From assembly GCA_022571845.1 (NCBI GenBank), contig JACZXB010000011.1:1-64000 (forward strand): a stretch of 64,000 bases of DNA. Direction: 5' to 3'. This stretch comes from Candidatus Zixiibacteriota bacterium. GTDB taxonomy: Bacteria > Zixibacteria > MSB-5A5 > GN15 > FEB-12. Both the position numbers and the translations under genes were made by a program. Below the pieces are notes generated by a model. That model was not told the origin of the DNA. It saw only the letters and a program-made list of their open reading frames with translations, and ran no database searches. Every line of letters begins with the position of its first letter. The first letter of the stretch is position 1. Shown piece by piece: positions 1-64,000 of this stretch.

Positions 1-216
1 CGCCCTGACCTGAGGTAGCGTTTGGCGATAAAAAATTCGTACGACATCGGCATTATGAGATTTTTCTGGTCTTAATCATATACATTCAATCTTCGATATA
101 ACGCAGGTATTAAGTCAAAATCAACCTAATTTAGCCCTCGAAAAATCCTTTTACTGTAACAATTTCAAATTGCCAATGTTATTGTTATCATATAAGTTGG
201 GACGCCGAGTAGAATT

Positions 217-298
217 GCGAAAGTGGCGGAATTGGTATACGCGCTGGATTTAGGATCCAGTTCTGCAAGGAGTGGGGGTTCGAGTCCCCCCTTTCGCA
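217..298 (+). tRNA. tRNA-Leu, anticodon UAG
   Basis: The class II tRNA folds by eye. The acceptor arms GCGAAAG (217-223) and CTTTCGC (291-297) pair perfectly and A298 is the discriminator. The anticodon stem CTGGA/TCCAG (244-248, 256-260) encloses TAG at 251-253, read as leucine CUA/CUN. A long variable region precedes the T arm GGGGG-TTCGAGT-CCCCC (274-290). CCA is not encoded; the next bases are CA and then the tandem array. Lying just upstream of tig, as in many bacteria, it may share a transcript with it. A weak TTGCCA (170) and TATAAG (191) pair with a 15-bp gap is the only promoter-like signal upstream. Confidence 0.97.
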
Positions 299-300
299 CA

Positions 301-646
301 GGCGTAGCCTGCTTGTTGATGAATCGAGATTTATGATAATTGGAATTTTCAGGCGTTGCCTGTTTGTTAATGAATTATAAGATGTCATGATTCGAAAATT
401 CAGGCGTTGCCTGTTTGTTGATGAATCGAGATTTATGATAATTGGAATTTTCAGGCGTTGCCTGTTTGTTGATGAATCGAGATTTATGATAATTGGAATT
501 TTCAGGCGTTGCCTGTTTGTTGATGAATCGAGATTTATGATAATTGGAACTTTCGGGCGTTGCCTGTTTGTTAATGAATTATGAGATGTCATAATTCGAA
601 AATTCAGGCGTTGCCTGTTTGTTGGTGAATTATGAGATGTCATGAG
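301..646 (+). repeat. 51-bp tandem array, seven units
   Basis: Units start at 301, 352, 403, 454, 505, 556 and 607, each exactly 51 bp; the last decays after about 640. Every unit opens with GGCGTTGCCTG (first unit GGCGTAGCCTG), which can form an AGGC-GTT-GCCT mini-hairpin. Two interior versions alternate. Type A (units 1, 3, 4, 5) contains ATCGAGATTTATGATAATTG. Type B (units 2, 6, 7) contains the dyad GAATTATGA-GATG-TCATAATTC, perfect in unit 6 (576-597). The first unit begins three bases after the tRNA discriminator. Because 51 is divisible by three, long false reading frames appear on both strands. There are no variable spacers, so this is not CRISPR. Confidence 0.93.
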
Positions 647-690
647 ATGACGTAATGAATAGTACACAAATAATAAAAATTGGTAATTAA

Positions 691-1950
691 ATGAAAGTCG
701 AAGTAACAGAACTTGAGGGACTCTACCGCGAATTAGCGGTCGAAGTCCCACAAAATAGATTTCAAGAAGAGCTGGACAAAGAGCTTGAACAGCTCCGCCT
801 GAGAGTGACGCTGAAAGGCTTCCGCAAGGGTAAAGCTCCCATGAATATGATAAAGAGCAATTACGGCGAGAGCGTCAAGAGCGATGTAATTGACAAGTTA
901 ATCAAGGCTACTTATCCCGAAGCGATATCGAGCCAGACCTTAAAAGTCGCCTCGCCGCCGCAAGTGACTGATTTGAAAATTAAAGATGATGGCAGCTTTT
1001 CATATAAAGCAAAAGTGGAAGTATTCCCGGACATAAAAAAAGTTGTTTTTGACGGCATTAAACTGACCACTACCGATACCGAGGCAAGCGATGCCGAAGT
1101 TGACGAATTTATTGAAACATTGCGCGACAGACGGGCAGAAATGCGAGAAGTAGACAGAGCGGCCACAGCCGATGATGTAGTTGTGCTTGACATGACTAAA
1201 GTCAAAGACCCCAAACTGGCTGTCGAGCAAACCGATTTCCCGGAAACGACTGTCGACCTGTCCCATAGCCTGACCCTCAAAGAATTCAAAGAGCAGATTC
1301 CCGGGATGAAAGCAGGTGAGGAAAAAGATATTGCGGTTAAGTATGCCGATGACTACTCGGACAGCCGCCTGGCCGGAACAGAAATCACTTACAAGGCCAG
1401 GCTGAAATCCGTTAAAGAGAAGATACTGCCCGAAGTTGACGATGCTTTCGCCAAAGCTGCGGCTGAGGCCGAAACGGTTTTAGAGCTGCGACTGAAAATC
1501 CGTGAGGAGATAAAAAGACAGAAAGAAGAGAGCCAGAACAGAAGTTTTAAAACCCAGATTATTACTCAGATGAATGAGAAAAATCCGGTGCCGGTGCCTG
1601 AATCGATGATTGAAAATTACTTACATTCCGTAATAGAAGATTTGACCAGGCAAAAAGCTGAGTTCAAAGAGGATGAAATTCGCAAAATGTACCGTGTTAT
1701 GGGCGAACAGACAATCCGCTGGCAGCTATTGTACCACCAGCTGGCTGAGCAGGAAAAAATTGAAGTTTTGCCGTCAGATACCGAAAAAGTGATTGGACGC
1801 ATGACCCGGCAGTATAAAATTACCGGCGAGCAGGCCAAGGAAGCAATGCTTCGCTCCAACCGTGCCGATGATATAAGAGAGTCACTACTTGAAGAAAAGG
1901 TGCTCGACCTGATTAGCGGGCGAGCCAAAAAGAAACCGGAGAAAAAATAA
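691..1950 (+). CDS. tig: Trigger factor, ribosome-associated chaperone
   Basis: Trigger factor binds ribosomal protein uL23 at the tunnel exit and shields nascent chains; its FKBP domain has prolyl isomerase activity. The 419-residue protein has the full layout: an N-terminal ribosome-binding domain with the signature GFRKGKAP at residues 43-50, an FKBP-like domain at about 155-245, and a charged helical chaperone domain from about 250 to the lysine-rich end. Length is near the family norm (about 430). There is no clear Shine-Dalgarno sequence before ATG 691, and the leader just upstream is the decayed end of the tandem array. It is followed three bases later by clpP, the usual tig-clpP-clpX order. 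Confidence 0.96.
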   Translation: MKVEVTELEGLYRELAVEVPQNRFQEELDKELEQLRLRVTLKGFRKGKAPMNMIKSNYGESVKSDVIDKLIKATYPEAISSQTLKVASPPQVTDLKIKDDGSFSYKAKVEVFPDIKKVVFDGIKLTTTDTEASDAEVDEFIETLRDRRAEMREVDRAATADDVVVLDMTKVKDPKLAVEQTDFPETTVDLSHSLTLKEFKEQIPGMKAGEEKDIAVKYADDYSDSRLAGTEITYKARLKSVKEKILPEVDDAFAKAAAEAETVLELRLKIREEIKRQKEESQNRSFKTQIITQMNEKNPVPVPESMIENYLHSVIEDLTRQKAEFKEDEIRKMYRVMGEQTIRWQLLYHQLAEQEKIEVLPSDTEKVIGRMTRQYKITGEQAKEAMLRSNRADDIRESLLEEKVLDLISGRAKKKPEKK

Positions 1951-1953
1951 CAA

Positions 1954-2622
1954 ATGGACTTTTACAAATTTTTAGAAAAGGGCTTTATGAACACGGAAAG
2001 TTCTGATAATACCCTGCGCGCTCAGACGCTGGTGCCAATGGTGGTAGAACAGACCGGCCGCGGAGAACGCGCTTACGATATATATTCGCGCCTCTTAAAA
2101 GACCGCATAATATTTATCGGTACACCGATAGATGACCATGTCGCCAGTCTGGTTATTGCCCAAATGCTCTTTTTGGAAGCAGAAGACCCGGAAAAAGATG
2201 TTTTTATTTATATAAACTCTCCGGGGGGCTCTGTCTCTGCCGGACTGGCTATCTATGACACCATGCAGTATGTCAAACCGGATATCGCCACTATCTGTAT
2301 GGGCATGGCGGCGTCGATGGGTTCATTCCTGTTAGCTGCCGGCGCCAATGGAAAACGGGCAGCCCTGCCAAACTCCCGTATTATGCTTCATCAGCCAATG
2401 GCCGGAACTCAGGGTCAGATTTCTGATATTGTTATCATGACAGAGGAGTTTGCCAAAACCAAAAAACGGCTAAATGAATTATTGGTCCATCACACCGGCC
2501 AGCAGATGTCAAAAATCGAAAAAGATACCGACCGCAACTTTTTTATGTCGGCCGCAGAAGCCAAGGAGTATGGTATTATTGACAAAGTTTATGACAAAAA
2601 AAATAAAGCGGAAAAAAAGTAG
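1954..2622 (+). CDS. clpP: ClpP protease subunit with Ser-His-Asn triad
   Basis: This is the proteolytic subunit of the ClpXP protease, which forms a double-ring chamber fed by ClpX. In the 222-residue reading, the nucleophile Ser121 (GMAASMGS) and His146 (IMLHQP) are present. The position of the catalytic Asp (E. coli Asp185, 49 residues after the His) is Asn195, in DTDRNFF, encoded by AAC. The family usually has Asp here; Listeria ClpP1 is a known Asn exception. Translation may begin at ATG 1954, or at ATG 1987, which has AAAAGGG four bases upstream; family N-termini do not settle this. clpX follows after 14 bases. Confidence 0.95.
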
Positions 2623-2636
2623 TTTAAGAACTTACT

Positions 2637-3917
2637 ATGACTGAAGATAAAGACGATTCAAAATTCGCACAACGCTGCTCTTTTTGCGGAAAACCGACCT
2701 CGCAGGTAAAACGGCTCTTCTCAGGTCATGAGTCATCGATATGTAACGAATGTGTAGAACTGTGCAGCGATCTTCTGCACAGCTCACCCGATTACGACGA
2801 GCTCGAAGAGATTACAGAACTTTCGCCGCCTGCCGAAATAAAACAATTCCTTGACGAATATGTAATTGGTCAGGAGATGGCCAAAAAAACTGTTTCGGTG
2901 GCGGTCTACAATCACTACAAACGTGTCAATCATCAGCTGCGTTTAAGAATGAGCGGCAAGGTTACCAGAAAATCTGAAGATATTGAACTGGAGAAATCCA
3001 ATATCCTGCTGATGGGACAGACCGGCACCGGTAAGACCCTCATTGCCCGTTCGCTGGCAAAGTTTTTGAAAGTTCCCTTTACAATAGCCGATGCTACTGT
3101 CTTGACCGAAGCAGGTTATGTCGGCGAGGATGTAGAAAATATACTGGTGCGCCTCTATCAGGCAGCGGATTACAATCAACAGCTGACCGAGCGGGGAATT
3201 ATTTATATTGATGAGCTCGATAAGCTCTCGCGCAAAGATGGTAATCCATCGATTACCCGTGATGTCTCCGGTGAAGGTGTACAGCAGGGACTTTTGAAAA
3301 TTCTCGAAGGAACTATAGCCAATATCCCTCCCAAGGGCGGACGCAAACACCCCGAACAGGCCTTTGTGCCGATCAATACCGAAAACATTCTGTTTATATG
3401 TGGCGGAGCTTTTGACGGTCTTGAAAAAATCGTAGCCCGAAGAATCGGCAGGAAGACTGTCGGCTTCGGTTCGGACAGCATTCATGTCGACACGGATTCT
3501 TCAGATATCTTTGAACACGTCACCCCGGGGGATTTAATAGAGTACGGCCTGATTCCTGAACTGGTGGGCAGGCTGCCGGTTAGTACGGCCCTGCATTCAC
3601 TTGACGAAGACGCGCTTTTGAGCATTTTGACCCGGCCCAAAAACGCCCTGACCAAACAATACGCACGGCTGATGGAATTTGACGGCGTGGAACTTCGTTT
3701 TGAACCTGACGCCTTAAAGGCAGCAGTAAAACTGGCTATGAAAAGAAAAACCGGCGCCAGGGCGCTGCGGTCGATTTTTGAAAAAGCGCTGCTGGAAACA
3801 ATGTATCTCATTCCGTCATCGTCTGAAATTACCGAAGTTATTATCACCGAAAAGACTTTTACCGAGGGCGAAGAGCCCATAATGATCACCAAAGCCAAAA
3901 GCAAAAAAGCCGGCTGA
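2637..3917 (+). CDS. clpX: ClpX, AAA+ unfoldase of ClpXP
   Basis: ClpX recognises, unfolds and threads substrates into ClpP. The 426-residue protein starts with a C4 zinc domain (Cys14, 17, 36, 39), followed by a single AAA+ module with Walker A GQTGTGKT at 127-134, Walker B IIYIDE ending at Asp192-Glu193, pore-loop region AGYVGED and the arginine-finger/sensor region ELVGRLPV. The C-terminal small domain has the sensor-2 motif GARALRS. Length matches E. coli ClpX (424). It is third in the tig-clpP-clpX operon. The lon gene often found next is absent here. Confidence 0.97.
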
Positions 3918-3978
3918 GGAATTGTGTTGGCGGGAACCCAAAGCGCTATTACCTCAACTGAGCTTTAAAGAGACAAAA

Positions 3979-4635
3979 ATGAGCCAGCTGAAGTTGCTAC
4001 GTTTTTTGATTATAGCAATAATTATATTCTGCAACAACGCATGTGTTACAGCGAGTACGACAAAAATAGGCGCAAATTGGTCAAAAGAGGCGTATAGTCT
4101 CGAATATGAATCTGGGAAAAGGTGGAAAGAGATCTCTTCTCCAGACGGAGAAAAAACAGCAATTATAGATGGTGTGAATCTCTATTTGAAAGCAGATGGT
4201 AGAATGTTACCTGGACTAGAAACTGTAGGCGCAAGCACTCTTGCAGAAATAGGTTGGTCGCCGAATTCCAATGCTTTCTTTTTGACTGAGAGTCTCGGTG
4301 GTGCGGTTGGAGAATGGCGTGTTACAGTTTACCTGATAGAAGATGGCAAAGTCAGAGTTGTAGATGTATCCGAAGAAATAATGAAAGAGTTTGAAAAACA
4401 TTACGAATGCAAAGAGCAAGAAGTGCCAAACATTGGGGCGATCAAATGGATCGATGAATTTGAAACCCTCCTGCTCGTCGCAGAGGTTCCTCCGCATTCA
4501 AGTTGTACGGAAATGGGCAAGATAAGAGGATACCTCGTTGCCGTCCCCTCAGTCCAGATTCTCAAAGAATTTGACGAACCGACTTTGCGAAAAAAATGGG
4601 GTGAATTCCTAGGAGAGAGGTTTGATAGGAAATAG
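3979..4635 (+). CDS. Exported hypothetical protein
   Basis: I do not recognise the family. ATG 3979 is preferred over the longer frame from 3922 because it places a hydrophobic segment (LLRFLIIAIIIF, residues 5-16) at the N terminus and has AAAGAGA upstream. The 218-residue product then has CNNAC, which may be a poor lipobox or simply the end of a signal peptide. The mature part has short beta-rich stretches such as WSPNSNAFFLTES and SPDGEK, reminiscent of TolB/WD-type propeller blades, but with too few repeats to call. Its codons look more AT-rich than clpX, and GC-rich patches flank it, notably 4645-4670. It may be a later insertion. Confidence 0.7.
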   Translation: MSQLKLLRFLIIAIIIFCNNACVTASTTKIGANWSKEAYSLEYESGKRWKEISSPDGEKTAIIDGVNLYLKADGRMLPGLETVGASTLAEIGWSPNSNAFFLTESLGGAVGEWRVTVYLIEDGKVRVVDVSEEIMKEFEKHYECKEQEVPNIGAIKWIDEFETLLLVAEVPPHSSCTEMGKIRGYLVAVPSVQILKEFDEPTLRKKWGEFLGERFDRK

Positions 4636-4784
4636 TGTTTTGCGTGGGCGGCGGGCCGCGGCGGGTCCTCATCTGCCCCTTATTATCACATTCTTAGCAA
4701 TTATTCATAAAGCAACTTGACACATTTGGGCTATTTACTCGTTACTATTTATAAACAAAAAACATAATCGTCCAAGGAGACCAT

Positions 4785-5267
4785 ATGAACCCCAGAGTAG
4801 CCCCGCTGGTTGATTTATATAATCTAAACACTAATCTGGTCAACAAGACCCTCGAAGATCTTTCTGACGATACCGCCCACAAACGCATCAACGACACCGG
4901 CAACTCACTGCACTGGATTATCGGTCATATTGCTAACAGCCGTCATTACGTGGGTGGATTATTTAATGCCGGAACAGAGTTTGAAAAAAGTGAGCTGTAC
5001 AACGGCGGCACGCCGCTGAAAGAGCCATCGGCATATCCCCCCATTGCAGAGATAAAAAAGATTTTTGAAGCTGTTTCAGGAAAATTCATGAAGCGCTTAG
5101 AAGAACTGACAGATGAAGATATAAACAAAAAGCTCGAGAGTAAATTGCCTGTAAAAGATGAGACAATGCTGGGGGCAATTGCATTTTTCAGCCTTCACGA
5201 GAGCTACCATGTCGGACAGCTGAGTTTTATCAGAAGACAGCTGGGAATGGATGGTTTGACGGGATAA
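4785..5267 (+). CDS. DinB-family metal-binding protein
   Basis: The 160-residue protein fits the DinB/YfiT four-helix bundle. Candidate metal ligands are the His in WIIGHIANSR (helix 2) and the two in HESYHVGQ (near residue 140), the usual three-histidine arrangement. FIRRQLG after the last histidines is also typical. DinB proteins of known function are thiol-dependent transferases or metallo-hydrolases; the substrate here cannot be told. It has a good Shine-Dalgarno sequence, AAGGAG, nine bases before the start. It stands alone between two regions without genes and converges on the Rrf2 gene. Confidence 0.85.
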   Translation: MNPRVAPLVDLYNLNTNLVNKTLEDLSDDTAHKRINDTGNSLHWIIGHIANSRHYVGGLFNAGTEFEKSELYNGGTPLKEPSAYPPIAEIKKIFEAVSGKFMKRLEELTDEDINKKLESKLPVKDETMLGAIAFFSLHESYHVGQLSFIRRQLGMDGLTG

Positions 5268-5305
5268 GCCGATAGCCAATCGTCAAAAAAATAATCAGAA
5301 TCAGA

Positions 5306-5782
5306 CTATTCTTTGTCTTTCAGTAAATCCTGCAAGGTCACGTCTCCGAGGTTGGCCTTAAAGCGCATCTTGGTCAATAGGATTTCGGCAAGATTGTTCA
5401 GGGTCAGATTCTGAGCTTCGGCAATCGCCTGTTCTTTGAATTTCACCCATCTTTCGTGAAAAGCACAAGGCGTTTCGGCTGAGCATTGACTCAATCCCAT
5501 TACGCATTGTTCTTCAAGCGGTGTCAGGCTGTCCAGCGCTGCCATAATCCTGTAGAGGGACACTTTGGTCGGGTCTACTGCCAATACAAAGCCCCCGGTA
5601 GGGCCTTTGGTAGATTTGATATATTTCTTTTTGACCAGCTGGGTCATTACTTTTCCCAGATACTGTTCGGGAATATCGAGAATTTTTGAAAGCTGTCTGG
5701 CTTTTACAGCCTTGCCTTCATCAAGTCCGGACATAAAAGCGAGTGCTTCAATAGCGTAGGCTGTTGCTTGGGGGTAAATCAA
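5306..5782 (-). CDS. Rrf2-family transcription regulator
   Basis: The 158-residue protein has the Rrf2 winged helix (residues 1-80; QLSKILDIPEQYLGKVMTQL recognition region, wing KGPTGGF). Three cysteines lie in the segment CVMGLSQCSAETPCAFHERW (about 93-112), the spacing used by IscR/NsrR/RsrR-type members to hold an iron-sulfur cluster. It may therefore sense iron-sulfur status, nitric oxide or redox state; which one is not decided by sequence. A dyad at 5879-5897 overlapping a TTGACA on the minus strand upstream could be its own operator. No target operon is linked in a single-strand run. Confidence 0.9.
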   Translation of the reverse strand: MIYPQATAYAIEALAFMSGLDEGKAVKARQLSKILDIPEQYLGKVMTQLVKKKYIKSTKGPTGGFVLAVDPTKVSLYRIMAALDSLTPLEEQCVMGLSQCSAETPCAFHERWVKFKEQAIAEAQNLTLNNLAEILLTKMRFKANLGDVTLQDLLKDKE

Positions 5783-5878
5783 AACATCTCCTTAGCTGAC
5801 ATATTTAAAACATACTTTCAGGAAATCCGCTCCAAAAATCGAGATATTGACGATATATCAATCCTAATTTACTAAATC

Positions 5879-5897
5879 TTTCTTGTCTGTCAAGAAA
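5879..5897. promoter_or_regulatory. Dyad overlapping putative Rrf2-gene promoter
   Basis: The half-sites TTTCTTG (5879-5885) and CAAGAAA (5891-5897) are perfect inverted repeats separated by five bases. On the minus strand the dyad contains TTGACA (5893-5888), followed after 16 bases by TAAATT, giving a plausible promoter for the Rrf2 gene about 90 bases upstream of its start. A repressor bound here would block that promoter. Autoregulation is common in Rrf2 proteins, but this dyad does not match the IscR consensus, so assignment is inference. Confidence 0.35.
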
Positions 5898-6060
5898 AAT
5901 GTCTGTTACTGACCTTTGCTTATTTGCCAACTTACGGTTTCTCGAAATATTAAGCTAAATAATACTCATATCAGACCGAAAATGCCAGCAAAAGTTATTT
6001 ATATATCCTATAGTCGCTAAATATTTTAGCGCAAATCTTAAGAAATCCGACCGATTTCAC

Positions 6061-6090
6061 TTGACAAAAATATCGAGCTGTTAGTATTAT
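6061..6090 (+). promoter_or_regulatory. Strong sigma-70-type promoter of an orphan unit
   Basis: A perfect -35 TTGACA (6061-6066) is separated by 18 bases from TATTAT (6085-6090). No annotated gene follows on this strand until 6832, so the promoter serves the orphan transcript described at 6097-6343. Transcription should begin near 6097. Confidence 0.6.
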
Positions 6091-6096
6091 ATATGC

Positions 6097-6343
6097 AAGA
6101 GTCGGAAATTGGAAAGAGGAATCATAAATGCTCCCATCAAAAATATCGAAATCATATCTCCAAATATATCACAGTAGCATCTCGGTTTCGATCCACAGGC
6201 AAACGCAAGTCAACTCCTACCTCCCTGCACTGCCAGATGTTACACTAAATCGGGCTTCGAACTTTTTTCGACCGCAAACCTGTCTGACAACGGGGTTGGC
6301 AATTTAGGTCAGGCTATTATTTCAATCGGAGCCCGACTTTTTT
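6097..6343 (+). ncRNA. Putative structured RNA with paired ends
   Basis: The predicted transcript begins just downstream of the strong promoter at 6061-6090 and stops at a six-T run (6338-6343). Its ends pair: AAGAGTCGG (6097-6105) with CCGACTTTT (6333-6341, one G-U pair), followed inside by ATTG/CAAT (6108-6111 with 6323-6326) and AAA/TTT. TCGGGCT (6250-6256) can alternatively pair with AGCCCGA (6330-6336), and a short TCGG-AGC-CCGA hairpin sits before the T run. Closed termini are typical of free-standing RNAs such as 6S RNA, but I find no family signature. A 59-codon frame with its own ribosome site lies inside, so a small mRNA is the alternative. Confidence 0.4.
6128..6307 (+). CDS. Possible 59-residue small protein
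   Basis: An ATG frame of 59 codons ends with TAG at 6305. AAAGAGGA (6113-6120) lies seven bases before the ATG, a good ribosome site, and the promoter at 6061-6090 would give a leader of about 30 bases. The product would be a serine-rich, slightly basic peptide starting MLPSKISKSYL, with no signal peptide or membrane segment. I recognise no family. The surrounding transcript has base-paired ends, so the frame may be accidental. Confidence 0.28.
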   Translation: MLPSKISKSYLQIYHSSISVSIHRQTQVNSYLPALPDVTLNRASNFFRPQTCLTTGLAI

Positions 6344-6395
6344 ACAGACAAAAGGACGGTTTGACTTCCTCTCCCAATAGAGCCGATAAGATAAA

Positions 6396-6701
6396 CTAAA
6401 TTGCTGAAATCTCTTTGGCCAGCTCAATAACCCGCTTATAGGGAATCGCCACCCAACTTTCGGCTGCAGCGGCGCCGTTGGCCATGCTAATCATTGATAC
6501 TTTAGCCGCCGAATCGGCATCGGGTGCCTCGAAAATATCAATAAAATCGTACGGCCCCAGCACACCGTAATGAGAAATGAACTTTACTTCCGGGCACTTC
6601 TCTTTTACCTGAGACATCCAGGCCCGACCCAAAGACTCCCGGTCTTTAATGCGCTTGGTGACTTCGGGAGACAACTTGGTCATTAAAAAGAATGTCTGCA
6701 T
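6396..6701 (-). CDS. GYD-domain protein
   Basis: The 101-residue protein belongs to the GYD family (ferredoxin-like alpha/beta fold), recognised by LGPYDFIDIFEAPD in the middle, N-terminal FFLMTKLSPE and the following helix. Family members are small and mostly uncharacterised. The ribosome site is near perfect (AAGGAGG seven bases before ATG). The leader carries a small hairpin, GGCCA-CTAA-TGGCC, at 6729-6742. It stands alone, divergent from the next gene, so no partner is suggested. Confidence 0.85.
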   Translation of the reverse strand: MQTFFLMTKLSPEVTKRIKDRESLGRAWMSQVKEKCPEVKFISHYGVLGPYDFIDIFEAPDADSAAKVSMISMANGAAAAESWVAIPYKRVIELAKEISAI

Positions 6702-6831
6702 GAAATACCTCCTTTTTGACTATAGACTGGCCACTAATGGCCCTGTTCAAATTACGTTCCAACAAACTTATTTACAAGTTCAGTTATGAGTCCTTATATT
6801 TGGCCGATATTTTGGGGAGAAAACAACGGCT

Positions 6832-7731
6832 GTGAGAGTAAAAGTATTTGTGCAAAACATGACATACTTCTTGAAATTCATTATCGCTTTATCAATGCTG
6901 GCTGTCTCCTTAGTGGCTCAATCAGAAGAAGACACTACTGGTATTAACTACCGTTACCGCCAGAATTACGATTTCATCACTATGAAAGATACCATCTTTA
7001 CGTTTGACTCAGAGTTTATTCTGCCCGATGGTTATCGTCATGCTGATTCTACTGAGCTCTCTCCCTATCAGAACTATGTTGCAAATTTTCCGTTATGGCA
7101 CAGACACCTGCCGATAGGAAACTGGAAGGGCGCCAAAGAATTTGACAAGACAGAGATTTCACGGCCGGTTCATCTTCCGCATCGAGGCCTGGCATTTACC
7201 AACAAAGGCATTCCTATCAGAATTCTGGCGGAGTACCTTCATGATAATAACCGCGAACTTGAACTCGAAATAGCACCTATTAACGGAGAGAGGCTCAAAT
7301 ACACCAAATGGCTCTTTAACAAAGTTGTCTATGGCGCGCGCAAGACAGTCAAATATCGCGAGATCCCTCCCAGAGACACCACCCTCAACACTTATTACAC
7401 CTTTATGAAAACCTGTATGCGTAGCGGTAACTTCCAGAGTCTGACCTACAACTGTGATTCGGTGGCGCTTTCGGACCTGATGCCCGGGGATATATTTGTA
7501 GCCTACAATGAAAACAGCACAAAAGGCGAAGTTTTTGTGGTTATGCATATGCTGGTAGCTAAAAAGAAAAATAATTTGTATGCAGTAGCAACCGGCTGCA
7601 AAAAACCGTGTGATTTTCATATTCCTCTGTTTAACGGCGATCGCGACAATCCCTGGCTGACAGCAGACGAGATTTACGAATTAGGCAATGACTATCCAAA
7701 TAAAGGCTTCTACAGATTCAAAATCAGATAA
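6832..7731 (+). CDS. Exported protein resembling DUF4846
   Basis: The 299-residue protein (GTG start at 6832; ATG 6859 would also give a signal peptide) begins with a hydrophobic stretch FLKFIIALSMLAVSLVAQ and a likely cleavage near QSEE. The mature part opens with PDGYRHADSTELSPYQNYVANF and WHRHLPIG, and contains the tail SDLMPGDIFVAYN..GEVFVVMHMLVAKK.. typical of the DUF4846 fold, where Asp/His residues line a pocket. Function is unknown. It would act outside the cytoplasmic membrane. It stands alone, 92 bases from the next exported protein on the same strand. Confidence 0.7.
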   Translation: MRVKVFVQNMTYFLKFIIALSMLAVSLVAQSEEDTTGINYRYRQNYDFITMKDTIFTFDSEFILPDGYRHADSTELSPYQNYVANFPLWHRHLPIGNWKGAKEFDKTEISRPVHLPHRGLAFTNKGIPIRILAEYLHDNNRELELEIAPINGERLKYTKWLFNKVVYGARKTVKYREIPPRDTTLNTYYTFMKTCMRSGNFQSLTYNCDSVALSDLMPGDIFVAYNENSTKGEVFVVMHMLVAKKKNNLYAVATGCKKPCDFHIPLFNGDRDNPWLTADEIYELGNDYPNKGFYRFKIR

Positions 7732-7823
7732 TTTATCAATTTTGTCTTTTCGATTAAGCAGAAAATCATTCTCGTTCTTGACTGTCTCAAGTTAGTTCGC
7801 CATTTTGAATTAACTAACCAGAA

Positions 7824-9356
7824 ATGGACAAGAGACTGAAACAGACAAAAATTAACAGCTCAAAAATGGCCGTCCCTGTGGTCTTGGCGATAGGCTATAT
7901 TTTTGTCTCACTATTACTGTTTTCTCATTTACTGTCTTCTCAAGCCTTTGCTTTTAATCCTAAAGGGCAAACAGTCACTTTTTCGGATTTCAGCTTTATC
8001 AGAGATATTGCCAGTACTAATGGTCGCGTTTTTTTTGCCACTACTGGCGGCCTGATAGTTTACAATAAGTTTTCAGAAAGCTGGGAACAGCCGCTGACCG
8101 GGAAGTATGGAATCGATGACAATGATATCCGACGTGTCTGGGCAGACCACTTCGGGCAGGATATCTATATTCAGTCCTCAACAGAATTTTTCAAGTACGA
8201 TTCTCTGGTAGAGCGCTGGTACCAAATTTCTGAACTGCCTCAGTTGCTGTCTGAGCAAAAAGTAGTTGCACCTCCCAAGGTTATGTTCGCCCCCAAGGGG
8301 TTCAATTACTTAAACGATGGGCAGCTGGTCGACCAAGAGGGCAGATATTACAGCTTTAATAATACGGTCGAAGATGCTACCGGTACCCTCTGGATAGGCA
8401 CCTGGGGACTCGGGGCAGCTACCGCCTCGGGCACTTCCGGCCATATAGATTTACTGCCCTATGGTCTGATTCAAAACAGGGTAAACGCTATTCTGATGGA
8501 CGAAGAGTTCCTCTGGCTGGCCGGAGCAATAATTGATAATTACCGCAGCGGTATAACTATATTTGATCCGGAGTATAATGAATTTGAACATATTGAATCG
8601 GGTCTCTCACGCGATTTTCCAGCATTGGATATTAACTGTCTGGCCTCAAACGAAAATTTTGTATTCGCCGGCAGCGAGCTGGGGATTATGGTCTTTGACC
8701 GGCAGACTCTTCAGCCTGTCGACCGGCTCAAAAGACGAGATGGGCTGACTGATGAAAATGTACTTTCGCTGGCAATCAAAGGAGACTCTATCTTTGCCGG
8801 TACGGCCAGCGGCCTGAACCTAATCCTGCCGGCGACCGACTCTCAGAGAGTCACCGGACCGGCAGAGTTATTCGGACAGATCATATATGACCTTGAGCTG
8901 GTTGATACGACTTTATGGATTGCAGCCAGCAGGGGCGCCTATCGTTGGTTTTTCACTACCGGCAAACTTCAGCTGTTTCAGGACCCGCATCTGATTATTT
9001 TCAGCAAGTGCCTGGCCATCGAACGCTGGCAGGAATTTTTGTGGCTGGCTTCCAGCGACGGACTGCTCAGGCTGAATCTTAAAACCGGCCAGACAGAACC
9101 ATATCGTGCGCTAACGATTGACCGTAACTTTCGGGCCTTGGCTGTCAATGATACTATTGCCGTAGCCTCCTCAAGCCTTGGTTTCACTATGCTATTTCAC
9201 GCTAACCCCAAGCCATACACCAGAGAATTCACAACCGATGACGGCCTGCCCTCATCCTATGTTTTTGAGTTGAAATTCGAAGGAGACTATCTCTGGATTG
9301 GCTCAGACAAAGGGCTGACCCGGTTTTTGTGGAATAATCCAAGCCGGGTTGATTAG
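7824..9356 (+). CDS. Secreted two-component-regulator-type beta-propeller
   Basis: The 510-residue protein has an N-terminal membrane/signal segment (residues about 16-45, ending SQAFAF) and then repeated propeller blades. LWIGTWGLG, LWLAGAII, FAGSELGI, FAGTASGLN, LWIAASRGA, LWLASSDGL and LWIGSDKGL mark the strands, and DGLTDENV and DGLPSSYV are the inter-blade loops of Reg_prop repeats, so roughly seven blades. Such propellers usually form the sensory part of hybrid two-component systems. Here no transmembrane helix or kinase follows, so it is a free propeller in the periplasm, perhaps a scaffold or binding protein. The ligand is unknown. Confidence 0.82.
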   Translation: MDKRLKQTKINSSKMAVPVVLAIGYIFVSLLLFSHLLSSQAFAFNPKGQTVTFSDFSFIRDIASTNGRVFFATTGGLIVYNKFSESWEQPLTGKYGIDDNDIRRVWADHFGQDIYIQSSTEFFKYDSLVERWYQISELPQLLSEQKVVAPPKVMFAPKGFNYLNDGQLVDQEGRYYSFNNTVEDATGTLWIGTWGLGAATASGTSGHIDLLPYGLIQNRVNAILMDEEFLWLAGAIIDNYRSGITIFDPEYNEFEHIESGLSRDFPALDINCLASNENFVFAGSELGIMVFDRQTLQPVDRLKRRDGLTDENVLSLAIKGDSIFAGTASGLNLILPATDSQRVTGPAELFGQIIYDLELVDTTLWIAASRGAYRWFFTTGKLQLFQDPHLIIFSKCLAIERWQEFLWLASSDGLLRLNLKTGQTEPYRALTIDRNFRALAVNDTIAVASSSLGFTMLFHANPKPYTREFTTDDGLPSSYVFELKFEGDYLWIGSDKGLTRFLWNNPSRVD

Positions 9357-9436
9357 ACTACTTTTTATTACCTTATAGTTTCAGAATTGCTTCGATAACC
9401 TCGATATATTAGTATAAGCCGGGTGAATAACTTAAG

Positions 9437-10354
9437 ATGAAAAACTCGATGACTAATATATGGCTGAGAACTGGCGCTCTTTTGATGGGGCTGCTGTTGT
9501 GGTTTCATGTGGCTACTGAAAAAACCTATAATCACCAGTTAACCCTGCCCATAAACGAAATAATGCTGGCAGAAAATCTGGCGCTGGCAGCAAATCCGCC
9601 GGAATCATTGACAATACTGGTGACAGCTTCGGGTAAACAGCTCTTAAGAAACAAATGGCGCGCCTCGGGTCTTCGCATTAACGCCACCCAATACCGGCCG
9701 GGCAGATACAATATTGACCTGACGACTTCAAATACGTCTCTGATCGACCCCCGTACAGATTTGTCAATGGATGAAGTTTTATCCCCGAATTCATTCCTGC
9801 TGAATGTGGATTATTTCGATCAACAGGAAAAAGAAATTATCCCAAATATTATCATAACACCGGATGAAGGCTTTGCAGTAAAAGAGATTCAAACACCGCT
9901 TCCGTCTAAAATTAAAGTGTCGGGTGCACGCTCGGTGCTGCGGTCAATCAAATCTCTGACTACTGAGCAGAAAGAAGTAAGCGGCCTGCGCAATAATCTT
10001 TCATTGACACTGGCAGTTGTTTATCCCGAAGCCTACGGACTGACTCTGGAACCGGACTCGATTCAGGTTAACATAGAAATAGTTCCGGTTCAGACACGTC
10101 TTTTTAAAGAGGTACCGATAGTAGTTTACAACAGCCCCACAGGGAAAAGCATCAGCCTCGACCCTCCCAGCATTGATATAGAAATGACCGGCCCTCCCAA
10201 AGAAATTAATCTGCTTAACAAGAACGCCCTGGTAGCATCGGTAGACTATAGCAAACTTAATGGAGCAGATAGCGCCGTAATCAGCATAGCCTGCCCGCCC
10301 CGGTTTCGGGTAAAGCGCTCTTCAGTTTTAAGCGTCAAAATTTTTATCGAATAA
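9437..10354 (+). CDS. YbbR-domain membrane-anchored protein
   Basis: The 305-residue protein has one N-terminal membrane helix (IWLRTGALLMGLLLWFHVA) followed by about three YbbR-like beta domains outside the membrane, with typical strand motifs (ILVTASGKQLL, PSKIKVSGARSVLRSIKSL, PSIDIEMTGP). In Firmicutes, YbbR proteins (CdaR) regulate the diadenylate cyclase CdaA, and cdaA usually lies just upstream. Here the upstream neighbour is a propeller gene instead, so the partner must be elsewhere if it exists. tsaD starts two bases after its stop, so the two are likely co-translated. Confidence 0.88.
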   Translation: MKNSMTNIWLRTGALLMGLLLWFHVATEKTYNHQLTLPINEIMLAENLALAANPPESLTILVTASGKQLLRNKWRASGLRINATQYRPGRYNIDLTTSNTSLIDPRTDLSMDEVLSPNSFLLNVDYFDQQEKEIIPNIIITPDEGFAVKEIQTPLPSKIKVSGARSVLRSIKSLTTEQKEVSGLRNNLSLTLAVVYPEAYGLTLEPDSIQVNIEIVPVQTRLFKEVPIVVYNSPTGKSISLDPPSIDIEMTGPPKEINLLNKNALVASVDYSKLNGADSAVISIACPPRFRVKRSSVLSVKIFIE

Positions 10355-10355
10355 A

Positions 10356-11357
10356 ATGCTGACTCTGGGAATAGAAACTTCCTGCGATGAAACAGCCGCA
10401 GCAGTTGTTCGAGACGGACAGGAAGTGCTGGCAAACATCATATCATCACAATCAATCCATTCCAAATTTGGCGGGGTTGTCCCGGAAATTGCCAGCCGGC
10501 AGCACTTAAAAACTATCCTGCCGGTCTATGAAAAGGCCTTAAAAGAGGCCGGAGTAAATCTGGATGAGATTGACCTGATTGCGGCAACCAACGGCCCGGG
10601 CTTGATAGGCCCGCTACTGGTTGGTCTGACATTTGCCAAAGGGCTGGCCTTTGCCAGAGACATCCCTTTTGTGGCAGTTAATCATCTGGAGGGGCATCTG
10701 GTAGCAAATCTTTTAGAACACAAAGAACTAAAGCGACATCACCTGGCCCTGATAGTATCGGGCGGACATACCATGCTGGTTGAAGTCAGAGATTTTGGAG
10801 AGTACCAGCTGCTGGGAGCTACTAAAGATGATGCGGTCGGCGAAGCTTTTGACAAAGTAGCCAAGCTCTTAGGGCTGGGCTATCCCGGTGGCGCCAAACT
10901 TGATAAACTGGCCCAGAGCGGTAACCCAAGTTTTGTCAAATTCCCCAGAGCGCTAAGATTAGAAAAGAGTTTTGAGTTTTCTTATTCAGGCTTAAAAACC
11001 GCAGTCGCTTTGTATTTAAAAAAGCTAAGCGAAACTGAACTCAAAAATCAGAAAGCGGATATTGCCGCCTCGTTTCAAGAGGCGGCGATAGAAGTTCTGG
11101 TGGATAAAACCGTTTTAGCCGCTAAGCAAAAGAATATATCTGATGTTGCTTTATCAGGTGGAGTTGCCGCCAACAGCCGGCTCAGGTCATTGATGCAGGA
11201 GAAGTTGTCAATATCGGGCGGGCGGCTCTTTTATCCGGACATAAAACTTTGCACAGATAACGCTGCCATGATTGCTGCTGCCGGCTTTTACCGCTATCAA
11301 AAAAATGGCCCTGACGAGTTTAACATAGACGCCACCCCCTACCTAAAACTTGTCTGA
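10356..11357 (+). CDS. tsaD: tRNA threonylcarbamoyladenosine transferase TsaD
   Basis: TsaD transfers the threonylcarbamoyl group to A37 of ANN-decoding tRNAs, with TsaB, TsaE and TsaC. The 333-residue protein has the ASKHA fold: N-terminal LGIETSCDETAAAVV, metal-binding His110 and His114 in VNHLEGH, SGGHTMLVEV, and near the end SGGVAANSRLR and CTDNAAMIA. Length is normal (about 335). The start ATG lies one base after the stop of the YbbR gene. Confidence 0.97.
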   Translation: MLTLGIETSCDETAAAVVRDGQEVLANIISSQSIHSKFGGVVPEIASRQHLKTILPVYEKALKEAGVNLDEIDLIAATNGPGLIGPLLVGLTFAKGLAFARDIPFVAVNHLEGHLVANLLEHKELKRHHLALIVSGGHTMLVEVRDFGEYQLLGATKDDAVGEAFDKVAKLLGLGYPGGAKLDKLAQSGNPSFVKFPRALRLEKSFEFSYSGLKTAVALYLKKLSETELKNQKADIAASFQEAAIEVLVDKTVLAAKQKNISDVALSGGVAANSRLRSLMQEKLSISGGRLFYPDIKLCTDNAAMIAAAGFYRYQKNGPDEFNIDATPYLKLV

Positions 11358-11382
11358 CATAAAAGTGGGAGATACAGAAGAC

Positions 11383-12360
11383 CTATTGACTTTGCACAGT
11401 TATGACTACATTTCCCTTTTTGTGTCCTGTTTCGACATAGCGATGAGCCTCGGCGGTCTGTTCCAACGGATAGCGTCTATCTATGACCGATTTTATTTTT
11501 CCCGCCTCAATCAGCTCTTTGAGGAAAACTAGATCTTTAGTGATTTTCCCTGGTGGCCTCACATACGTGGCCTTAATAATGGCTCTTTTGCTGCCGAACA
11601 TTGAAGTCCATAACATTGGAAAAATAGTTGCCACTCCAGCGGCATCAAGATAGACACCTTTTTGCTTTAGCGAGCTTTTACAACGTGAAAAAGAGCTCTT
11701 GCCTACCGTGTCAAAAATAATGTCATAGGTTACACCATTTTTGGTAAAATCCTCTTTAGTGTAATCAATTACCATATCTGCTCCCAGAGATTTCACCAAT
11801 TCTAAATTAACAGTACTGCACACCCCGGTAACTTCCGCCCCATAGTATTTGGCAACCTGTATCGAAGCAGTACCTACCGACCCGGAAGCGCCATAAATAA
11901 GTACTTTTTGTCCACTCTGAATATTTCCCTTATCCCTAAAAAAATGCAATGCTGTTAATGCCCCCTCAACAACAGCGACAGATTCCTCATAAGTCATATT
12001 GGTAGGTTTTATGACCAGTGCCGCGTCTTCAGGCAGACATATGAACTCAGCATAAGCACCGAAAGAGAGCCCGGTATGTCCAAAAATTCGGTCACCGATT
12101 TTAAATAATTTTACATCTTTTCCAACGACTTCAATTTCTCCGGCTAGCTCAATCCCCAGTATGTTTTTTTTGGGTTTTGTGAGACCGGTGAAGAGTCTAC
12201 TAAAAAATGGTTCACCTTTTCGACCGGAAAGACCCGATGTTGTTGCTGTTGCTGCGTGAACCTTTATGAGTACTTCATTATCTTTAGGAACAGGTTTTTC
12301 TACTTCTTTGAGCTGAAGAACATCCGGTGATCCGTATTTTGTGTATACAATTGCTTTCAT
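11383..12360 (-). CDS. Zinc-free quinone oxidoreductase-like dehydrogenase (MDR family)
   Basis: The 325-residue protein is a medium-chain dehydrogenase/reductase of the quinone oxidoreductase branch. The N-terminal GroES-like domain ([12 protein letters not shown]) lacks the zinc-binding Cys/His set, and the Rossmann core carries [29 protein letters not shown] for NAD(P)H. It probably reduces quinones, enones or similar carbonyls; the substrate is unknown. It is isolated, convergent with tsaD. Roughly 180 bases upstream hold no gene and nothing I can name. Confidence 0.9.
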
Positions 12361-12544
12361 TCTCTTTTATAATCTATTATTTACTGCGTTATATATTTTT
12401 TGAAGATTAGACTTCTGAATTACTCATAACAATTATTAAGCGAGCTAAATACTCGTTTTACAGCCTGAATCGGGATTAAAAGCGAGACTTTACCTAGGCG
12501 GTGACGTTTACTTAACAGTTTACTTTACCGACAAAAACTTCTGC

Positions 12545-12733
12545 TTAGCCGTAAACTTCTTTTTGATTACACTTGCAAACACCCATGTTTCTGGACTTGT
12601 ATTTCCAGGCTCCGCTGTCGGTCTTAACCGCTCTTACATAACGGATATACTGATAATGCTCTTTGCAAACCGGGCAATCCACGACTTGGGCTTTCTTAGC
12701 AGCTTTGTCAGCAAAACTTTGCCTTTTAGCCAT
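12545..12733 (-). CDS. Small Cys4 zinc-binding protein
   Basis: The 62-residue protein has CPVC (Cys20, Cys23) and CKC (Cys53, Cys55), a likely zinc knuckle, after a lysine-rich N terminus (MAKRQSFADKAAKKAQ). The family is not recognised. It overlaps the preceding gene by eight bases and is last in the four-gene overlapping operon 14566-12545, so it is probably made in step with the DUF4388 protein. A nucleic-acid-binding or scaffold role is possible but unproven. Confidence 0.7.
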   Translation of the reverse strand: MAKRQSFADKAAKKAQVVDCPVCKEHYQYIRYVRAVKTDSGAWKYKSRNMGVCKCNQKEVYG

Positions 12734-12965
12734 CTCTCATCAACTCCTTATCAACTACCTCAAAACTCTCAGGCTCCAATCGCAGCTCTTGTTTGACTGC
12801 CAGAAGTAACTGAGTTGTTTGATATAATAAATCAAACTCTTCGTTTGAACCAAATGTTCCAAAATCAGAGGAGGCTTTGGCAAATTTTGCCACCGCCGTC
12901 TGATAATCTTTTTTCTTAAGCGCCACAAGCGCCTGGCAATATGCTTTCTCAGAATCAACCAGCAT
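12726..12965 (-). CDS. Small TPR-like helical protein
   Basis: The 79-residue protein reads as a TPR-type helical pair: AYCQALVALKKKDYQTAVAKFAKASSDF followed by a second helix pair FDLLYQTTQLLLAVKQEL. It has no signal peptide. Its start lies 11 bases inside the end of the 232-residue gene and its end overlaps the Cys4 protein by eight bases. This degree of overlap implies translational coupling. It could be an adaptor for the larger helical protein upstream; that is inference. Confidence 0.65.
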   Translation of the reverse strand: MLVDSEKAYCQALVALKKKDYQTAVAKFAKASSDFGTFGSNEEFDLLYQTTQLLLAVKQELRLEPESFEVVDKELMRDG

Positions 12966-13653
12966 AGGAACTTTCTGCCTTAGCCTTTTTAATCAGGCTC
13001 TCGGCTGCTTTGAGCCGTTTTACATATGGTTCTACCAGGTAGTTCTTCAAGCGCAGGTAATATATGATAAAGCCGGAGAGAATCAAAGCCTCTTCGTTTA
13101 GCTGCAGATAGGCCGAATTAAGGCAGTCATCCAAGGCCGACATAATATGGGCCTTGCCTCCTGAGACATCTTTCCAGCGTTCAAACATAGACTCAAAATG
13201 CTCGGTGAATTTTAAAATCGATTCCTTTTCAATTTCGGCAATCGTTTCTCCGCCGCGTCTGAGAACCAATTTTTGGAGTGAACTGTCGAGCTTTCTGGGC
13301 TCAGGTTTTAGTGTGTCCTGCCAGCGCTCAATTTCGGAACTGACTTTTTCTGTTTCCTGAGATCTTTCAGGCGAGGTTTTGAGACCATCTTTAATCTGGC
13401 CCAAAATGCTGCTTATCCGCGAGGCATCGGCAGGACGAATTGTCTTCTCGGTCAGCCAGTCGTTATGCTCGGCAAACCAGTCGCCGACTTCCATCGAAAA
13501 ATCTTTTTGAGTTGACCTCAGGCGGGCGATATCATCCAGCCGGTTGATACCTTCCAAGACAGCCAGACGTTCTCCTTTAAGCTCAACTACCCGGTGCAGG
13601 AATGACTCCAGCACAACTTCCAAAGATTTCAGGGTACGAATTCTCTCAGTCAA
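12955..13653 (-). CDS. Helical, coiled-coil-rich hypothetical protein
   Basis: The 232-residue protein is almost entirely helical, charged, with heptad-like leucines (LKSLEVVLESFLHRVVELKGERLAVLEG) and no signal peptide or membrane segment. No family is recognised. It overlaps the DUF4388 gene by eight bases and the TPR-like gene by 11. The arrangement suggests a cytoplasmic complex of the four products. Confidence 0.7.
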   Translation of the reverse strand: MTERIRTLKSLEVVLESFLHRVVELKGERLAVLEGINRLDDIARLRSTQKDFSMEVGDWFAEHNDWLTEKTIRPADASRISSILGQIKDGLKTSPERSQETEKVSSEIERWQDTLKPEPRKLDSSLQKLVLRRGGETIAEIEKESILKFTEHFESMFERWKDVSGGKAHIMSALDDCLNSAYLQLNEEALILSGFIIYYLRLKNYLVEPYVKRLKAAESLIKKAKAESSYAG

Positions 13654-14566
13654 CAGGCGTCTCCAGATAGGCAGTTTTCAGGCGCTGCTGAGTTGTTTTG
13701 GTGACTGTCTTGTGAGCCAGGAATTCCTCAAAGAGATTGGCCAGACGGTTGACCATCTGGTCCAAAGGCATGGCCGCAGGAGATTCAGTTTTCTTTTCGC
13801 ACTCAGTAATAATACCGGCAATTTTTAGCCGGGCCAGCCTGACCATAGTCTCATCGTAACCAAGTTGGCTCATCTCGCAGATTTCCTTTATAGTCCGGTG
13901 ACCATCAGCCAGGGCCATAATATTCCACTCCGAAGCCGGCATGACGACCTCTCTTTGACGGCCTGCCTGCGAGGCGGCGATAGTATATACTGCATCAACG
14001 TCTGGCAGAGCTGTCTCAGCCATATTCATTTCATCGAATCTGCGAAGCCCCTCGAGAATCACGTTCTCTACCGAGAGCCGGACTGTTATCTCTTCTTCTG
14101 TGGGCAATTGATCCTCGTAGAATTTGAACGAACCTGTCTGCCAGCTGAGAAGAGAATACAATAGCTCTTCAATCTGAGTTTTGACTGCCGCCTCAAGGTC
14201 GCTGCGGCTGATAAAGTTCTGGTCAATCAGTATTTCGCCAAGCCTGGCAGAGGTTTCGGACTCTGTCTGTATTTTAACCGCATCCTCAAGCTGCTGGGCG
14301 GTGAGAACCTCCAATTCCTTGAGCAGCTGACCAATATGATAAGTCTGCTGCGGGCCATAGGCATAAGTAATATGGCCGTCTTTGAAATAAACCATAACGA
14401 TAGCGTTTTGATTTTGAATCGCCAGCGTTCCGGTTTTACGAGTGGTTGCTACCAGTTGCAGGATCTCAGGCAGACTAAAATTTTCTACACTTCCTTGTAA
14501 ATCGAGCTCTTTCAAGTTACTTCCTTGAGAAGATTCCGACATGTTGTAATCCATAGGTTGCCCCAT
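13646..14566 (-). CDS. DUF4388 (PATAN) domain protein
   Basis: The 306-residue protein has an N-terminal DUF4388/PATAN domain (residues about 18-120: LQGSVENFSLPEILQLVATTRKTGTLAI, FKDGHITYA, IGQLLKELEVLT), then a helical region with LGEILIDQNFISRSDLEAAVKTQIEELLYSLLSWQTGSFKF, and a winged-helix-like end (MALADGHRTIKEICEMSQLGYDETMVRLARL). PATAN domains occur in cyanobacterial and deltaproteobacterial signalling proteins linked to motility and two-component networks. It leads a four-gene overlapping operon. A TTGACA/TATCCT promoter with 17-bp spacing lies upstream (14616-14588). Confidence 0.85.
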   Translation of the reverse strand: MGQPMDYNMSESSQGSNLKELDLQGSVENFSLPEILQLVATTRKTGTLAIQNQNAIVMVYFKDGHITYAYGPQQTYHIGQLLKELEVLTAQQLEDAVKIQTESETSARLGEILIDQNFISRSDLEAAVKTQIEELLYSLLSWQTGSFKFYEDQLPTEEEITVRLSVENVILEGLRRFDEMNMAETALPDVDAVYTIAASQAGRQREVVMPASEWNIMALADGHRTIKEICEMSQLGYDETMVRLARLKIAGIITECEKKTESPAAMPLDQMVNRLANLFEEFLAHKTVTKTTQQRLKTAYLETPVD

Positions 14567-14587
14567 CTTTTAGGTACTTTTACCTTG

Positions 14588-14616
14588 AGGATATGTCTTA
14601 GCCGTTATAGTGTCAA
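14588..14616 (-). promoter_or_regulatory. Promoter of the DUF4388 operon
   Basis: On the minus strand TTGACA (14616-14611) is followed after exactly 17 bases by TATCCT (14593-14588). The start of the DUF4388 gene is at 14566. The -35 is perfect and the -10 matches four of six. Confidence 0.5.
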
Positions 14617-14702
14617 TTTTGAAACTAGGGCTGTATCACTTTTTTTATTCCTATAAAAAGCGTGATATTGTACGCTTTGGCTAAAGGAAATCTGATATTA
14701 TA

Positions 14703-14717
14703 TTAACCCCGGGTTAA
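14703..14717. promoter_or_regulatory. Palindrome at the recX transcription start
   Basis: TTAACCC-C-GGGTTAA is a perfect 15-bp palindrome ending two bases before the recX ATG (14720). It follows an extended -10 element (TG at 14693, TATTAT at 14696-14701), so it would cover the transcription start and occupy the place of a ribosome site. That is the layout of a repressor operator. It does not resemble a LexA box of the CTGT-N8-ACAG or GAAC-N4-GTTC kind. Confidence 0.45.
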
Positions 14718-14719
14718 AT

Positions 14720-15376
14720 ATGAGCAAAAATACGCAAATCTATTACAAAATTCTAAAGCTTAAGAGAGGTCCAGTAACGGCCAGTCTGACAATTGACTCT
14801 CTGAAAAAACCTGTGATGGTCCCTCTGGAGCTGGTTAATAGAGAAGCACTCGAAGAAAAGATGCTGATTTCGGCAGTTCTCTTAAACAATATAAATGACC
14901 AAGCAGAAGAGCTGCAATGCGAAGCTAAAGCTGTGGCAATATTGGCACGGCGGGACCACTCTGTCGGAGAGTTGAAAAGAAAACTACGGCAGAAGAAATT
15001 CAGCGAGGCTGCAATCAGCCGGACTGTCTCTATCTATAAAAAAAGCGGGCTCTTAGATGACAAAAGCTATGCAGAAAAAGTCGTCAGCCGCCAATTGGCA
15101 GAAAAACCGTCCGGCAGGCCGTATTTGATATCTCTTCTTATGAGCAAACTTATCGTACGTGAACTGGCCGAAGAAACCGTAGAGTCGCTGTACCAAAGCC
15201 AAGATGAGCTTGGTCTGGCTGTCAGCGCCCTGAGCAAGCGCTGGAATCAATACAGCCAGTTTGAACTTGAAGAGGCCCGCCGCAAGGCCTATAATTACCT
15301 CTCCCGAAAAGGCTTCAGCTATGGCATCGCCAAAGATGCCTTTGAACAGCTAAGGCAGCAGCAAAAGGATTATTGA
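14720..15376 (+). CDS. recX: RecX, RecA regulator
   Basis: RecX caps or disassembles RecA filaments. The 218-residue protein has a poorly conserved N-terminal part (1-65) and the three-helix RecX repeats after it: AVAILARRDHSVGELKRKLRQKKF, LDDKSYAEKVVSRQL and NYLSRKGFSYGIAKDAFEQ. Length is near B. subtilis RecX (about 264) and longer than E. coli (166). There is no visible Shine-Dalgarno sequence before ATG 14720; a palindrome lies there instead. Its stop TGA (15374-15376) abuts the probable ATT start of alaS, so the two are coupled, as recX-alaS pairs are in many bacteria. recA is not in the window. Confidence 0.92.
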   Translation: MSKNTQIYYKILKLKRGPVTASLTIDSLKKPVMVPLELVNREALEEKMLISAVLLNNINDQAEELQCEAKAVAILARRDHSVGELKRKLRQKKFSEAAISRTVSIYKKSGLLDDKSYAEKVVSRQLAEKPSGRPYLISLLMSKLIVRELAEETVESLYQSQDELGLAVSALSKRWNQYSQFELEEARRKAYNYLSRKGFSYGIAKDAFEQLRQQQKDY

Positions 15377-15377
15377 G

Positions 15378-18023
15378 ATTAAAACAGCTGATTTACGAGA
15401 GTCATTTTTAAGCTTCTTTGAAGGCCAGGGACATAAACGCCTGCCCTCGTCGCCGGTAATTCCTTTTGATGACCCTACCCTGCTTTTCACCAATGCCGGC
15501 ATGAACCAGTTCAAAGATGTCTTTACCGGTCAGCGCCAAGTTGATTATAAGCGGGCTACCTCCAGCCAGAAATGTATCCGCGCCGGAGGCAAGCATAACG
15601 ACCTCGACAATGTCGGCTTTACGGCGCGCCATCATACCTTTTTTGAGATGTTAGGGAATTTCTCCTTTGGTGATTATTTCAAAGAAGAAGCTATCAAGTT
15701 TGCCTGGGAATGGCTCACCAAAGAACTGAAACTTCCCGCCAGCAGGCTTTATGCCACAGTCTATCAGGAAGATAATGATGCCTTTGGGCTGTGGGAAAAG
15801 ATAGCGCCGGAATTAAAAGACGGCCGCATCATGCGCTTTGGCAAAAAAGATAATTACTGGTCGATGGGCGAACTTGGCCCCTGCGGACCATGCTCGGAAA
15901 TTCACTTTGACCGCGGTGTGAAATATGGCAGCGGCCCCAACGATGTAGTAAACGGCGAAACCGACCGCTTTGTCGAAATCTGGAATCTGGTTTTTATGCA
16001 ATACGATCAGCTGCCCGGCGGGAAGATGGTCGATTTACCCAAACCATCGGTAGATACCGGTGCCGGCTTAGAGCGGCTGGCCGCAATAGTTCAAAATGTA
16101 GAAACAAATTATCATATAGACCTCTTCAAAAATATCATTGCTGCTATCAGCGAAATAACCAAATCCGACTATAAAAAAAATCTCGCCTCGCATCATGTCA
16201 TAGCCGACCATTTAAGAGCCTTAACTTTTGCCATTGCCGACGGCGCCGGAATCTCAAACGAGGGTCAGGGGTATGTTTTAAGGCGCATACTCCGCCGCGC
16301 CGCCAGACATGGCCGCAATTTAGGCATGAACGAGCCATTCATCTATAAGCTGGTGCCGGTGTTAGTTGAAGAGATGGCACAGGCTTACCCTGAAATCAAA
16401 GAGAAGCGTCCGCATATTATTAACGTTATTCATGCTGAAGAAGAAGCGTTTGGCCGCACGCTTGAGACGGGTTTGGCACACATAAATGAATATGTCTTGA
16501 AAGCCGAAACTGGAAAATTCAGAATAATGCCGGGCGAGGTAGTTTTTCGCCTCTACGACACTTTTGGATTTCCCTATGACTTAACTGAAATCATCGCAGC
16601 CGAGCACGGCCTAACACTTGATAAGGATGGTTTTGAGAAGCTGATGCAAAAACAGCAAGAACAATCGCGAAAGCCAATCAGTAGTAAGGATTGGTCAGGT
16701 GAAATTGGAAATCAACCAAATATGTACGGGATGCAAACCCCACCCACTGAATTCGTACGAGAGGACTTCAAGGTCGAAACTAAATTAGAGTTCGTTCAAG
16801 TTTTTAGACATACGACTTTGTCTGCTGAAAAGACTGAAGACATTGTGATGATTCTGACTAAAACACCTTTCTATCTCGAATCTGGTGGTCAGATAAGCGA
16901 CACGGGCAAAATCTACAACGATAAAATCCTAATTGAAGTTAATGGAATTGGTAAACAGAGGGATTGGTACCTTCACTACGGTAGGCTTGTTAAAGGTTCA
17001 TACGATGACATAAAGAATGGCATTAACGTAAAAGCCGAAGTCAACTCCGAGCGGCGCTGGGACATAATGCGTAATCATACTGCTACTCATCTGGCGCAGG
17101 CAGCACTTAGGAAAGTTCTGGGAACACACGTCAGGCAGTCCGGTTCGTATGTCGGGCCTGACAGACTTCGCTTTGACTTTTCACACCATCAGCCGATGAC
17201 AGCCGATGAAATTCGTCAGGTCGAAGAAATAGTCAACGGCGAAATAATTAAAGGCTCTATCGTAAACACAGAACTGATGCCGCTTGAAAAAGCCAAGAAA
17301 ACTGGCGCCATGGCCTTGTTCGGTGAAAAGTACGGTGACAAGGTGCGGGTTGTATCAATAGACGATTTTTCCAAAGAACTTTGCGGCGGCACACATGTGG
17401 AAAACGTTGGGCAGATCGGTCCTTTCAGAATCACTCTGGAAACCGGAGTTGCCTCAGGCGTAAGGCGTCTTGAAGCTGTGACCGGCACAGAAGCTCTCAC
17501 GTTGATGCTTTCTGACAAGAATCTTATGAGGCAAATTGGCACGTTGGTCGGTCGACAGGGAGAAGAGATTGTCGAGGGTGTGGAGCTGCTTAGAGAAAGT
17601 AATGTAAATTTGAAGAAAGAAGTCCTCAAGTTTAAATCGCGGGCACTTATGGTTAAACCTTCTAAGGAGTGTATTATTGAGACTTCAAAGGGCACCTTGT
17701 CGATAACTTTCAATAACCTTGAGAAATCTGATAAAGAGACTATGTCCCTATGGATTGATTCCCAACAAGCCTCAAAAGACCCTGTATTTGCGATTGCGCT
17801 TGGGACTATCGGCGTGACGCCGACTTTGATGATGACATCAAGTGGCTCTGCGATCAGCCAATTCGAACTTGAAGCCAACAAAATTGCGAACCAAGTATTT
17901 CCACTATTAGGCGGCAAGGGCGGGGGAAGACCTTCCTTTGCTCGAGGGAAAATTAGTTCTGACAAAAGCGAAGATGAGATATTCAATATTACCAAGAATT
18001 CAATTGAGGAATATATTGGCTAA
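15378..18023 (+). CDS. alaS: Alanyl-tRNA synthetase, probable ATT start
   Basis: AlaRS charges tRNA-Ala and edits Ser/Gly mischarging. Standard starts only appear at ATG 15501, which would remove the first 41 family residues, although those residues are encoded in frame: IKTADLRESFLSFFEGQGHKR is a near-perfect AlaS N terminus. The only sensible start is ATT at 15378, with AAAAGGA ending eight bases before it. That gives 881 residues, the normal length. Motifs: class II core with FTNAGMNQF, RHTF-like HHTFFEMLGNFSFGDYF, editing domain HTATH and CGGTHVENVGQIGPF, and DHHA1 tail GGKGGGRP. Codon use after about 16,660 looks more AT-rich in patches. Confidence 0.93.
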   Translation: MKTADLRESFLSFFEGQGHKRLPSSPVIPFDDPTLLFTNAGMNQFKDVFTGQRQVDYKRATSSQKCIRAGGKHNDLDNVGFTARHHTFFEMLGNFSFGDYFKEEAIKFAWEWLTKELKLPASRLYATVYQEDNDAFGLWEKIAPELKDGRIMRFGKKDNYWSMGELGPCGPCSEIHFDRGVKYGSGPNDVVNGETDRFVEIWNLVFMQYDQLPGGKMVDLPKPSVDTGAGLERLAAIVQNVETNYHIDLFKNIIAAISEITKSDYKKNLASHHVIADHLRALTFAIADGAGISNEGQGYVLRRILRRAARHGRNLGMNEPFIYKLVPVLVEEMAQAYPEIKEKRPHIINVIHAEEEAFGRTLETGLAHINEYVLKAETGKFRIMPGEVVFRLYDTFGFPYDLTEIIAAEHGLTLDKDGFEKLMQKQQEQSRKPISSKDWSGEIGNQPNMYGMQTPPTEFVREDFKVETKLEFVQVFRHTTLSAEKTEDIVMILTKTPFYLESGGQISDTGKIYNDKILIEVNGIGKQRDWYLHYGRLVKGSYDDIKNGINVKAEVNSERRWDIMRNHTATHLAQAALRKVLGTHVRQSGSYVGPDRLRFDFSHHQPMTADEIRQVEEIVNGEIIKGSIVNTELMPLEKAKKTGAMALFGEKYGDKVRVVSIDDFSKELCGGTHVENVGQIGPFRITLETGVASGVRRLEAVTGTEALTLMLSDKNLMRQIGTLVGRQGEEIVEGVELLRESNVNLKKEVLKFKSRALMVKPSKECIIETSKGTLSITFNNLEKSDKETMSLWIDSQQASKDPVFAIALGTIGVTPTLMMTSSGSAISQFELEANKIANQVFPLLGGKGGGRPSFARGKISSDKSEDEIFNITKNSIEEYIG

Positions 18024-18059
18024 AGCCAGGGAGTTATTTTTAAAACATAGAGGCAACAA

Positions 18060-18827
18060 ATGAGACACGGACAAGTCTTTCAACAATTGATCAGCACCAA
18101 AGAAAATCGCGGCGGCGGCTTTATGCTCTTAATCGACCCCGACCGCTATGGACAAAGCCAGGGGATGTCGATGGCCGAAGCAGCCGAAGACTGCGGAGTT
18201 GACGCTATTCTGGTGGGTAGTTCGTTTATGCTGAACACAAACTTTTCACAATCTGTCAAAGAGATAAAAGGCGCCACCAGACTTCCGGTAATTATTTTCC
18301 CCGGCTCGTTTGCGCAGCTGACGCCTGAGGCCGATGCGGTTTTGTTTACTTCGCTGATTTCAGGACGTAATCCAAACTATCTGATTGATGAGCAGGTACG
18401 CGGAGCGCCACTAGTCAAAAGATTTAACTTAGAGACTATCGCGACAGGCTATATGCTGATAGAATCGACTTCACTTACATCGGTGCAGTATATCTCCGGC
18501 ACTTTACCGATTCCGCGAACAAAACCGGACATCGCCTGCGCTCATGCTCTGGCCGCCCAGTATCTGGGCATGAAAATGGTCTACCTTGAAGCCGGTTCAG
18601 GCGCAACTCAGTCCGTGCCGGATGAGATGATTCGAATGACAAGTGCGTATGTTGATATTCCGGTTATGGTCGGCGGCGGTCTGACCAATCCCGAGGAATG
18701 CGCTAGAAAGATAGAAGCTGGCGCTTCGTTTATCGTCTGCGGCAACTCACTCGAAGATGATCCCAACCATAATTACTTAAGAGAACTAACTTCAGCAACA
18801 CACTCAAAAGAACACGTGACCGTATGA
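18060..18827 (+). CDS. Geranylgeranylglyceryl phosphate synthase family (GGGPS/PcrB)
   Basis: This TIM-barrel prenyltransferase joins a prenyl diphosphate to sn-glycerol-1-phosphate, the first committed step of archaeal ether lipids; PcrB of Bacilli uses heptaprenyl diphosphate. The 255-residue protein shows LLIDPDRYG near the N terminus (strand 1), GSSFMLN, FPGSFAQLTPEADAVLFTSLISGRNPNYLI, the YLEAGSGA motif (phosphate binding) and VMVGGGLTNPEECARKIEAGA. The length and FPGS motif resemble the longer group II type found in archaea and Bacteroidetes. AGAGG precedes the ATG. It overlaps gmhA by four bases. The prenyl chain length is not readable by eye. Confidence 0.9.
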   Translation: MRHGQVFQQLISTKENRGGGFMLLIDPDRYGQSQGMSMAEAAEDCGVDAILVGSSFMLNTNFSQSVKEIKGATRLPVIIFPGSFAQLTPEADAVLFTSLISGRNPNYLIDEQVRGAPLVKRFNLETIATGYMLIESTSLTSVQYISGTLPIPRTKPDIACAHALAAQYLGMKMVYLEAGSGATQSVPDEMIRMTSAYVDIPVMVGGGLTNPEECARKIEAGASFIVCGNSLEDDPNHNYLRELTSATHSKEHVTV

Positions 18828-19414
18828 AAAAAGACGAAAAGCTAATTCGTTTGGAAGAAATAGCAGAGGAAACTTCTATCCTCCGCAAATCGATGGTTGA
18901 AGAACTTGGGCCTCAAATTCTTGAATTGGCTGCGGTAATTTCCGGAGTTATCGGCGCCGGAGGCAAATTGCTTCTGGCCGGCAACGGCGGCTCTGCGGCG
19001 GACTCTTCGCATTTTGCCGGAGAGATGATTGTGCGGCTCTCTGCTGAAAGAAACAGACAGGCGCTGCCGGCGATAGCGCTATCTGCTGATACGGCCGTGC
19101 TGACTGCTGCCGCCAACGATTTTGGTTTTGAAAATGTTTTTGCACGACAGGTTGAAGGAATCGGACAAAAGGGAGACATGCTTTTTGTACTTTCAACTTC
19201 CGGCAACTCCCCTAACCTTATTAAAGCAGTAGACACTGCCAAAAGAATGGGAATTATTACAGTAGGACTGCTGGGGAATAGCGGCGGCAAACTTGCCAGC
19301 GCCGTCGACCGTGCCCTGGTAATACCGCATCCCTCCACACAACGTGTTCAGGAAGAGCATATATTTATCATTCATATTTTGGTAGAACTGGTTGAAGGTG
19401 ATTTGATTAAATGA
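18824..19414 (+). CDS. gmhA: Sedoheptulose-7-phosphate isomerase-like SIS protein
   Basis: GmhA makes D-glycero-D-manno-heptose 7-phosphate for the LPS inner core. The 196-residue single-SIS protein has LLLAGNGGSAADSSHFAGEM (active-site loop), FVLSTSGNSPN (phosphate loop) and QRVQEEHIFIIHILVE (catalytic Gln/Glu/His helix). Length matches (192). Its ATG overlaps the GGGPS stop, and its own stop overlaps the next start (ATGA at both ends). A heptose role fits the adjacent O-antigen ligase, but no hldE or gmhB is in the window. Confidence 0.9.
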   Translation: MKKDEKLIRLEEIAEETSILRKSMVEELGPQILELAAVISGVIGAGGKLLLAGNGGSAADSSHFAGEMIVRLSAERNRQALPAIALSADTAVLTAAANDFGFENVFARQVEGIGQKGDMLFVLSTSGNSPNLIKAVDTAKRMGIITVGLLGNSGGKLASAVDRALVIPHPSTQRVQEEHIFIIHILVELVEGDLIK

Positions 19415-20679
19415 CCGCCGCCAAGAAAAACTGGCTGAATAATCTTATTTTCTATTTCTTTAGTCTCTTTCTTTTCTCTTCTACATTTTCAATAGCATTA
19501 TCGCAGATAAGTCTGGGGCTGGCCTTAATTGTTTTTTTGGCTCTGATAATTTTGACAAAGAAAAACTTTTTTGAGCCGGAACTAAAATATTTCTATCTGG
19601 CCGTGGGCATCTACCTGCTCTGGAATATCATAGCTGCTCTGGCCAGCGGAACTCCTCTTAAATCTCTGCTGATGCTAAAAGAAGAATGGCTGTTTCTGAT
19701 AATTCCAATAGCTGTTCATCTGATGCGTCAAAGGTTTTACCGCAGTGCGCTGCTGCTGATGCTCTCTGCCGGCATGATTCTTGTTTCTATCTACGCCATA
19801 GTACAGCACTATACCGGCTGGCATTGGTTTCGGTCATGGGCACCGCCGCTTGCCTCGGACCAGACTTATTATGCCTCCGGCGGTTTTCACCATTACCTGA
19901 CATTCGGCAACTATTTTGCAGTGGCTGCTACTTTTATTCTGGCCTATGCAATACTCCAAAAAGAAAATCTTACTAAAAATTTGAATATGCTATTCGTTTC
20001 AGCCGCTATTTTGGGGCTGGTCTCGGTTGTCTTTTCTTACTCGCGCATGGCAGTGGCGGCGCTGCCTTTGCCGGTTCTGTTCATTGCTTATCTGAGAGGA
20101 CGTAAATGGCTCTTTAGCGCTATAGTGCTGGTTCTAATAGTTGCCGCCTCTGCTTTGATAGGTATGGGTGAGCTTTCATTTAAGTTTACTGACGGACTAT
20201 TACAGGATATTTCAAAATCAAATCAATCGTCCAGACTGTTCATCTGGGATAAGACTTTCGCTTTGATTAAGAACAAGCCTTTGTTTGGCGTTGGTCATGG
20301 CAATTTTGAAACTGCTTACGCTCAGCTGCTGGACTCTTCCAAGGGAGAAACGATTAACAGACCCCACGCCCATAACGACGTCATTGACAAAGCTGCCGTA
20401 ACCGGAATCCCCGGAGCGATTGCATACTTGCTTATCTGGGTAGTTCTCTTCTGGCATTTGCACCGGGGCTGGCATAATAGCCAGCTTAGCGGAAGCAAAA
20501 GAATATTTTGCGCGGCTGCTGCGGTCGGCTCAATAGCATTCTTTATGACATCGCTGACTGAAGCTACCTTCTCGGATGAAGAAGTCAGGCAGCTATTGAT
20601 GTTTGTCTGGGCGGCCGGTTTATACCCGCTGGTAGCGGACAAAGCCGCTCTAAAGCCGCCCTCACAGGAAACTTCTTGA
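19411..20679 (+). CDS. O-antigen ligase/polymerase family membrane protein
   Basis: The 422-residue protein has about 11-12 membrane helices and the Wzy_C region with the large periplasmic loop GVGHGNFETAYAQLLDSSKG and HAHNDVIDKAAVTG (conserved His), the catalytic signature of WaaL-type ligases. It would link O-antigen or another glycan to lipid A-core in the inner membrane. It is third in the coupled run GGGPS-gmhA-ligase, with a four-base overlap, so it is probably part of envelope building. WaaL versus Wzy cannot be separated by eye. Confidence 0.85.
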   Translation: MTAAKKNWLNNLIFYFFSLFLFSSTFSIALSQISLGLALIVFLALIILTKKNFFEPELKYFYLAVGIYLLWNIIAALASGTPLKSLLMLKEEWLFLIIPIAVHLMRQRFYRSALLLMLSAGMILVSIYAIVQHYTGWHWFRSWAPPLASDQTYYASGGFHHYLTFGNYFAVAATFILAYAILQKENLTKNLNMLFVSAAILGLVSVVFSYSRMAVAALPLPVLFIAYLRGRKWLFSAIVLVLIVAASALIGMGELSFKFTDGLLQDISKSNQSSRLFIWDKTFALIKNKPLFGVGHGNFETAYAQLLDSSKGETINRPHAHNDVIDKAAVTGIPGAIAYLLIWVVLFWHLHRGWHNSQLSGSKRIFCAAAAVGSIAFFMTSLTEATFSDEEVRQLLMFVWAAGLYPLVADKAALKPPSQETS

Positions 20680-20717
20680 CAATTCATTGATATAAGGCTT
20701 TATAGACTTCAGAAATT

Positions 20718-20972
20718 ATGGCAGCAAAACTAAAAAAGAAACAGGACAACAACTCCGAAGAATTCAAATGGCCTTTTGGAAGACGTAATTATATGTTTTT
20801 CGGGGCGGCCATGTTCTCAATTATTCTTGGCTATATTGCGCTTGGTCAGGGTTCGATAACTCTGGCGCCGATTCTTTTGGTTTTGGGCTATTGTGTTTTG
20901 GTGCCGGTCTCGCTTATCATCAAAGGTGACCCCGATCAGAACGAATCAGAAATAGCCGACCGAGAAAACTAA
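20718..20972 (+). CDS. Small two-helix membrane protein
   Basis: The 84-residue protein has a lysine-rich cytoplasmic start, then FPFGRR-like WPFGRRNYMFFGAAMF, two membrane helices (MFFGAAMFSIILGYIAL and TLAPILLVLGYCVLVPVSLII) and an acidic tail. It resembles the small DUF3098-type proteins common in Bacteroidetes and relatives; function is unknown. It starts 38 bases after the O-antigen ligase and may end that operon. Confidence 0.7.
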   Translation: MAAKLKKKQDNNSEEFKWPFGRRNYMFFGAAMFSIILGYIALGQGSITLAPILLVLGYCVLVPVSLIIKGDPDQNESEIADREN

Positions 20973-21002
20973 TCAGTTTGCTTTTCTTTCTAATTTTAGA
21001 AT

Positions 21003-23513
21003 TTAATTATTCCTGAAATCTTCAACTCTGCTTTTGTACTGTTTTATAAGGGCTGAGGTTTCGTCGTCTGAGGTGGTCTCGGCGATAATATTAAACGCGG
21101 CCTTGTAGCGGTCGGGCGTAACCAGCACCCAGCCGCCGTTTTCAAAAATGCGAACGCCATCAATGAGCTGATGTTTTTTGTCTTTGGCCTCTGTAATAAG
21201 TTTTCTCAATACCCTGCCCTTGCTGGACCAGGGACAGGGCACAGCAGCTGTCTGACTTTTGTAAATATCCAGCTTTTGGCGCAGAGCGGCTAACGTTTCA
21301 CCTGACTCGGTCAGCATTTCCAGTAACTTTATAACTGATAATATTGCATCAGAGGCGCTCTGGAAACCGGGGAAAATAAATCCGCCGATGGTGCCGCCTA
21401 CAAAAGAAACTTCACCTCTGCGGAATATCTCCATCATGGCCAGATGTGTACTCGGCACCCGGATAACTTCGACATTATGTTGGGCTGCAATTTTTTCGAC
21501 TCCCATTGAGGCATTGACCGGCACCGCTATTTTTTTCACTTTATGAAGCTTCAAAAACAGCTCAGTAACTATGAGAAGCAGAAGCTGGTCGTCTATCGGC
21601 AGGCCGTCGCCATCGACTACTTTTATCTTTTCCGCCGCCGGGTTTATTACAAATCCGATATCGGCGTTGAGCGATTTGACAATCGAGGAAATCTGTGCGG
21701 TCGAAGCCAGAAACGATTGTTCAGCGCCTCCTGTAAGCTCCCGGCTGGGATTGAGAGATGCATTCAGTTCGACTGCCGAGACTCCCAATTCAGAAAATAT
21801 TGCCGGAAAAACCTGACTAGAGGCGCCGTTAGAATGATCTATGACAATTTTAACTCCGGCTTTCTTAATAACATCTTTTTTTATGTGCGCCATAAATTCA
21901 CGACGGTAATCTTCGAGAAGGAATTTTGGTCTGTTCAGACGGCCGATTTTGTCAAGCGTGACGCGCTGGTAATCTTCGCCAATGTACAGCCTTTCCACTT
22001 TCTTTAGTTTTGACGCCGGCATATCCAGTCCGTCGCCGTCAAAAAATATAATGTCTATCAGCCGATAGTCTAGCGGGTTGTGCCGGAAATATACCCCGGC
22101 AGAATAGCTGCCGTTGTGCAGACAATAGCGCACGACCGGAATGGGCAGCATTTCCAAATCGTCGGCGGTTACTCCGGCCGCCAGGATTCCCGAGAGCATA
22201 CCTCTCTTTAACAGACGCGAGGCGTCCGAGGCATCACGGCTGGTTACCAGTGAACTGCCTTCTCCCAGAAAGGCGCCAAAGGCAGAGCCTATTTTTACTG
22301 CCATCTCCGGAGTAATTTCGGTAAGTGCCAGACCGGTAATTTTGGAATCTGTGAAAAGCTCCCTGTTCCATTTTTCTCCCCAGACCATTGAGCTCGAGAC
22401 AATAGCGCCATCGTCGACACTTTTGCCCGGCCAGATTTTGCAGTTGGCTTTGACCGTGGCCGAATCTCCAATAGTGCATTCGTCTGAGACGACCACGTTA
22501 TCCAATAGCTGTACATTTTGTCCAAGTTTGGAGTTGCTGCAGACTATCGCTTCGGTCATAGATGTTTCTGCGCCGATTTTCGTATTTTCCCAGATGATAC
22601 TTTTCTTAATAAGTGCGCCTGCGCCAATTTCTGAATTGGCACCGATTACGCAGTTTTCCAGCTTAGCCGATGACGATATTTGTGCTCCTTTGCCTATGAA
22701 CACTTTTCCTTTGATAGAAATCTTCTCAGGAATTTTTGCCAGTTTGTCGTAATAGAGCCTGCCGCCAGCGTATTCTTTGCTCTCATAAAATAAAATCTCA
22801 GCCGAGGGCTTGTCATCGAAAATGTCATAGTGCACCTGACGGTACTCATCGATATTGCCGACATCACGCCAGTAGCCATCCATAATGCGGCCGTACAACT
22901 TCATTTTAGCTGACAGCATTTTGGGATAGAGGTCTTGCGAAAAATCAAAGCTGGTTCTTTTTGGAATCATATTAATTACGGCCGGTTCCAGAATGTAGAT
23001 GCCGGTATTGATAGTATCAGAAAAGGCCTCGCTCCAGGTGGGCTTCTCCAAAAACCTGACAATCCTGTCGTCTTCGTCTGTGATGACAATGCCGTAAGCC
23101 AGCGGATTGTCCAGTCGCGTCAGAAGAATAGTGGCCTCTGCCTTTTTGTCCTGGTGCCACTTTATCGCCTGGCCTAAATCAAAATTTGTTATCAAATCTC
23201 CTGATATTACTATTACCGGTTCGCGGTTGTTCTCCAGCGCAAAAGCTACGGCGCCGGCGGTGCCATAATCTTCTTCAGGTTTGATGTATGACATGCTGAC
23301 GCCAAATTTGCTGCCGTCTCCGAAATATTCTCGGATAGCGTCTGACTGGAAATAGAGCAGCGCTGTAATATCGGTCAAGCCATGCTTGGCAAGCAGCGAA
23401 ACCACATGTTCCATCATTGGTCTGTTTAAAACAGGCACCATCGGCTTCGGCCTATTAATTGTGAGCGGCCTGAGTCTGGTTCCAAAACCTCCGGCCATGA
23501 CAATCGCTTTCAT
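21003..23513 (-). CDS. Sugar nucleotidyltransferase fused to degenerate phosphomutase
   Basis: This 836-residue protein has three parts. Residues 1-230 are a GT-A nucleotidyltransferase (AIVMAGGFGTRLRPLT, VISGDLITNFDL, LEKPTW), mannose-1-phosphate guanylyltransferase-like. Residues about 250-380 are left-handed beta-helix hexapeptide repeats. Residues about 390-836 are an alpha-D-phosphohexomutase fold. The mutase active site is lost: the phosphoserine loop TASHNP reads YFRHNP (Arg477), the metal loop DGDADR reads NPAAEK (from Asn624), and the sugar loop GEXSGH is replaced by GGTIGGF near 700. The mutase part is therefore likely regulatory. Degenerate fusions of this type are known in cyanobacteria and actinobacteria. 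GDP-mannose synthesis is the probable role. Confidence 0.88.
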   Translation of the reverse strand: MKAIVMAGGFGTRLRPLTINRPKPMVPVLNRPMMEHVVSLLAKHGLTDITALLYFQSDAIREYFGDGSKFGVSMSYIKPEEDYGTAGAVAFALENNREPVIVISGDLITNFDLGQAIKWHQDKKAEATILLTRLDNPLAYGIVITDEDDRIVRFLEKPTWSEAFSDTINTGIYILEPAVINMIPKRTSFDFSQDLYPKMLSAKMKLYGRIMDGYWRDVGNIDEYRQVHYDIFDDKPSAEILFYESKEYAGGRLYYDKLAKIPEKISIKGKVFIGKGAQISSSAKLENCVIGANSEIGAGALIKKSIIWENTKIGAETSMTEAIVCSNSKLGQNVQLLDNVVVSDECTIGDSATVKANCKIWPGKSVDDGAIVSSSMVWGEKWNRELFTDSKITGLALTEITPEMAVKIGSAFGAFLGEGSSLVTSRDASDASRLLKRGMLSGILAAGVTADDLEMLPIPVVRYCLHNGSYSAGVYFRHNPLDYRLIDIIFFDGDGLDMPASKLKKVERLYIGEDYQRVTLDKIGRLNRPKFLLEDYRREFMAHIKKDVIKKAGVKIVIDHSNGASSQVFPAIFSELGVSAVELNASLNPSRELTGGAEQSFLASTAQISSIVKSLNADIGFVINPAAEKIKVVDGDGLPIDDQLLLLIVTELFLKLHKVKKIAVPVNASMGVEKIAAQHNVEVIRVPSTHLAMMEIFRRGEVSFVGGTIGGFIFPGFQSASDAILSVIKLLEMLTESGETLAALRQKLDIYKSQTAAVPCPWSSKGRVLRKLITEAKDKKHQLIDGVRIFENGGWVLVTPDRYKAAFNIIAETTSDDETSALIKQYKSRVEDFRNN

Positions 23514-23515
23514 TT

Positions 23516-24190
23516 TCAGCTAAGTCCCTTCATATATCCAAGGTCGACCAATTTCGATTTGACATCATCAAAATCATCATAATCCAGATACTCAATACTA
23601 TTGTCATCACAATATTTTTTGAGGTCTTTTTTGGCAAAGAGAACATCGGCTGCTTTGACAGCGCAGACATCGGAATAGCCATCCCCTATAAATACAACGT
23701 CGGCCTCGCCTTGGTGCTGTTTTTTTAAGTCCTCTATCCGTTCTTCCTTGCAGCTTCCGCAACTCTGGCAACGACGATTGTCATAAGGAAACATAATGGA
23801 AATTCCGCCGTTTTCAAATATCGCTTTGTTGCTTATCGCTTTAATTCCGGTCAGGTCAAATTTGTTTAAGAGAAACTCTATATAAAAATCCAGTCCGTCG
23901 GAAATTATAGTCAAAGAAATGTCCTGTTCCCGGCAGGTTTTGACAAACTCAGGAAAAGCTTTATCCAGTTTGAAATCCTCGAGAAATTTGAACGCCTGCT
24001 CTTTGCTGGTTTTTACCAGAGCAGCTTCGCGAATCAGGCACTCCCGGGTCGACATCTCTCCCGATTTCCAGAAAGGCAGCAGTTCATCGTTTTTGCCGCC
24101 TGAAAAGTGATGAAAAAAACTGTAGCCGACATCGCGGGTTGAAATCGTGCCGTCAAAATCTACTGCTATCAGGCATTTTTTTTCTACCAT
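23516..24190 (-). CDS. HAD-family phosphatase, MtnX-like
   Basis: The 224-residue protein has the HAD motifs AVDFDGTIS (nucleophile Asp and acid/base Asp), SDG (motif II), a lysine in the middle region and GDGYSD (motif IV), with a small C1 cap containing cysteines (CQSCGSCKEE). MtnX in Bacillus dephosphorylates a methionine-salvage intermediate; related proteins dephosphorylate phosphoserine or phosphocholine. No other methionine-salvage gene is near, so the substrate is open. It overlaps the DUF1634-like gene by seven bases and precedes the nucleotidyltransferase by two bases, indicating one operon. Confidence 0.85.
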   Translation of the reverse strand: MVEKKCLIAVDFDGTISTRDVGYSFFHHFSGGKNDELLPFWKSGEMSTRECLIREAALVKTSKEQAFKFLEDFKLDKAFPEFVKTCREQDISLTIISDGLDFYIEFLLNKFDLTGIKAISNKAIFENGGISIMFPYDNRRCQSCGSCKEERIEDLKKQHQGEADVVFIGDGYSDVCAVKAADVLFAKKDLKKYCDDNSIEYLDYDDFDDVKSKLVDLGYMKGLS

Positions 24191-24477
24191 GAGAGACTCG
24201 CCCCGAGATAAATTGTGACAGCAAGAAGCATCATAAAAGCATAGCTCCAGATCATAAAGGTTCTGTTATTCGTGCTCTTAAACTGCGCCGCGAAAACTGC
24301 CAATCTGCCTACGGTCAATATCATCAACAAAATCACACACCAAAGGCTTAGTTTTTTTGCTATAGGATTTTCCGCATAAAGCAACACCGATATCAGTAAA
24401 CTCAGCGACAGCGCCAAATACCAGAAAGACAACTGATACTTATACAGCCAATCATTTTTTTGCAGCCTATCCATCAT
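24184..24477 (-). CDS. DUF1634-like membrane protein
   Basis: The 97-residue protein has three membrane helices (LALSLSLLISVLLYA, LWCVILLMILTVGRLAVFAAQF, MIWSYAFMMLLAVTIYLGA). DUF1634 proteins of this size are commonly encoded next to TauE/SafE permeases, and this gene starts five bases after the TauE stop. It is probably a partner of that transporter. The family assignment rests on length, topology and context rather than on a strong motif. Confidence 0.7.
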   Translation of the reverse strand: MMDRLQKNDWLYKYQLSFWYLALSLSLLISVLLYAENPIAKKLSLWCVILLMILTVGRLAVFAAQFKSTNNRTFMIWSYAFMMLLAVTIYLGASLSW

Positions 24478-24482
24478 AATAA

Positions 24483-25238
24483 TTACCCCAGGGCACTACT
24501 TAACAACTTGTAGGCAGTAAACAGCATAACAATCAGAAATACAATCTTGACAGCCAGCGGTTTGGCCAGTGTGCCCAGTTTGCCGCCGATCATGCCACCG
24601 ATCACAACGCCCAGAATGACCGGCATGGCAGCAGAGGCATCCAGTCGCCCTGAGCCAAGATAAACAGCCGTGGCTGCGGTAGCAGAAAAACCTATGACCA
24701 TGGCCGAGGTACCTCTGGCTACGCTCAGATCTTTACCAAACAGAAGATAAAGAGCCGGAATAAAAAAGATACCCCCTCCGACGCCAAGAGTGGCGGCGAT
24801 TGTGCCGGTAAGAAGTGCTACTGCTGCTGCTATAGAATAGTAGAGTGTCTTGCTGTCAGCATGCCACTTCTTCTCAGAATCATTTTTTTTCTTAAAGAGC
24901 ATGAGCGCCGCATAAACAACAAGAACCGAGAAAATCAGCTGTATTATATTCGAAGGTATATAGGCGCTAATGATGCTGCCGGCAACACCGCCAATCGTCA
25001 TGAAAACACCTAGGACAACAACCAGTTCATTGTCTATCAGATTTTTTTTCAAGAACGGCGTAGATGCTGACATTGAGCCTACTATAATCGCGGCCATAGA
25101 AATTGGCGCGGCAGCTTTGATATCCATGCCCATTACAATGGCCATAAAGGGCACCATTATTATGCCGCCGCCCAGCCCCAGATATCCCCCAAGCAATCCT
25201 CCGGTTAAGCCGCAACAAATGTATAAAATTGCTTCCAG
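24483..25238 (-). CDS. TauE/SafE-family anion exporter, probable CTG start
   Basis: TauE/SafE permeases move sulfite, sulfoacetate or other organic anions. The protein has eight predicted helices and the two family repeats: GGLLGGYLGLGGGIIMVPFM near the start and TLGVGGGIFFIPAL in the middle. TTG at 25196 would cut off helix 1. In frame upstream, CTG at 25238 adds MEAILYICCGLTGG and has AGAGGA eight bases before it; no ATG, GTG or TTG lies between the preceding stop and 25196. I therefore take CTG 25238 as the start (251 residues). It begins three bases after the S41 protease stop. Confidence 0.85.
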   Translation of the reverse strand: MEAILYICCGLTGGLLGGYLGLGGGIIMVPFMAIVMGMDIKAAAPISMAAIIVGSMSASTPFLKKNLIDNELVVVLGVFMTIGGVAGSIISAYIPSNIIQLIFSVLVVYAALMLFKKKNDSEKKWHADSKTLYYSIAAAVALLTGTIAATLGVGGGIFFIPALYLLFGKDLSVARGTSAMVIGFSATAATAVYLGSGRLDASAAMPVILGVVIGGMIGGKLGTLAKPLAVKIVFLIVMLFTAYKLLSSALG

Positions 25239-25241
25239 TTT

Positions 25242-26804
25242 TTAGTTCCTCTTTTTTAAGGCTTGAATAGCAACCTGGATCGGTTCGTATTCAGAAGCAA
25301 AGGCTTCCTTGTAAGAACGGTAGACGCCAAATTTTCTTTCGAGCGACTGCTGCCTCAGACGCAGCCAGATAAAATCTGCAAATTTTTTGAAGTATAGCTC
25401 ATCTGCCAGCCGCGAATTTTCTGTAAGAACAGCTGCCACACTTTTCATGTTTTTCGTCTCTGCCTGGGACTCTAAATATTTCGCAATCTCTGTTGTTTTA
25501 GATTCAAAATCAAAATTGCCGGCCAAGGCAAATTCTTGGAGCCTGGCGACCCAGATGTCGCGGGTCTCCGAAGAATTATCGGCGCCAATTATTTCATCCT
25601 GATATTTGTGAGCAAATCGAAAGAGAGCCAGCGATCTCTCCAGTTCATTATAAAAAGCACTCTTTTCAATATACTCAATATAAGAGTCGGGAATAATTCC
25701 GCGGTCACTTTTAGCATCAGCTCTGCCGGGAGAATTTATGAATTTCCTCCCCTCGAAATAGTAACGTGAGATGGTCAGTCTAAGACCGTCTCCATCGGAC
25801 AATCTGAAATATCCCTGCACCAGACCTTTTCCGAAAGTAGTATCGCCTACTATAATCGCTTTACCGGAATATTTAAGCGCTCCGGCGACAATCTCCGATG
25901 AAGAGGCCGAGGCGCCATTTACTAAAATCGCTAGCGGTAATTCGGGCAGGTCGATTTCTTTACTGGCATAATACTCTTCGCTTTCCCAGCGGGATTTCCC
26001 AAATGAGCCGACAATGAATTCGTTTTTCTCAAGAAACAGATCTACTGTTTTTCTGGCTTCTTCAAAAAGGCCGCCGGGATTATCCCGCAGGTCCAGTATC
26101 AGTCCCTTGACAGCTTGAGGATTGTTTTTTATTAAAGAATCGAGGGCGGCTTTTAAGTCATCAGTCGCACCGGCATTAAAATCCAAAAGCCTGACGTATA
26201 CAAAACTGTCAGGCCTGATACCAGCGTAAGGAACATGAAGGAAATCTATTCTTTTTCTTTCTATTTCAAACTGCAAAGTATCGCCGGTGGCGGGTCTCAA
26301 AATTTTTGCCGTTATAGTAGTCCCTTCTTCACCTTTTACTATTTTTATCGACGCGGTAGACGACAATCCACCCAGTGTGATAGAGTCAACTTTTGTAATA
26401 ATATCACCATTCAAGATACCTGCAACTGCCGCCGGACCATTCTCGCGTACTGAGATTATGAGCAGACCTCTTTTTTCAGCTGTCACCAAAACACCAATGC
26501 CGTGATAGCCGCCGCTCAATTCGTCCACAAACTGGTCAAGCTGCTCTTTATCGATATAACTGGAAAACGGGTCGAGCTGGTCAAAGATTGCCTGGCGGGC
26601 CGAAAGCATAGCGCTCTGCCAGTTGACTCGGTCGGGGTAAACGTCACGAATAATTTTGGCTGCCCTGAACAAACTCTGCGAATATTTCACAGCCGGGTCT
26701 GAGATAACAATAACTGCCATTCCTCCGGCAATACTTATTGTTAGAGCCAAAAATAGAACAGTTAGGATTATAGATTTTTTTTCGAAATATTGATTTTGGC
26801 TCAT
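25242..26804 (-). CDS. S41 C-terminal processing peptidase
   Basis: The 520-residue protein has an N-terminal membrane anchor (IILTVLFLALTISIAGGMAVIVI), a PDZ domain (about 95-180, GIGVLVTAEKRGLLI..GPAAVAGILNGDIITKVD) and the tail-specific protease core with Ser303 in NGASASSSEI and Lys326 in DTTFGKGLVQ, the Ser-Lys dyad. It acts in the periplasm on misfolded or regulated envelope proteins. A C-terminal helical region of about 120 residues follows the core. Its ATG overlaps the tmk stop by four bases. Confidence 0.93.
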   Translation of the reverse strand: MSQNQYFEKKSIILTVLFLALTISIAGGMAVIVISDPAVKYSQSLFRAAKIIRDVYPDRVNWQSAMLSARQAIFDQLDPFSSYIDKEQLDQFVDELSGGYHGIGVLVTAEKRGLLIISVRENGPAAVAGILNGDIITKVDSITLGGLSSTASIKIVKGEEGTTITAKILRPATGDTLQFEIERKRIDFLHVPYAGIRPDSFVYVRLLDFNAGATDDLKAALDSLIKNNPQAVKGLILDLRDNPGGLFEEARKTVDLFLEKNEFIVGSFGKSRWESEEYYASKEIDLPELPLAILVNGASASSSEIVAGALKYSGKAIIVGDTTFGKGLVQGYFRLSDGDGLRLTISRYYFEGRKFINSPGRADAKSDRGIIPDSYIEYIEKSAFYNELERSLALFRFAHKYQDEIIGADNSSETRDIWVARLQEFALAGNFDFESKTTEIAKYLESQAETKNMKSVAAVLTENSRLADELYFKKFADFIWLRLRQQSLERKFGVYRSYKEAFASEYEPIQVAIQALKKRN

Positions 26805-27436
26805 TGCAGCTTGAGTCTTCTTTTTAGAATTGTTTTGACTTGCTCAAATATTACGTCAGGCAAAGGTGAGCTGTCTATTAGTTTGACTCGGCGCTTTTCA
26901 ATTCTGGCAATCTCTTGAAATCCTTTTCGCACCCGCCTGTGAAAAGCCAGCGCCTGTGACTCTAACCTATCAGGAGTTTTGCCGCGCCTTTTTGCAGCTG
27001 TTTTCAAATCAACATCGAAGACAAATGTAAATTCCGGCACGATATTAGCTGTAGCTATTTTGTGAAGAGATTTGACCATCTTAATGTTGAGTCTACGACC
27101 ATAGCCTTGATAGGCGGTGGTACTGTCGTAAAACCTGTCACAGAGAACTACCAGACCATTAGCCAGGGCAGGTTTAATCTTTAAGGCGGTTAGCTCTGAA
27201 CGGGCAGCCTCATATAAAAGCAATTCTGTCAAATCCGGAATAGCTAACTTTTTATTTAATAGAATCTTCCTGAGCTTTTCAGCCACAGGCGTAGAGCCCG
27301 GTTCGCGCAGCAAGATAACCTTTTTTTTCAATTTCTTAAGATAGTTAAAAGCTTTTCCGGCCTGAACTGATTTACCGCAGCCATCAATCCCCTCAAAAGT
27401 TATCAGCTGGCCTGTATGTTTATTTTGCGTTGTCAT
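26801..27436 (-). CDS. tmk: Thymidylate kinase
   Basis: Phosphorylates dTMP to dTDP. The 211-residue protein has the P-loop EGIDGCGKS (15-23), the LREPGSTPV motif, the DRFYDSTTAYQGYGR motif binding dTMP and a lid region rich in Arg (AKRRGKTPDRLE). The P-loop lacks the Arg of the E. coli type and the lid carries arginines, the usual alternative. It leads the minus-strand run tmk-S41-tauE-DUF1634-HAD-nucleotidyltransferase, all overlapping or within five bases. Confidence 0.95.
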   Translation of the reverse strand: MTTQNKHTGQLITFEGIDGCGKSVQAGKAFNYLKKLKKKVILLREPGSTPVAEKLRKILLNKKLAIPDLTELLLYEAARSELTALKIKPALANGLVVLCDRFYDSTTAYQGYGRRLNIKMVKSLHKIATANIVPEFTFVFDVDLKTAAKRRGKTPDRLESQALAFHRRVRKGFQEIARIEKRRVKLIDSSPLPDVIFEQVKTILKRRLKLQ

Positions 27437-27460
27437 AATAATGTTTCAATTATGTTTTAT

Positions 27461-27491
27461 AAAAAACCGGCGATTAAATCAACCGCCGGTT
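27461..27491 (-). terminator. Intrinsic terminator after inositol-phosphate synthase
   Basis: Arms AACCGGCG (27465-27472) and CGCCGGTT (27484-27491) form a perfect 8-bp GC-rich stem with an 11-base loop. On the minus strand the stem is followed by a T run (complement of the A run from 27461). It lies 29 bases after the INO1 stop and before tmk. Confidence 0.85.
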
Positions 27492-27519
27492 ATAATATTC
27501 AATAATACTGTCGGGAAAA

Positions 27520-28746
27520 CTACTTTTTCTTCCTGACAATCCTTTTTGGTCTGGGGCGCCTGAGCCCTTTGGCCGCCATAGCCGGCACGGTCTTTCTGCT
27601 TACGGAGACCGTTTTGGCCGTCTTCTTAGTACGTTTGATGGAAATAGCAGTTGTTTTAGCAGCCTTCTTTTTCCAGCCATACCTGGTGATGAATTCCTCG
27701 GTCAATATACGGGCCTCTTCATCGGTATACTGCACCGGCGGAGATTTCTTGAAATAGGAAGAAGGTCCATTGAGCGAGCCGGATAGTTTATTATCAAGAG
27801 CCAGCTTGCAACAACGGACAGCGTCAATTACCACCCCGGCCGAGTTGGGGCTGTCCCAGACTTCAAGCTTCATTTCAACGTTAAGAGGCACATCTCCAAA
27901 GGTCGTGCCTTCCATCCGGATATAGGCCCACTTACGGTCTGAAAGCCAGGGCACGTAATCCGAAGGACCGATATGAATGTTATCTTTGCCCATATCGTAG
28001 GGAAGCTGGCTGGAGACGGCGTTCGTTTTGGAAATCTTCTTGGATTCTAAACGGGAGCGCTCCAGCATATTCAAGAAGTCGGTATTGCCGCCAAAATTGA
28101 GTTGATAAGTATGGTCGAGTCTGACACCGCGGTCATAAAAAAGACGTGTCAAAACTCGGTGGGTGATAGTTGAACCGACCTGCGACTTGATATCATCGCC
28201 AATAATCGGCAGACCTTTTTTCTCAAAGCGTTTTTGCCAGTATTGCTCTCTGGCAATAAAGACCGGAATGCAGTTAACGAAACCGCAGCCGGCTTCCAGC
28301 ACCTGCTCCACATACCATTTGGTGGCTTCCTCAGAACCAACCGGCAGATAATTTATAACTACATCGGTGCGTGTTTCTTTTAATAGTTTGACAATATCAA
28401 CCGTGTCGCCGGGAGCTTTTTCTATAACTTGAGAAAGATAATACCCTAAACCGTCATGGGTCATGCCGCGCCTGACTTTCACGCCGGATTTGGGAACGCC
28501 TGAAAATTTGAAAGTATTGTTGGGCTTGGTGAAGATTGCTTCAGACAAATCTTTACCAACTTTGTTTTTATCAATATCAATCGCCGCCGAAAACTCAATA
28601 TCCCTGATATGATATCCGCCCAGATTGACATGCATCAGCCCCGGCACCAGATCACCATCTTTGGCATTCTTGTAATATTCTACTCCCTGTACCAAAGACG
28701 AGGCGCAGTTGCCGACCCCGATGATAGCTACTCTGACTTTTGACAT
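27520..28746 (-). CDS. Inositol-3-phosphate synthase with basic tail
   Basis: INO1 (MIPS) converts glucose 6-phosphate to 1D-myo-inositol 3-phosphate using NAD. Start ATG 28746 has AAGGAG nine bases upstream and begins at the family N terminus [20 protein letters not shown]; the longer frame to 28824 is not needed. The 408-residue protein has [19 protein letters not shown] and [20 protein letters not shown]-like [12 protein letters not shown] signatures of the short bacterial/archaeal type (about 360). The last 50 residues (359-408) are extra: 21 Lys/Arg, no acidic residue, histone-H1-like. A promoter (28824-28796) and a terminator (27491-27461) define a single-gene unit. Confidence 0.93.
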
Positions 28747-28795
28747 ATAACAGAACTCCTTTTTGAAATTTCTTTTGTTACTTAAATGAACCTCG

Positions 28796-28824
28796 AATAT
28801 ATCAGAATGTAAGAGGGCTGTCAA
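28796..28824 (-). promoter_or_regulatory. Promoter of inositol-phosphate synthase gene
   Basis: On the minus strand TTGACA (28824-28819) and TATATT (28801-28796) are separated by 17 bases, a near-consensus sigma-70-type promoter, about 50 bases upstream of the ATG. Confidence 0.65.
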
Positions 28825-28869
28825 TTTCTATTTGCTTTTTGGGGTCAGTTATATATCTTAAGTTTATTA

Positions 28870-28891
28870 TTTATGACTATATAGTCATAAA
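28870..28891. promoter_or_regulatory. 22-bp perfect palindrome, probable TetR operator
   Basis: The half-site TTTATGACTAT (28870-28880) is followed directly by its exact complement, giving a 22-bp perfect palindrome 36 bases before the TetR-family ATG (28927) and 46 bases upstream of the -35 of the divergent INO1 gene. Operators of this size and position are typical for autoregulated TetR proteins. Control of INO1 is possible but the site lies outside its core promoter. Confidence 0.65.
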
Positions 28892-28926
28892 GGCCTGAAA
28901 TTTGACATATATGAAGACTTATAATT

Positions 28927-29574
28927 ATGATTGATGAAAATCTGATAGCTGAACTGGTCCGAAGAAAGGTAGTTACTGAGACTTTCCGGCGGCTGCCGCC
29001 CGCTAAAAAAGAAAAACTATATTCCACTGCCTTACATATTTTTGCCAAATACGGTTACGACGGCATGGCCATAGACCAGTTCTGTGCTAATGCCAGAATA
29101 TCCAAAGGTTCATTCTTTCAGTATTTCCCTTCTAAAACTCACCTGTTGGAGTTTGCCCTGCTCCTTTTTGACCACACTTTGATAGAAGTTTCGGAAAAAT
29201 TAAGAGAAACAGAAACTGCGGTTATGGCCAAAGACCGGCTGCTGCAATTGATCCTGGCGCTGGGCGGCAGAGACGTTCTTCAGGCAGTTGAAAAGAAATT
29301 TTATCTGTTTGCCGTAAACTCTCTTCATCATAGTGCGGTAGCTGTAGAAGGCATTCAACTTGAGCGTCATCTTTATGATTTTATTTCCGAAGTAGTCAGA
29401 CGTGCTGTAGAAACCAGAGAAGTTCGTTCCGATTACGCCACCGAGGCAACCATTAGATTCGTAGCACGAACTATTGACGGCATCCTCACAGATTTTTTCT
29501 TAAGCGGTAAAATTCCTGACAGGGAAACAACCGTGCCTCTGATCGAATACTTGTTTGACGGCATAAAAAATTAG
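28927..29574 (+). CDS. TetR/AcrR-family regulator
   Basis: The 215-residue protein has a TetR DNA-binding domain (about residues 35-80: ALHIFAKYGYDGMAIDQFCANARISKGSFFQYFPSKTHLLEFAL) and a helical ligand domain after it. The N-terminal 30 residues are an extension relative to typical members. It has no strong ribosome site, and TATAAT lies immediately before the ATG. The palindrome at 28870-28891 is its likely operator. It is divergent from INO1 and converges with the CsaA-like gene with a four-base overlap. The ligand is unknown; fatty-acid or lipid signals would fit the neighbourhood. Confidence 0.88.
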   Translation: MIDENLIAELVRRKVVTETFRRLPPAKKEKLYSTALHIFAKYGYDGMAIDQFCANARISKGSFFQYFPSKTHLLEFALLLFDHTLIEVSEKLRETETAVMAKDRLLQLILALGGRDVLQAVEKKFYLFAVNSLHHSAVAVEGIQLERHLYDFISEVVRRAVETREVRSDYATEATIRFVARTIDGILTDFFLSGKIPDRETTVPLIEYLFDGIKN

Positions 29575-29912
29575 TAAACTCTGGCGCCAAGCTCGGCCTC
29601 GTCAACCGGCCGCAGAAGAGCAATCCCGCCGTCCGGCTTACTGATACCTAAGACCAGAACCTGAGACTCAAAACCGGCAATATTTTTGGTTGGGAAATTC
29701 ACGACAGCCAGACATTGTTTATTTAGTAGTTGTTCGACAGTGTAGTCACTTTTGAAACGACCACAAGATTGTTTGATGCCAATTTCTTTTCCAAAGTCGA
29801 TCTTAAATTTATAAGTCGGAAACTTTGCCCGCTCAAAATCTGTAACTTCGATTATCTGACCGACTCTGATATCAACTTTTTCAAACTCTTCAAATGTAAT
29901 AAGGTCGCTCAA
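29571..29912 (-). CDS. CsaA-like tRNA-binding domain protein
   Basis: The 113-residue protein is a single OB-fold tRNA-binding domain: FEKVDIRVGQIIEV at the start, FPTYKFKIDFG, KQSCGRFKSDYT, VVNFPTKNIAGFESQVLVLG and a C-terminal RPV motif. B. subtilis CsaA has this size and binds protein substrates as a dimer; the same fold ends methionyl-tRNA synthetase. It starts six bases after the PfkB stop, so it belongs to the phosphatidyltransferase-kinase operon by position; the functional reason is unclear. Confidence 0.9.
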   Translation of the reverse strand: MSDLITFEEFEKVDIRVGQIIEVTDFERAKFPTYKFKIDFGKEIGIKQSCGRFKSDYTVEQLLNKQCLAVVNFPTKNIAGFESQVLVLGISKPDGGIALLRPVDEAELGARVY

Positions 29913-29917
29913 AGCTT

Positions 29918-30856
29918 TTAGCCCGCGTTCACTTTTACTTTAACTTTGTAATCTGCCATAGCCAGAAGTTTTTCCTGCCTGATGCGAACAGCGGCTTCAG
30001 TCATAGGGAAATCCGGACCAACATGCTCAAGCATGATAGAAGAGGTAGCCGCTGCGAAGCATCCGGCCCGCCGCAAATCTCCATCGCTTTTAAAATATTC
30101 AAAAGTAAAGCCGGCCATATGGGTATCACCGCAGCCGGTGGCATCGACAACATTGGCATCGTAGGGCGGAATATCATAAAACTCCTGGCCGTCATATACA
30201 ATCGAACCCAAATCTGCCAAGGTTACTATGACAATTTTCGCTCCCCAGGACTTTATTATCTCTGCTGCTTTATAAGGGTTTTCACGACAGTCAATGCCGG
30301 TCAAGATGCGCCCTTCGAGTTCGTTGGGCTTGACGATATCGAACAGTCCCAGAATTTCTTCAATCCCCTCGGTCTTATGGTGGTAAATTTCATTTTGCTC
30401 GTCTGCTCCGCGGATTAATCCTTGCGGATCACAAAACATCAGGCCCTCAAAATCCTGCCTGATTCTTTTGATTTCATCAAAGGAAACTTCACCCAGAATC
30501 GGACCAATCAAGACAGCTTGTGAGTCTTTGTATAACGACGGCGAAAGCTGTTCGATATTATCAGCCCGCTCAATTAGTTTTAAAGTCCTGTTGCCAAAAT
30601 CATCGTAATAGTGCAAAGAGAAGCCGCCTGTTTTTTCTGACGGTAGAATTTCATGTTTGATACCGAACCGATCAAGGTCCTGCTCAAGCTGCATTTTGTA
30701 ATCATCACCGGCGCAACCCACGAATGTTACTTCGCTGCCAATTTTGCTCAAAGCCAGAGCTGCATTGGTAGAGCAGCCGGAGAGAACCCGACCTATCGGT
30801 TCAACTTTCTGAATCTTGATTAAATCATAAACGGGGTTGCCGATTACGGTGATCAT
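29918..30856 (-). CDS. PfkB-family sugar or polyol kinase
   Basis: The 312-residue ribokinase-fold protein starts with MITVIGNPVYDLI, has the GCSTNAALALSKIG motif near residue 30 (binding the substrate hydroxyls), GCAGDD, and the C-terminal signature DATGCGDTHMAGF with the catalytic Asp. Substrate is not visible. Its start codon shares a base with the stop of the CDP-alcohol phosphatidyltransferase (TAATG), a coupled arrangement. Because an inositol-lipid synthase is next door and INO1 is close, an inositol or nucleoside kinase role is a reasonable guess, since archaeal myo-inositol kinases are PfkB members. Confidence 0.87.
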   Translation of the reverse strand: MITVIGNPVYDLIKIQKVEPIGRVLSGCSTNAALALSKIGSEVTFVGCAGDDYKMQLEQDLDRFGIKHEILPSEKTGGFSLHYYDDFGNRTLKLIERADNIEQLSPSLYKDSQAVLIGPILGEVSFDEIKRIRQDFEGLMFCDPQGLIRGADEQNEIYHHKTEGIEEILGLFDIVKPNELEGRILTGIDCRENPYKAAEIIKSWGAKIVIVTLADLGSIVYDGQEFYDIPPYDANVVDATGCGDTHMAGFTFEYFKSDGDLRRAGCFAAATSSIMLEHVGPDFPMTEAAVRIRQEKLLAMADYKVKVKVNAG

Positions 30857-31479
30857 TAAACTTCTTTTTTATCTCCGAGCATTTTCTTGGTGTAAAACAG
30901 CCGCTGAATAGCGGTAATGACAGAAGTTGCCCCGACTATGATTAGTGCCAGTTCAAGCCAGCCGCCATTGGGGAAAGTACCGGTAGGACGATAGATTTCA
31001 ATTATGGAGCCACCTATAATGACCAGAAATTTCTCCAGTCGTCCCATTATGCCAACTGCACAGTTTTCAAGCTTGCCGATAGATTCTGCTGCCGCCCGTG
31101 TGTAACTTGCGATGAGCATTCCAAATAGTGCGAACAGCCCCCAGCCCGGATGAACCGCTCCTGAAAGTGTAATTCCGGCAAGAATAAAAAATTCGCCATA
31201 TCTGTCGGAAACGTGGTCGAAAAATCCTCCGAAAACAGTTCCTATATTCCCCGCTCTGGCGGTGGAGCCATCGAGCATATCCGTTATCGAAGTAACGATG
31301 ATAAATACAACCCCCCAAAAGAAATCGGCTCTCCAGAAAAAAATACCGGAGACCATGGCCGAAATCATGGACACTATCGTTATAAAATTAGGACGCAGAC
31401 CCATTTTATAACAGACTTTCCCCAACGCTAGTGAGTAGCGCTCATACAATATCCGTTTTTGCTGATTTATTCCCGGCAA
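30856..31479 (-). CDS. CDP-alcohol phosphatidyltransferase, inositol-phosphate type likely
   Basis: This 207-residue integral membrane enzyme has about six helices and the full catalytic motif: Asp67, Asp70-Gly71, Ala74-Arg75, Gly84, Asp88 and Asp92. It transfers a diacyl- or dialkyl-glycerol phosphate from a CDP carrier to an alcohol. The local sequence FFDHVSDRYGEF resembles phosphatidyl- and archaetidyl-inositol-phosphate synthases, which carry DRYxE after the motif. INO1, three genes away, would supply the inositol phosphate. Substrate identity remains inference; phosphatidylglycerolphosphate synthase is less likely. It leads the operon with PfkB and CsaA. Confidence 0.85.
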   Translation of the reverse strand: MPGINQQKRILYERYSLALGKVCYKMGLRPNFITIVSMISAMVSGIFFWRADFFWGVVFIIVTSITDMLDGSTARAGNIGTVFGGFFDHVSDRYGEFFILAGITLSGAVHPGWGLFALFGMLIASYTRAAAESIGKLENCAVGIMGRLEKFLVIIGGSIIEIYRPTGTFPNGGWLELALIIVGATSVITAIQRLFYTKKMLGDKKEV

Positions 31480-31633
31480 GGCAGATTAGTCTTTCTCTGT
31501 TATTTTCTCCACATCAGAATATAGATTATTATATGTCAGAATCAATCCCGCAAGCAACAACAACCCAAATCCGAACTAAACTAACTGATTCGGTTCATTG
31601 ACTTTCCGGGAGTTCGGCGGAATATTCCTGCCA

Positions 31634-32617
31634 ATGTTTATTGACTATGTTGAAATAGAAATAGATGCCGGCAATGGCGGCCCCGGTTGCGTCTCTTTTC
31701 ATCAGGAGAAGTTTGTCCCCAAGGGAGGCCCCGATGGCGGCGATGGCGGCCACGGCGGCAGCGTCATCGCTACTGCCGATTCTCAGCTGTCTACTCTTTT
31801 GGATTTTAGATACCAACGTAAATACAAGGCAGAAAACGGAAAACATGGCGAAGGCGGACTCAAATCCGGAAAGTCAGGAAAAGACATAATTCTTAGGCTG
31901 CCGGTTGGAACAGTTATTAAAGATCTTTCATCCGGAGATCTGATTGTAGACCTGGATGAAGCAGGAGCAGAATTTGTCTTAGCAAAAGGCGGACGAGGCG
32001 GCAGAGGCAATAATCATTTTAAGTCTGCTACCAATCAAACCCCGCGCCGGGCCGATGACGGCAGCCCGGGTGAAAAGAAAAAGGTAGCGCTCGAACTTAA
32101 ACTTTTGGCTGATGTCGGTTTAGTCGGTTTTCCCAATGCCGGTAAATCCACTATTCTGGCCACACTTTCGGCGGCCCGCCCAAAAATTGCTGATTATCCC
32201 TTCACTACCCTCAAACCCAATCTTGGAATCGTGAGCATCCGAGAACATAAGTCTTTTGTGATGGCAGACATACCGGGACTTATCGAGGGAGCATCGCTGG
32301 GCAAAGGACTGGGACTGCAGTTTCTCAGACATATTCAACGCACCAAGATTTTGGCCTATATTATTGACATAAATGAGCCGGATATTAAGCAAGCTTTTTG
32401 CTCTTTGCAAAAGGAGCTCGAGGAATTTGACGATTTTCTTTTAAGTAAGGTTTCGCTGGTGATAGTAACCAAAACAGATACAGTCTCAGAAAGTGATTTG
32501 AAGAAACTTTCCGGGAAGCTTCCTTCGGACTATATTTACATATCCGCAGTATCAGGCAGTGGGATTAACGGGTTTAAACAGGAGATAGAAAAACGTCTTG
32601 ACCAACTCAGAGCTTAA
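31634..32617 (+). CDS. obg: Obg/CgtA GTPase
   Basis: Obg is a 50S ribosome-assembly GTPase linked to (p)ppGpp. ATG 31634 (MFIDYVEIEIDAGNGG) fits the family start better than the longer frame from 31598. The 327-residue protein has the glycine-rich Obg fold (GGPDGGDGGHGG, GGRGGRGNNHF), G1 GFPNAGKST (165-173), G2/G3 region ADYPFTTLKPNLG and DIPGLIEGAS, G4 TKTD and G5 SAVSG. The C-terminal extension domain of some Obg proteins is absent. dprA begins 20 bases inside its end. Confidence 0.95.
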   Translation: MFIDYVEIEIDAGNGGPGCVSFHQEKFVPKGGPDGGDGGHGGSVIATADSQLSTLLDFRYQRKYKAENGKHGEGGLKSGKSGKDIILRLPVGTVIKDLSSGDLIVDLDEAGAEFVLAKGGRGGRGNNHFKSATNQTPRRADDGSPGEKKKVALELKLLADVGLVGFPNAGKSTILATLSAARPKIADYPFTTLKPNLGIVSIREHKSFVMADIPGLIEGASLGKGLGLQFLRHIQRTKILAYIIDINEPDIKQAFCSLQKELEEFDDFLLSKVSLVIVTKTDTVSESDLKKLSGKLPSDYIYISAVSGSGINGFKQEIEKRLDQLRA

Positions 32618-33713
32618 AGAAAGGCTGACCGGCGCCATCGCTCTTATGAAAATTCCGGGAGTGGGACGTGTAAGTTACGAGAAGCTGGTAAAAAAGTTTG
32701 GCTCTCCTGAAGGAGTATTTGAGGCAAGCATAGATGAGATTTCAATGCTCGACCGCATCTCACGCGGGATGGCATCAGGCATAAAAAGAGAATGCGATTT
32801 GCCAGAAGCCGGCCAGATCGCCTCAAAAATAGTGCAGTTAGGCTGGCAGGTTATGTTTCTGGGGGATGAAAATTACCCCGAACAGCTAAAAACGATACCC
32901 GCCCCTCCGCCGCTTTTATTTGCAACAGGCCAGGAACTCACTCAGGATGAAAAGTTAATTGCAATTGTCGGTACCCGGCATGCTACCGAAGCAGGTGAAT
33001 TATTCACCTACCGGCTTGCCACCGAACTGGTTAACGAAGGCATAACGGTCGTCTCCGGCATGGCCGAAGGAATTGATTCGGCAGCACACAAAGGAGCCCT
33101 TGATGCTGGCGGCAAGACAATAGCTGTCTGGGGAAGTTCGCTTGATATTGTATTTCCAGCTTCAAATCGAAAACTTGCCGAAAAAATCAAGAAACAGGGA
33201 ACTGTCTATTCTGAATATTTACCGGAGACACGGCCGGATAAAGCTTTTTTTCCGGAAAGAAACAGAATAATTTCAGGCTTATCCTCGGGGATTGTCGTGG
33301 TTGAAGCTGGCGAAAAGTCCGGTGCGCTAATTACTGCCGGGCATGGCCTGGAACAGGGCAAGGAAATATTTGCAGTTCCCGGAGGCCCCGGCGCTGCCAA
33401 AAGCCAGGGAGTGAATAATCTTATTAAAAAAGGCGCCCGCTTGCTGACTTCAGTTCAGGATATTTTTGACGAATTGCCGCTACTCAAAAATCAAATATTG
33501 GTCAAAAAATTCAGACGCCTACCCGATATGACCGAGACTGAACAAAAAATTGTAGGGCTGTTTACAGAAGGACCGAAACAGCTTGACCAGATTTCCAGAG
33601 AAGTAGAATTGCCCATAGGCGAACTGACCGAGTTTATGCTGACTATGGAGCTGAGAGGTATTATCAGGGAACTTCCCGGAAAAAGATTCGTATTGTCAGA
33701 AGATTTTCAATGA
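32598..33713 (+). CDS. dprA: DprA/Smf DNA-processing protein
   Basis: DprA loads RecA onto incoming single-stranded DNA in transformation. The 371-residue protein has an N-terminal helix-hairpin-helix (IPGVGRVSYEKLVKKFG), the Rossmann core (IVGTRHATEAGE, VVSGMAEGIDSAAHKGAL, AVWGSSLDIVFPASNRKLAEKI, FPERNRIISGLS, VVEAGEKSGALITA) and a C-terminal winged helix. TTG at 32598 is the start used; GGAG lies 13 bases before it, and ATG 32646 would cut off the first helix. It overlaps obg by 20 bases and ptsH by four. No com genes are in the window. Confidence 0.93.
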   Translation: MTNSELKERLTGAIALMKIPGVGRVSYEKLVKKFGSPEGVFEASIDEISMLDRISRGMASGIKRECDLPEAGQIASKIVQLGWQVMFLGDENYPEQLKTIPAPPPLLFATGQELTQDEKLIAIVGTRHATEAGELFTYRLATELVNEGITVVSGMAEGIDSAAHKGALDAGGKTIAVWGSSLDIVFPASNRKLAEKIKKQGTVYSEYLPETRPDKAFFPERNRIISGLSSGIVVVEAGEKSGALITAGHGLEQGKEIFAVPGGPGAAKSQGVNNLIKKGARLLTSVQDIFDELPLLKNQILVKKFRRLPDMTETEQKIVGLFTEGPKQLDQISREVELPIGELTEFMLTMELRGIIRELPGKRFVLSEDFQ

Positions 33714-33979
33714 TCAAGAGAACCGCCATAGTAACCAACAGATTGGGACTTCATGCACGGCCGGCGGCTCTTTTGGTCACTACCGCCACAAAATTTGAAT
33801 CCCAATTTTTCATCAGCAAAGACTCTATCAGGGTTAACGGTAAGTCCATCATGGGGGTAATGATGCTGGCAGCTGAAATGGGTACTGAGCTCATTTTGGA
33901 AGTCGACGGCCCTGATGAAATTGAAGCAATGGCAGAAATTCTGAAAATAATAGAGTCCGGCTTTGAGGAATCCACTTAG
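33710..33979 (+). CDS. ptsH: HPr phosphocarrier
   Basis: HPr relays phosphate from enzyme I. The 89-residue protein has the active-site His15 in RLGLHARPA and Ser46 in NGKSIMGVMML, the residue phosphorylated by HPr kinase in many bacteria, so both control modes are possible. Its ATG overlaps the dprA stop. No EIIA, EIIB or EIIC gene is in the window, so the pair HPr-EI may serve regulation rather than uptake. A small hairpin, TACTTT-CAG-AAAGTA, lies in the gap to ptsI. Confidence 0.94.
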   Translation: MIKRTAIVTNRLGLHARPAALLVTTATKFESQFFISKDSIRVNGKSIMGVMMLAAEMGTELILEVDGPDEIEAMAEILKIIESGFEEST

Positions 33980-34061
33980 ATAATATCTTGCTTTGAACAA
34001 TTCCTCCACTGTATACTTTCAGAAAGTAAGTCAATAATAGAACCATCAAAATTGAATAGTA

Positions 34062-35837
34062 ATGAAAGCTGTAGACAGACATAAAGTAATTAAAGGCAGA
34101 CCCATTGCAGCCGGTATCGTGATTGGAAACAGCAGAGTTGTGCTGCCGGGCGAAACTCAGGTCGTTGATATAGCTGTTTCGGATTCTGCTCTCGGCGGTG
34201 AAATTAATTCTTTGGAGCTCGCTGTAAAAGAAACTGTTAACGAGCTTAACGATTTAAGAGATTCGGCAATCAAGAAAATGGGCGGCCCGGCAACTAAAAT
34301 TTTCGAAGCCCAACTTATGATTGCTCAAGATAGGGAATTCTTAGGCCAGGTTAAGAAAGATATCAGGTCAGAGAAACTGAATGCCGCTTTTGTCTACAAT
34401 GAACATATAAAGAGGGCCACGGCCCCTTTGAAAAGATCAGCCGACACCTATATCCGTCAGATGGCCCTGGATATTGAAGCAGTAGCCGGCAGGATAATTT
34501 CGCATTTAAGCGGCAAGACCAGAAAAGACCATGTAATCCCGCCCAATACCGTGCTTATTGGCAAATCATTTACTCCCGGCGAAGTCTTAAGTTACCGGCG
34601 GCAAAAGGTAATCGGTTTTGTTGTGGCCGAAGGAGGCCCGGATTCGCATATGGGACTTATTGCCAGAGCCTTGTACCTGCCAGTTGTCATTGCCAAAGAC
34701 TTAAATCTTTCAAAGCTTGTCAGCGGCCAGCAAATAATTTTAGATGCGATTGATGGGAAAATTATCTTCGCCCCCACAGCTGAAGAAATCTCTAACTATC
34801 AGCAGCGTAGAAAAAAGATGGGCCCGGCGCTCATCACTCGCATCAGACATCTCAAAGATATTCCCCCAAAAACGCGCGACGGAGTTGAAATCCCTGTCGG
34901 CGGCAATATGACTTTGCCGGGGCCGGCTGAAGAAATTATGGCTGAAAAAAATATCCCGATCGGCCTCTATCGAAGTGAGTTTTTGTATCTGGCTAAGGGC
35001 GCCTTCCCTGACGAAGAAACTCAATTTGAACATTATGAACAGGTTGCCAGGAAATTTGCCGGTTCTTCGGTGGTTATCAGAACTTTTGATTTAGGATATG
35101 ACAAAATGTCTGCCGACGACGCCTGGCCGCACGAAGAAAACCCGGCTCTGGGCTGGCGCGGAATACGGCCGATGCTGGAAATGAAGAGTTTATTTAAGGA
35201 TCAAATCAGAGCAATTCTCAGAGCCTCCAGCAGAAAAAATCTCAAAATCCTGCTGCCGATGATTTCTGACATATTGGAATTTGACCAGGCCAAAAGACTC
35301 ATAGCCCAGGTAAAATTTGAACTTAAGAAAAAGAAAGTTCAATATGATGAAAACATCCCAATCGGCATTATGGTTGAGGTACCCTCGACCGTCTTAATAG
35401 CCGACAGCCTGTTCCCCAAAGTTGACTTCTTATCTATAGGCACCAACGACTTAACGCAATATGTCCTGGCCGCTGACAGAAAGAACAGTAAAGTGGCCGG
35501 CCTCTATAGCTGCTTTCACCCGGCGGTTCTTCAGATGATAAAAATGACAGTGGACAAAGCCAAAATCTATGGCAAACCTGTTGCTGTCTGCGGTGAAATG
35601 GCCGGAGACATCCTAGCGCTGCCATTTTTTATAGGGCTCAAAATTGATTTGTTATCAATGAGTCCTAATCGTATAGTAGACCTATGCAGAACCGTAAAAA
35701 AAATCGACTCGAGCCTGGTACAGCCCTTAGTGCACTCAGTACTGGCCAGTTCGTCCACCTCGTCAGTAATAAAAAGATTGGAAAGTTTTAAAAATGCGAT
35801 CGGAAGTAGAAGACAAAAAGGAAGCCACTTTGAGTAA
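34062..35837 (+). CDS. ptsI: PTS enzyme I
   Basis: Enzyme I takes phosphate from PEP to a histidine and passes it to HPr. The 591-residue protein has the N-terminal HPr-binding helical domain, the phospho-histidine loop with His196 in GGPDSHMGLIAR, where the usual Thr before Ser-His is Asp, and the C-terminal PEP-binding barrel (RSEFLYLAK, RTFDLGYDK, ENPALGWRGIR, IMVEVPS, GTNDLTQY, CGEMAGD). Length is normal (about 575). It lies 82 bases after ptsH and its end overlaps the isomerase start. Confidence 0.94.
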   Translation: MKAVDRHKVIKGRPIAAGIVIGNSRVVLPGETQVVDIAVSDSALGGEINSLELAVKETVNELNDLRDSAIKKMGGPATKIFEAQLMIAQDREFLGQVKKDIRSEKLNAAFVYNEHIKRATAPLKRSADTYIRQMALDIEAVAGRIISHLSGKTRKDHVIPPNTVLIGKSFTPGEVLSYRRQKVIGFVVAEGGPDSHMGLIARALYLPVVIAKDLNLSKLVSGQQIILDAIDGKIIFAPTAEEISNYQQRRKKMGPALITRIRHLKDIPPKTRDGVEIPVGGNMTLPGPAEEIMAEKNIPIGLYRSEFLYLAKGAFPDEETQFEHYEQVARKFAGSSVVIRTFDLGYDKMSADDAWPHEENPALGWRGIRPMLEMKSLFKDQIRAILRASSRKNLKILLPMISDILEFDQAKRLIAQVKFELKKKKVQYDENIPIGIMVEVPSTVLIADSLFPKVDFLSIGTNDLTQYVLAADRKNSKVAGLYSCFHPAVLQMIKMTVDKAKIYGKPVAVCGEMAGDILALPFFIGLKIDLLSMSPNRIVDLCRTVKKIDSSLVQPLVHSVLASSSTSSVIKRLESFKNAIGSRRQKGSHFE

Positions 35838-36906
35838 ACTTGATAACACCGAACAGATGCGCTCATTAGATCCGGGCAACATGTATAATTATATTTTTGA
35901 TTTTCCTGAGCAGCTGGCCAGAGCTCTAAATATTGGCAAAAGCTGGAAAATTGATAAAGATATGTTTCAGGAAATTAAAAATGTGGTGGTTATCGGCATG
36001 GGCGGCTCTGCCATTGGCGGAGATTTGGCCAGGTCGTTTTTGAGTTCCAAACTGCTTGTTCCTTTTCATATTTGCCGCCATTACACCTTACCGGAGTTTG
36101 TCGACGATGAATCTCTGGTAATAGTTTCTTCCTATAGTGGCAATACTGAAGAAACTCTGGCAGCGCTTGATGACGCCCTAAGCCGCAAAGCTATGATTGC
36201 TGCCATAAGCACCGGCGGCATGCTGGCCGATGTCTGCAAGCTCAATGAAATTCCTATGGCCACTCTGCCGGGGGGAATGCAGCCCCGGGCAGCTCTTGGC
36301 TTTTCTTTTATTCCACTTCTGATGCTGCTTCAGAAAGTCGACCTAATAGAAAATATAGAAGAACAGGTAAAAACGGCCATTGAAAGTCTTAAGACATTTA
36401 GAGAAGATTATACCGAAGATACCCAGGCAAGTGCCAACCCTGCCAAGCAACTGGCAGAGAAACTTCTCGGCAAAATAGTAATGGTCTATTCCGGACCAAC
36501 CTTGACCGACGCTGTGGCCGTCAGATGGAAAGGACAGTTTTGTGAAAACTCCAAGACGCTGGCCTTTGCAAACCAATTCCCTGAGTTTAATCATAACGAA
36601 CTGGTCGGCTGGTCCGATGTTACCCGTAATTTCACCGATAAACTGGCAGCTATAATACTTCGTGACACCGCGGATCATCCGCAGGTTAAGAAACGTATGG
36701 ATATTGTGAATCCACTTATCGAAGAAACGGGAGCTGATGTAATAGAAGTTGAGTCGCGCGGCTCTTCTGAGCTCGAAAGAATTCTCAGCCTTATTCAGAT
36801 GGGCGACTTTGTCTCTTACTATCTGGCGATATTAAATGACCAGGACCCAACTCCGGTTTTGTCTATTGAAATGCTTAAAGATGCTTTGTCTGATAAAGAC
36901 GTTTGA
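35830..36906 (+). CDS. Bifunctional phosphoglucose/phosphomannose isomerase
   Basis: The family interconverts glucose 6-phosphate, fructose 6-phosphate and mannose 6-phosphate. The protein has two SIS domains: VVIGMGGSAIGGDLARSFL and SSYSGNTEETLAAL in the first, and MVYSGPTLTDAVAVRWKGQFCENSKTLAF with FNHNELVGW in the second, the hallmark of archaeal-type dual isomerases (about 300-350 residues). I prefer TTG 35830 because AAGGA lies seven bases before it; ATG 35794 gives 12 more residues and overlaps ptsI by 44 bases. It supplies mannose 6-phosphate for the GDP-mannose enzymes in the window. Confidence 0.92.
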   Translation: MSKLDNTEQMRSLDPGNMYNYIFDFPEQLARALNIGKSWKIDKDMFQEIKNVVVIGMGGSAIGGDLARSFLSSKLLVPFHICRHYTLPEFVDDESLVIVSSYSGNTEETLAALDDALSRKAMIAAISTGGMLADVCKLNEIPMATLPGGMQPRAALGFSFIPLLMLLQKVDLIENIEEQVKTAIESLKTFREDYTEDTQASANPAKQLAEKLLGKIVMVYSGPTLTDAVAVRWKGQFCENSKTLAFANQFPEFNHNELVGWSDVTRNFTDKLAAIILRDTADHPQVKKRMDIVNPLIEETGADVIEVESRGSSELERILSLIQMGDFVSYYLAILNDQDPTPVLSIEMLKDALSDKDV

Positions 36907-37010
36907 TACTATGATAAAATAGCCCCTGGGACATTCATTCGCATTGCCCCCAAATCGGCGCAAACCGCTGACAGGCAATAAATTAAGCTATTAGCCGCTC
37001 AAAAAATCAA

Positions 37011-37039
37011 TTGACAGGCTGATAGCTTCTGTATATAGT
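37011..37039 (+). promoter_or_regulatory. Strong promoter of the peptide-activator unit
   Basis: TTGACA (37011-37016), 17 bases, TATAGT (37034-37039): 11 of 12 consensus positions. Transcription should begin near 37046, leaving a leader of about 108 bases before ATG 37154. Confidence 0.7.
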
Positions 37040-37045
37040 TTAGCA

Positions 37046-37095
37046 TAGCGGAAATCAGAGAACCCGCTACCCAACAAGCTTCAACAATATTCCGC
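37046..37095 (+). promoter_or_regulatory. Leader with mutually exclusive hairpins
   Basis: TAGCGG (37046-37051) can pair with CCGCTA (37064-37069). Its inner part GCGGAA (37048-37053) can instead pair with TTCCGC (37090-37095). Only one stem can form at a time. This is the minimum design of a switch or thermosensor but short complementarities arise by chance. Confidence 0.3.
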
Positions 37096-37153
37096 CAATT
37101 TTTGACTGGGCATAAAGATGTTTAAGACATAACCAATATCAAAGGAGTGTAAC

Positions 37154-37504
37154 ATGAAACGCTTAATTTCTGTATTGGCAATTGCGCTGATACTAACAAT
37201 GATGTCATGGGGGACGGCAAATTCTCTCGACGCCCCCGAAAAACTGATCGTAGTTAATTACGACCACCCCTGGGGTGGCGAACATGATAACGGAGATTTT
37301 CCTACCCTCATACCCGATCCAGAAGACCCTCTTCCGGAGATAAAGCGATCAAGCGGTTTCAGGTCCTGGATAACTAACTGGTTCTACAACAGTATCTATT
37401 ACCTGAATTTCTTGCCAAAGGACGACATCACTGTTGACGTAATCGAAGACACTAACACCTATAACGATGCAACCAACTATAACTATACGGGGACAGGCAA
37501 ATGA
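37154..37504 (+). CDS. Small exported protein coupled to sigma-54 activator
   Basis: The 116-residue protein has a clear signal peptide (MKRLISVLAIALILTMMSWG, likely cut after ANS, residue about 24) and a 90-residue mature part rich in Asp, Pro and aromatic residues: HPWGGEHDNGDFP, PDPEDPLPE, then SWITNWFYNSIYYLNF and an Asn/Thr/Tyr-rich end. I recognise no family. AAAGGAG precedes the ATG by seven bases, so it is well translated. Its stop overlaps the activator start (ATGA). The arrangement resembles a signal precursor beside its receptor, but could equally be an envelope sensor target. Confidence 0.8.
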   Translation: MKRLISVLAIALILTMMSWGTANSLDAPEKLIVVNYDHPWGGEHDNGDFPTLIPDPEDPLPEIKRSSGFRSWITNWFYNSIYYLNFLPKDDITVDVIEDTNTYNDATNYNYTGTGK

Positions 37505-39738
37505 ACCGAAGCGTAAGACACGGCGATTCGTTCCCGGATGTTGCGTTGCATTATCTAAGGTCGCTTATCAAGCGCCGGGAATATGCCAATGTGGTCAAAT
37601 ACTACGAAGATAATCGTAGCGAATTTGATGCATTCGGCGGCACCAGAGCAGGTGAATCACTTCATCTGGTGTCACAGGCCTACGCTTCTGTAAATAACCA
37701 ATCTTCAGCGTTAAGAACCGCTCGACTGGCTCAACAAGAAGCCGTCGCGAATGGCGATTCGATTTTACTCGCTGAGATATTTGCTACTATCGGATCGGTA
37801 CTGATTCGATTGGGCGAGTACAAAGAAGCAGAAAAGGCCTATCGTGATGCGGAGTCTATTTTCCGCAGAAACGACCAACTCGAAGGACAATGCCGGGCAT
37901 TAAATCAGCTCTCGGGATTGTTTTTCAGACAGAATGATTATCAGCATTCAATGGCAATCCTAACAGATGCCTTGAATATCGCTCACCAACTGGGCGACAC
38001 CAAAAAGACTGCCTATATGATGGGAAACCTTGGCCGCTTGAATACTTTCTTAGGCGATTTCCCGGAAGCAACCAGGCACTTGCAGCTTAACATTGATGTC
38101 TCTACCGAATTGAACGACTGGCTTGAAGTAGGCAGAGCCTATTTGTCGTTAGCCTATGTTCACATTCAAACCGGAGAGTATCAATCGGCTGAAGAAAACT
38201 TGCAAAAAGCTAAAGAGTTCTTGAGCAAACAGAAAAGTGAAAGAGATGATATTATTTATCTCACTTATCTGGGAGAACTCTACCGCCATATGGGACGCTT
38301 GCCCGAAAGTGAAACGATTCTAAAAACGGCGCTTCAGCGAGCTGAAGAGATAGCTCCCGGCACAACTTTGGCCGGACGCGCTATGCGCCATCTGGCAGAA
38401 TTGTATGTCATGGAGCAGAAGTTCCAGGCTGCCGGCAGAATGGCGGCCAAATCGATGACAATAATGCAAAAAGCCTCTGACAGAGTCGAATGTGGAGCTC
38501 TCTATAAACTCAAAGCAGTTATCGCCGATAACTGCCAGGACAAAGCGGCGTGTCAGAAATTCTTCAATCTTTCAATTAATTTGCTCTCTGATTCGGGAGT
38601 GCGTTTTGAAAAAGCGGATACACTTGTAAAGGCAGGCATATCTGAAGCTTTTAGTAAAAAGAAACGCCTGATGTTTCTTTTCAGAGCTGAAGAATTCTAC
38701 GCCCGCTATCGCATTGCACCGCAATTAGACAATGTCGGTGCTTTGATTCAGGAATTGGGCGAAATTGGACAAGACAGGACAGCGAGTAAATCTGCTCGGA
38801 CATCCGTCGAATCCGAATTTCTTACCAATTCAAGTGATATCAAACGCTTTATGAGTCAGCTTTCTATCATCGGCAAAATGGATTTGACAATTTTACTGAC
38901 CGGTGAAACTGGTGTAGGCAAGGATCATCTGGCCCGTTACTATCATTCCCAAGTTAGGCCAGACGGACCGTTTGTAGCCATCAACTGCGCCTCGGTGCCG
39001 GAGACGCTTTTAGAGTCTGAGCTTTTTGGTCACAAAAAAGGCGCCTTTACCGGCGCTGACTCTGACAAGCTCGGCTTGTTTGCCTCAGCCAATGGCGGCG
39101 TTCTTTTCTTAGATGAAATTGGCGATATGCCGTTTGCCTTGCAAGCCAAACTTCTGGGAGTTCTGGAGCACAGACGTCTACTGCCTCTTGGCTCTACTAA
39201 AGAGGTAAAACTGGATGTAGCTTTAGTGGCCGCTACGAACCATAACTTAGAAGAGATGGTCGAGCAGGGACAATTCCGGCGAGATCTCTACTATCGGCTA
39301 AGCGGCATGACATACCATATTCCGGCTCTAAGAGAGCGCAAAGAAGACATTCCTCTTCTTTTGGATCACTTTATTAACGGTTCGAGCTTAATTTTGGACT
39401 CGGGCAAAATCCCTGAAGAAATGCTCCAGCAATTTCTTGAGTATGACTGGCCCGGAAATGTGCGGGAGCTTCAGAATAAAGTGAAGAAACTTGAAGTGAT
39501 GGCACAACTGGTTGCCGAAGGCGACTTAGTTGAGCTGACCAGGTCTCTCTTGTCTGAAGGTGACGAGATTAAAGACCATAGCTTAACTCAGAAAGTTGCT
39601 GAGTTTGAAAGGCAACTTATTGTGGAAGCTCTGGTAGCTGCCAAAGGCAACAAGTCCAGAGCGGCCAGATTTCTGGGCATTCACGAGGCCACTGTGCGTA
39701 CCAAACTGAAACGTTACGGTATAAGCCTGGCTGGCTGA
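37501..39738 (+). CDS. TPR-AAA+-Fis sigma-54 enhancer-binding activator
   Basis: The 745-residue protein opens with nine or ten TPR-like helical pairs (about 40-400), such as IFATIGSVLIRLGEYKEAEKA and AYLSLAYVHIQTGEYQSAEENL. An AAA+ domain follows with Walker A GETGVGKD (468-475), the sigma-54 contact loop GAFTGA (514-519), Walker B LFLDE (535-539) and YYRLSGMTYHIPALRERKEDIP. It ends in a Fis-type helix-turn-helix, GNKSRAARFLGIHEATVRTKL. There is no receiver, GAF or PAS domain, so the TPR array is probably the sensor. It is co-translated with the small exported protein. rpoN at 49.2 kb supplies the sigma factor. Confidence 0.95.
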   Translation: MNRSVRHGDSFPDVALHYLRSLIKRREYANVVKYYEDNRSEFDAFGGTRAGESLHLVSQAYASVNNQSSALRTARLAQQEAVANGDSILLAEIFATIGSVLIRLGEYKEAEKAYRDAESIFRRNDQLEGQCRALNQLSGLFFRQNDYQHSMAILTDALNIAHQLGDTKKTAYMMGNLGRLNTFLGDFPEATRHLQLNIDVSTELNDWLEVGRAYLSLAYVHIQTGEYQSAEENLQKAKEFLSKQKSERDDIIYLTYLGELYRHMGRLPESETILKTALQRAEEIAPGTTLAGRAMRHLAELYVMEQKFQAAGRMAAKSMTIMQKASDRVECGALYKLKAVIADNCQDKAACQKFFNLSINLLSDSGVRFEKADTLVKAGISEAFSKKKRLMFLFRAEEFYARYRIAPQLDNVGALIQELGEIGQDRTASKSARTSVESEFLTNSSDIKRFMSQLSIIGKMDLTILLTGETGVGKDHLARYYHSQVRPDGPFVAINCASVPETLLESELFGHKKGAFTGADSDKLGLFASANGGVLFLDEIGDMPFALQAKLLGVLEHRRLLPLGSTKEVKLDVALVAATNHNLEEMVEQGQFRRDLYYRLSGMTYHIPALRERKEDIPLLLDHFINGSSLILDSGKIPEEMLQQFLEYDWPGNVRELQNKVKKLEVMAQLVAEGDLVELTRSLLSEGDEIKDHSLTQKVAEFERQLIVEALVAAKGNKSRAARFLGIHEATVRTKLKRYGISLAG

Positions 39739-39750
39739 TTTATGTCTGAT

Positions 39751-39787
39751 GTGACAGAGAGTTATCCACACTCTCTGTCACTCGTTT
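39751..39787 (+). terminator. Perfect 12-bp inverted repeat after the activator gene
   Basis: Arms GTGACAGAGAGT (39751-39762) and ACTCTCTGTCAC (39770-39781) are exact complements around a seven-base loop, followed by TCGTTTTG. It begins 12 bases after the activator stop. The T run is short, so it may terminate weakly. Because the ACTCTCT half-site recurs in the next inverted repeat, a protein-binding role is also possible. Confidence 0.6.
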
Positions 39788-39841
39788 TGAAAAAGTAGTA
39801 AGTCGCGTTTACGACTACGAATTGGTGTTACATTCCTTTTT

Positions 39842-39887
39842 AGGCAGTAACTCTCTGAATATCAGAGAGTTACTGCCTTTTATTTTT
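39842..39887 (+). terminator. Perfect 15-bp inverted repeat with T-rich tail
   Basis: Arms AGGCAGTAACTCTCT (39842-39856) and AGAGAGTTACTGCCT (39864-39878) pair perfectly around a seven-base loop and are followed by TTTATTTTTAT. This is a strong intrinsic terminator for the activator unit. TAACTCTCT is also complementary to AGAGAGTTA at 39756-39764 of the preceding repeat. Its centre lies about 176 bases upstream of the predicted start of the -24/-12 promoter at 40011, a usual distance for activator sites. Confidence 0.75.
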
Positions 39888-40010
39888 ATCTGCTCGTAGA
39901 TTTATACGAGCAAATAATATCGCATCACACTTAAAAAACTGCAGGCTTACTCTTTAAGTCGTTCAGTTATAATAAGTTGCCATGCATTCAGGGAGCGCTA
40001 TAGCAGAAAG

Positions 40011-40025
40011 GGCACGGCTGTTGCT
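40011..40025 (+). promoter_or_regulatory. Sigma-54 (-24/-12) promoter
   Basis: GGCACG-GCTG-TTGCT matches the consensus TGGCACG-N4-TTGCA/T at every position except the first base (G40010 for T). GG and GC are ten bases apart, as required. Transcription should start near 40036. It lies about 300 bases after the sigma-54 activator gene and points away from it. Confidence 0.7.
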
Positions 40026-40035
40026 TAAAGATAGC

Positions 40036-40140
40036 TTGTCATTTTTGCTCGAAGGGTACTGTCGAGGTACTCCGTTCTTCTTTTCTCTTTGGTGAAGAGG
40101 CTGCCCGCACGTGAGGGGTGTGCGGGTGGTCTATTTTTTT
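40036..40140 (+). ncRNA. Putative sigma-54-dependent small RNA or terminated leader
   Basis: The predicted transcript of about 105 bases runs from the -24/-12 promoter to a terminator. Three hairpins can be drawn: GGGTAC/GTACTC (40054-40059 with 40067-40072, one G-U), CTCTT/AAGAG (40085-40089 with 40095-40099), and the terminator CCCGCAC/GTGCGGG (40104-40110 with 40120-40126). A pyrimidine-rich single strand, TTCTTCTTTT, lies between the first two. No convincing reading frame with a ribosome site is present. Size and shape fit a small regulatory RNA, as Qrr and GlmY are in gammaproteobacteria. It could instead be an attenuated leader of the symporter gene at 40292. Confidence 0.5.
40104..40140 (+). 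terminator. Terminator closing the sigma-54 transcript
   Basis: Stem CCCGCAC/GTGCGGG with a nine-base loop, followed by GGTCTA and then seven T residues (40134-40140). It is the strongest terminator in this 550-base gene-free stretch. Confidence 0.75.
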
Positions 40141-40228
40141 GCCGTTTGGTGCTTAGACGAATCAAGCTTTAATAATAATTAGTCATATTTTAACAATTTA
40201 TAAACTTGTTGCTTTGCCCTGCTTTGAA

Positions 40229-40255
40229 GCGGATTTTTGACAATCCGCAGTTTTG
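40229..40255 (+). terminator. Second hairpin before the symporter gene
   Basis: GCGGATT (40229-40235) and AATCCGC (40242-40248) pair perfectly around TTTGAC and are followed by AGTTTTG. It lies 44 bases before the symporter ATG. It may be an attenuator or a weak terminator; there is no consensus promoter between it and the gene. Confidence 0.35.
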
Positions 40256-40291
40256 TTGAATGTGAATGTCGCCTCTGAAGGGAGCCGCCGG

Positions 40292-41731
40292 ATGGAAGCA
40301 AACAGTGTCATGGTCATTTCGTTTATAGTCTACAGCCTTGCTATAGTTGCTACCGGTCTGTATTCAATGAAACGGCGTAAGAACACCGATGAGGATTACG
40401 TCCTGGCCAATCGTGAGCTGGGCCCCTGGGCATCATCGTTGTCGGCCTCGGCTTCGTCGGAATCCGGCTGGGTCATGCTGGGGCTGGTAGGTCTGGCCTT
40501 TAACAGCGGCTTGTCGGCCATGTGGATTGTTCCGGGAATAGCAGCCGGTTATCTTTTTAACTGGTTCGTGATTGCAGAAAAACTCAGAAAAGCCAGCCTA
40601 AAAAGCGGTGCGGTTACTTTGCCACAATTTATCGCCGGCATGTTTGACAGCGACTCTCGCCTGCTGCGCTTAATTCCTGTTATTGTAATTACTGCTGCTA
40701 TGTTAGGTTATGTAGCGGCACAGATGAACGCCGCCGGCAAGGCTTTTGAAGTTACCTTTGCTCTTCCCTACCAGAGCGGAGTTCTGGTCGGGGCTGTGAT
40801 TGTACTGGCCTATACTGTCACCGGCGGGTTTCGGGCAATCTGCTGGACTGATATTATTCAGGCTTCGTTTATGTTGGTTGCACTTATAGTAATGCCGCTG
40901 ATTATGCTCAGCGAAGTTGGCGGCTATGAAATATTTAGTTCGCTACTGACTGCAACCGATCCGAACTTGTTGAGTCTCTCAGGCGGTATGAGCGGCTACG
41001 GTCTTTTAGGCTTTGTCATTGGCATGCTGGGTATCGGGCTTGGTTATCCCGGGCAGCCTCATATACTTTCCAGATTTATGGCCGCCAAAGACAGCGCGAC
41101 TGTCAAGAAAGCCGGACTCATTGCCTTCGTCTGGATGGCGGCGGTTTACACCGGAGCAATCTCTTTTGGCATGTTTGCCCGGGCTTATTTTGGTACATTG
41201 GCCGATGCCGAGCAGGCCCTGCCTCTGGCCTGTACTGAACTTCTGCCGCCGGTGCTGGCGGGCTTCGTAATAGCGGCCATTGTAGCAGCTATCTGCTCGA
41301 CGGCTGACTCTCAGTTGATTGTCGTATCTTCTGTTATTTCACGGGATGTTTTCGGCTGGGGGAAAAAAGAAGATAAGACTTCGCCCGAAGTTATTGCGCG
41401 CCACCAGCGGCTCGACAGATGGGTGCTGGTTGGCTTGGCTGTGGTAGCTGTCTTTTTTGCGCTGACTGAGAACAGAATTATATTTGATTTTGTGCTTTAT
41501 GCCTGGTCCGGACTGGGGGCAGCCTTTGGGCCGGTAATAATTTTGGGGCTGCTCTGGAAAAAAACCACCAAACAAGGCGCTATTGCGGGAATGCTGACCG
41601 GCGGTATTGTTACTGTCGTTTGGAAAAATGTCGGAGCACTAAAAGCTATAGTCTATGAACTGGTGCCGGCTTTTTTACTGGCTCTGGCATTGACCTGGCT
41701 CGTGAGCTTAATGACCCAGAAGAACAAATGA
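40292..41731 (+). CDS. Sodium:solute symporter, PutP-like
   Basis: The 479-residue SSS-family permease has about 13 helices. ATG 40292 has AAGGGAG seven bases upstream, so I reject the longer frame from 40253. The PutP-like regions are visible: ASASSESGWVMLGLVGLAFNSG (substrate/sodium site), YTVTGGFRAICWTDIIQA, and STADSQLIVVSSVISRD in the core. PutP imports proline with Na+; the exact solute here is open. The gene precedes a penicillin-acylase-family enzyme by 25 bases, suggesting that an amide is hydrolysed outside and a product imported. Confidence 0.9.
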   Translation: MEANSVMVISFIVYSLAIVATGLYSMKRRKNTDEDYVLANRELGPWASSLSASASSESGWVMLGLVGLAFNSGLSAMWIVPGIAAGYLFNWFVIAEKLRKASLKSGAVTLPQFIAGMFDSDSRLLRLIPVIVITAAMLGYVAAQMNAAGKAFEVTFALPYQSGVLVGAVIVLAYTVTGGFRAICWTDIIQASFMLVALIVMPLIMLSEVGGYEIFSSLLTATDPNLLSLSGGMSGYGLLGFVIGMLGIGLGYPGQPHILSRFMAAKDSATVKKAGLIAFVWMAAVYTGAISFGMFARAYFGTLADAEQALPLACTELLPPVLAGFVIAAIVAAICSTADSQLIVVSSVISRDVFGWGKKEDKTSPEVIARHQRLDRWVLVGLAVVAVFFALTENRIIFDFVLYAWSGLGAAFGPVIILGLLWKKTTKQGAIAGMLTGGIVTVVWKNVGALKAIVYELVPAFLLALALTWLVSLMTQKNK

Positions 41732-41756
41732 CAAACCGTTACTTGCGATTTTCAGA

Positions 41757-44159
41757 TTGAAGAAAAAAACCATACAGATAATCGTGATGGTCGTCAGCTT
41801 GTGCCTGGCGGTTGTCTTAGGCGGCGGATTCTATGTACATTTTTGGCTCAAAAGTTCAGTGCCGATCAGAGCAGGCATAATTTCAACAAATGCTATAGAG
41901 AGAGAAGTTGAGATAACATTTGACCAGATGGGCATTCCGCAAATCTGGGCAGAGACAGAGCATGACGGTTACTTTGCGCTTGGTTATCTGCATGCTAATG
42001 ACAGATTATTTCAAATGGATATGGCCCGCCGGATGTCGCAGGGCAGAATGTCTGAGCTGCTTGGAAAGATAGCATTAGAAAGTGATATCCGTCAGCGGCG
42101 TGTCGGGCATAACAGAATTGCAGATGCGGCAATTAAAAATTTGAGTGGGGCAAACAGAAGAAAACTTCAGGCTTACACAGACGGTGTCAATTATTGCCAG
42201 AGCACAGCCAAAGCTCTGCCGTTTGAGTACCTGCTTTTGGGGAAAGAGTTTGAGAACTGGAAAGTTTATGACTGCCTGACTCTGCTCAGTTTTCAATCCT
42301 GGTTTTCTGACGCTCTCCAAAATCATGATCAGTTTTTTCTTAAACTCAGCGAATCTGTCGGAGAGGAGCTGGCCAAATCACTCTGTTTTGTGTATCCGGA
42401 CTGGGCGCCGGTTACTGTTCCGGAAGCCACGATTATCGGCATGAGAGAATCTGCCAAAGCTGCTATTGAATATGCAAAGCTCAAATTTCCTGTTAGAGCT
42501 AAATGGAAGCCGAGCCAGACTCCTTACCTGATGACCAATTCGTCCAACGCCTGGGTAGTGGGTCCGAATAAGAGCAAAAGCGGCCAGGCCATGCTGGCCT
42601 CTGACCCGCATCTCCAGATAAATCAGCTGCCTCAGTTCTGGCAGATGATTGGGCTGCACATTAAAGAAACAAATATCAACGTATTGGGTATTACTGCGCC
42701 CGGTCTGCCATTTGTCATCATGGGACATAACGGGGCTGCCGCCTGGGCCTTTACGGCCGGCGGAGTTGACATTACTGATTACTACCTTGAAGAAATAAGT
42801 GCAGAAGATTCGACACTTTACCGGACAGCTTCGGGCTGGAAAAAACTAAAATTCGTAGTCGATACAATTATCGCCGCAGACCTCGACAGCTCTGTCATTT
42901 TGAAGACGTCTATCACCAGACACGGACCGCTTTTCGATAATTTGTCTGAGAGTAACAAGACATACTCATTTAAGTGGGCGGGTTACGATGTCGACTTAAA
43001 CCTGTCCTGCAGTGCGGCCTTTGCCTTGCAAGAAGTCACAAGTTTTGAAAAATTTCGCAAGATTGTAACATCATTGGGGGCGCTTGACGCCAACTGGCTG
43101 TACGCCGACAAAAATGGAAATATCGGCTATCAACTGGGAACGCCGATTCCTATCAGGCAGACTACTAATTTCTGTTTGCCGTTATCTGGTACAAAAGCCG
43201 AGCATGACTGGCAAGGCTACTATCCGCTTTCAGAAACGCCATACTCTTTGAATCCTGAGCAAAACTGGCTGGCCAGCTGCAACAATCTGCCATCGCGCGC
43301 AGCAGAGTTTGCAGAGCTTAGCGGAAGTTTCATGCCGGGCAGGATAATGCGCATTACCGAACTGATGGATAAATTTGAAACTATCTCCACTAGTGATTTA
43401 AGCAAATTTCAAAACGACAGAGTAGATGTTTATCTCTTACGTTGGCAACAAGTAATGCTCTCCGCTCTATCTAAACTTGGTGAATCAGACTTGGCTGATA
43501 TGATTCGAAATTGGGATGGCAGCACTTCGGTTGGCTCAAAAGAAACTTCCATCGCAGTAGAGTTTGTTGAACAATTAAGGAAGCATATTTTTGAAGATGA
43601 ACTGGGGGAGTTGTCGGGTGGCGTGCGATCGTTTTGGATAGACGAACTGTTTGAAAACGTTGACTTACATTTTTGGTTCGACGATTTAAGCACCAAAGAC
43701 GCGGTGGAAACTGCTTCAGAAATTTCGGTAAGAGCAATGTCGGCTGCACTTAAGATAGTAGACGGACGAAGCTGGGGAGAATTAAACAGCCTGTCGATGA
43801 ACCACCCGATGGGGCAAGTGCCAATACTTGGTGATTATTTGACCCTGAACCACGGTCCCTGGGAGTGGCCGGGTACTGCCAGCACGCTAAATGCCTCTTA
43901 TCTCGCTTCCAATAGTGAAAACGGATACAGTACTGTGGTAGGAGCCAGCTGGCGGTTTGTGATAGATTTTTCAAAAGTCGACGAAGCAGAGTTTATTTTA
44001 CCATCTGGCAATTCCGGCAACCCTATGAGCGAACATTTTTTTGATTTCTACGATTTCTGGCGTTATGGTGGCAAGTGGAAAGTGCCGCTCTCTTATGATA
44101 AGGTTAAAGAAAGAGCTGTAAGTGTTTTGACAATAGAGCCTGACTTAAGTTCAAATTAG
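41757..44159 (+). CDS. Penicillin acylase family Ntn-hydrolase
   Basis: The 800-residue protein starts (TTG 41757, the only usable start in frame) with a signal anchor KKKTIQIIVMVVSLCLAVVLGGG. It has the layout of the family: an alpha-chain part with DQMGIPQIWAETEHDGYFALGYLHANDRLFQMD, then the autocleavage site where Ser of SSNAWVV becomes the N-terminal nucleophile of the beta chain, and ASDPHLQI, PGLPFVIMGHNGAAAWAFTAG, and the conserved Asn near the end. It acts in the periplasm on acyl amides such as acyl-homoserine lactones, capped peptides or beta-lactams. No strong ribosome site is seen. It probably shares a transcript with the symporter. Confidence 0.92.
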   Translation: MKKKTIQIIVMVVSLCLAVVLGGGFYVHFWLKSSVPIRAGIISTNAIEREVEITFDQMGIPQIWAETEHDGYFALGYLHANDRLFQMDMARRMSQGRMSELLGKIALESDIRQRRVGHNRIADAAIKNLSGANRRKLQAYTDGVNYCQSTAKALPFEYLLLGKEFENWKVYDCLTLLSFQSWFSDALQNHDQFFLKLSESVGEELAKSLCFVYPDWAPVTVPEATIIGMRESAKAAIEYAKLKFPVRAKWKPSQTPYLMTNSSNAWVVGPNKSKSGQAMLASDPHLQINQLPQFWQMIGLHIKETNINVLGITAPGLPFVIMGHNGAAAWAFTAGGVDITDYYLEEISAEDSTLYRTASGWKKLKFVVDTIIAADLDSSVILKTSITRHGPLFDNLSESNKTYSFKWAGYDVDLNLSCSAAFALQEVTSFEKFRKIVTSLGALDANWLYADKNGNIGYQLGTPIPIRQTTNFCLPLSGTKAEHDWQGYYPLSETPYSLNPEQNWLASCNNLPSRAAEFAELSGSFMPGRIMRITELMDKFETISTSDLSKFQNDRVDVYLLRWQQVMLSALSKLGESDLADMIRNWDGSTSVGSKETSIAVEFVEQLRKHIFEDELGELSGGVRSFWIDELFENVDLHFWFDDLSTKDAVETASEISVRAMSAALKIVDGRSWGELNSLSMNHPMGQVPILGDYLTLNHGPWEWPGTASTLNASYLASNSENGYSTVVGASWRFVIDFSKVDEAEFILPSGNSGNPMSEHFFDFYDFWRYGGKWKVPLSYDKVKERAVSVLTIEPDLSSN

Positions 44160-44161
44160 TA

Positions 44162-44884
44162 TCATTCCAGGAGATACTTAATTTTTTCAACGTCCTCGTT
44201 TGCCCTGCCATAATCATCGTGCCTGCCAATATCCAGCCAGTAGCCATCGTAAGGATAAGAATTGATAGCAGCGCCTTTGTCAATCAGCTCGTACATCAGG
44301 CTGTCAAAGCCATAAGCCGTGTTAGTCGGAACAAAGTCGAGTATTTTTTTTGAAAAAACGTAAATACCCATCGATACGATAAAATTAAAAACCGGCTTTT
44401 CGTTAAAGCCCACTACCTGGCCGCTTTCATCAACTGACAGAACTCCGTAGTCAGCCTGGCTGTGGCGTTCGTAAGAAGCAATTGTTAAATCCGAATTACT
44501 TTTCTGATGCTGCTTAAATAACTTTTCAAAATTCAGATCGGTTATGATATCAGCATTGGCGACAATAAAATGTTCGGGCAGGTCATTTATCAGCTTTAAG
44601 GGGCCGACTGTTGATAGAGGTTTCTCTTCATAAGAATAGGAAATTTTTAGTCCAAGTTTTGAGCCGTCCCCCAGAGCTGCTTCAATTTTATCAGCCAGGT
44701 GATTGACAGCCATCCGAATTGTGTTCACGCCGCTTCGCCGCATCTGCTTGAGTAGTATTTCAACAACCGGCCGGCCGCCTACCGTCATTAGCGGTTTGGG
44801 GGTTTCGTCTGTTTCCGGCATCAGCCTGGTGCCTTTGCCTCCTGCCAGCACCACTGCTGTAATTGAATTTTCTATGGTAGTCAT
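44162..44884 (-). CDS. Sugar-phosphate nucleotidyltransferase
   Basis: The 240-residue GT-A enzyme has the signature AVVLAGGKGTRLMPETDETPKPL, the metal site NADIITDL, FNEKP and a final GYWLDIGRHDDY motif. It lacks the C-terminal beta-helix of the larger nucleotidyltransferase in this window. It resembles glucose- or mannose-1-phosphate nucleotidyltransferases for capsule or LPS sugars; the sugar is not fixed. It is 12 bases downstream of an epimerase gene and probably supplies the same nucleotide-sugar pathway. Confidence 0.9.
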   Translation of the reverse strand: MTTIENSITAVVLAGGKGTRLMPETDETPKPLMTVGGRPVVEILLKQMRRSGVNTIRMAVNHLADKIEAALGDGSKLGLKISYSYEEKPLSTVGPLKLINDLPEHFIVANADIITDLNFEKLFKQHQKSNSDLTIASYERHSQADYGVLSVDESGQVVGFNEKPVFNFIVSMGIYVFSKKILDFVPTNTAYGFDSLMYELIDKGAAINSYPYDGYWLDIGRHDDYGRANEDVEKIKYLLE

Positions 44885-44896
44885 GTAGTCACTTTA

Positions 44897-45883
44897 TCAA
44901 TTTCTGTATCGCTGACTGTGAATATCTGTTATCTGTCCGCATTTAATGGCATCAATATACTCACAAATACCATTTGAAACTGTCTTAGTTTTTGTATAGC
45001 CCAGAGTTTTTTTTATTTTATCAAAATTTACGCGATAGTCTCTGGGATCTTCGTCCTTCGTTACAAAGACTACTTTATCTGCAGCCTCAGGAAGTTCTTT
45101 TAAGATGAGTTCTATCAGTGTTTTTTTTTGAAAGTTTTGAGAAGTATCACCGACGTTAAATGCCTGACCAGCCACCATAGACTCATCTGCTTCGAGCATC
45201 AGCTGACAGGCCCGGGCGATATCCTGAGTATGGCAGTATGGCCGCCAGAAATTTTCACCATAGATTTCGAGTTTTTCCCCGCTGGCCAGAACAGCTGTGA
45301 ATTCGTTAACAGTCAGATCAAGTCTGGGGCGGGGCGACATACCGAAGGCTGTTGCAAAACGTAAAATAACCGGCGAAAACAAAGCGCTCTTTTGGGAAGT
45401 TAAGAACCTTTCAAAACTAACTTTGAGTCTGGCGTAATGTGATACCGGTTTTAATCGCGAAGTTTCAACGACATAACCATCTTTTGCTTCCACCTTACCG
45501 TAATTGCTGCAAGTGGAAGCAAAGATGAATCGTTTTATTTTTTGCTCTCTGGCCAGAGTAGAGAGCATTTGGGAAGCTTCTTTGTTTACTGCGGTAGCTA
45601 ACTGCTTGTTTTTTTCACAGGCCGGGTCACCTACTATTGCTGCCAGATGCACTACCGCAGAAACGCCCTCCAGGGCTTGTTTAACAGCTGTCTCATTTCG
45701 AATATCACCGTGAACTATTTCTAATTTTTTATTGTCGATATACAGTTTTAATGAATCCTGCTGGTGCATCAAGTTGTCAATGACTCTGACCCGGTAGTTA
45801 TCTGCCAGCAGCTGTCCTACCAGAACCGAACCGATATAACCTGCGCCGCCGGTTATTAGTATGGGAGAATTGTTTTGAGTCAC
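44897..45883 (-). CDS. NAD-dependent epimerase/dehydratase (extended SDR)
   Basis: The 328-residue protein has the NAD motif ITGGAGYIGSVL, VVHLAAIVGDPACE, the active-site triad Ser/Thr in FASTCSNYG and YARLK, and FRFATAFG-like RFATAFGMSPR. The GDPACEKN segment is typical of a subgroup seen beside short nucleotidyltransferases in cell-surface loci. It acts on a nucleotide sugar; which reaction (epimerase, dehydratase or reductase) is open. It leads the two-gene operon with the nucleotidyltransferase. Confidence 0.88.
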   Translation of the reverse strand: MTQNNSPILITGGAGYIGSVLVGQLLADNYRVRVIDNLMHQQDSLKLYIDNKKLEIVHGDIRNETAVKQALEGVSAVVHLAAIVGDPACEKNKQLATAVNKEASQMLSTLAREQKIKRFIFASTCSNYGKVEAKDGYVVETSRLKPVSHYARLKVSFERFLTSQKSALFSPVILRFATAFGMSPRPRLDLTVNEFTAVLASGEKLEIYGENFWRPYCHTQDIARACQLMLEADESMVAGQAFNVGDTSQNFQKKTLIELILKELPEAADKVVFVTKDEDPRDYRVNFDKIKKTLGYTKTKTVSNGICEYIDAIKCGQITDIHSQRYRN

Positions 45884-46017
45884 TTGTCGCTTCTACTTAA
45901 AATCCAGAAGTAAAATAGTTTTTGTATCATTTATCATGGGTGGATTTGAAAATAAGGCTGCAACAGAATTAGACCAAGCCTTTTGAATAATCAATATCTT
46001 TTTTCTTAGTAGAGGCT

Positions 46018-48198
46018 TTAGAGATTGACCAAAAGCTCTTGGGCTTTTATTAGCTTTTCCCCGCCCAGCCCCAGTTCTATTGCTTTTTGAAGGCTCGGTT
46101 TGGCCTCTTTTCTACCAAGTTGTACAGCTGCTCTGCCTTTTACGTACCAGACCAAGGCAGATTTCGGAAATTTGGAGCAAGCTTTGTTGGCCTCGCCATA
46201 AGCAAACTTATACTTGCCAAACCTGAAATAGACTTCACTTAAATTTAACTGTGCCTTCATATCATCATAAAAAACATTTATGGCCGACCGGGCCAGGTTG
46301 GTAGCTCTGGGGGCATCTATATTTTCAAGTGAAAGGATTTGTGAAAAATAATAATTTACATCGCCGAATATGGGGTCTTCGTCAAGAACTGATTCGAAAA
46401 TATCGAAAGCCTGTTCTCTTTCCCCCATACCATATAATGTTCTGGCTTTTTGGATTCGTGCCTCCGGATAATCTGAATCGGCAGCCAGCGCTTTTTCTAT
46501 ATCACTTTGGGCTTTTTCAAAATCGCCGGCATCGCTAAATAACCTGGCAGAAAAAGTAAGCAGGTCCGGGTTTCCATTAGCCAGTTCCGAAATAAGCAGG
46601 GCCAGTTCAGCTTTTTTTTCATACTCATAACTTTCTTCAATTGTAATGAGGAGTTCATTAAAGTAAGTCAGCTCACCCTTCAACTGCTGCCCATATTTCT
46701 TAAATATTTCAAAAGCTTTGTCAAGTTGCCCGCTTCTGGCAAAAACCAGTCCATTAAGAAGATTAATCTCGGCATACCATTTGAGCAGATGGGGAAATTT
46801 ATCGATAGTGTTACGAGCGTCTTCGATTCTGTCTAATGACAATAGCATTTTGACTTTATTAATTAGAGCTTTTCGGGACCATTTGTCATTCTCGAGAGCC
46901 ATATCATAAGTTTCTTCAGCAAGTTGAATTTTGTGTATCTGAGCAGCATATATATCTGCAATATCTATAAGCCAGTCAGTATGATGAATATGAATAGCTC
47001 GTAAATTTTGCAGTTTTTTCAGCCCTTTATCAAACTGTCCGATACTGTAAAGCAGAATTGCTTCTTGTAGTTGAACCATTTTGAGTCTTGAAAATGGTTG
47101 TTCAATGTCTCTTAATTCCCTCCAGGCTGTAACTCTGTCTGCGGTATACCCTTTGTGTATTGCTATTTTCACATTTATGAATTCTCTGACCTCTGTGGCA
47201 TAGTCAAATTCATCCATATAGGCGTTGACCATACTTTTGACGGCTGTAGGATGCCTGGCGTAGGTGTGCTGCTTTCCGCCTGAAAAGAGGTCATACATCA
47301 TTATGCTTACATTTCTTGAAGTCACTTCCAGCATATCTGAGAAACGCATTATAGCGTAAACGAAATTACCCCTGTCCATTTCCAGCAGCATGCTTAAAGT
47401 TAGTTGTATGCCTGGGGCGGCACCCCGGTCGCCCAACTGCTGAATTGCCTGTCTGGCTTCAAAGTAGTAATTGTTTTTGAGTGCCCGGTCAAAGTGTTTA
47501 TATATATCAGAAGCAGTGGCTTCGGGAAGCAAGACTGCTTTACTACTTAGCGCCATGGCTGAGTCGACGTTCCCGATAGCTTCAAAGACTCCGGCGGCAG
47601 CAAAAAATTGGGCTACGGTTGTCAAATTAGAAGCTATTGCTTCCTGCAGAAGCGAGTCTCCTTCGGTAAAATTGTGGAATCGGAATTCTGATTTACTCTT
47701 CCAAAGCAGGAACAGGGTTTTGTCCATTCCGACCGCTTCTGCCTGCTCCATAATTTTTGCCGCATTATATAATTGACCAATTGCTTCATTATATCTGGCC
47801 ATCACCAGAGCCGAGGCCGGGCTTTTTTGTTCAAGCGCATAGAATCTTGAGGCAGCAGCTCCTGCTCGTTCCAGATAACCTAATCCGGCATAAATTCGAA
47901 ATACTCCTGAGTAGGCAAGAGAGAATTCCGGGTCGAGTTCTATGGCTTTCAGGTAAGAGTTAAGAGCATCGTAATGATACAGCTGCTGTTCTAATATAAG
48001 AGCTTTTCCATAGTGGCTATAAGGAATGGAGCCGGAATTTTCTGCTGCATTGTCGAACTCTTTTTGTGCATTTTCAAAATCAAAAGATTCCAGATACTGC
48101 TTTGCTTGCTGAAGCGACGAAGTAATCTGCTCCTCAGGTGTCTTGGAGCATCCGGCTATAGCTATGCCCAAGAATAAGGCAAATAGTCCCTTTTTCAT
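46018..48198 (-). CDS. Large TPR-repeat lipoprotein
   Basis: ATG 48198 begins MKKGLFALFLGIAIAGCSK with a clear lipobox (IAGC, Cys17) and AGGA eight bases upstream; the longer frame to 48246 would add a non-signal extension. The 726-residue product carries many TPR pairs over its whole length, for example AYSGVFRIYAGLGYLERAGAAA, NPDLLTFSARLFSDAGDFEKAQSDIEKALA and AQLNLSEVYFRFGKYKFAYGEANKA. As an outer- or inner-membrane lipoprotein it may be a scaffold for envelope complexes. It is the only gene on this strand between 45883 and 52.8 kb. Confidence 0.87.
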   Translation of the reverse strand: MKKGLFALFLGIAIAGCSKTPEEQITSSLQQAKQYLESFDFENAQKEFDNAAENSGSIPYSHYGKALILEQQLYHYDALNSYLKAIELDPEFSLAYSGVFRIYAGLGYLERAGAAASRFYALEQKSPASALVMARYNEAIGQLYNAAKIMEQAEAVGMDKTLFLLWKSKSEFRFHNFTEGDSLLQEAIASNLTTVAQFFAAAGVFEAIGNVDSAMALSSKAVLLPEATASDIYKHFDRALKNNYYFEARQAIQQLGDRGAAPGIQLTLSMLLEMDRGNFVYAIMRFSDMLEVTSRNVSIMMYDLFSGGKQHTYARHPTAVKSMVNAYMDEFDYATEVREFINVKIAIHKGYTADRVTAWRELRDIEQPFSRLKMVQLQEAILLYSIGQFDKGLKKLQNLRAIHIHHTDWLIDIADIYAAQIHKIQLAEETYDMALENDKWSRKALINKVKMLLSLDRIEDARNTIDKFPHLLKWYAEINLLNGLVFARSGQLDKAFEIFKKYGQQLKGELTYFNELLITIEESYEYEKKAELALLISELANGNPDLLTFSARLFSDAGDFEKAQSDIEKALAADSDYPEARIQKARTLYGMGEREQAFDIFESVLDEDPIFGDVNYYFSQILSLENIDAPRATNLARSAINVFYDDMKAQLNLSEVYFRFGKYKFAYGEANKACSKFPKSALVWYVKGRAAVQLGRKEAKPSLQKAIELGLGGEKLIKAQELLVNL

Positions 48199-48367
48199 CA
48201 ACTCAATCCTCATATTCTTATAAACTGGTCCCGGATTTGAAATCAACGAGGTCTCAGTTTTTTACTTTTCCAGGTCATTAGTTAATATTAGAAATATAGC
48301 AATAATTGTGCGCAACCGCCAATTTGTATTGGTATAAGTGCCAGCTTAATTTATATTTATACTGTAA

Positions 48368-49093
48368 ATGGTAAGCTTGGAGTCTGTAAATTTAAGAAAA
48401 TACTACCGCAAAAGAGCGGTTGTTGACGGAGTCTCTATCAAAGTCGACCCGGGCGAAGTAGTCGGGCTGCTGGGACCTAACGGAGCCGGCAAAACTACTA
48501 CTTTTTATATGCTGATAGGATTTATTCAACCAGATGGCGGAAACGTCTTTTTAGGCGGGGAAGATATCGGTAATATGCCAATGTATAAACGTTCCCGCCG
48601 TGGGATTGGCTACCTGGCTCAGGAGCCGTCGGTATTCAGGAAAATGACCGTAGAAGAAAACATAATGTCGATTTTGCAGTTTCAAAAAATGACCGGCCGA
48701 AAGAGAAAAGAAAGGCTCGAAAAACTTCTGAAAGAACTTGATATTGGCCATCTCAGAAATCAAAAAGCCTACACTCTCTCTGGCGGAGAAAGAAGGCGAG
48801 TTGAAATTACCAGGGCTTTAGTCAATAAGCCCAAATTCATTCTTCTGGACGAACCTTTTGCCGGAATTGACCCGCTCGCTGTTGAAGACATTCAGGGGAT
48901 TATTTCCCGTCTGGTAGAAACAGGGCTGGGGGTGCTCATAACTGACCATAACGTCAGAGAGACCCTTTCTATTTGCTCTCGAGGCTATATAATGTGTGAC
49001 GGTAAGATTTTGAAATCCGGAAGTTCAGATTTTCTGGCTAACGACCCGGAAGCCCGAAAAATTTACCTAGGCGAAAAATTTCGCCTAAACTAA
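48368..49093 (+). CDS. lptB: LptB, LPS-transport ATPase
   Basis: LptB powers the LptB2FGC extractor that moves LPS to the outer membrane. The 241-residue ABC ATPase has Walker [10 protein letters not shown] (36-44), Q-loop [16 protein letters not shown], signature [15 protein letters not shown], Walker [14 protein letters not shown] and H-loop [10 protein letters not shown], the LptB-specific combination. It precedes rpoN by 140 bases. The lptB-rpoN-hpf order is the classical proteobacterial one, here without lptA/C just upstream. Confidence 0.95.
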
Positions 49094-49149
49094 AAGATAT
49101 ATGGCAGTGTTTAATAAGTGAACGATGTTGACCGCAAGTGTAAACCTGA

Positions 49150-49174
49150 AGCCATTTAAAACCGATAAATGGTT
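49150..49174 (+). other. Intercistronic hairpin between lptB and rpoN
   Basis: AGCCATTTA (49150-49158) and TAAATGGTT (49166-49174) pair over nine positions, one of them G-U, around a seven-base loop. No T run follows, so it is not an intrinsic terminator. It may slow or process the lptB-rpoN message. Confidence 0.35.
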
Positions 49175-49233
49175 ATAAAGGGGCACTGACAGAGAAAAAG
49201 TAAGACACTTATGAAGATATTGCGGGTACTGAT

Positions 49234-50640
49234 ATGAAATTACAGCTACAGCTAAGACAGACTCAAACACTGGCTCCCCAGCTTATTCAGTCCCTGAAGA
49301 TGCTGCAGATGCCGGCATTGAGGCTGGAACAGACTATTCGTCAGGAACTGGCCACCAATCCAATGCTTGAAGAAATAGAAGAACTTGAAGCGGAAACCAA
49401 TGATGAAGAAGAGTCTGAATTTGAAGTAGCTGAAGATGAAAAAGATAAAGAATCGGATGACAATGTCGACTGGGAAGAATTTTTGTTCGACGACGATGAC
49501 GGCTATAAAATCCGCGAGACCAAAGAGCAACGAGAAGAAATAATCGAAGGCAGCGCCGCCCAGACTAATAATCTTTATCATCACCTGACCGAGCAGCTGC
49601 ATCTGCTAAAGTTGACTGAACAAGAGCAGCTAATAGGTGAATATATAATCGGCAACATATCTCCGGATGGCTATTTGGGAATATCGGTTGAAGAAATGGG
49701 TGTTGAGTTAGGTATCCCGAATGAAAAAATAAACGAAGTTCTGGAGATGATTAAGAGATTTGACCCGTCCGGAATAGGAGCCAGGAATTTGAGAGAATCT
49801 CTCATGATTCAGTTTAGAGACAAAGGCATGGAAGGCACCTTAGCTTACCGGATAGTTGATGAGCATATCACCGACTTAGAGCGAAAATCCATATTGCAGC
49901 TGTCTAAGCTGATGGGTACCCAGGAAGAAAGAATCCAGGTAGCTCTGGAGGAAATAAAAGCACTATCACCGGCTCCGGCTCACGGCAGATTTGATCAGGG
50001 TGCCATGCCCATAGTACCGGATTTGATAGTCGAAAGAATAGGTGATGAATATGTGGTTTTTCATAACAACTCCCATATGCCCAGACTCAGGATTAATTCC
50101 AGCTACAAACAGTTAGTAAAAAGAGGTAACTCTTCATCTGAGGATACCAAAAATTATATAAAGCAGAAACTTGAGCAGGCCCGCTGGCTCTTAAATGCCA
50201 TCAACCAGAGACGCTCTACCATGATCAGAGTAATGCAGTCAATAATTGAGCGGCAGAGCGAGTTTTTTGAAAAAGGCCCGGCTTTTTTGAAACCGCTGAT
50301 TATGGAAGATATTGCCCAGATGGTTGACATGAACGTGGCCACCATTAGCCGGGTAGCTAACAGCAAATATGTTCAGACTCCTCTGGGAGTATACGAAATT
50401 AAGCACTTTTTCAATTCGGGCATTACCCGTGAGGACGGCAGCGATATGTCCAAGCGCTCTGTAAAACAACGCATTAGGGAAATAATAGAAGCTGAGTTAG
50501 CTGCCAAACCGCTTTCGGACCAGGAGATTTTCCGCCGTCTAAATGAAGAAGGCATCAAACTGGCCCGCCGGACTGTCACCAAATACCGCGAAGAATTGAA
50601 AATCCCCTCTGCCAGACTAAGAAAACGAGTGGGTGTCTGA
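49234..50640 (+). CDS. rpoN: RNA polymerase sigma-54 factor
   Basis: Sigma-54 directs RNA polymerase to -24/-12 promoters and needs AAA+ activators. The 468-residue protein has the glutamine-rich region I (residues 1-48, QLQLRQTQTLAPQLIQSLKMLQ), an acidic region II (49-100), the core-binding part, the helix-turn-helix region (EDIAQMVDMNVATISRVANSKYVQTPLG, IKHFFNSGI) and the RpoN box ARRTVTKYRE at 444-453. It is the likely partner of the activator at 37.5 kb. There is no strong ribosome site. Confidence 0.97.
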   Translation: MKLQLQLRQTQTLAPQLIQSLKMLQMPALRLEQTIRQELATNPMLEEIEELEAETNDEEESEFEVAEDEKDKESDDNVDWEEFLFDDDDGYKIRETKEQREEIIEGSAAQTNNLYHHLTEQLHLLKLTEQEQLIGEYIIGNISPDGYLGISVEEMGVELGIPNEKINEVLEMIKRFDPSGIGARNLRESLMIQFRDKGMEGTLAYRIVDEHITDLERKSILQLSKLMGTQEERIQVALEEIKALSPAPAHGRFDQGAMPIVPDLIVERIGDEYVVFHNNSHMPRLRINSSYKQLVKRGNSSSEDTKNYIKQKLEQARWLLNAINQRRSTMIRVMQSIIERQSEFFEKGPAFLKPLIMEDIAQMVDMNVATISRVANSKYVQTPLGVYEIKHFFNSGITREDGSDMSKRSVKQRIREIIEAELAAKPLSDQEIFRRLNEEGIKLARRTVTKYREELKIPSARLRKRVGV

Positions 50641-50812
50641 TAAATTGAGATATTTTTGAGCCGCCTGAAACGGGGTGCAATTCTGCTATTTCATATCCTC
50701 TAAAATTTTTGTATCTTGCTCCAGACAAGCAGTAATAAGCTGGTTTTCCGGAAAACGAAAATGCTTGAGTAAGCTCAATGTTTTTGTCGGTGTTGAAAGG
50801 AGCCATTTAAAA

Positions 50813-51169
50813 ATGCTAAAAACTATAACTGCCCGGCATTTTGATTTATCAGATGATATGAGAGCGAAAGCCGAGGATGAAATGGAAGGCCTCAAAAGAT
50901 ACTTTGATAATATTATCTCTGCTGAGCTGATTCTTGCCACAGAAAAACATATCAAGAAAGCTGAACTGAAAGTAAGGGTCTATAATCAAACCCTGGCTGC
51001 CAAAGCTGACACGGATGACTTTTACAGTTCAATTGCCAGCGTAGTAGAGAAGATAAAATCCCAGCTTAAAAAGTACAAAGGCAAGCTGAAGGATAAAAAA
51101 CCGGAGCAAATAGCAGATTTTATTGACGAGCTTACCAAACCTTCGACAGATACCGAAGGACTGGAATAG
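50813..51169 (+). CDS. hpf: Ribosome hibernation promoting factor, short form
   Basis: HPF/RaiA binds the decoding region of idle 30S subunits. ATG 50813 has AAAGGAG ten bases upstream, so the longer frame from 50675 is rejected. The 118-residue product has the beta-alpha-beta-beta-beta-alpha fold, KTITARHFDLSDDMRAKAEDEMEGLKRYFDNI and AKADTDDFYSSIASVVEKIKSQLKKYKGKLKD. It is the short type, without the C-terminal dimerisation domain. It follows rpoN as in proteobacteria and ends at a strong terminator. Confidence 0.93.
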   Translation: MLKTITARHFDLSDDMRAKAEDEMEGLKRYFDNIISAELILATEKHIKKAELKVRVYNQTLAAKADTDDFYSSIASVVEKIKSQLKKYKGKLKDKKPEQIADFIDELTKPSTDTEGLE

Positions 51170-51197
51170 CTCTCTTTTAGATCATATAGTGATTGTT

Positions 51198-51227
51198 AAA
51201 GCCCGCTTGCTAAAGCGGGCTTTTTTT
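51198..51227 (+). terminator. Intrinsic terminator after hpf
   Basis: AAAGCCCGCTT (51198-51208) and AAGCGGGCTTT (51213-51223) form an 11-bp stem with a four-base loop and run into a seven-T stretch (51221-51227). It closes the lptB-rpoN-hpf unit. Confidence 0.93.
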
Positions 51228-51344
51228 GCAACTTTTTGCAGAGAATACAGCTGAGTTTTAGATGCTTCAGTGACCCGACCCAGCACACCTAATTACTTGT
51301 ACTGCAATGATTTAGGTTACATTACGACCATTCAGTCCGGCTTT

Positions 51345-51360
51345 TGGCATAAAAGTTACC
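51345..51360 (+). promoter_or_regulatory. Weak sigma-54-like element
   Basis: TGGCATA-AAAG-TTACC resembles the -24/-12 consensus but has A in place of the G of the -12 GC pair. It lies 24 bases before the membrane-protein ATG at 51384. The change at an invariant base makes it doubtful. Confidence 0.2.
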
Positions 51361-51383
51361 TTAGTAATAGCTGAGGTGAATAT

Positions 51384-51890
51384 ATGTATGAACAAATTGG
51401 CTATTGGCTTGGAGATATCATGGTTATGATTCTAATAATGTTAGCAGTTCTGGGCATGTTTATGACGGTTGGCGCTTTGAGAACTTTTCGCACGAACTTG
51501 ACCGCCGCTTTTATATACGCCACCCTTTCGTTGTTTTGCTGGACTCTGCACTTTGTCTGGCTGGTAAATACTCCTGATGGGAGTATTCTCTATTATTGCG
51601 TAGATTTGAGTGCCGCCAAATGGCTGGTGTTTATCTTTGCTCCGGCACTGGTGACTCTGTTCTTGACTTCGGGAGCTTATTGGTATGCCAAAGAAGGCCT
51701 GGTCGAAGCCCTGCCAAGATTATTTTTCGGACTAACGCTTCTATTACTTTTGTATATGCTGGGTGTTGACTGGCCTCTGGAGTTCAGAGGGCTGCTTAGC
51801 TTTTTCTGGGCTACTTTTTTGCTGGCCACAGAGTTTCCTTACTTAGATGAGAAACCGACTTTCGTGTATCAAGTCAGGCGACTGCTCTAA
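51384..51890 (+). CDS. Multi-helix membrane protein of unknown function
   Basis: The 168-residue protein has about five membrane helices (MVMILIMLAVLGMFMTVGAL, LTAAFIYATLSLFCWTLHFVWLV, WLVFIFAPALVTLFLTSGAYWYA, LFFGLTLLLLLYMLGV, LSFFWATFLLATEF). I recognise no family. A ribosome site GAGGTG lies nine bases before the ATG. It converges on the DMT exporter with a four-base overlap. Confidence 0.75.
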   Translation: MYEQIGYWLGDIMVMILIMLAVLGMFMTVGALRTFRTNLTAAFIYATLSLFCWTLHFVWLVNTPDGSILYYCVDLSAAKWLVFIFAPALVTLFLTSGAYWYAKEGLVEALPRLFFGLTLLLLLYMLGVDWPLEFRGLLSFFWATFLLATEFPYLDEKPTFVYQVRRLL

Positions 51891-52816
51891 GTAATAAAGA
51901 GCAGCGCAACTCCCAAAACAGCAATCAGGGCCCCAGCCAGAGCCCGCACAGAAGTTTTCTCCTGATATAGAATAAACATTATTGGAATTACCATTATCGG
52001 AACCGTGGCATTAAGGGTTGCGGCTACGCCAGTGGAAATATAATTTAGCGCCAGCAAAGACAACCAGACTCCCAAGAATGGCCCGCAAATCGAACCGCTA
52101 AGAGTCAGGTTGAAAGTTACTTTGTCTTTAAATATGAGGGTGACTTCTTTTAGCTTCCCTCTGAAAGCAGAAACAAGCCAGATAATGGCGCAGGCAATGA
52201 GCATACGCACGAATGAAGCCAGCATCGGGTCTATCTCAGATCCGGCGTTTGACATCCCCTGCTTGGCCAGGACCAAACCTATCGCCTGACCGAGCGAAGC
52301 TCCCAGGGCTAAAATTACTCCCTTTTGATATGAGCCGCTGTCGGCATGTTTTTTTGAAAATTCCAGTCGTTCCTGAATGTCAGGCCGACTTTCCGCTACA
52401 ATCCAGCTTACCCCGGCAACTGTGACAGTTATCCCCAATACGTCCAGCATACCCAGCTTTTCTCCGAGAAAAACCCAGGCGATGATTGTTGTCATAATAG
52501 GCGTAGTTGAGAATATCAAAGTAGTAAGTCTCGGACCTATGATAACCAAGGCTTTAAAAATGCAGAGATCGCCCAGCACCAGTCCGATGAATCCCGACAG
52601 ACCCAGCCAAAAAAGTTGTGATGAATTCAGGTCCTGATGAAACAAGGAGCCTTTTAGGATTAACAAAACTATAGCATAGATTACTACCGCCATTAGCAGG
52701 CGGACTTTGTTGACATTGAAGGCGCCGGCTCTTTTACTCGCTTTAGAAAAGAAAATTGCAGTAAAAGCCCAAAAAAATGCAGTTCCGAGTGCAGCTAATT
52801 CGCCGAGGTAGGGCAT
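51887..52816 (-). CDS. EamA/DMT-family exporter
   Basis: The 309-residue protein has ten helices in two EamA repeats (LGTAFFWAFTAIFFSKASKRAG, and ALGASLGQAIGLVLAKQGMSNAG) with the typical internal LGEKLGMLDVLGITVTVAGV ending each half. DMT members export amino acids, nucleosides or metabolites; the substrate is not readable. It stands alone on the minus strand. Confidence 0.9.
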   Translation of the reverse strand: MPYLGELAALGTAFFWAFTAIFFSKASKRAGAFNVNKVRLLMAVVIYAIVLLILKGSLFHQDLNSSQLFWLGLSGFIGLVLGDLCIFKALVIIGPRLTTLIFSTTPIMTTIIAWVFLGEKLGMLDVLGITVTVAGVSWIVAESRPDIQERLEFSKKHADSGSYQKGVILALGASLGQAIGLVLAKQGMSNAGSEIDPMLASFVRMLIACAIIWLVSAFRGKLKEVTLIFKDKVTFNLTLSGSICGPFLGVWLSLLALNYISTGVAATLNATVPIMVIPIMFILYQEKTSVRALAGALIAVLGVALLFIT

Positions 52817-52994
52817 CGCTAGAATATAGTTGCGGATTGCTAATAAACAAACCGGCTATATTAAAAAGTGAAACTGCTTTCACAATTCTTTTTCTGAATT
52901 GCATACTATTTTAGTGCCCTCTAAGCATTGCTGGATTTGTGGCTCCAACCTTCACTCAGTCAAAGACTTGCGAGGTCGCCTGTTTTTTTTCAAT

Positions 52995-53010
52995 TGGCAC
53001 ATTCTTTGTG
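52995..53010 (+). promoter_or_regulatory. Sigma-54-like promoter
   Basis: TGGCACA-TTCT-TTGTG matches the -24/-12 consensus in all positions but the C of the -12 GC (T here) and the base after it. A poly-T tract precedes it. The start would be near 53021, 16 bases before ATG 53037, leaving room for the AAAGGT ribosome site. Confidence 0.35.
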
Positions 53011-53036
53011 TTAAGAGAGGTTAGAAAGGTCACCTT

Positions 53037-53453
53037 ATGAGTAAACAACTGAGTCTTCACCGGATAAATCGAGCCTTTGCGTTCTTGACTGTTTTCGTTT
53101 TTGCGATGTCTTTGTTTTCTGCCGAAGAATCTAAAGCAGATACAGCCAGCTACGACCCCTGGTTATACGTTGATGCAACTTACAAATTTTCTGTGCCGGA
53201 CAAATTTCAGCATTTCTGGGGATCTGCTGTTCTGACCAAAATTCTTGGCCCCATGCCAGCTTTAGCGATTGGAATCACTAAGGAAATTTATGACGACAAA
53301 AAAGCAAAGGTTGGCTTTTCTTCTCGTGATATTGTCGCCGATATATTGGGAGTAGTTTCAGCCAAATTGACAGAGACAGACAAAGTCAGTCTCTGGCTTG
53401 ACTGGCGCCCGCGAGATGATGTAATTATTGTGCAGATCGGGATCGGTTTATAG
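53037..53453 (+). CDS. Small exported protein, DUF2279/YfiM-like
   Basis: The 138-residue protein has a signal peptide (AFAFLTVFVFAMSLFSAEESKA), then the family layout DKFQHFWGSAVLTKIL, IGITKEIYDDKK, FSSRDIVADILGV with conserved Asp, His, Lys-Glu and Asp residues arranged on helices. YfiM of E. coli is a short lipoprotein of this type; function is unknown. AAAGGT lies before the ATG. A sigma-54-like element sits upstream. It converges with gyrA, leaving three bases. Confidence 0.75.
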   Translation: MSKQLSLHRINRAFAFLTVFVFAMSLFSAEESKADTASYDPWLYVDATYKFSVPDKFQHFWGSAVLTKILGPMPALAIGITKEIYDDKKAKVGFSSRDIVADILGVVSAKLTETDKVSLWLDWRPRDDVIIVQIGIGL

Positions 53454-53456
53454 CTT

Positions 53457-55880
53457 TTATTCTGTTACTACCCGGGCAACATCTACTACAACATCACCTG
53501 ATCTTAATGAAATCAGACGAACGCCCTGAGTGTTTCTCCCGATAACGTTAATATCTTTAACCGATTGACGGTTAGCAATGCCCCTTTTGGTAATCAGAAT
53601 TAGCTCGTCTTTATCTAATACTTCTTTAATAGCCACAACTTCGCCATTTCTGTCAGATGTCTTGACGTTGATGACACCTTTACCGCCGCGGTTGGTAATG
53701 CGGTAGTCATTGATATTGGTCCTTTTGCCGTAGCCGTTTTCAGTTACTACTAAAATTGTGCTGTCGCGTTTAACCACTACCATGCCTATGACATAATCAT
53801 CTTTGGCCAATCTGATACCTTTGACACCGTAAGAGGCGCGACCCATCGAGCGAAACTTGGTCTCATGGAATCTTATAGCCATGCCCTGTCTGGTCGCTAT
53901 CAAAATTTCATAATCGCCATCGGTGATGGCAGCTTCGATTAGCTCATCCCCTTTGGGCAGATTGATAGCGTTGACGCCTTTCTGGCGGGGGTTGGAGAAA
54001 GCATCGAGCGGAACTTTCTTGATAGTGCCTTTTTTAGTAGCCATGACTACAAACTTATCTTCTGAGAAATCCCGGACCTTACAGAAAGCTGTAATACTCT
54101 CGCCCGGTTCCATCTTGCACATATTAACAATCGGTTTGCCCTTGGCCATTTTTCCACCGGTGGGAATGTTGTGCACTTTGACCCAGTAGCAGCGCCCATA
54201 GCTTGAGAAAAAGAGAATGTAGTCGTGGGTCGAGGCAATAAAGAGATGCTCGGCGAAATCATCCACTTTGGTCTCTATGCCAATTACTCCCTTGCCGCCT
54301 CTTTGCTGGCGCCTGTAGGCTGAAACCGAGAGGCGCTTGACATAACCGGCGTGGGAGATGGTAATGACCATGTCTTCTTCGGCTATTAAGTCTTCGACCG
54401 TCAGCTCTTCGGCTGCGGCTTGAATTTCTGTGCGCCGCTCATCGCCAAATCTTTTCTTAATATCTTTGGTCTCATCTTTGATGATATTCATGCGCAGTTC
54501 TTTTGAGCCCAAAACAGAAGTCAGCTTCTCGATTGTTTTTATCAGCTGTTCGTATTCATCCTGAATTTTCTGGCGCTCCAGGCCGGTCAGTCTCTGCAGG
54601 CGCATCTCTAATATGGCGCTGGCCTGAATTTCTGAGAGCTTGAATTTTTTCATCAAACCGGTGCGGGCCTCAGGCGTATCTTTTGACTTCTTAATTAAGG
54701 TTATGACAGCGTCTATGTTATCCAGAGCAATTTTGTAACCTTCGAGAATATGAGCGCGCTCTTCGGCCTTGCGCAAATCAAACTTGGTCCGCCTGACGAC
54801 GACTTCGTGGCGATGCTTGATAAAGGCTTCAATAATCTGCTTGAGATTTAAGAGTCTGGGAACACCGTGGTCCAGACTCAGCATTATTATAGAAAATGTC
54901 ACCTGCATGGTAGTGTGTTTGTAGAGTAGATTCAGCACAATCTCTGCCTGGGCATCGCGTTTGAGTTCTATGACTATGCGCATGCCGTCGCGGTCTGATT
55001 CATCGCGCAGGTCTGAGATACCATCTATCCTTTTATCTCTGACAAGATCCGCGATTTTTTCCAGGAGATTGGATTTGTTAACCTGATAAGGTATTTCTGT
55101 GACTACAATCATTTCTTTGCCGCTTTTGAGAGTCTCTACGGCAGCTTTTGCCCGCAGCGGGATATGCCCGCGGCCTGTCAGGTAAGCCTGATGTATGCCC
55201 TCGCGGCCATTTATAATTCCCCCGGTAGGGAAATCCGGTCCCGGCACTATTTTTATGAGGTCGGCGATGGTGCAGTCCGGCTGGGCAATAACTTTTAATA
55301 TAGCTTCGCTGATTTCGTTAAGGTTGTGAGGCGCCATTGAAGTAGCCATACCGACGGCAATACCGGTAGTGCCATTGCAAAGAAGATTAGGAAATTTACC
55401 CGGCATGACTTTCGGCTCTGATAAAGTACCGTCGTAGTTTGGCATAAAGTCGACTGTCTCTTTTTCAATATCAGCCAGCATTTCTACTGCTATTGGTGTC
55501 AGACGAGCCTCGGTATAACGCATAGCGGCGGCGCCATCGCCGTCAATAGAGCCAAAATTTCCCTGACCATCTATCAGCGGGTAGCGCAAGTTAAAATCCT
55601 GCGCCATACGTACCAGAGTAGGATAGACGACCTGCTCACCGTGGGGGTGATAGTTGCCCGAAGTATCACCGCAGATTTTGGCGCATTTGCGGTGAGGTCT
55701 TCCCGGACTCAGATTGAGATCGTTCATGGCAAAGAGAATACGCCGGTTGGAGGGTTTCAGTCCGTCGCGGTTATCCGGCAGAGCGCGGTTGGTAATAACG
55801 GACATGGAGTAGTCCAGATATGAGGATTTCATCTCCTCTTCTAAGAAAATAATTTCAATTTTTTCACGCTCTATAGCCAT
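53457..55880 (-). CDS. gyrA: DNA gyrase subunit A
   Basis: GyrA cuts and rejoins DNA during negative supercoiling. The 807-residue protein has the winged helix and catalytic Tyr122 ([10 protein letters not shown], same number as E. coli), the tower and coiled coil, and a six-bladed C-terminal domain with a GyrA box variant, QQRGGKG, which marks gyrase rather than ParC. The quinolone region reads [11 protein letters not shown]: residues 83 and 87 are Gln and Pro in place of Ser and Asp. [14 protein letters not shown] and LKPSNRRIL mark the GyrA subtype also seen in some chlamydial and planctomycete-like lineages. gyrB is not in the window. Confidence 0.96.
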
Positions 55881-56047
55881 TTTGATCCTTAGATTATCGC
55901 CGGAAAACTATCCATATTGAACTTATACTATGCTAAAAAGCAGTATAAATCAATCAAAAACAGTGGAGCAGTTTTACTGTAATCTATTGAATTATAGAAT
56001 GTTACAAACTATCTTGATGCGGATATTTTGAGGGGACTGATTTATTA

Positions 56048-56614
56048 GTGAAAGTCACAAGAATTTTTGCGTACATTAAGAATATGTCAATACCATCGTT
56101 GAAAATAAAACAAGTAACAGCCGCAAGCCTCCTGCTAATCATATTGCTGCTGGCAACCAATAGTTCTTCTGAAGAAGGAGTTCTTGACTTGTCCCAATTA
56201 CACGGCGATTGGACAGGATCAGGCAGTTACCTGGTGCCGTTTACAACCATGACTGCTTCAATAGATGGTCAGGCAAAGTTTATTTATGACAGTTCCAAAG
56301 GCTACCTGCGGACGTTCCTAACGGCCGATGATCTTCTGTTCGGATACTCTGATTCAGGACATTTACAGATAATCCCGAATTCTGATTCCGCTGTCTGGGA
56401 AATATGGAGCAGTTGGGGATATCATCTTCGCTACCGGGGCCGAGTTTCGGGAAATACGATTCATGGCAGCCGCCAAAAGGGTAAGCTCAGATACGATGTT
56501 TATTTCGAAATTGTTAATTCTGACAGTATTAGCTGTCGGTTAGTATTGACCGATGAAAAGGGGGAGTCATCGGAGCAAGCCAGCTGTAGTTTTAAGCGGG
56601 TAGTTGAAAAATAG
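56048..56614 (+). CDS. Exported beta-rich hypothetical protein
   Basis: The 188-residue protein (GTG 56048, GAGGGG 13 bases upstream; ATG 56084 is an alternative) has a signal segment, QVTAASLLLIILLLATNSSS, and a mature beta-rich part (LHGDWTGSGSYLVPF, WSSWGYHLRYRGRVSGNTIHGS, DSISCRLVLTDEKG). The up-and-down pattern suggests a small barrel or lipocalin-like fold as in lipid-binding or DUF1579-type proteins; that is a guess. It converges on the VanY gene. Confidence 0.7.
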   Translation: MKVTRIFAYIKNMSIPSLKIKQVTAASLLLIILLLATNSSSEEGVLDLSQLHGDWTGSGSYLVPFTTMTASIDGQAKFIYDSSKGYLRTFLTADDLLFGYSDSGHLQIIPNSDSAVWEIWSSWGYHLRYRGRVSGNTIHGSRQKGKLRYDVYFEIVNSDSISCRLVLTDEKGESSEQASCSFKRVVEK

Positions 56615-56620
56615 CTGCTG

Positions 56621-57286
56621 CTATTGTTTCAGGCTGTCAGAATAGAAAATCCAGTGCCATGATTCCCAGGGGATATAGCCGCTGGAATCTTCGGGGTAGG
56701 ATTCATAAAAACCAAAATTGGCAGCATTGTTCTTTAGCCAGAGATACTCTTTGGATTTAGCAAACAAGGCTTCGCTTGGAAAAAAGTCTACCGCCAGACC
56801 GCTGTGATGTTGGGAGTAGCCGGGCGGCGCTACGTAATTAATAACTTTCTGGTATTCTTCTCCTGCTTTCAAACGGTTTTTGATTATACTCTCTTGAAAG
56901 CCAACTGACCTGAATCCTGAATCTACAATTAAAAAGACACTGTCCTTTCCGGCCTCTGATGACATCAGCAAAAGTGCCTCTTTTGTTTTTGGCAGAACAT
57001 AAATTCGATAACTTTCATAGGTCAGAGAATCCGGCAGCCGGGACAGTTTTTTGGGGTCGGCCATATCGAGTGAGTCCAATTTCTGGCCGCACCATCTTTC
57101 AGGCAGAATGTATTCAACGCTGTCTATGACAATTTTTTCATGGCAGTCTTCTGCCTTAGCAGAAAAAGAGATTAAGCTGGCTGTAACTAAGAGCAACAGC
57201 AATGATTGAAGAAGATTTTTTATAGCCGGATGCCTTGATTTTTCATTAACAGGACGGTTCCGGACCGCCTCTGAAAATAAAGTCAA
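56621..57286 (-). CDS. VanY-type D-alanyl-D-alanine carboxypeptidase
   Basis: The 221-residue protein has a signal segment (LLQSLLLLLVTASLISFSAKA), then the M15B core: SGFRSVGFQ, SQHHSGLAVDF (zinc His and Asp) and WHW at the end (third zinc ligand region). It trims D-Ala from peptidoglycan stem peptides. The start ATG 57286 lies 41 bases inside the end of the M14 gene; no ATG, GTG or TTG lies between it and the signal sequence, so overlap is likely real. Confidence 0.88.
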   Translation of the reverse strand: MTLFSEAVRNRPVNEKSRHPAIKNLLQSLLLLLVTASLISFSAKAEDCHEKIVIDSVEYILPERWCGQKLDSLDMADPKKLSRLPDSLTYESYRIYVLPKTKEALLLMSSEAGKDSVFLIVDSGFRSVGFQESIIKNRLKAGEEYQKVINYVAPPGYSQHHSGLAVDFFPSEALFAKSKEYLWLKNNAANFGFYESYPEDSSGYIPWESWHWIFYSDSLKQ

Positions 57287-58844
57287 CCATATAGGTTAAG
57301 TCAAGAATGTTAGCTATGCCTCCGGAGCCGTCAACATCTGCTGCAAGTTCATTTTCCGGCGCAGGACCGCCTCGGAAAATGAAATCTACCAGATAGGTCA
57401 ATTCCAAAATTCCCTCAAAGACACCGTTGTTGTCAATGTCGCCACAGATCCAGGAGTAACTGGGCACCAGTTGAACATTTGCGACCGAGGCACTATCAGC
57501 TAAAACAGTAATACCTGTCAGTACCATAGTATCATAACCCTCAGCGCTGAATTGCAGTGAATATGTGCCCGGTTCCAGCATTCTGTAATAGTCGCCGATA
57601 TCCGGGTCGGTGTAGACCTCCGACCAGACCGAATCGATCCCGATAACTGTAATTGTTGCTCTAATCGGGCCTCCCGTGGAATAATCTGTAACAATTCCAG
57701 TAATGCCAAAGTTGGCCTGCCTGAACCAGTCAAAAAGTGAGACTCTGTTGTACCCCCAATAAGCCGGCAGCAAGGCTTCATTCAGAAGTTTAACATTGGA
57801 AAGTTCAATAGTAACTTCGCGGCAGCCGTGGTAATGATTCATATAGTCCTGTCTACCTCCAAAGATGGGGTACCAGTCCCAGCCGTTAGTAATGCCGTTG
57901 TCGAGCTGTGTCATGTAGCCAGGCGGACTGTAGGCTTGAGCTGAGTCGGCGTATTGGCGACAGACTATTGTATACCACGAATCATCGGGGTGGCGCGCGA
58001 ACCAGGTATCCCAGGGGAAATTGACGACTTCAGCGCCGCCGTGGAAATTGGCAGAGATTACCCAGTTCTGCTGTTCAGCAATATTCATCATGGCAACAGT
58101 CTCTGACTGCCAGCTATTGCCGTCAGGGTGGGGACCTTCGTCGGGATCGGGGAAATTACGATTAAGGTCTACAAAATTTGCGTTGTATCTCATTGCACCA
58201 GCTACAGAAGCATCGCCAAAACGATAAGCTCCATCGGGATTGGCCAGAGGGTTTATCCAGATTTCCATATTGTTGACCATCGCTGTCATTTCGGAATCTT
58301 TGCCATAGGTAGTAAGAATGGAATCTATCATCCTGAGCATCAGTACGTAGCCACAAAGTTCATTGCCATGCATGGAGCTTGAGTACATAACTTCGGGTTC
58401 GGCTTCTTCGGTGTGCACATTATCCGAAATTTTTACGAACAGAATTTCCCGGCCGAGCTCAGAATATCCAGCTACGATTGTTGTGCAGATACTCGGGTAG
58501 AGCGCACCGAAGCTGTACATCATCTGAACGTAATTACCATAGCTGGGGTAGACATCCCAGTTGTTCATTTCGGCTCGGGTCTCGGCCATCTTGGGATCGG
58601 CAAACTTGGAAGGATGCTCCAGCAGCTGAATTTGGTAGCCGGCCGCCTTAGCCCTGTTGTATTCTGCCAATGTTCCAAAGGCATAGACAGTATCGTTTTT
58701 ATAGTTGTCGATTGAAACCAGGCGCGTTATTTCAAGAAGTTCGGCTCTGTTTTCTACCGGAAAACGAAAATATAACTCTTCCGCTGCAACCTGGTTCGAT
58801 ATCACCAGGGGAAAGATGACAATAAGAAATCTTAGTATTCTCAA
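57246..58844 (-). CDS. Secreted M14 zinc carboxypeptidase with type I dockerin
   Basis: The 532-residue protein has a signal peptide (ILRFLIVIFPLVISNQVAA), a short prodomain, the M14 catalytic domain with zinc ligands His159, Glu162 (SMHGNELCG), His268 (ANFHGG) and general base Glu347 (TIELS), a CNA-B-like beta domain (GITGIVTDYSTGGPIRA) and a C-terminal dockerin of two calcium-loop repeats (DIDNNGVFEGILELTYLVDF, DVDGSGGIANILDLTYMVDF), each ending FIFRGGP. It cleaves C-terminal residues from extracellular peptides. The dockerin gives it a docking or secretion handle; no cohesin is in the window. Confidence 0.93.
   Translation of the reverse strand: MRILRFLIVIFPLVISNQVAAEELYFRFPVENRAELLEITRLVSIDNYKNDTVYAFGTLAEYNRAKAAGYQIQLLEHPSKFADPKMAETRAEMNNWDVYPSYGNYVQMMYSFGALYPSICTTIVAGYSELGREILFVKISDNVHTEEAEPEVMYSSSMHGNELCGYVLMLRMIDSILTTYGKDSEMTAMVNNMEIWINPLANPDGAYRFGDASVAGAMRYNANFVDLNRNFPDPDEGPHPDGNSWQSETVAMMNIAEQQNWVISANFHGGAEVVNFPWDTWFARHPDDSWYTIVCRQYADSAQAYSPPGYMTQLDNGITNGWDWYPIFGGRQDYMNHYHGCREVTIELSNVKLLNEALLPAYWGYNRVSLFDWFRQANFGITGIVTDYSTGGPIRATITVIGIDSVWSEVYTDPDIGDYYRMLEPGTYSLQFSAEGYDTMVLTGITVLADSASVANVQLVPSYSWICGDIDNNGVFEGILELTYLVDFIFRGGPAPENELAADVDGSGGIANILDLTYMVDFIFRGGPEPSC
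57250..57435. repeat. Dockerin-coding repeat, copy 1
   Basis: This stretch encodes the M14 dockerin and is closely similar at the base level to the copy at 58862-59062 in the next gene; long identical blocks are visible (for example TCAATTCCAAAATTCCCT in both). The likeness suggests recent duplication or conversion. Confidence 0.75.
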
Positions 58845-58857
58845 AGCTTACATTCTC

Positions 58858-61800
58858 CTATTGGCAGACAGGGGGCGGGCCGCCTCGGAAAACGAAGTCG
58901 ACCATATAAGTTAAATCAAGAATGTCGGCTGTGCCGCCGGAGCCGTCAACGTCCGCTGCCAGCGCATTTTCCGGCGGAGGACCGCCTCGGAAGATGAAGT
59001 CTACCAGATATGTCAATTCCAAAATTCCCTGAAACACTCCGTTGTTATCAACATCACCGCAGAGAAACGGCGGAGCGCCTGATACGGTTAACTGTGCCGG
59101 AACAATCCAGGGGTTATTCAACACATTCGGGTCGTTGCTTTCAATAACTATATTGGCGTAGTAGACATCATACTCCAGTTCACCGGAGTTAAAGCTCGCC
59201 AGTATTGTATCAGAAGCACCGGGTTCAATACTGCCGGATTTATTGTCCAAGGCCAGCCACAGATACGGAGACGAGAATACAACCGCCAGGCTGTCTTTGG
59301 CATAAGGCGTCAAGTAGGCAACTTCCAGTCCGTCTGTACCGTCGCTATTCTCAATACCGATCGTAGATGAACTTACATCAAAACCGGAGGCTACTGACAA
59401 ATACTGGAATTTAATATTCCCGTCGGCATACAGAATAATTTCCATATTGATGACATCACCGGGACTTGCAAGATATTCCGGATAATCTACGAATTGAATT
59501 ACGCACCTGTCGCCGGTCGTATCGATATAAACGTGTGCGCCCGGATTGTTTCCATCAACGGGATTAAGATCGTCCCACATCCAGGCCAGTATATTGTTGG
59601 GAGTGCTACCGTCCGGGATAGTAGTTTTGAAACGTGACTGCATATTATCTGATGAAAAACCTATAATGCCGTTGGAACCGATGTAGATCTGATTGAAGGT
59701 ATCTACATAGTATGGGAAATCGATACCGATATTATACGGCCCGCCAAAGTTGTCATCGCTTAAATCTCCGACTATGTCTGTACCAGTAGCCGAAATATCT
59801 AACCAGTTAAAGGCAGGTCCCCCCGGCTCATCAGAATCTATCCAGACGTAACCGAACAAATCCGGTCCGCCGGCGTCTTTTTCTACAGGGAAACCGCTGC
59901 GGGGATCACTCGAACCTTTTAAATCTACATAATCGTGGAAGCCGTCAGAGTATTTGCGTCGGGCGGGCTCAACTTCACCCCATTGATTAAGATTTTCAAA
60001 AAGTTGGTTTTTAATCGTTAGATGGACAGCCGAGGCATTCCAGCTCATAAGCCCCTGTCCAATATTGCTGACGATAATATTTGCTTCAGCAGAATCGTTC
60101 TGGTCGAGAGTAATACTTATAGATAACGGAGTAACAGAGGCGACCGGCGCCGCATCAACCCGAATATCATCAACAAACCAGTCATCGTAATTACCGGGCG
60201 TGGCCAGGTTCCACAGACGAAGCCTGAATGCAGAATGATAGGCGTCGCTGCCGAGCATTGCCGACACTTGCTGATACTTAGTCATACTCGAGCCGCTACC
60301 CAGATGCTGCTGAAACAGCACCCACTGCCCGGACGAATTAAAATACTCTACAAACAGGTCATCACCAGCATCAGGCGACTCAGCTCCACCGGTCCTCTGA
60401 TAGTAATACGACAGTATGACGCTATCCATACCCGAAATATTAATGGCCTGGGACATCAACGTATCTGAACCAGAGGGGTCGCCGTTGAAACGAACACTGT
60501 ACGGCGCAGACGGCTCATTCAGACCGCTGGTATCTATCGCAATACCAACTTCCATGACCCACAGCGCTGGGTCAATACTTACTGAGGCAAAGCCATCGGC
60601 AAAAGGTATGTAGGTGGGCTGCCCGGCTGAGATAGTTGTCAATGAAGAAGTTGCAATAGTACCGACATCCAATACCGAAGAAGCTGTTACGATTACGTTG
60701 TCACTCTGCCCAAAGGTACTGACAGGCACTATCACTCGTACCAGAAAACTAAACTGCTCACCGGTCAGCAACATTCCAGTTGAGCTGACTGCAAATGCGC
60801 CGGTCTCATCAAGCAGATCTGTTGTCCACAAGTTTCCCGATATTGACATACCATATTCATCGGCAATAGCGCCTTGGTTGGTAATAATCAGGCTGTAACT
60901 GATAGTGTCATCGACAGCGCCCGTGGCGGTGTCGCTTTCTGGGCTCATGCTGAGGCTATAAGCGATCACTTCGAAAGTGAAGACATCGCTGGTGTCGACA
61001 TCTCCATCGACGTTTTGAGCAAATATATAGTATTCAACAACTGTTCCGGGCGACTGTGCGGGTATGAATCCATGGAATTCGTCCAGATTGCCGGTCGGGT
61101 CAAGAGTATCAAGGTTGGTGACATTATTAATAGTATAGTACAAGAGCAGTGAATCATATAACAGGGTAGTGTCAGATTCAATAATTGCTACAATTTCATA
61201 ATCATTGAGTGTGTCCGTTGTATTCTCAAACGGCAGGTGAGTGATGACTAAAACCCGATTGGGGTCGAAGCCGTCGATCGCCAGAATACCCGTATTATCC
61301 GGGTCCAGCCAGGGTTTCATACTGTTAGAATTAGCTCCTCCTCCCAACCATGAGCGCGCCACTCTTCCGTACCAATCAGCGGTAATGCTGGCGCAGGAAG
61401 CATAGCCGCCATGAAGCTGGCCGATTACTTGTTTCTGCTTGTTATAAAGCGGCGAACCAGATGAACCGGGTTCGGTTGTGCCGTCTTCCCAGTTACCTAC
61501 ACGCCAATGAGTTGTGCCGGGAGCTGTGCCGAGCCAGGAAGTTGCTGTCACAAAGTCATAATCAAAAGAAATTTTCTTAATGTCACCTGAAGGATGGTGA
61601 ATGCCGACAGAAGAGTCGCCTGAGAGATTTTCGGCCGACCAGCCGTTGTAATAGACGTTATATGAATCCGGCGGCTGCTCGGTTAAAAGCAGCAGTCCAA
61701 AATCTGACGTCGAATAACTGGCCATCAGAGTTGAGCCCTGCACTGTCATCCAGGTGGGACCGTCAATATTGCTGCAGGTGGGACTCTCGTAGTTAAACAT

Positions 61801-62598
61801 AAATATCCAGGAAGCATGTCCGCCCAGACAATGATTGGCTGTCAGATAATAGGGAGTACCGTCATTCCTGACATTATTGACCAGAGAACCGGAACACAGC
61901 CGGAAGCCGCCGCTGGTGAGAATCATGGAGACGGCACGGATTTGATCCTGCCAGTCGTCGCCTACGGCACAGTTAACATTGTTATTACAGGAACCGGCAT
62001 CGCCAAACCCCGAAACTCTATCAATAATGCTTCTGTCAAAGATGTTCCTATAAGCGTGCACAACGCGGGAAATCTTTATTACGACATTATCTGCAACTGA
62101 AGCTGGCTGGTGATATTCAAGAATTACTTTATCACCGGGAGTTGGTGCGGTAGAGAATTTTCGGTGGCTTTTGTTATTGGCCGATGTAAAAGCCCCCAGA
62201 ATAGAACTTTGGTCACTATTGTAAAGAAAAAGTCTGCCGCCATCGGGCAAATAAAATTCATCATATAAGAGATTCAGAGAGTAGGCGCCTTCGGATGTAA
62301 TTTCCAGCCTCCAGATATTGCTGCCATCCGCAAGCCTGTTCCAGCTGCCGCTGTTATTCATATTGAAGCTGACATCTATTGGCGCTCCAAACCTGTAAGG
62401 AATGTCTTTGCCTGCTTCCTGCATATCTTCGGCCAGGTAGGCAGCGACATCTACCCGGGGAAGTATCCTGGAATCAATTATGCCCGGAATGGACTTGCCA
62501 AAACTTGCCGGCTTTCCGCCAACAGAAATTTGAGCCGAAGCCGAAATTGCCAAAAGAACAAACAAACATACGAAGTTGAAGATAACTTTTAAGTACAT
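58858..62598 (-). CDS. Secreted lysyl-endopeptidase-like serine protease with dockerin
   Basis: ATG 62598 has AAGGAG six bases upstream and begins the signal peptide (MYLKVIFNFVCLFVLLAISASA). The 1246-residue protein has a prodomain (about 25-200) and an S1 protease of the lysyl endopeptidase type (about 205-455) with His256 (TANHC), Asp299 (TSDFG) and Ser380 (EPGSSGSP). After this come adhesion-type beta domains, a MAM/jelly-roll-like domain (about 690-840) and a nidogen-like domain (DMWDDLNP-type MWDDLNPVDG). A type I dockerin ends it (DVDNNGVFQG and DVDGSGGTAD repeats). It probably degrades extracellular protein alongside the M14 enzyme, 14 bases downstream. Confidence 0.9.
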   Translation of the reverse strand: MYLKVIFNFVCLFVLLAISASAQISVGGKPASFGKSIPGIIDSRILPRVDVAAYLAEDMQEAGKDIPYRFGAPIDVSFNMNNSGSWNRLADGSNIWRLEITSEGAYSLNLLYDEFYLPDGGRLFLYNSDQSSILGAFTSANNKSHRKFSTAPTPGDKVILEYHQPASVADNVVIKISRVVHAYRNIFDRSIIDRVSGFGDAGSCNNNVNCAVGDDWQDQIRAVSMILTSGGFRLCSGSLVNNVRNDGTPYYLTANHCLGGHASWIFMFNYESPTCSNIDGPTWMTVQGSTLMASYSTSDFGLLLLTEQPPDSYNVYYNGWSAENLSGDSSVGIHHPSGDIKKISFDYDFVTATSWLGTAPGTTHWRVGNWEDGTTEPGSSGSPLYNKQKQVIGQLHGGYASCASITADWYGRVARSWLGGGANSNSMKPWLDPDNTGILAIDGFDPNRVLVITHLPFENTTDTLNDYEIVAIIESDTTLLYDSLLLYYTINNVTNLDTLDPTGNLDEFHGFIPAQSPGTVVEYYIFAQNVDGDVDTSDVFTFEVIAYSLSMSPESDTATGAVDDTISYSLIITNQGAIADEYGMSISGNLWTTDLLDETGAFAVSSTGMLLTGEQFSFLVRVIVPVSTFGQSDNVIVTASSVLDVGTIATSSLTTISAGQPTYIPFADGFASVSIDPALWVMEVGIAIDTSGLNEPSAPYSVRFNGDPSGSDTLMSQAINISGMDSVILSYYYQRTGGAESPDAGDDLFVEYFNSSGQWVLFQQHLGSGSSMTKYQQVSAMLGSDAYHSAFRLRLWNLATPGNYDDWFVDDIRVDAAPVASVTPLSISITLDQNDSAEANIIVSNIGQGLMSWNASAVHLTIKNQLFENLNQWGEVEPARRKYSDGFHDYVDLKGSSDPRSGFPVEKDAGGPDLFGYVWIDSDEPGGPAFNWLDISATGTDIVGDLSDDNFGGPYNIGIDFPYYVDTFNQIYIGSNGIIGFSSDNMQSRFKTTIPDGSTPNNILAWMWDDLNPVDGNNPGAHVYIDTTGDRCVIQFVDYPEYLASPGDVINMEIILYADGNIKFQYLSVASGFDVSSSTIGIENSDGTDGLEVAYLTPYAKDSLAVVFSSPYLWLALDNKSGSIEPGASDTILASFNSGELEYDVYYANIVIESNDPNVLNNPWIVPAQLTVSGAPPFLCGDVDNNGVFQGILELTYLVDFIFRGGPPPENALAADVDGSGGTADILDLTYMVDFVFRGGPPPVCQ
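58862..59062. repeat. Dockerin-coding repeat, copy 2
   Basis: Encodes the dockerin of the large serine protease and mirrors the copy at 57250-57435. Both keep two calcium-loop repeats ending in FRGGP motifs. Confidence 0.75.
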
Positions 62599-62736
62599 CT
62601 GGTACTCCTTCCTCATCTGACGGATAATTAGATTACCTTAGGCAGACCATTTCGATAGAATCGCCCTGAAATAACCTGCATTTTAATTTAGTTTCTTTTG
62701 GACCAATGTCAAGGTGAAACACAGCGAGAAACGGTA

Positions 62737-63243
62737 CTAATGCCCTTTTTTGGCAGCTACCAGCTTGCCAACCTTGCCTTCCAGCATAAACAGATCTCTC
62801 TGAGATGAGGCTGTCTTGGTGAGGGTCAAAAGATATTCGACACTAGCTACTTCTTCGACCTGCTCTGCCACTTTCCAGCCGATAAAATTCTCTGTGGCCG
62901 GGTCATTTTCTGAGCGGGACAAAGCCAGTATTTCGTGAACCTGGCCGGTCACTTTCTTTTCATGCTCTAAAGTCTTCTCTACAATCTCCTGTACCGAAGC
63001 AAAATCTGCCTGAGGTTCTGAAAGAGACTTTAGAGTCACCTTTGCGCCCTGGTCCAAAAGGTAGTCAGAGATTTTCTCAGCGTGTTCTTTTTCTTCGGCT
63101 GCCTGCATGAAAAACCATTTGGCATACGCTTTTAATTCCATGCTCTCCAGAGCATAGGCCATGGCAGTATATGTCCAAAAGGCAAAATACTCGTGGTTTA
63201 CCTGTTCATTTAAGCGGTCAGCTACTTTTTGCGGTATCATCAT
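62737..63243 (-). CDS. Ferritin (FtnA-like)
   Basis: Non-haem ferritin stores iron in a 24-subunit shell. The 168-residue protein has the ferroxidase ligands Glu18 (HEYFAFW), Glu51 and His54 (AAEEKEHAEK), a downstream EHEKKVTGQ helix (Glu) and WKVAEQVEE (Gln/Glu of the third site). There is no haem-binding Met as in bacterioferritin. Helices and length match FtnA (165). It stands alone, divergent from the thioesterase gene. Confidence 0.92.
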   Translation of the reverse strand: MMIPQKVADRLNEQVNHEYFAFWTYTAMAYALESMELKAYAKWFFMQAAEEKEHAEKISDYLLDQGAKVTLKSLSEPQADFASVQEIVEKTLEHEKKVTGQVHEILALSRSENDPATENFIGWKVAEQVEEVASVEYLLTLTKTASSQRDLFMLEGKVGKLVAAKKGH

Positions 63244-63467
63244 TGTTACTTATATCCTTTCGTTTTAGATAACTCTCAAAGTTCTAAGGTCATATCAGGT
63301 ATGAATTATCTTAAAATATATTCAAAAATCAACCGCATCCTGATAAAACTTACAGCAAATGAAAACCTGTTTCAGTTCGGATTTACTTGCTCCTTATTTT
63401 CAATCATTTTAGCTTATTCTTTGGTAGCATTCCTTGAGTATAAACAGATTGTCAGAAGGGAACATTT

Positions 63468-63878
63468 ATGTATCTCCATAAATTGACAGCTCAGGTTCAT
63501 GATACAGATGCAGCAGGTGTCATCTATTTTGCCAATTTTTACCGGATGGCTCACTCGACCTATGAAGCTTTTATGGAGTCGATTGGATATTCAATCAGAT
63601 ATTTTCTGGATTCTGCCGAGGTGGTACCGCTAATCGTCCACTCTGAAGCAGACTACAAAATATCAGTAAGAACAGGCGACAAGCTTAGAATTGAATTAAA
63701 AATAGAAAAAGTTGGCAGTTCTTCGTATGTGCTGAGCTATAATATATATAATGACAAAGACGAAATTGCAGCAGCCTTAAAAACGGTGCACGTAGCTGTC
63801 GACAAAGAAAAACGAACCAAAGTTCCGCTTCCTGAAAAATTCAAAGAAACACTTCTGGAATTTCTTAAGACTGATTAG
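63468..63878 (+). CDS. YbgC-like acyl-CoA thioesterase
   Basis: The 136-residue hotdog-fold protein has the 4HBT active-site motif VHDTDAAGVIYFANFYRMAH (Asp near residue 14) and VHSEADYKISVRTGD. YbgC hydrolyses short acyl-CoA and is often linked to the Tol-Pal system; no tol gene is in the window. AAGGGA lies before the ATG. Its end overlaps by 14 bases the convergent partial ligase gene. Confidence 0.9.
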   Translation: MYLHKLTAQVHDTDAAGVIYFANFYRMAHSTYEAFMESIGYSIRYFLDSAEVVPLIVHSEADYKISVRTGDKLRIELKIEKVGSSSYVLSYNIYNDKDEIAAALKTVHVAVDKEKRTKVPLPEKFKETLLEFLKTD

Positions 63879-64000
63879 CCTCTTGCTCTCTTTGGGCGAG
63901 CCTGGTGAGTTTTTGGCGGTCGGGCTTTAGAGAGCCGTTGATTGCTTGTTCGGGCCAGTTCAGAAATTTTACGGGAATTTTAAAGTGGGGCAGGTTTTTC
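63865..64000 (-). CDS. C-terminal end of a probable acyl-adenylate ligase (partial)
   Basis: The frame is open from the window edge to TAA at 63867-63865. The 44 visible residues, LPHFKIPVKFLNWPEQ followed by NGSLKPDRQKLTRLAQ, match the last domain of AMP-binding enzymes (LP.FK.P..., then N-G-K...R..L). The lysine position reads NGSLK. It would activate a fatty or other acid as adenylate; the adjacent acyl-CoA thioesterase fits. The body lies outside the window, so identity is tentative. Confidence 0.55.
   Translation of the reverse strand, partial: KNLPHFKIPVKFLNWPEQAINGSLKPDRQKLTRLAQREQEANQS

Follow-up and report, generated by a model that had tools for sequence, protein, structure and literature searches.

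The window analysed here, a stretch of 64,000 nucleotides belonging to contig C17 of a 2.75 Mb genome (G000), contains a short region between a putative regulatory gene and a symporter gene. It raises the question of whether this region codes for an independent RNA, and if so on what that RNA acts, or whether it is the leader of the genes behind it. The sequence-only reading had proposed a sigma54-driven small RNA of the Qrr or GlmY type, with an attenuated leader of the symporter and acylase genes as the alternative.

Conservation and structure of the small RNA

The predicted RNA is about 105 nt long (40036..40140, + strand; ends inferred from the promoter and the terminator) and is present in a single copy per genome. 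The RNA region was matched by blastn, among 98 relatives, in many genera of the window genome's family. A covariance model matched 61 of the 132 genomes of the phylum (Candidatus Zixiibacteriota/GN15), one copy each; one match (L113, in G102), without the conserved hairpin and promoter, was judged to be due to chance, leaving 60 genomes with the RNA, and 44 of the 54 genomes of the window genome's family have it. The named relatives carrying the RNA are mostly assemblies of Candidatus Zixiibacteriota or candidate division GN15. Further, more diverged copies were found in family f4 with a pattern search. Another pattern match, on a 'Clostridiales' contig (L047), was not matched by the covariance model and was rejected as chance, and a search of 12 genomes by promoter pattern, aimed at missing RNAs, brought up no clear further copies. 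In Rfam nothing relevant was matched at either the gathering or relaxed thresholds, and no small-RNA study for the phylum was found in a literature search.

The homologs have a common order of elements: first comes a GG/GC promoter at a fixed distance, then the 5' sequence UGUCAUUUUUACUCC and a hairpin, next a CU-rich strand with UUUGG at its end, and last a terminal hairpin whose loop, GAGGGG, is invariant. Judged by sequence comparison, this is a conserved independent RNA with its own predicted promoter and terminator, and its conservation extends over an order of uncultured Zixibacteria.

Three hairpins had been described in the sequence-only reading. Two helices are conserved and covary, with changes on both sides in 37 cells, a number reached by 0 of 500 shuffles, but the middle hairpin (CTCTT/AAGAG) is specific to the window genus. 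The 5' hairpin GGGTAC...GTACTC (40054..40072, + strand) is predicted by folding and covaries in relatives. The terminal hairpin (40098..40132, + strand; loop GAGGGG at 40113-40118) is followed by T7 and bears out the proposed T7 terminator: the hairpin is strong, and together with T7 it closes the transcript (40098-40140; fold z = -2.4). The GAGGGG loop is found in every aligned family sequence, even where the following U-tract is absent, as it is in some relatives; this is more than a terminator alone would need. Binding of CsrA was considered and dropped, the GGA motif in the loop not being conserved. Between the hairpins lies the conserved CU-rich strand TTCTTCTTTTCTCTTTGGT (40075..40093, + strand), for which contact with a protein or a loop is possible. 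It may form a pseudoknot between its CUC and the GAGGGG loop, a pairing beyond the reach of covariation because both sides are nearly invariant.

The leader hypothesis, in which the RNA would act in cis on the downstream operon with its hairpin as a conditional terminator, can be judged from the genes that follow. The sodium:solute symporter gene (40292..41731, + strand; Pfam SSF) lies outside the conserved unit; it is directly next to the RNA only in the window genus and further away in others. Downstream genes in relatives are variously a symporter, microcompartment shell genes, an SDR, a PLD or a gene on the opposite strand. In 21 family loci (including L005 1652-2534, L029, L031, L033, L034, L039 and L040) the next gene is a BMC shell gene that has the strand of the RNA, lies no more than 300 nt away in most cases and is often followed by EutN/CcmL. 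No U-tract is present at 11 of these 21 microcompartment loci, versus 1 of 17 other loci (p = 0.004 by locus, 0.07 by genus). These observations speak for a leader. However, the downstream gene changes between genera, or changes strand, while RNA, promoter and activator stay, which speaks against leader activity being what is conserved; in addition, the terminator of the window copy is strong and includes T7, and the covariation with a distant target described below would be left unexplained. The proposed leader of symporter and acylase genes was therefore given up, and a cis-acting leader in general is considered highly improbable. Since the U-tract is often missing at the microcompartment loci, read-through may be a later addition in those lineages, and relatives that combine microcompartment genes with loss of the U-tract may read through into the downstream operon.

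Promoter, activator and enhancer

Upstream of the RNA is a predicted sigma54 -24/-12 promoter, GGGCACGGCTGTTGCT (40010..40025, + strand), reading GGGCACG-GCTG-TTGCT with GG at 40011-12, GC at 40023-24 and a spacing of 10 bp, from which transcription is predicted to start at about 40036. Its consensus score of 11/12 is the highest in the window, in agreement with the earlier claim that it is the best match there. A score of at least 11 was also obtained in 37 of 100 Markov-shuffled windows, so the score by itself is within chance and conservation must carry the claim. It does so: a GG/GC element lies upstream of 53 of 58 homologous loci, in most of them with the same spacing to the start of the RNA, and this removes the doubt.

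The gene for sigma54 is itself in the window (rpoN, 49234..50640, + strand; ORF matching PF04552). It stands in a row with a probable LptB-like ABC transporter ATP-binding gene and a hibernation-factor-like gene (48368-51169), of which only rpoN was assigned by a profile match and the other two by eye. An ABC transporter ATP-binding gene, rpoN and a hibernation-factor-like gene form the usual rpoN neighbourhood.

The promoter was correctly placed just after a probable activator gene. This gene (37501..39738, + strand) codes for a protein of 745 aa with TPR, Sigma54_activat (AAA+) and Fis-type HTH regions (Pfam), which is probably the dedicated activator of the small RNA. In nearly all f1-f3 loci that extend far enough, the RNA is preceded by a homolog of this gene on its own strand, the exceptions to a directly upstream position being G036 and the f4 loci. 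Of the 10 family genomes without the RNA, 7 have no activator either and 3 have it at a contig end; in one of the latter (G022) the contig stops inside the promoter. The genomes lacking the RNA thus lack the activator or have a contig break, from which it follows that activator and RNA are inherited together.

An unsupervised motif search identified the palindrome TTCGTA-N6-TACGAA in 44 of 44 loci, about -130 to -155 from the RNA, with an information content of 21 bits versus 7.4-7.8 in shuffled sequence. Of 14 genomes searched, 10 contain the strict palindrome, each of them once, and in 9 of those 10 it stands immediately before the RNA. In the window the site is CTCGTAGATTTATACGAG (39893..39910, strand not assigned), the sole perfect match to the family consensus there; this copy deviates from the strict version. 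The palindrome is a predicted bEBP binding site, lying in the range expected of sigma54 promoters (80-150 bp upstream), and is hereafter called the enhancer.

Two strong inverted repeats follow one another after the activator gene, at 39751-39781 and 39842-39878. The second (+ strand, between the activator gene and the RNA) consists of a 17-pair stem followed by TTTATTTTTA, and with this T-rich tail it looks like the terminator of the activator gene; the first is without a clear tail.

Complementarity to the start of a predicted anti-sigma gene

The first ~16 nt of the RNA are complementary to the Shine-Dalgarno (SD) sequence and AUG of one orthologous zf-HC2 gene in an ECF sigma operon. The 5' seed TGTCATTTTTGCTCG (40037..40051, + strand) is antisense to the SD and AUG at G000:C1:289790-289804 (L163:2291-2305), and the sequence to which the 5' end is antisense, GGAGUAAAAAUGACA, resembles a Shine-Dalgarno sequence with a start codon. 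The sequence GGAGTAAAAATGACA occurs once in the window genome, at this start (G000:C1:289790), and forms 14 pairs including one G-U. When GGAGYAAAAATGACA was searched in the 54 family genomes, 14 exact sites were found outside the RNA locus, 12 of them at the start of one orthologous gene and 2 at the start of an M3 peptidase gene in one genus. The target prediction called for earlier yielded one recurrent seed match in the family genomes, the anti-sigma start. Pairing energy is not unique to it, as 12 of 6387 window tiles pair at -18 kcal/mol or below, compared with -20.6 kcal/mol for the anti-sigma target.

By Pfam and gene order, the ortholog is the zf-HC2 protein gene directly after the ECF sigma gene, and this is the usual layout of an anti-sigma factor. 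From the gene pairing and the domain, its product is taken to be the anti-sigma factor of the adjacent ECF sigma. In the window genus the protein is shortened to 85 aa (L163 2300-2557; also in L182 of G001); the zinc finger is kept and the longer C-terminal part of relatives is gone, yet the RNA target site is intact.

To compare the two sides, the anti-sigma start was set against the RNA in 44 genomes, with the ECF sigma ortholog as anchor. Changed seeds are usually matched by a changed target across genera. Compensatory changes were found in G017 (UUUCUACUCC/GGAGUAGAAA), G009 (CAUCUUAACUCCC/GGGAGUUGAGAUG) and G014 (GGUCAUUGUUACUCCUUUG/CAAAGGAGUAACAAUGACC), and also in G036 and G063, and in G070 seed and target form more than 20 nearly continuous pairs. 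With one genome per genus, true pairs had a mean binding of -19.1 kcal/mol, a value reached in 0 of 20000 permutations, versus -15.5 kcal/mol for swapped pairs; a first permutation test with slightly different limits had the same outcome. Pairing with the ortholog used was poor in G003, G054 and G060. It is rearranged in f4, but in the two genomes looked at there the RNA is still able to pair with the SD and first codons of this ortholog.

The pyrimidine-rich strand noted in the sequence-only reading is indeed conserved; targeting, however, lies with the 5' end, which covaries with the target, and not with that strand. The CU-rich strand was rejected as a targeting seed: it has no recurrent trans complement, and a permutation test of this strand and the 3' hairpin against the anti-sigma site gave no convincing covariation. 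That strand and the GAGGGG loop are nevertheless conserved like the seed, as might be expected of a broader regulator with several targets, or of a protein-binding RNA, with the anti-sigma gene as one client. The exact seed complement at the start of the M3/oligopeptidase F-like gene in two genomes (G033 and G043; L173 1665, L175 1612) points the same way, and this gene is a possible second target. With the anti-sigma start as the one recurrent seed match, and the CU-rich strand having no such complement, the broader role is thought doubtful, although it deserves to be kept in mind.

The duplex may also act on the messenger as a whole, the entire ECF sigma/anti-sigma mRNA being degraded or stabilised with no selective block. 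In many relatives the ECF sigma stop codon lies inside the duplex together with the anti-sigma SD, and a second, weaker contact (386 of 20000 permutations) falls upstream of the SD, where the sigma gene has its 3' end, both consistent with such an effect. The seed is, however, centred on the anti-sigma SD and AUG, the classical site of a translational block, and an effect on the whole mRNA is therefore regarded as unlikely.

A predicted link between sigma factors and its relation to known systems

The RNA is most probably (at roughly 0.8) a trans-acting RNA anti-anti-sigma factor, through which sigma54 and its activator would block an anti-sigma factor and free an ECF sigma. This reading builds on the conservation, the promoter, the enhancer and the covarying complementarity established above by sequence comparison. 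The TPR domain would sense a signal, upon which the activator would bind the enhancer and drive sigma54-dependent transcription of the RNA. The 5' seed would cover the anti-sigma ribosome-binding site and stop translation of the anti-sigma factor, and the ECF sigma, whose gene comes first on the shared mRNA, would still be made; once freed, it would turn on the ECF regulon. Transcription, sigma release and the direction of regulation are all deduced, the last from the position of the duplex only.

An Hfq gene was found in 0 of 20 relatives, in a search that gave matches in control genomes. Somewhat favoured, with less confidence than the mechanism itself, is the wider view of a dedicated, Hfq-free sigma-to-sigma switch composed of one TPR activator, about one enhancer, one RNA and one ECF inhibitor, which would be order-wide and in some lineages accompanied by read-through into a microcompartment operon. 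If true, the RNA would be a counterpart of the protein anti-anti-sigma factors, and sigma54 would have a hard-wired link to an ECF sigma factor. For an uncultured lineage the target prediction is unusually firm, owing to compensatory changes that arose in nature.

The earlier proposal of a trans-acting small RNA next to its activator was upheld by the conservation, the enhancer, the joint loss of RNA and activator and the covariation with the target, and the likeness to Qrr and GlmY by the layout only. Like Qrr (LuxO/sigma54) and GlmY (GlrR/sigma54), the RNA is predicted to be made from a sigma54 promoter of its own with the help of an activator; qrr1 adjoins luxO. Unlike them, it has no Rfam match, no Hfq gene in the 20 relatives and a different target, and its activator carries TPRs in the place of a receiver domain.

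Small RNAs acting on the mRNA of anti-sigma factors are known from several systems. In E. coli, RyhB and FnrS activate synthesis of RseA, the anti-sigma factor of an ECF-type system (PMC8595263), whereas repression is predicted for the Zixibacterial RNA. OmrA and OmrB of E. coli use a conserved 5' seed to block ribosome loading on the flgM mRNA and so liberate sigma (PMC7549644), and the Zixibacterial RNA resembles them in having a conserved 5' seed and a predicted block of an anti-sigma mRNA. OmrA/B depend on Hfq, act on several targets and base-pair early in the flgM coding sequence (PMC7549644), whereas the Zixibacterial RNA would cover SD and AUG, in a group where no Hfq gene was found (20 relatives).

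There is also a likeness in function to CJnc230 (FlmE) of Campylobacter jejuni, an RpoN-dependent small RNA that directly represses the mRNA of the anti-sigma factor FlgM, so that, as predicted here, one sigma factor releases another (PMC11187230). CJnc230 arises by processing of the flgE mRNA, a further RpoD promoter being present, and its target system is sigma28/FlgM (PMC11187230); the Zixibacterial RNA, in contrast, has its own predicted sigma54 promoter, enhancer and activator and an ECF target, and belongs to another phylum, with no known sequence relation between the two. Repression of anti-sigma factors by small RNAs is thus already known (OmrA/B, CJnc230 on FlgM), and it is the RNA family that is new, being set apart, as far as sequence tells, by having no Rfam relative, by its predicted ECF-system target and by an activator and enhancer of its own.
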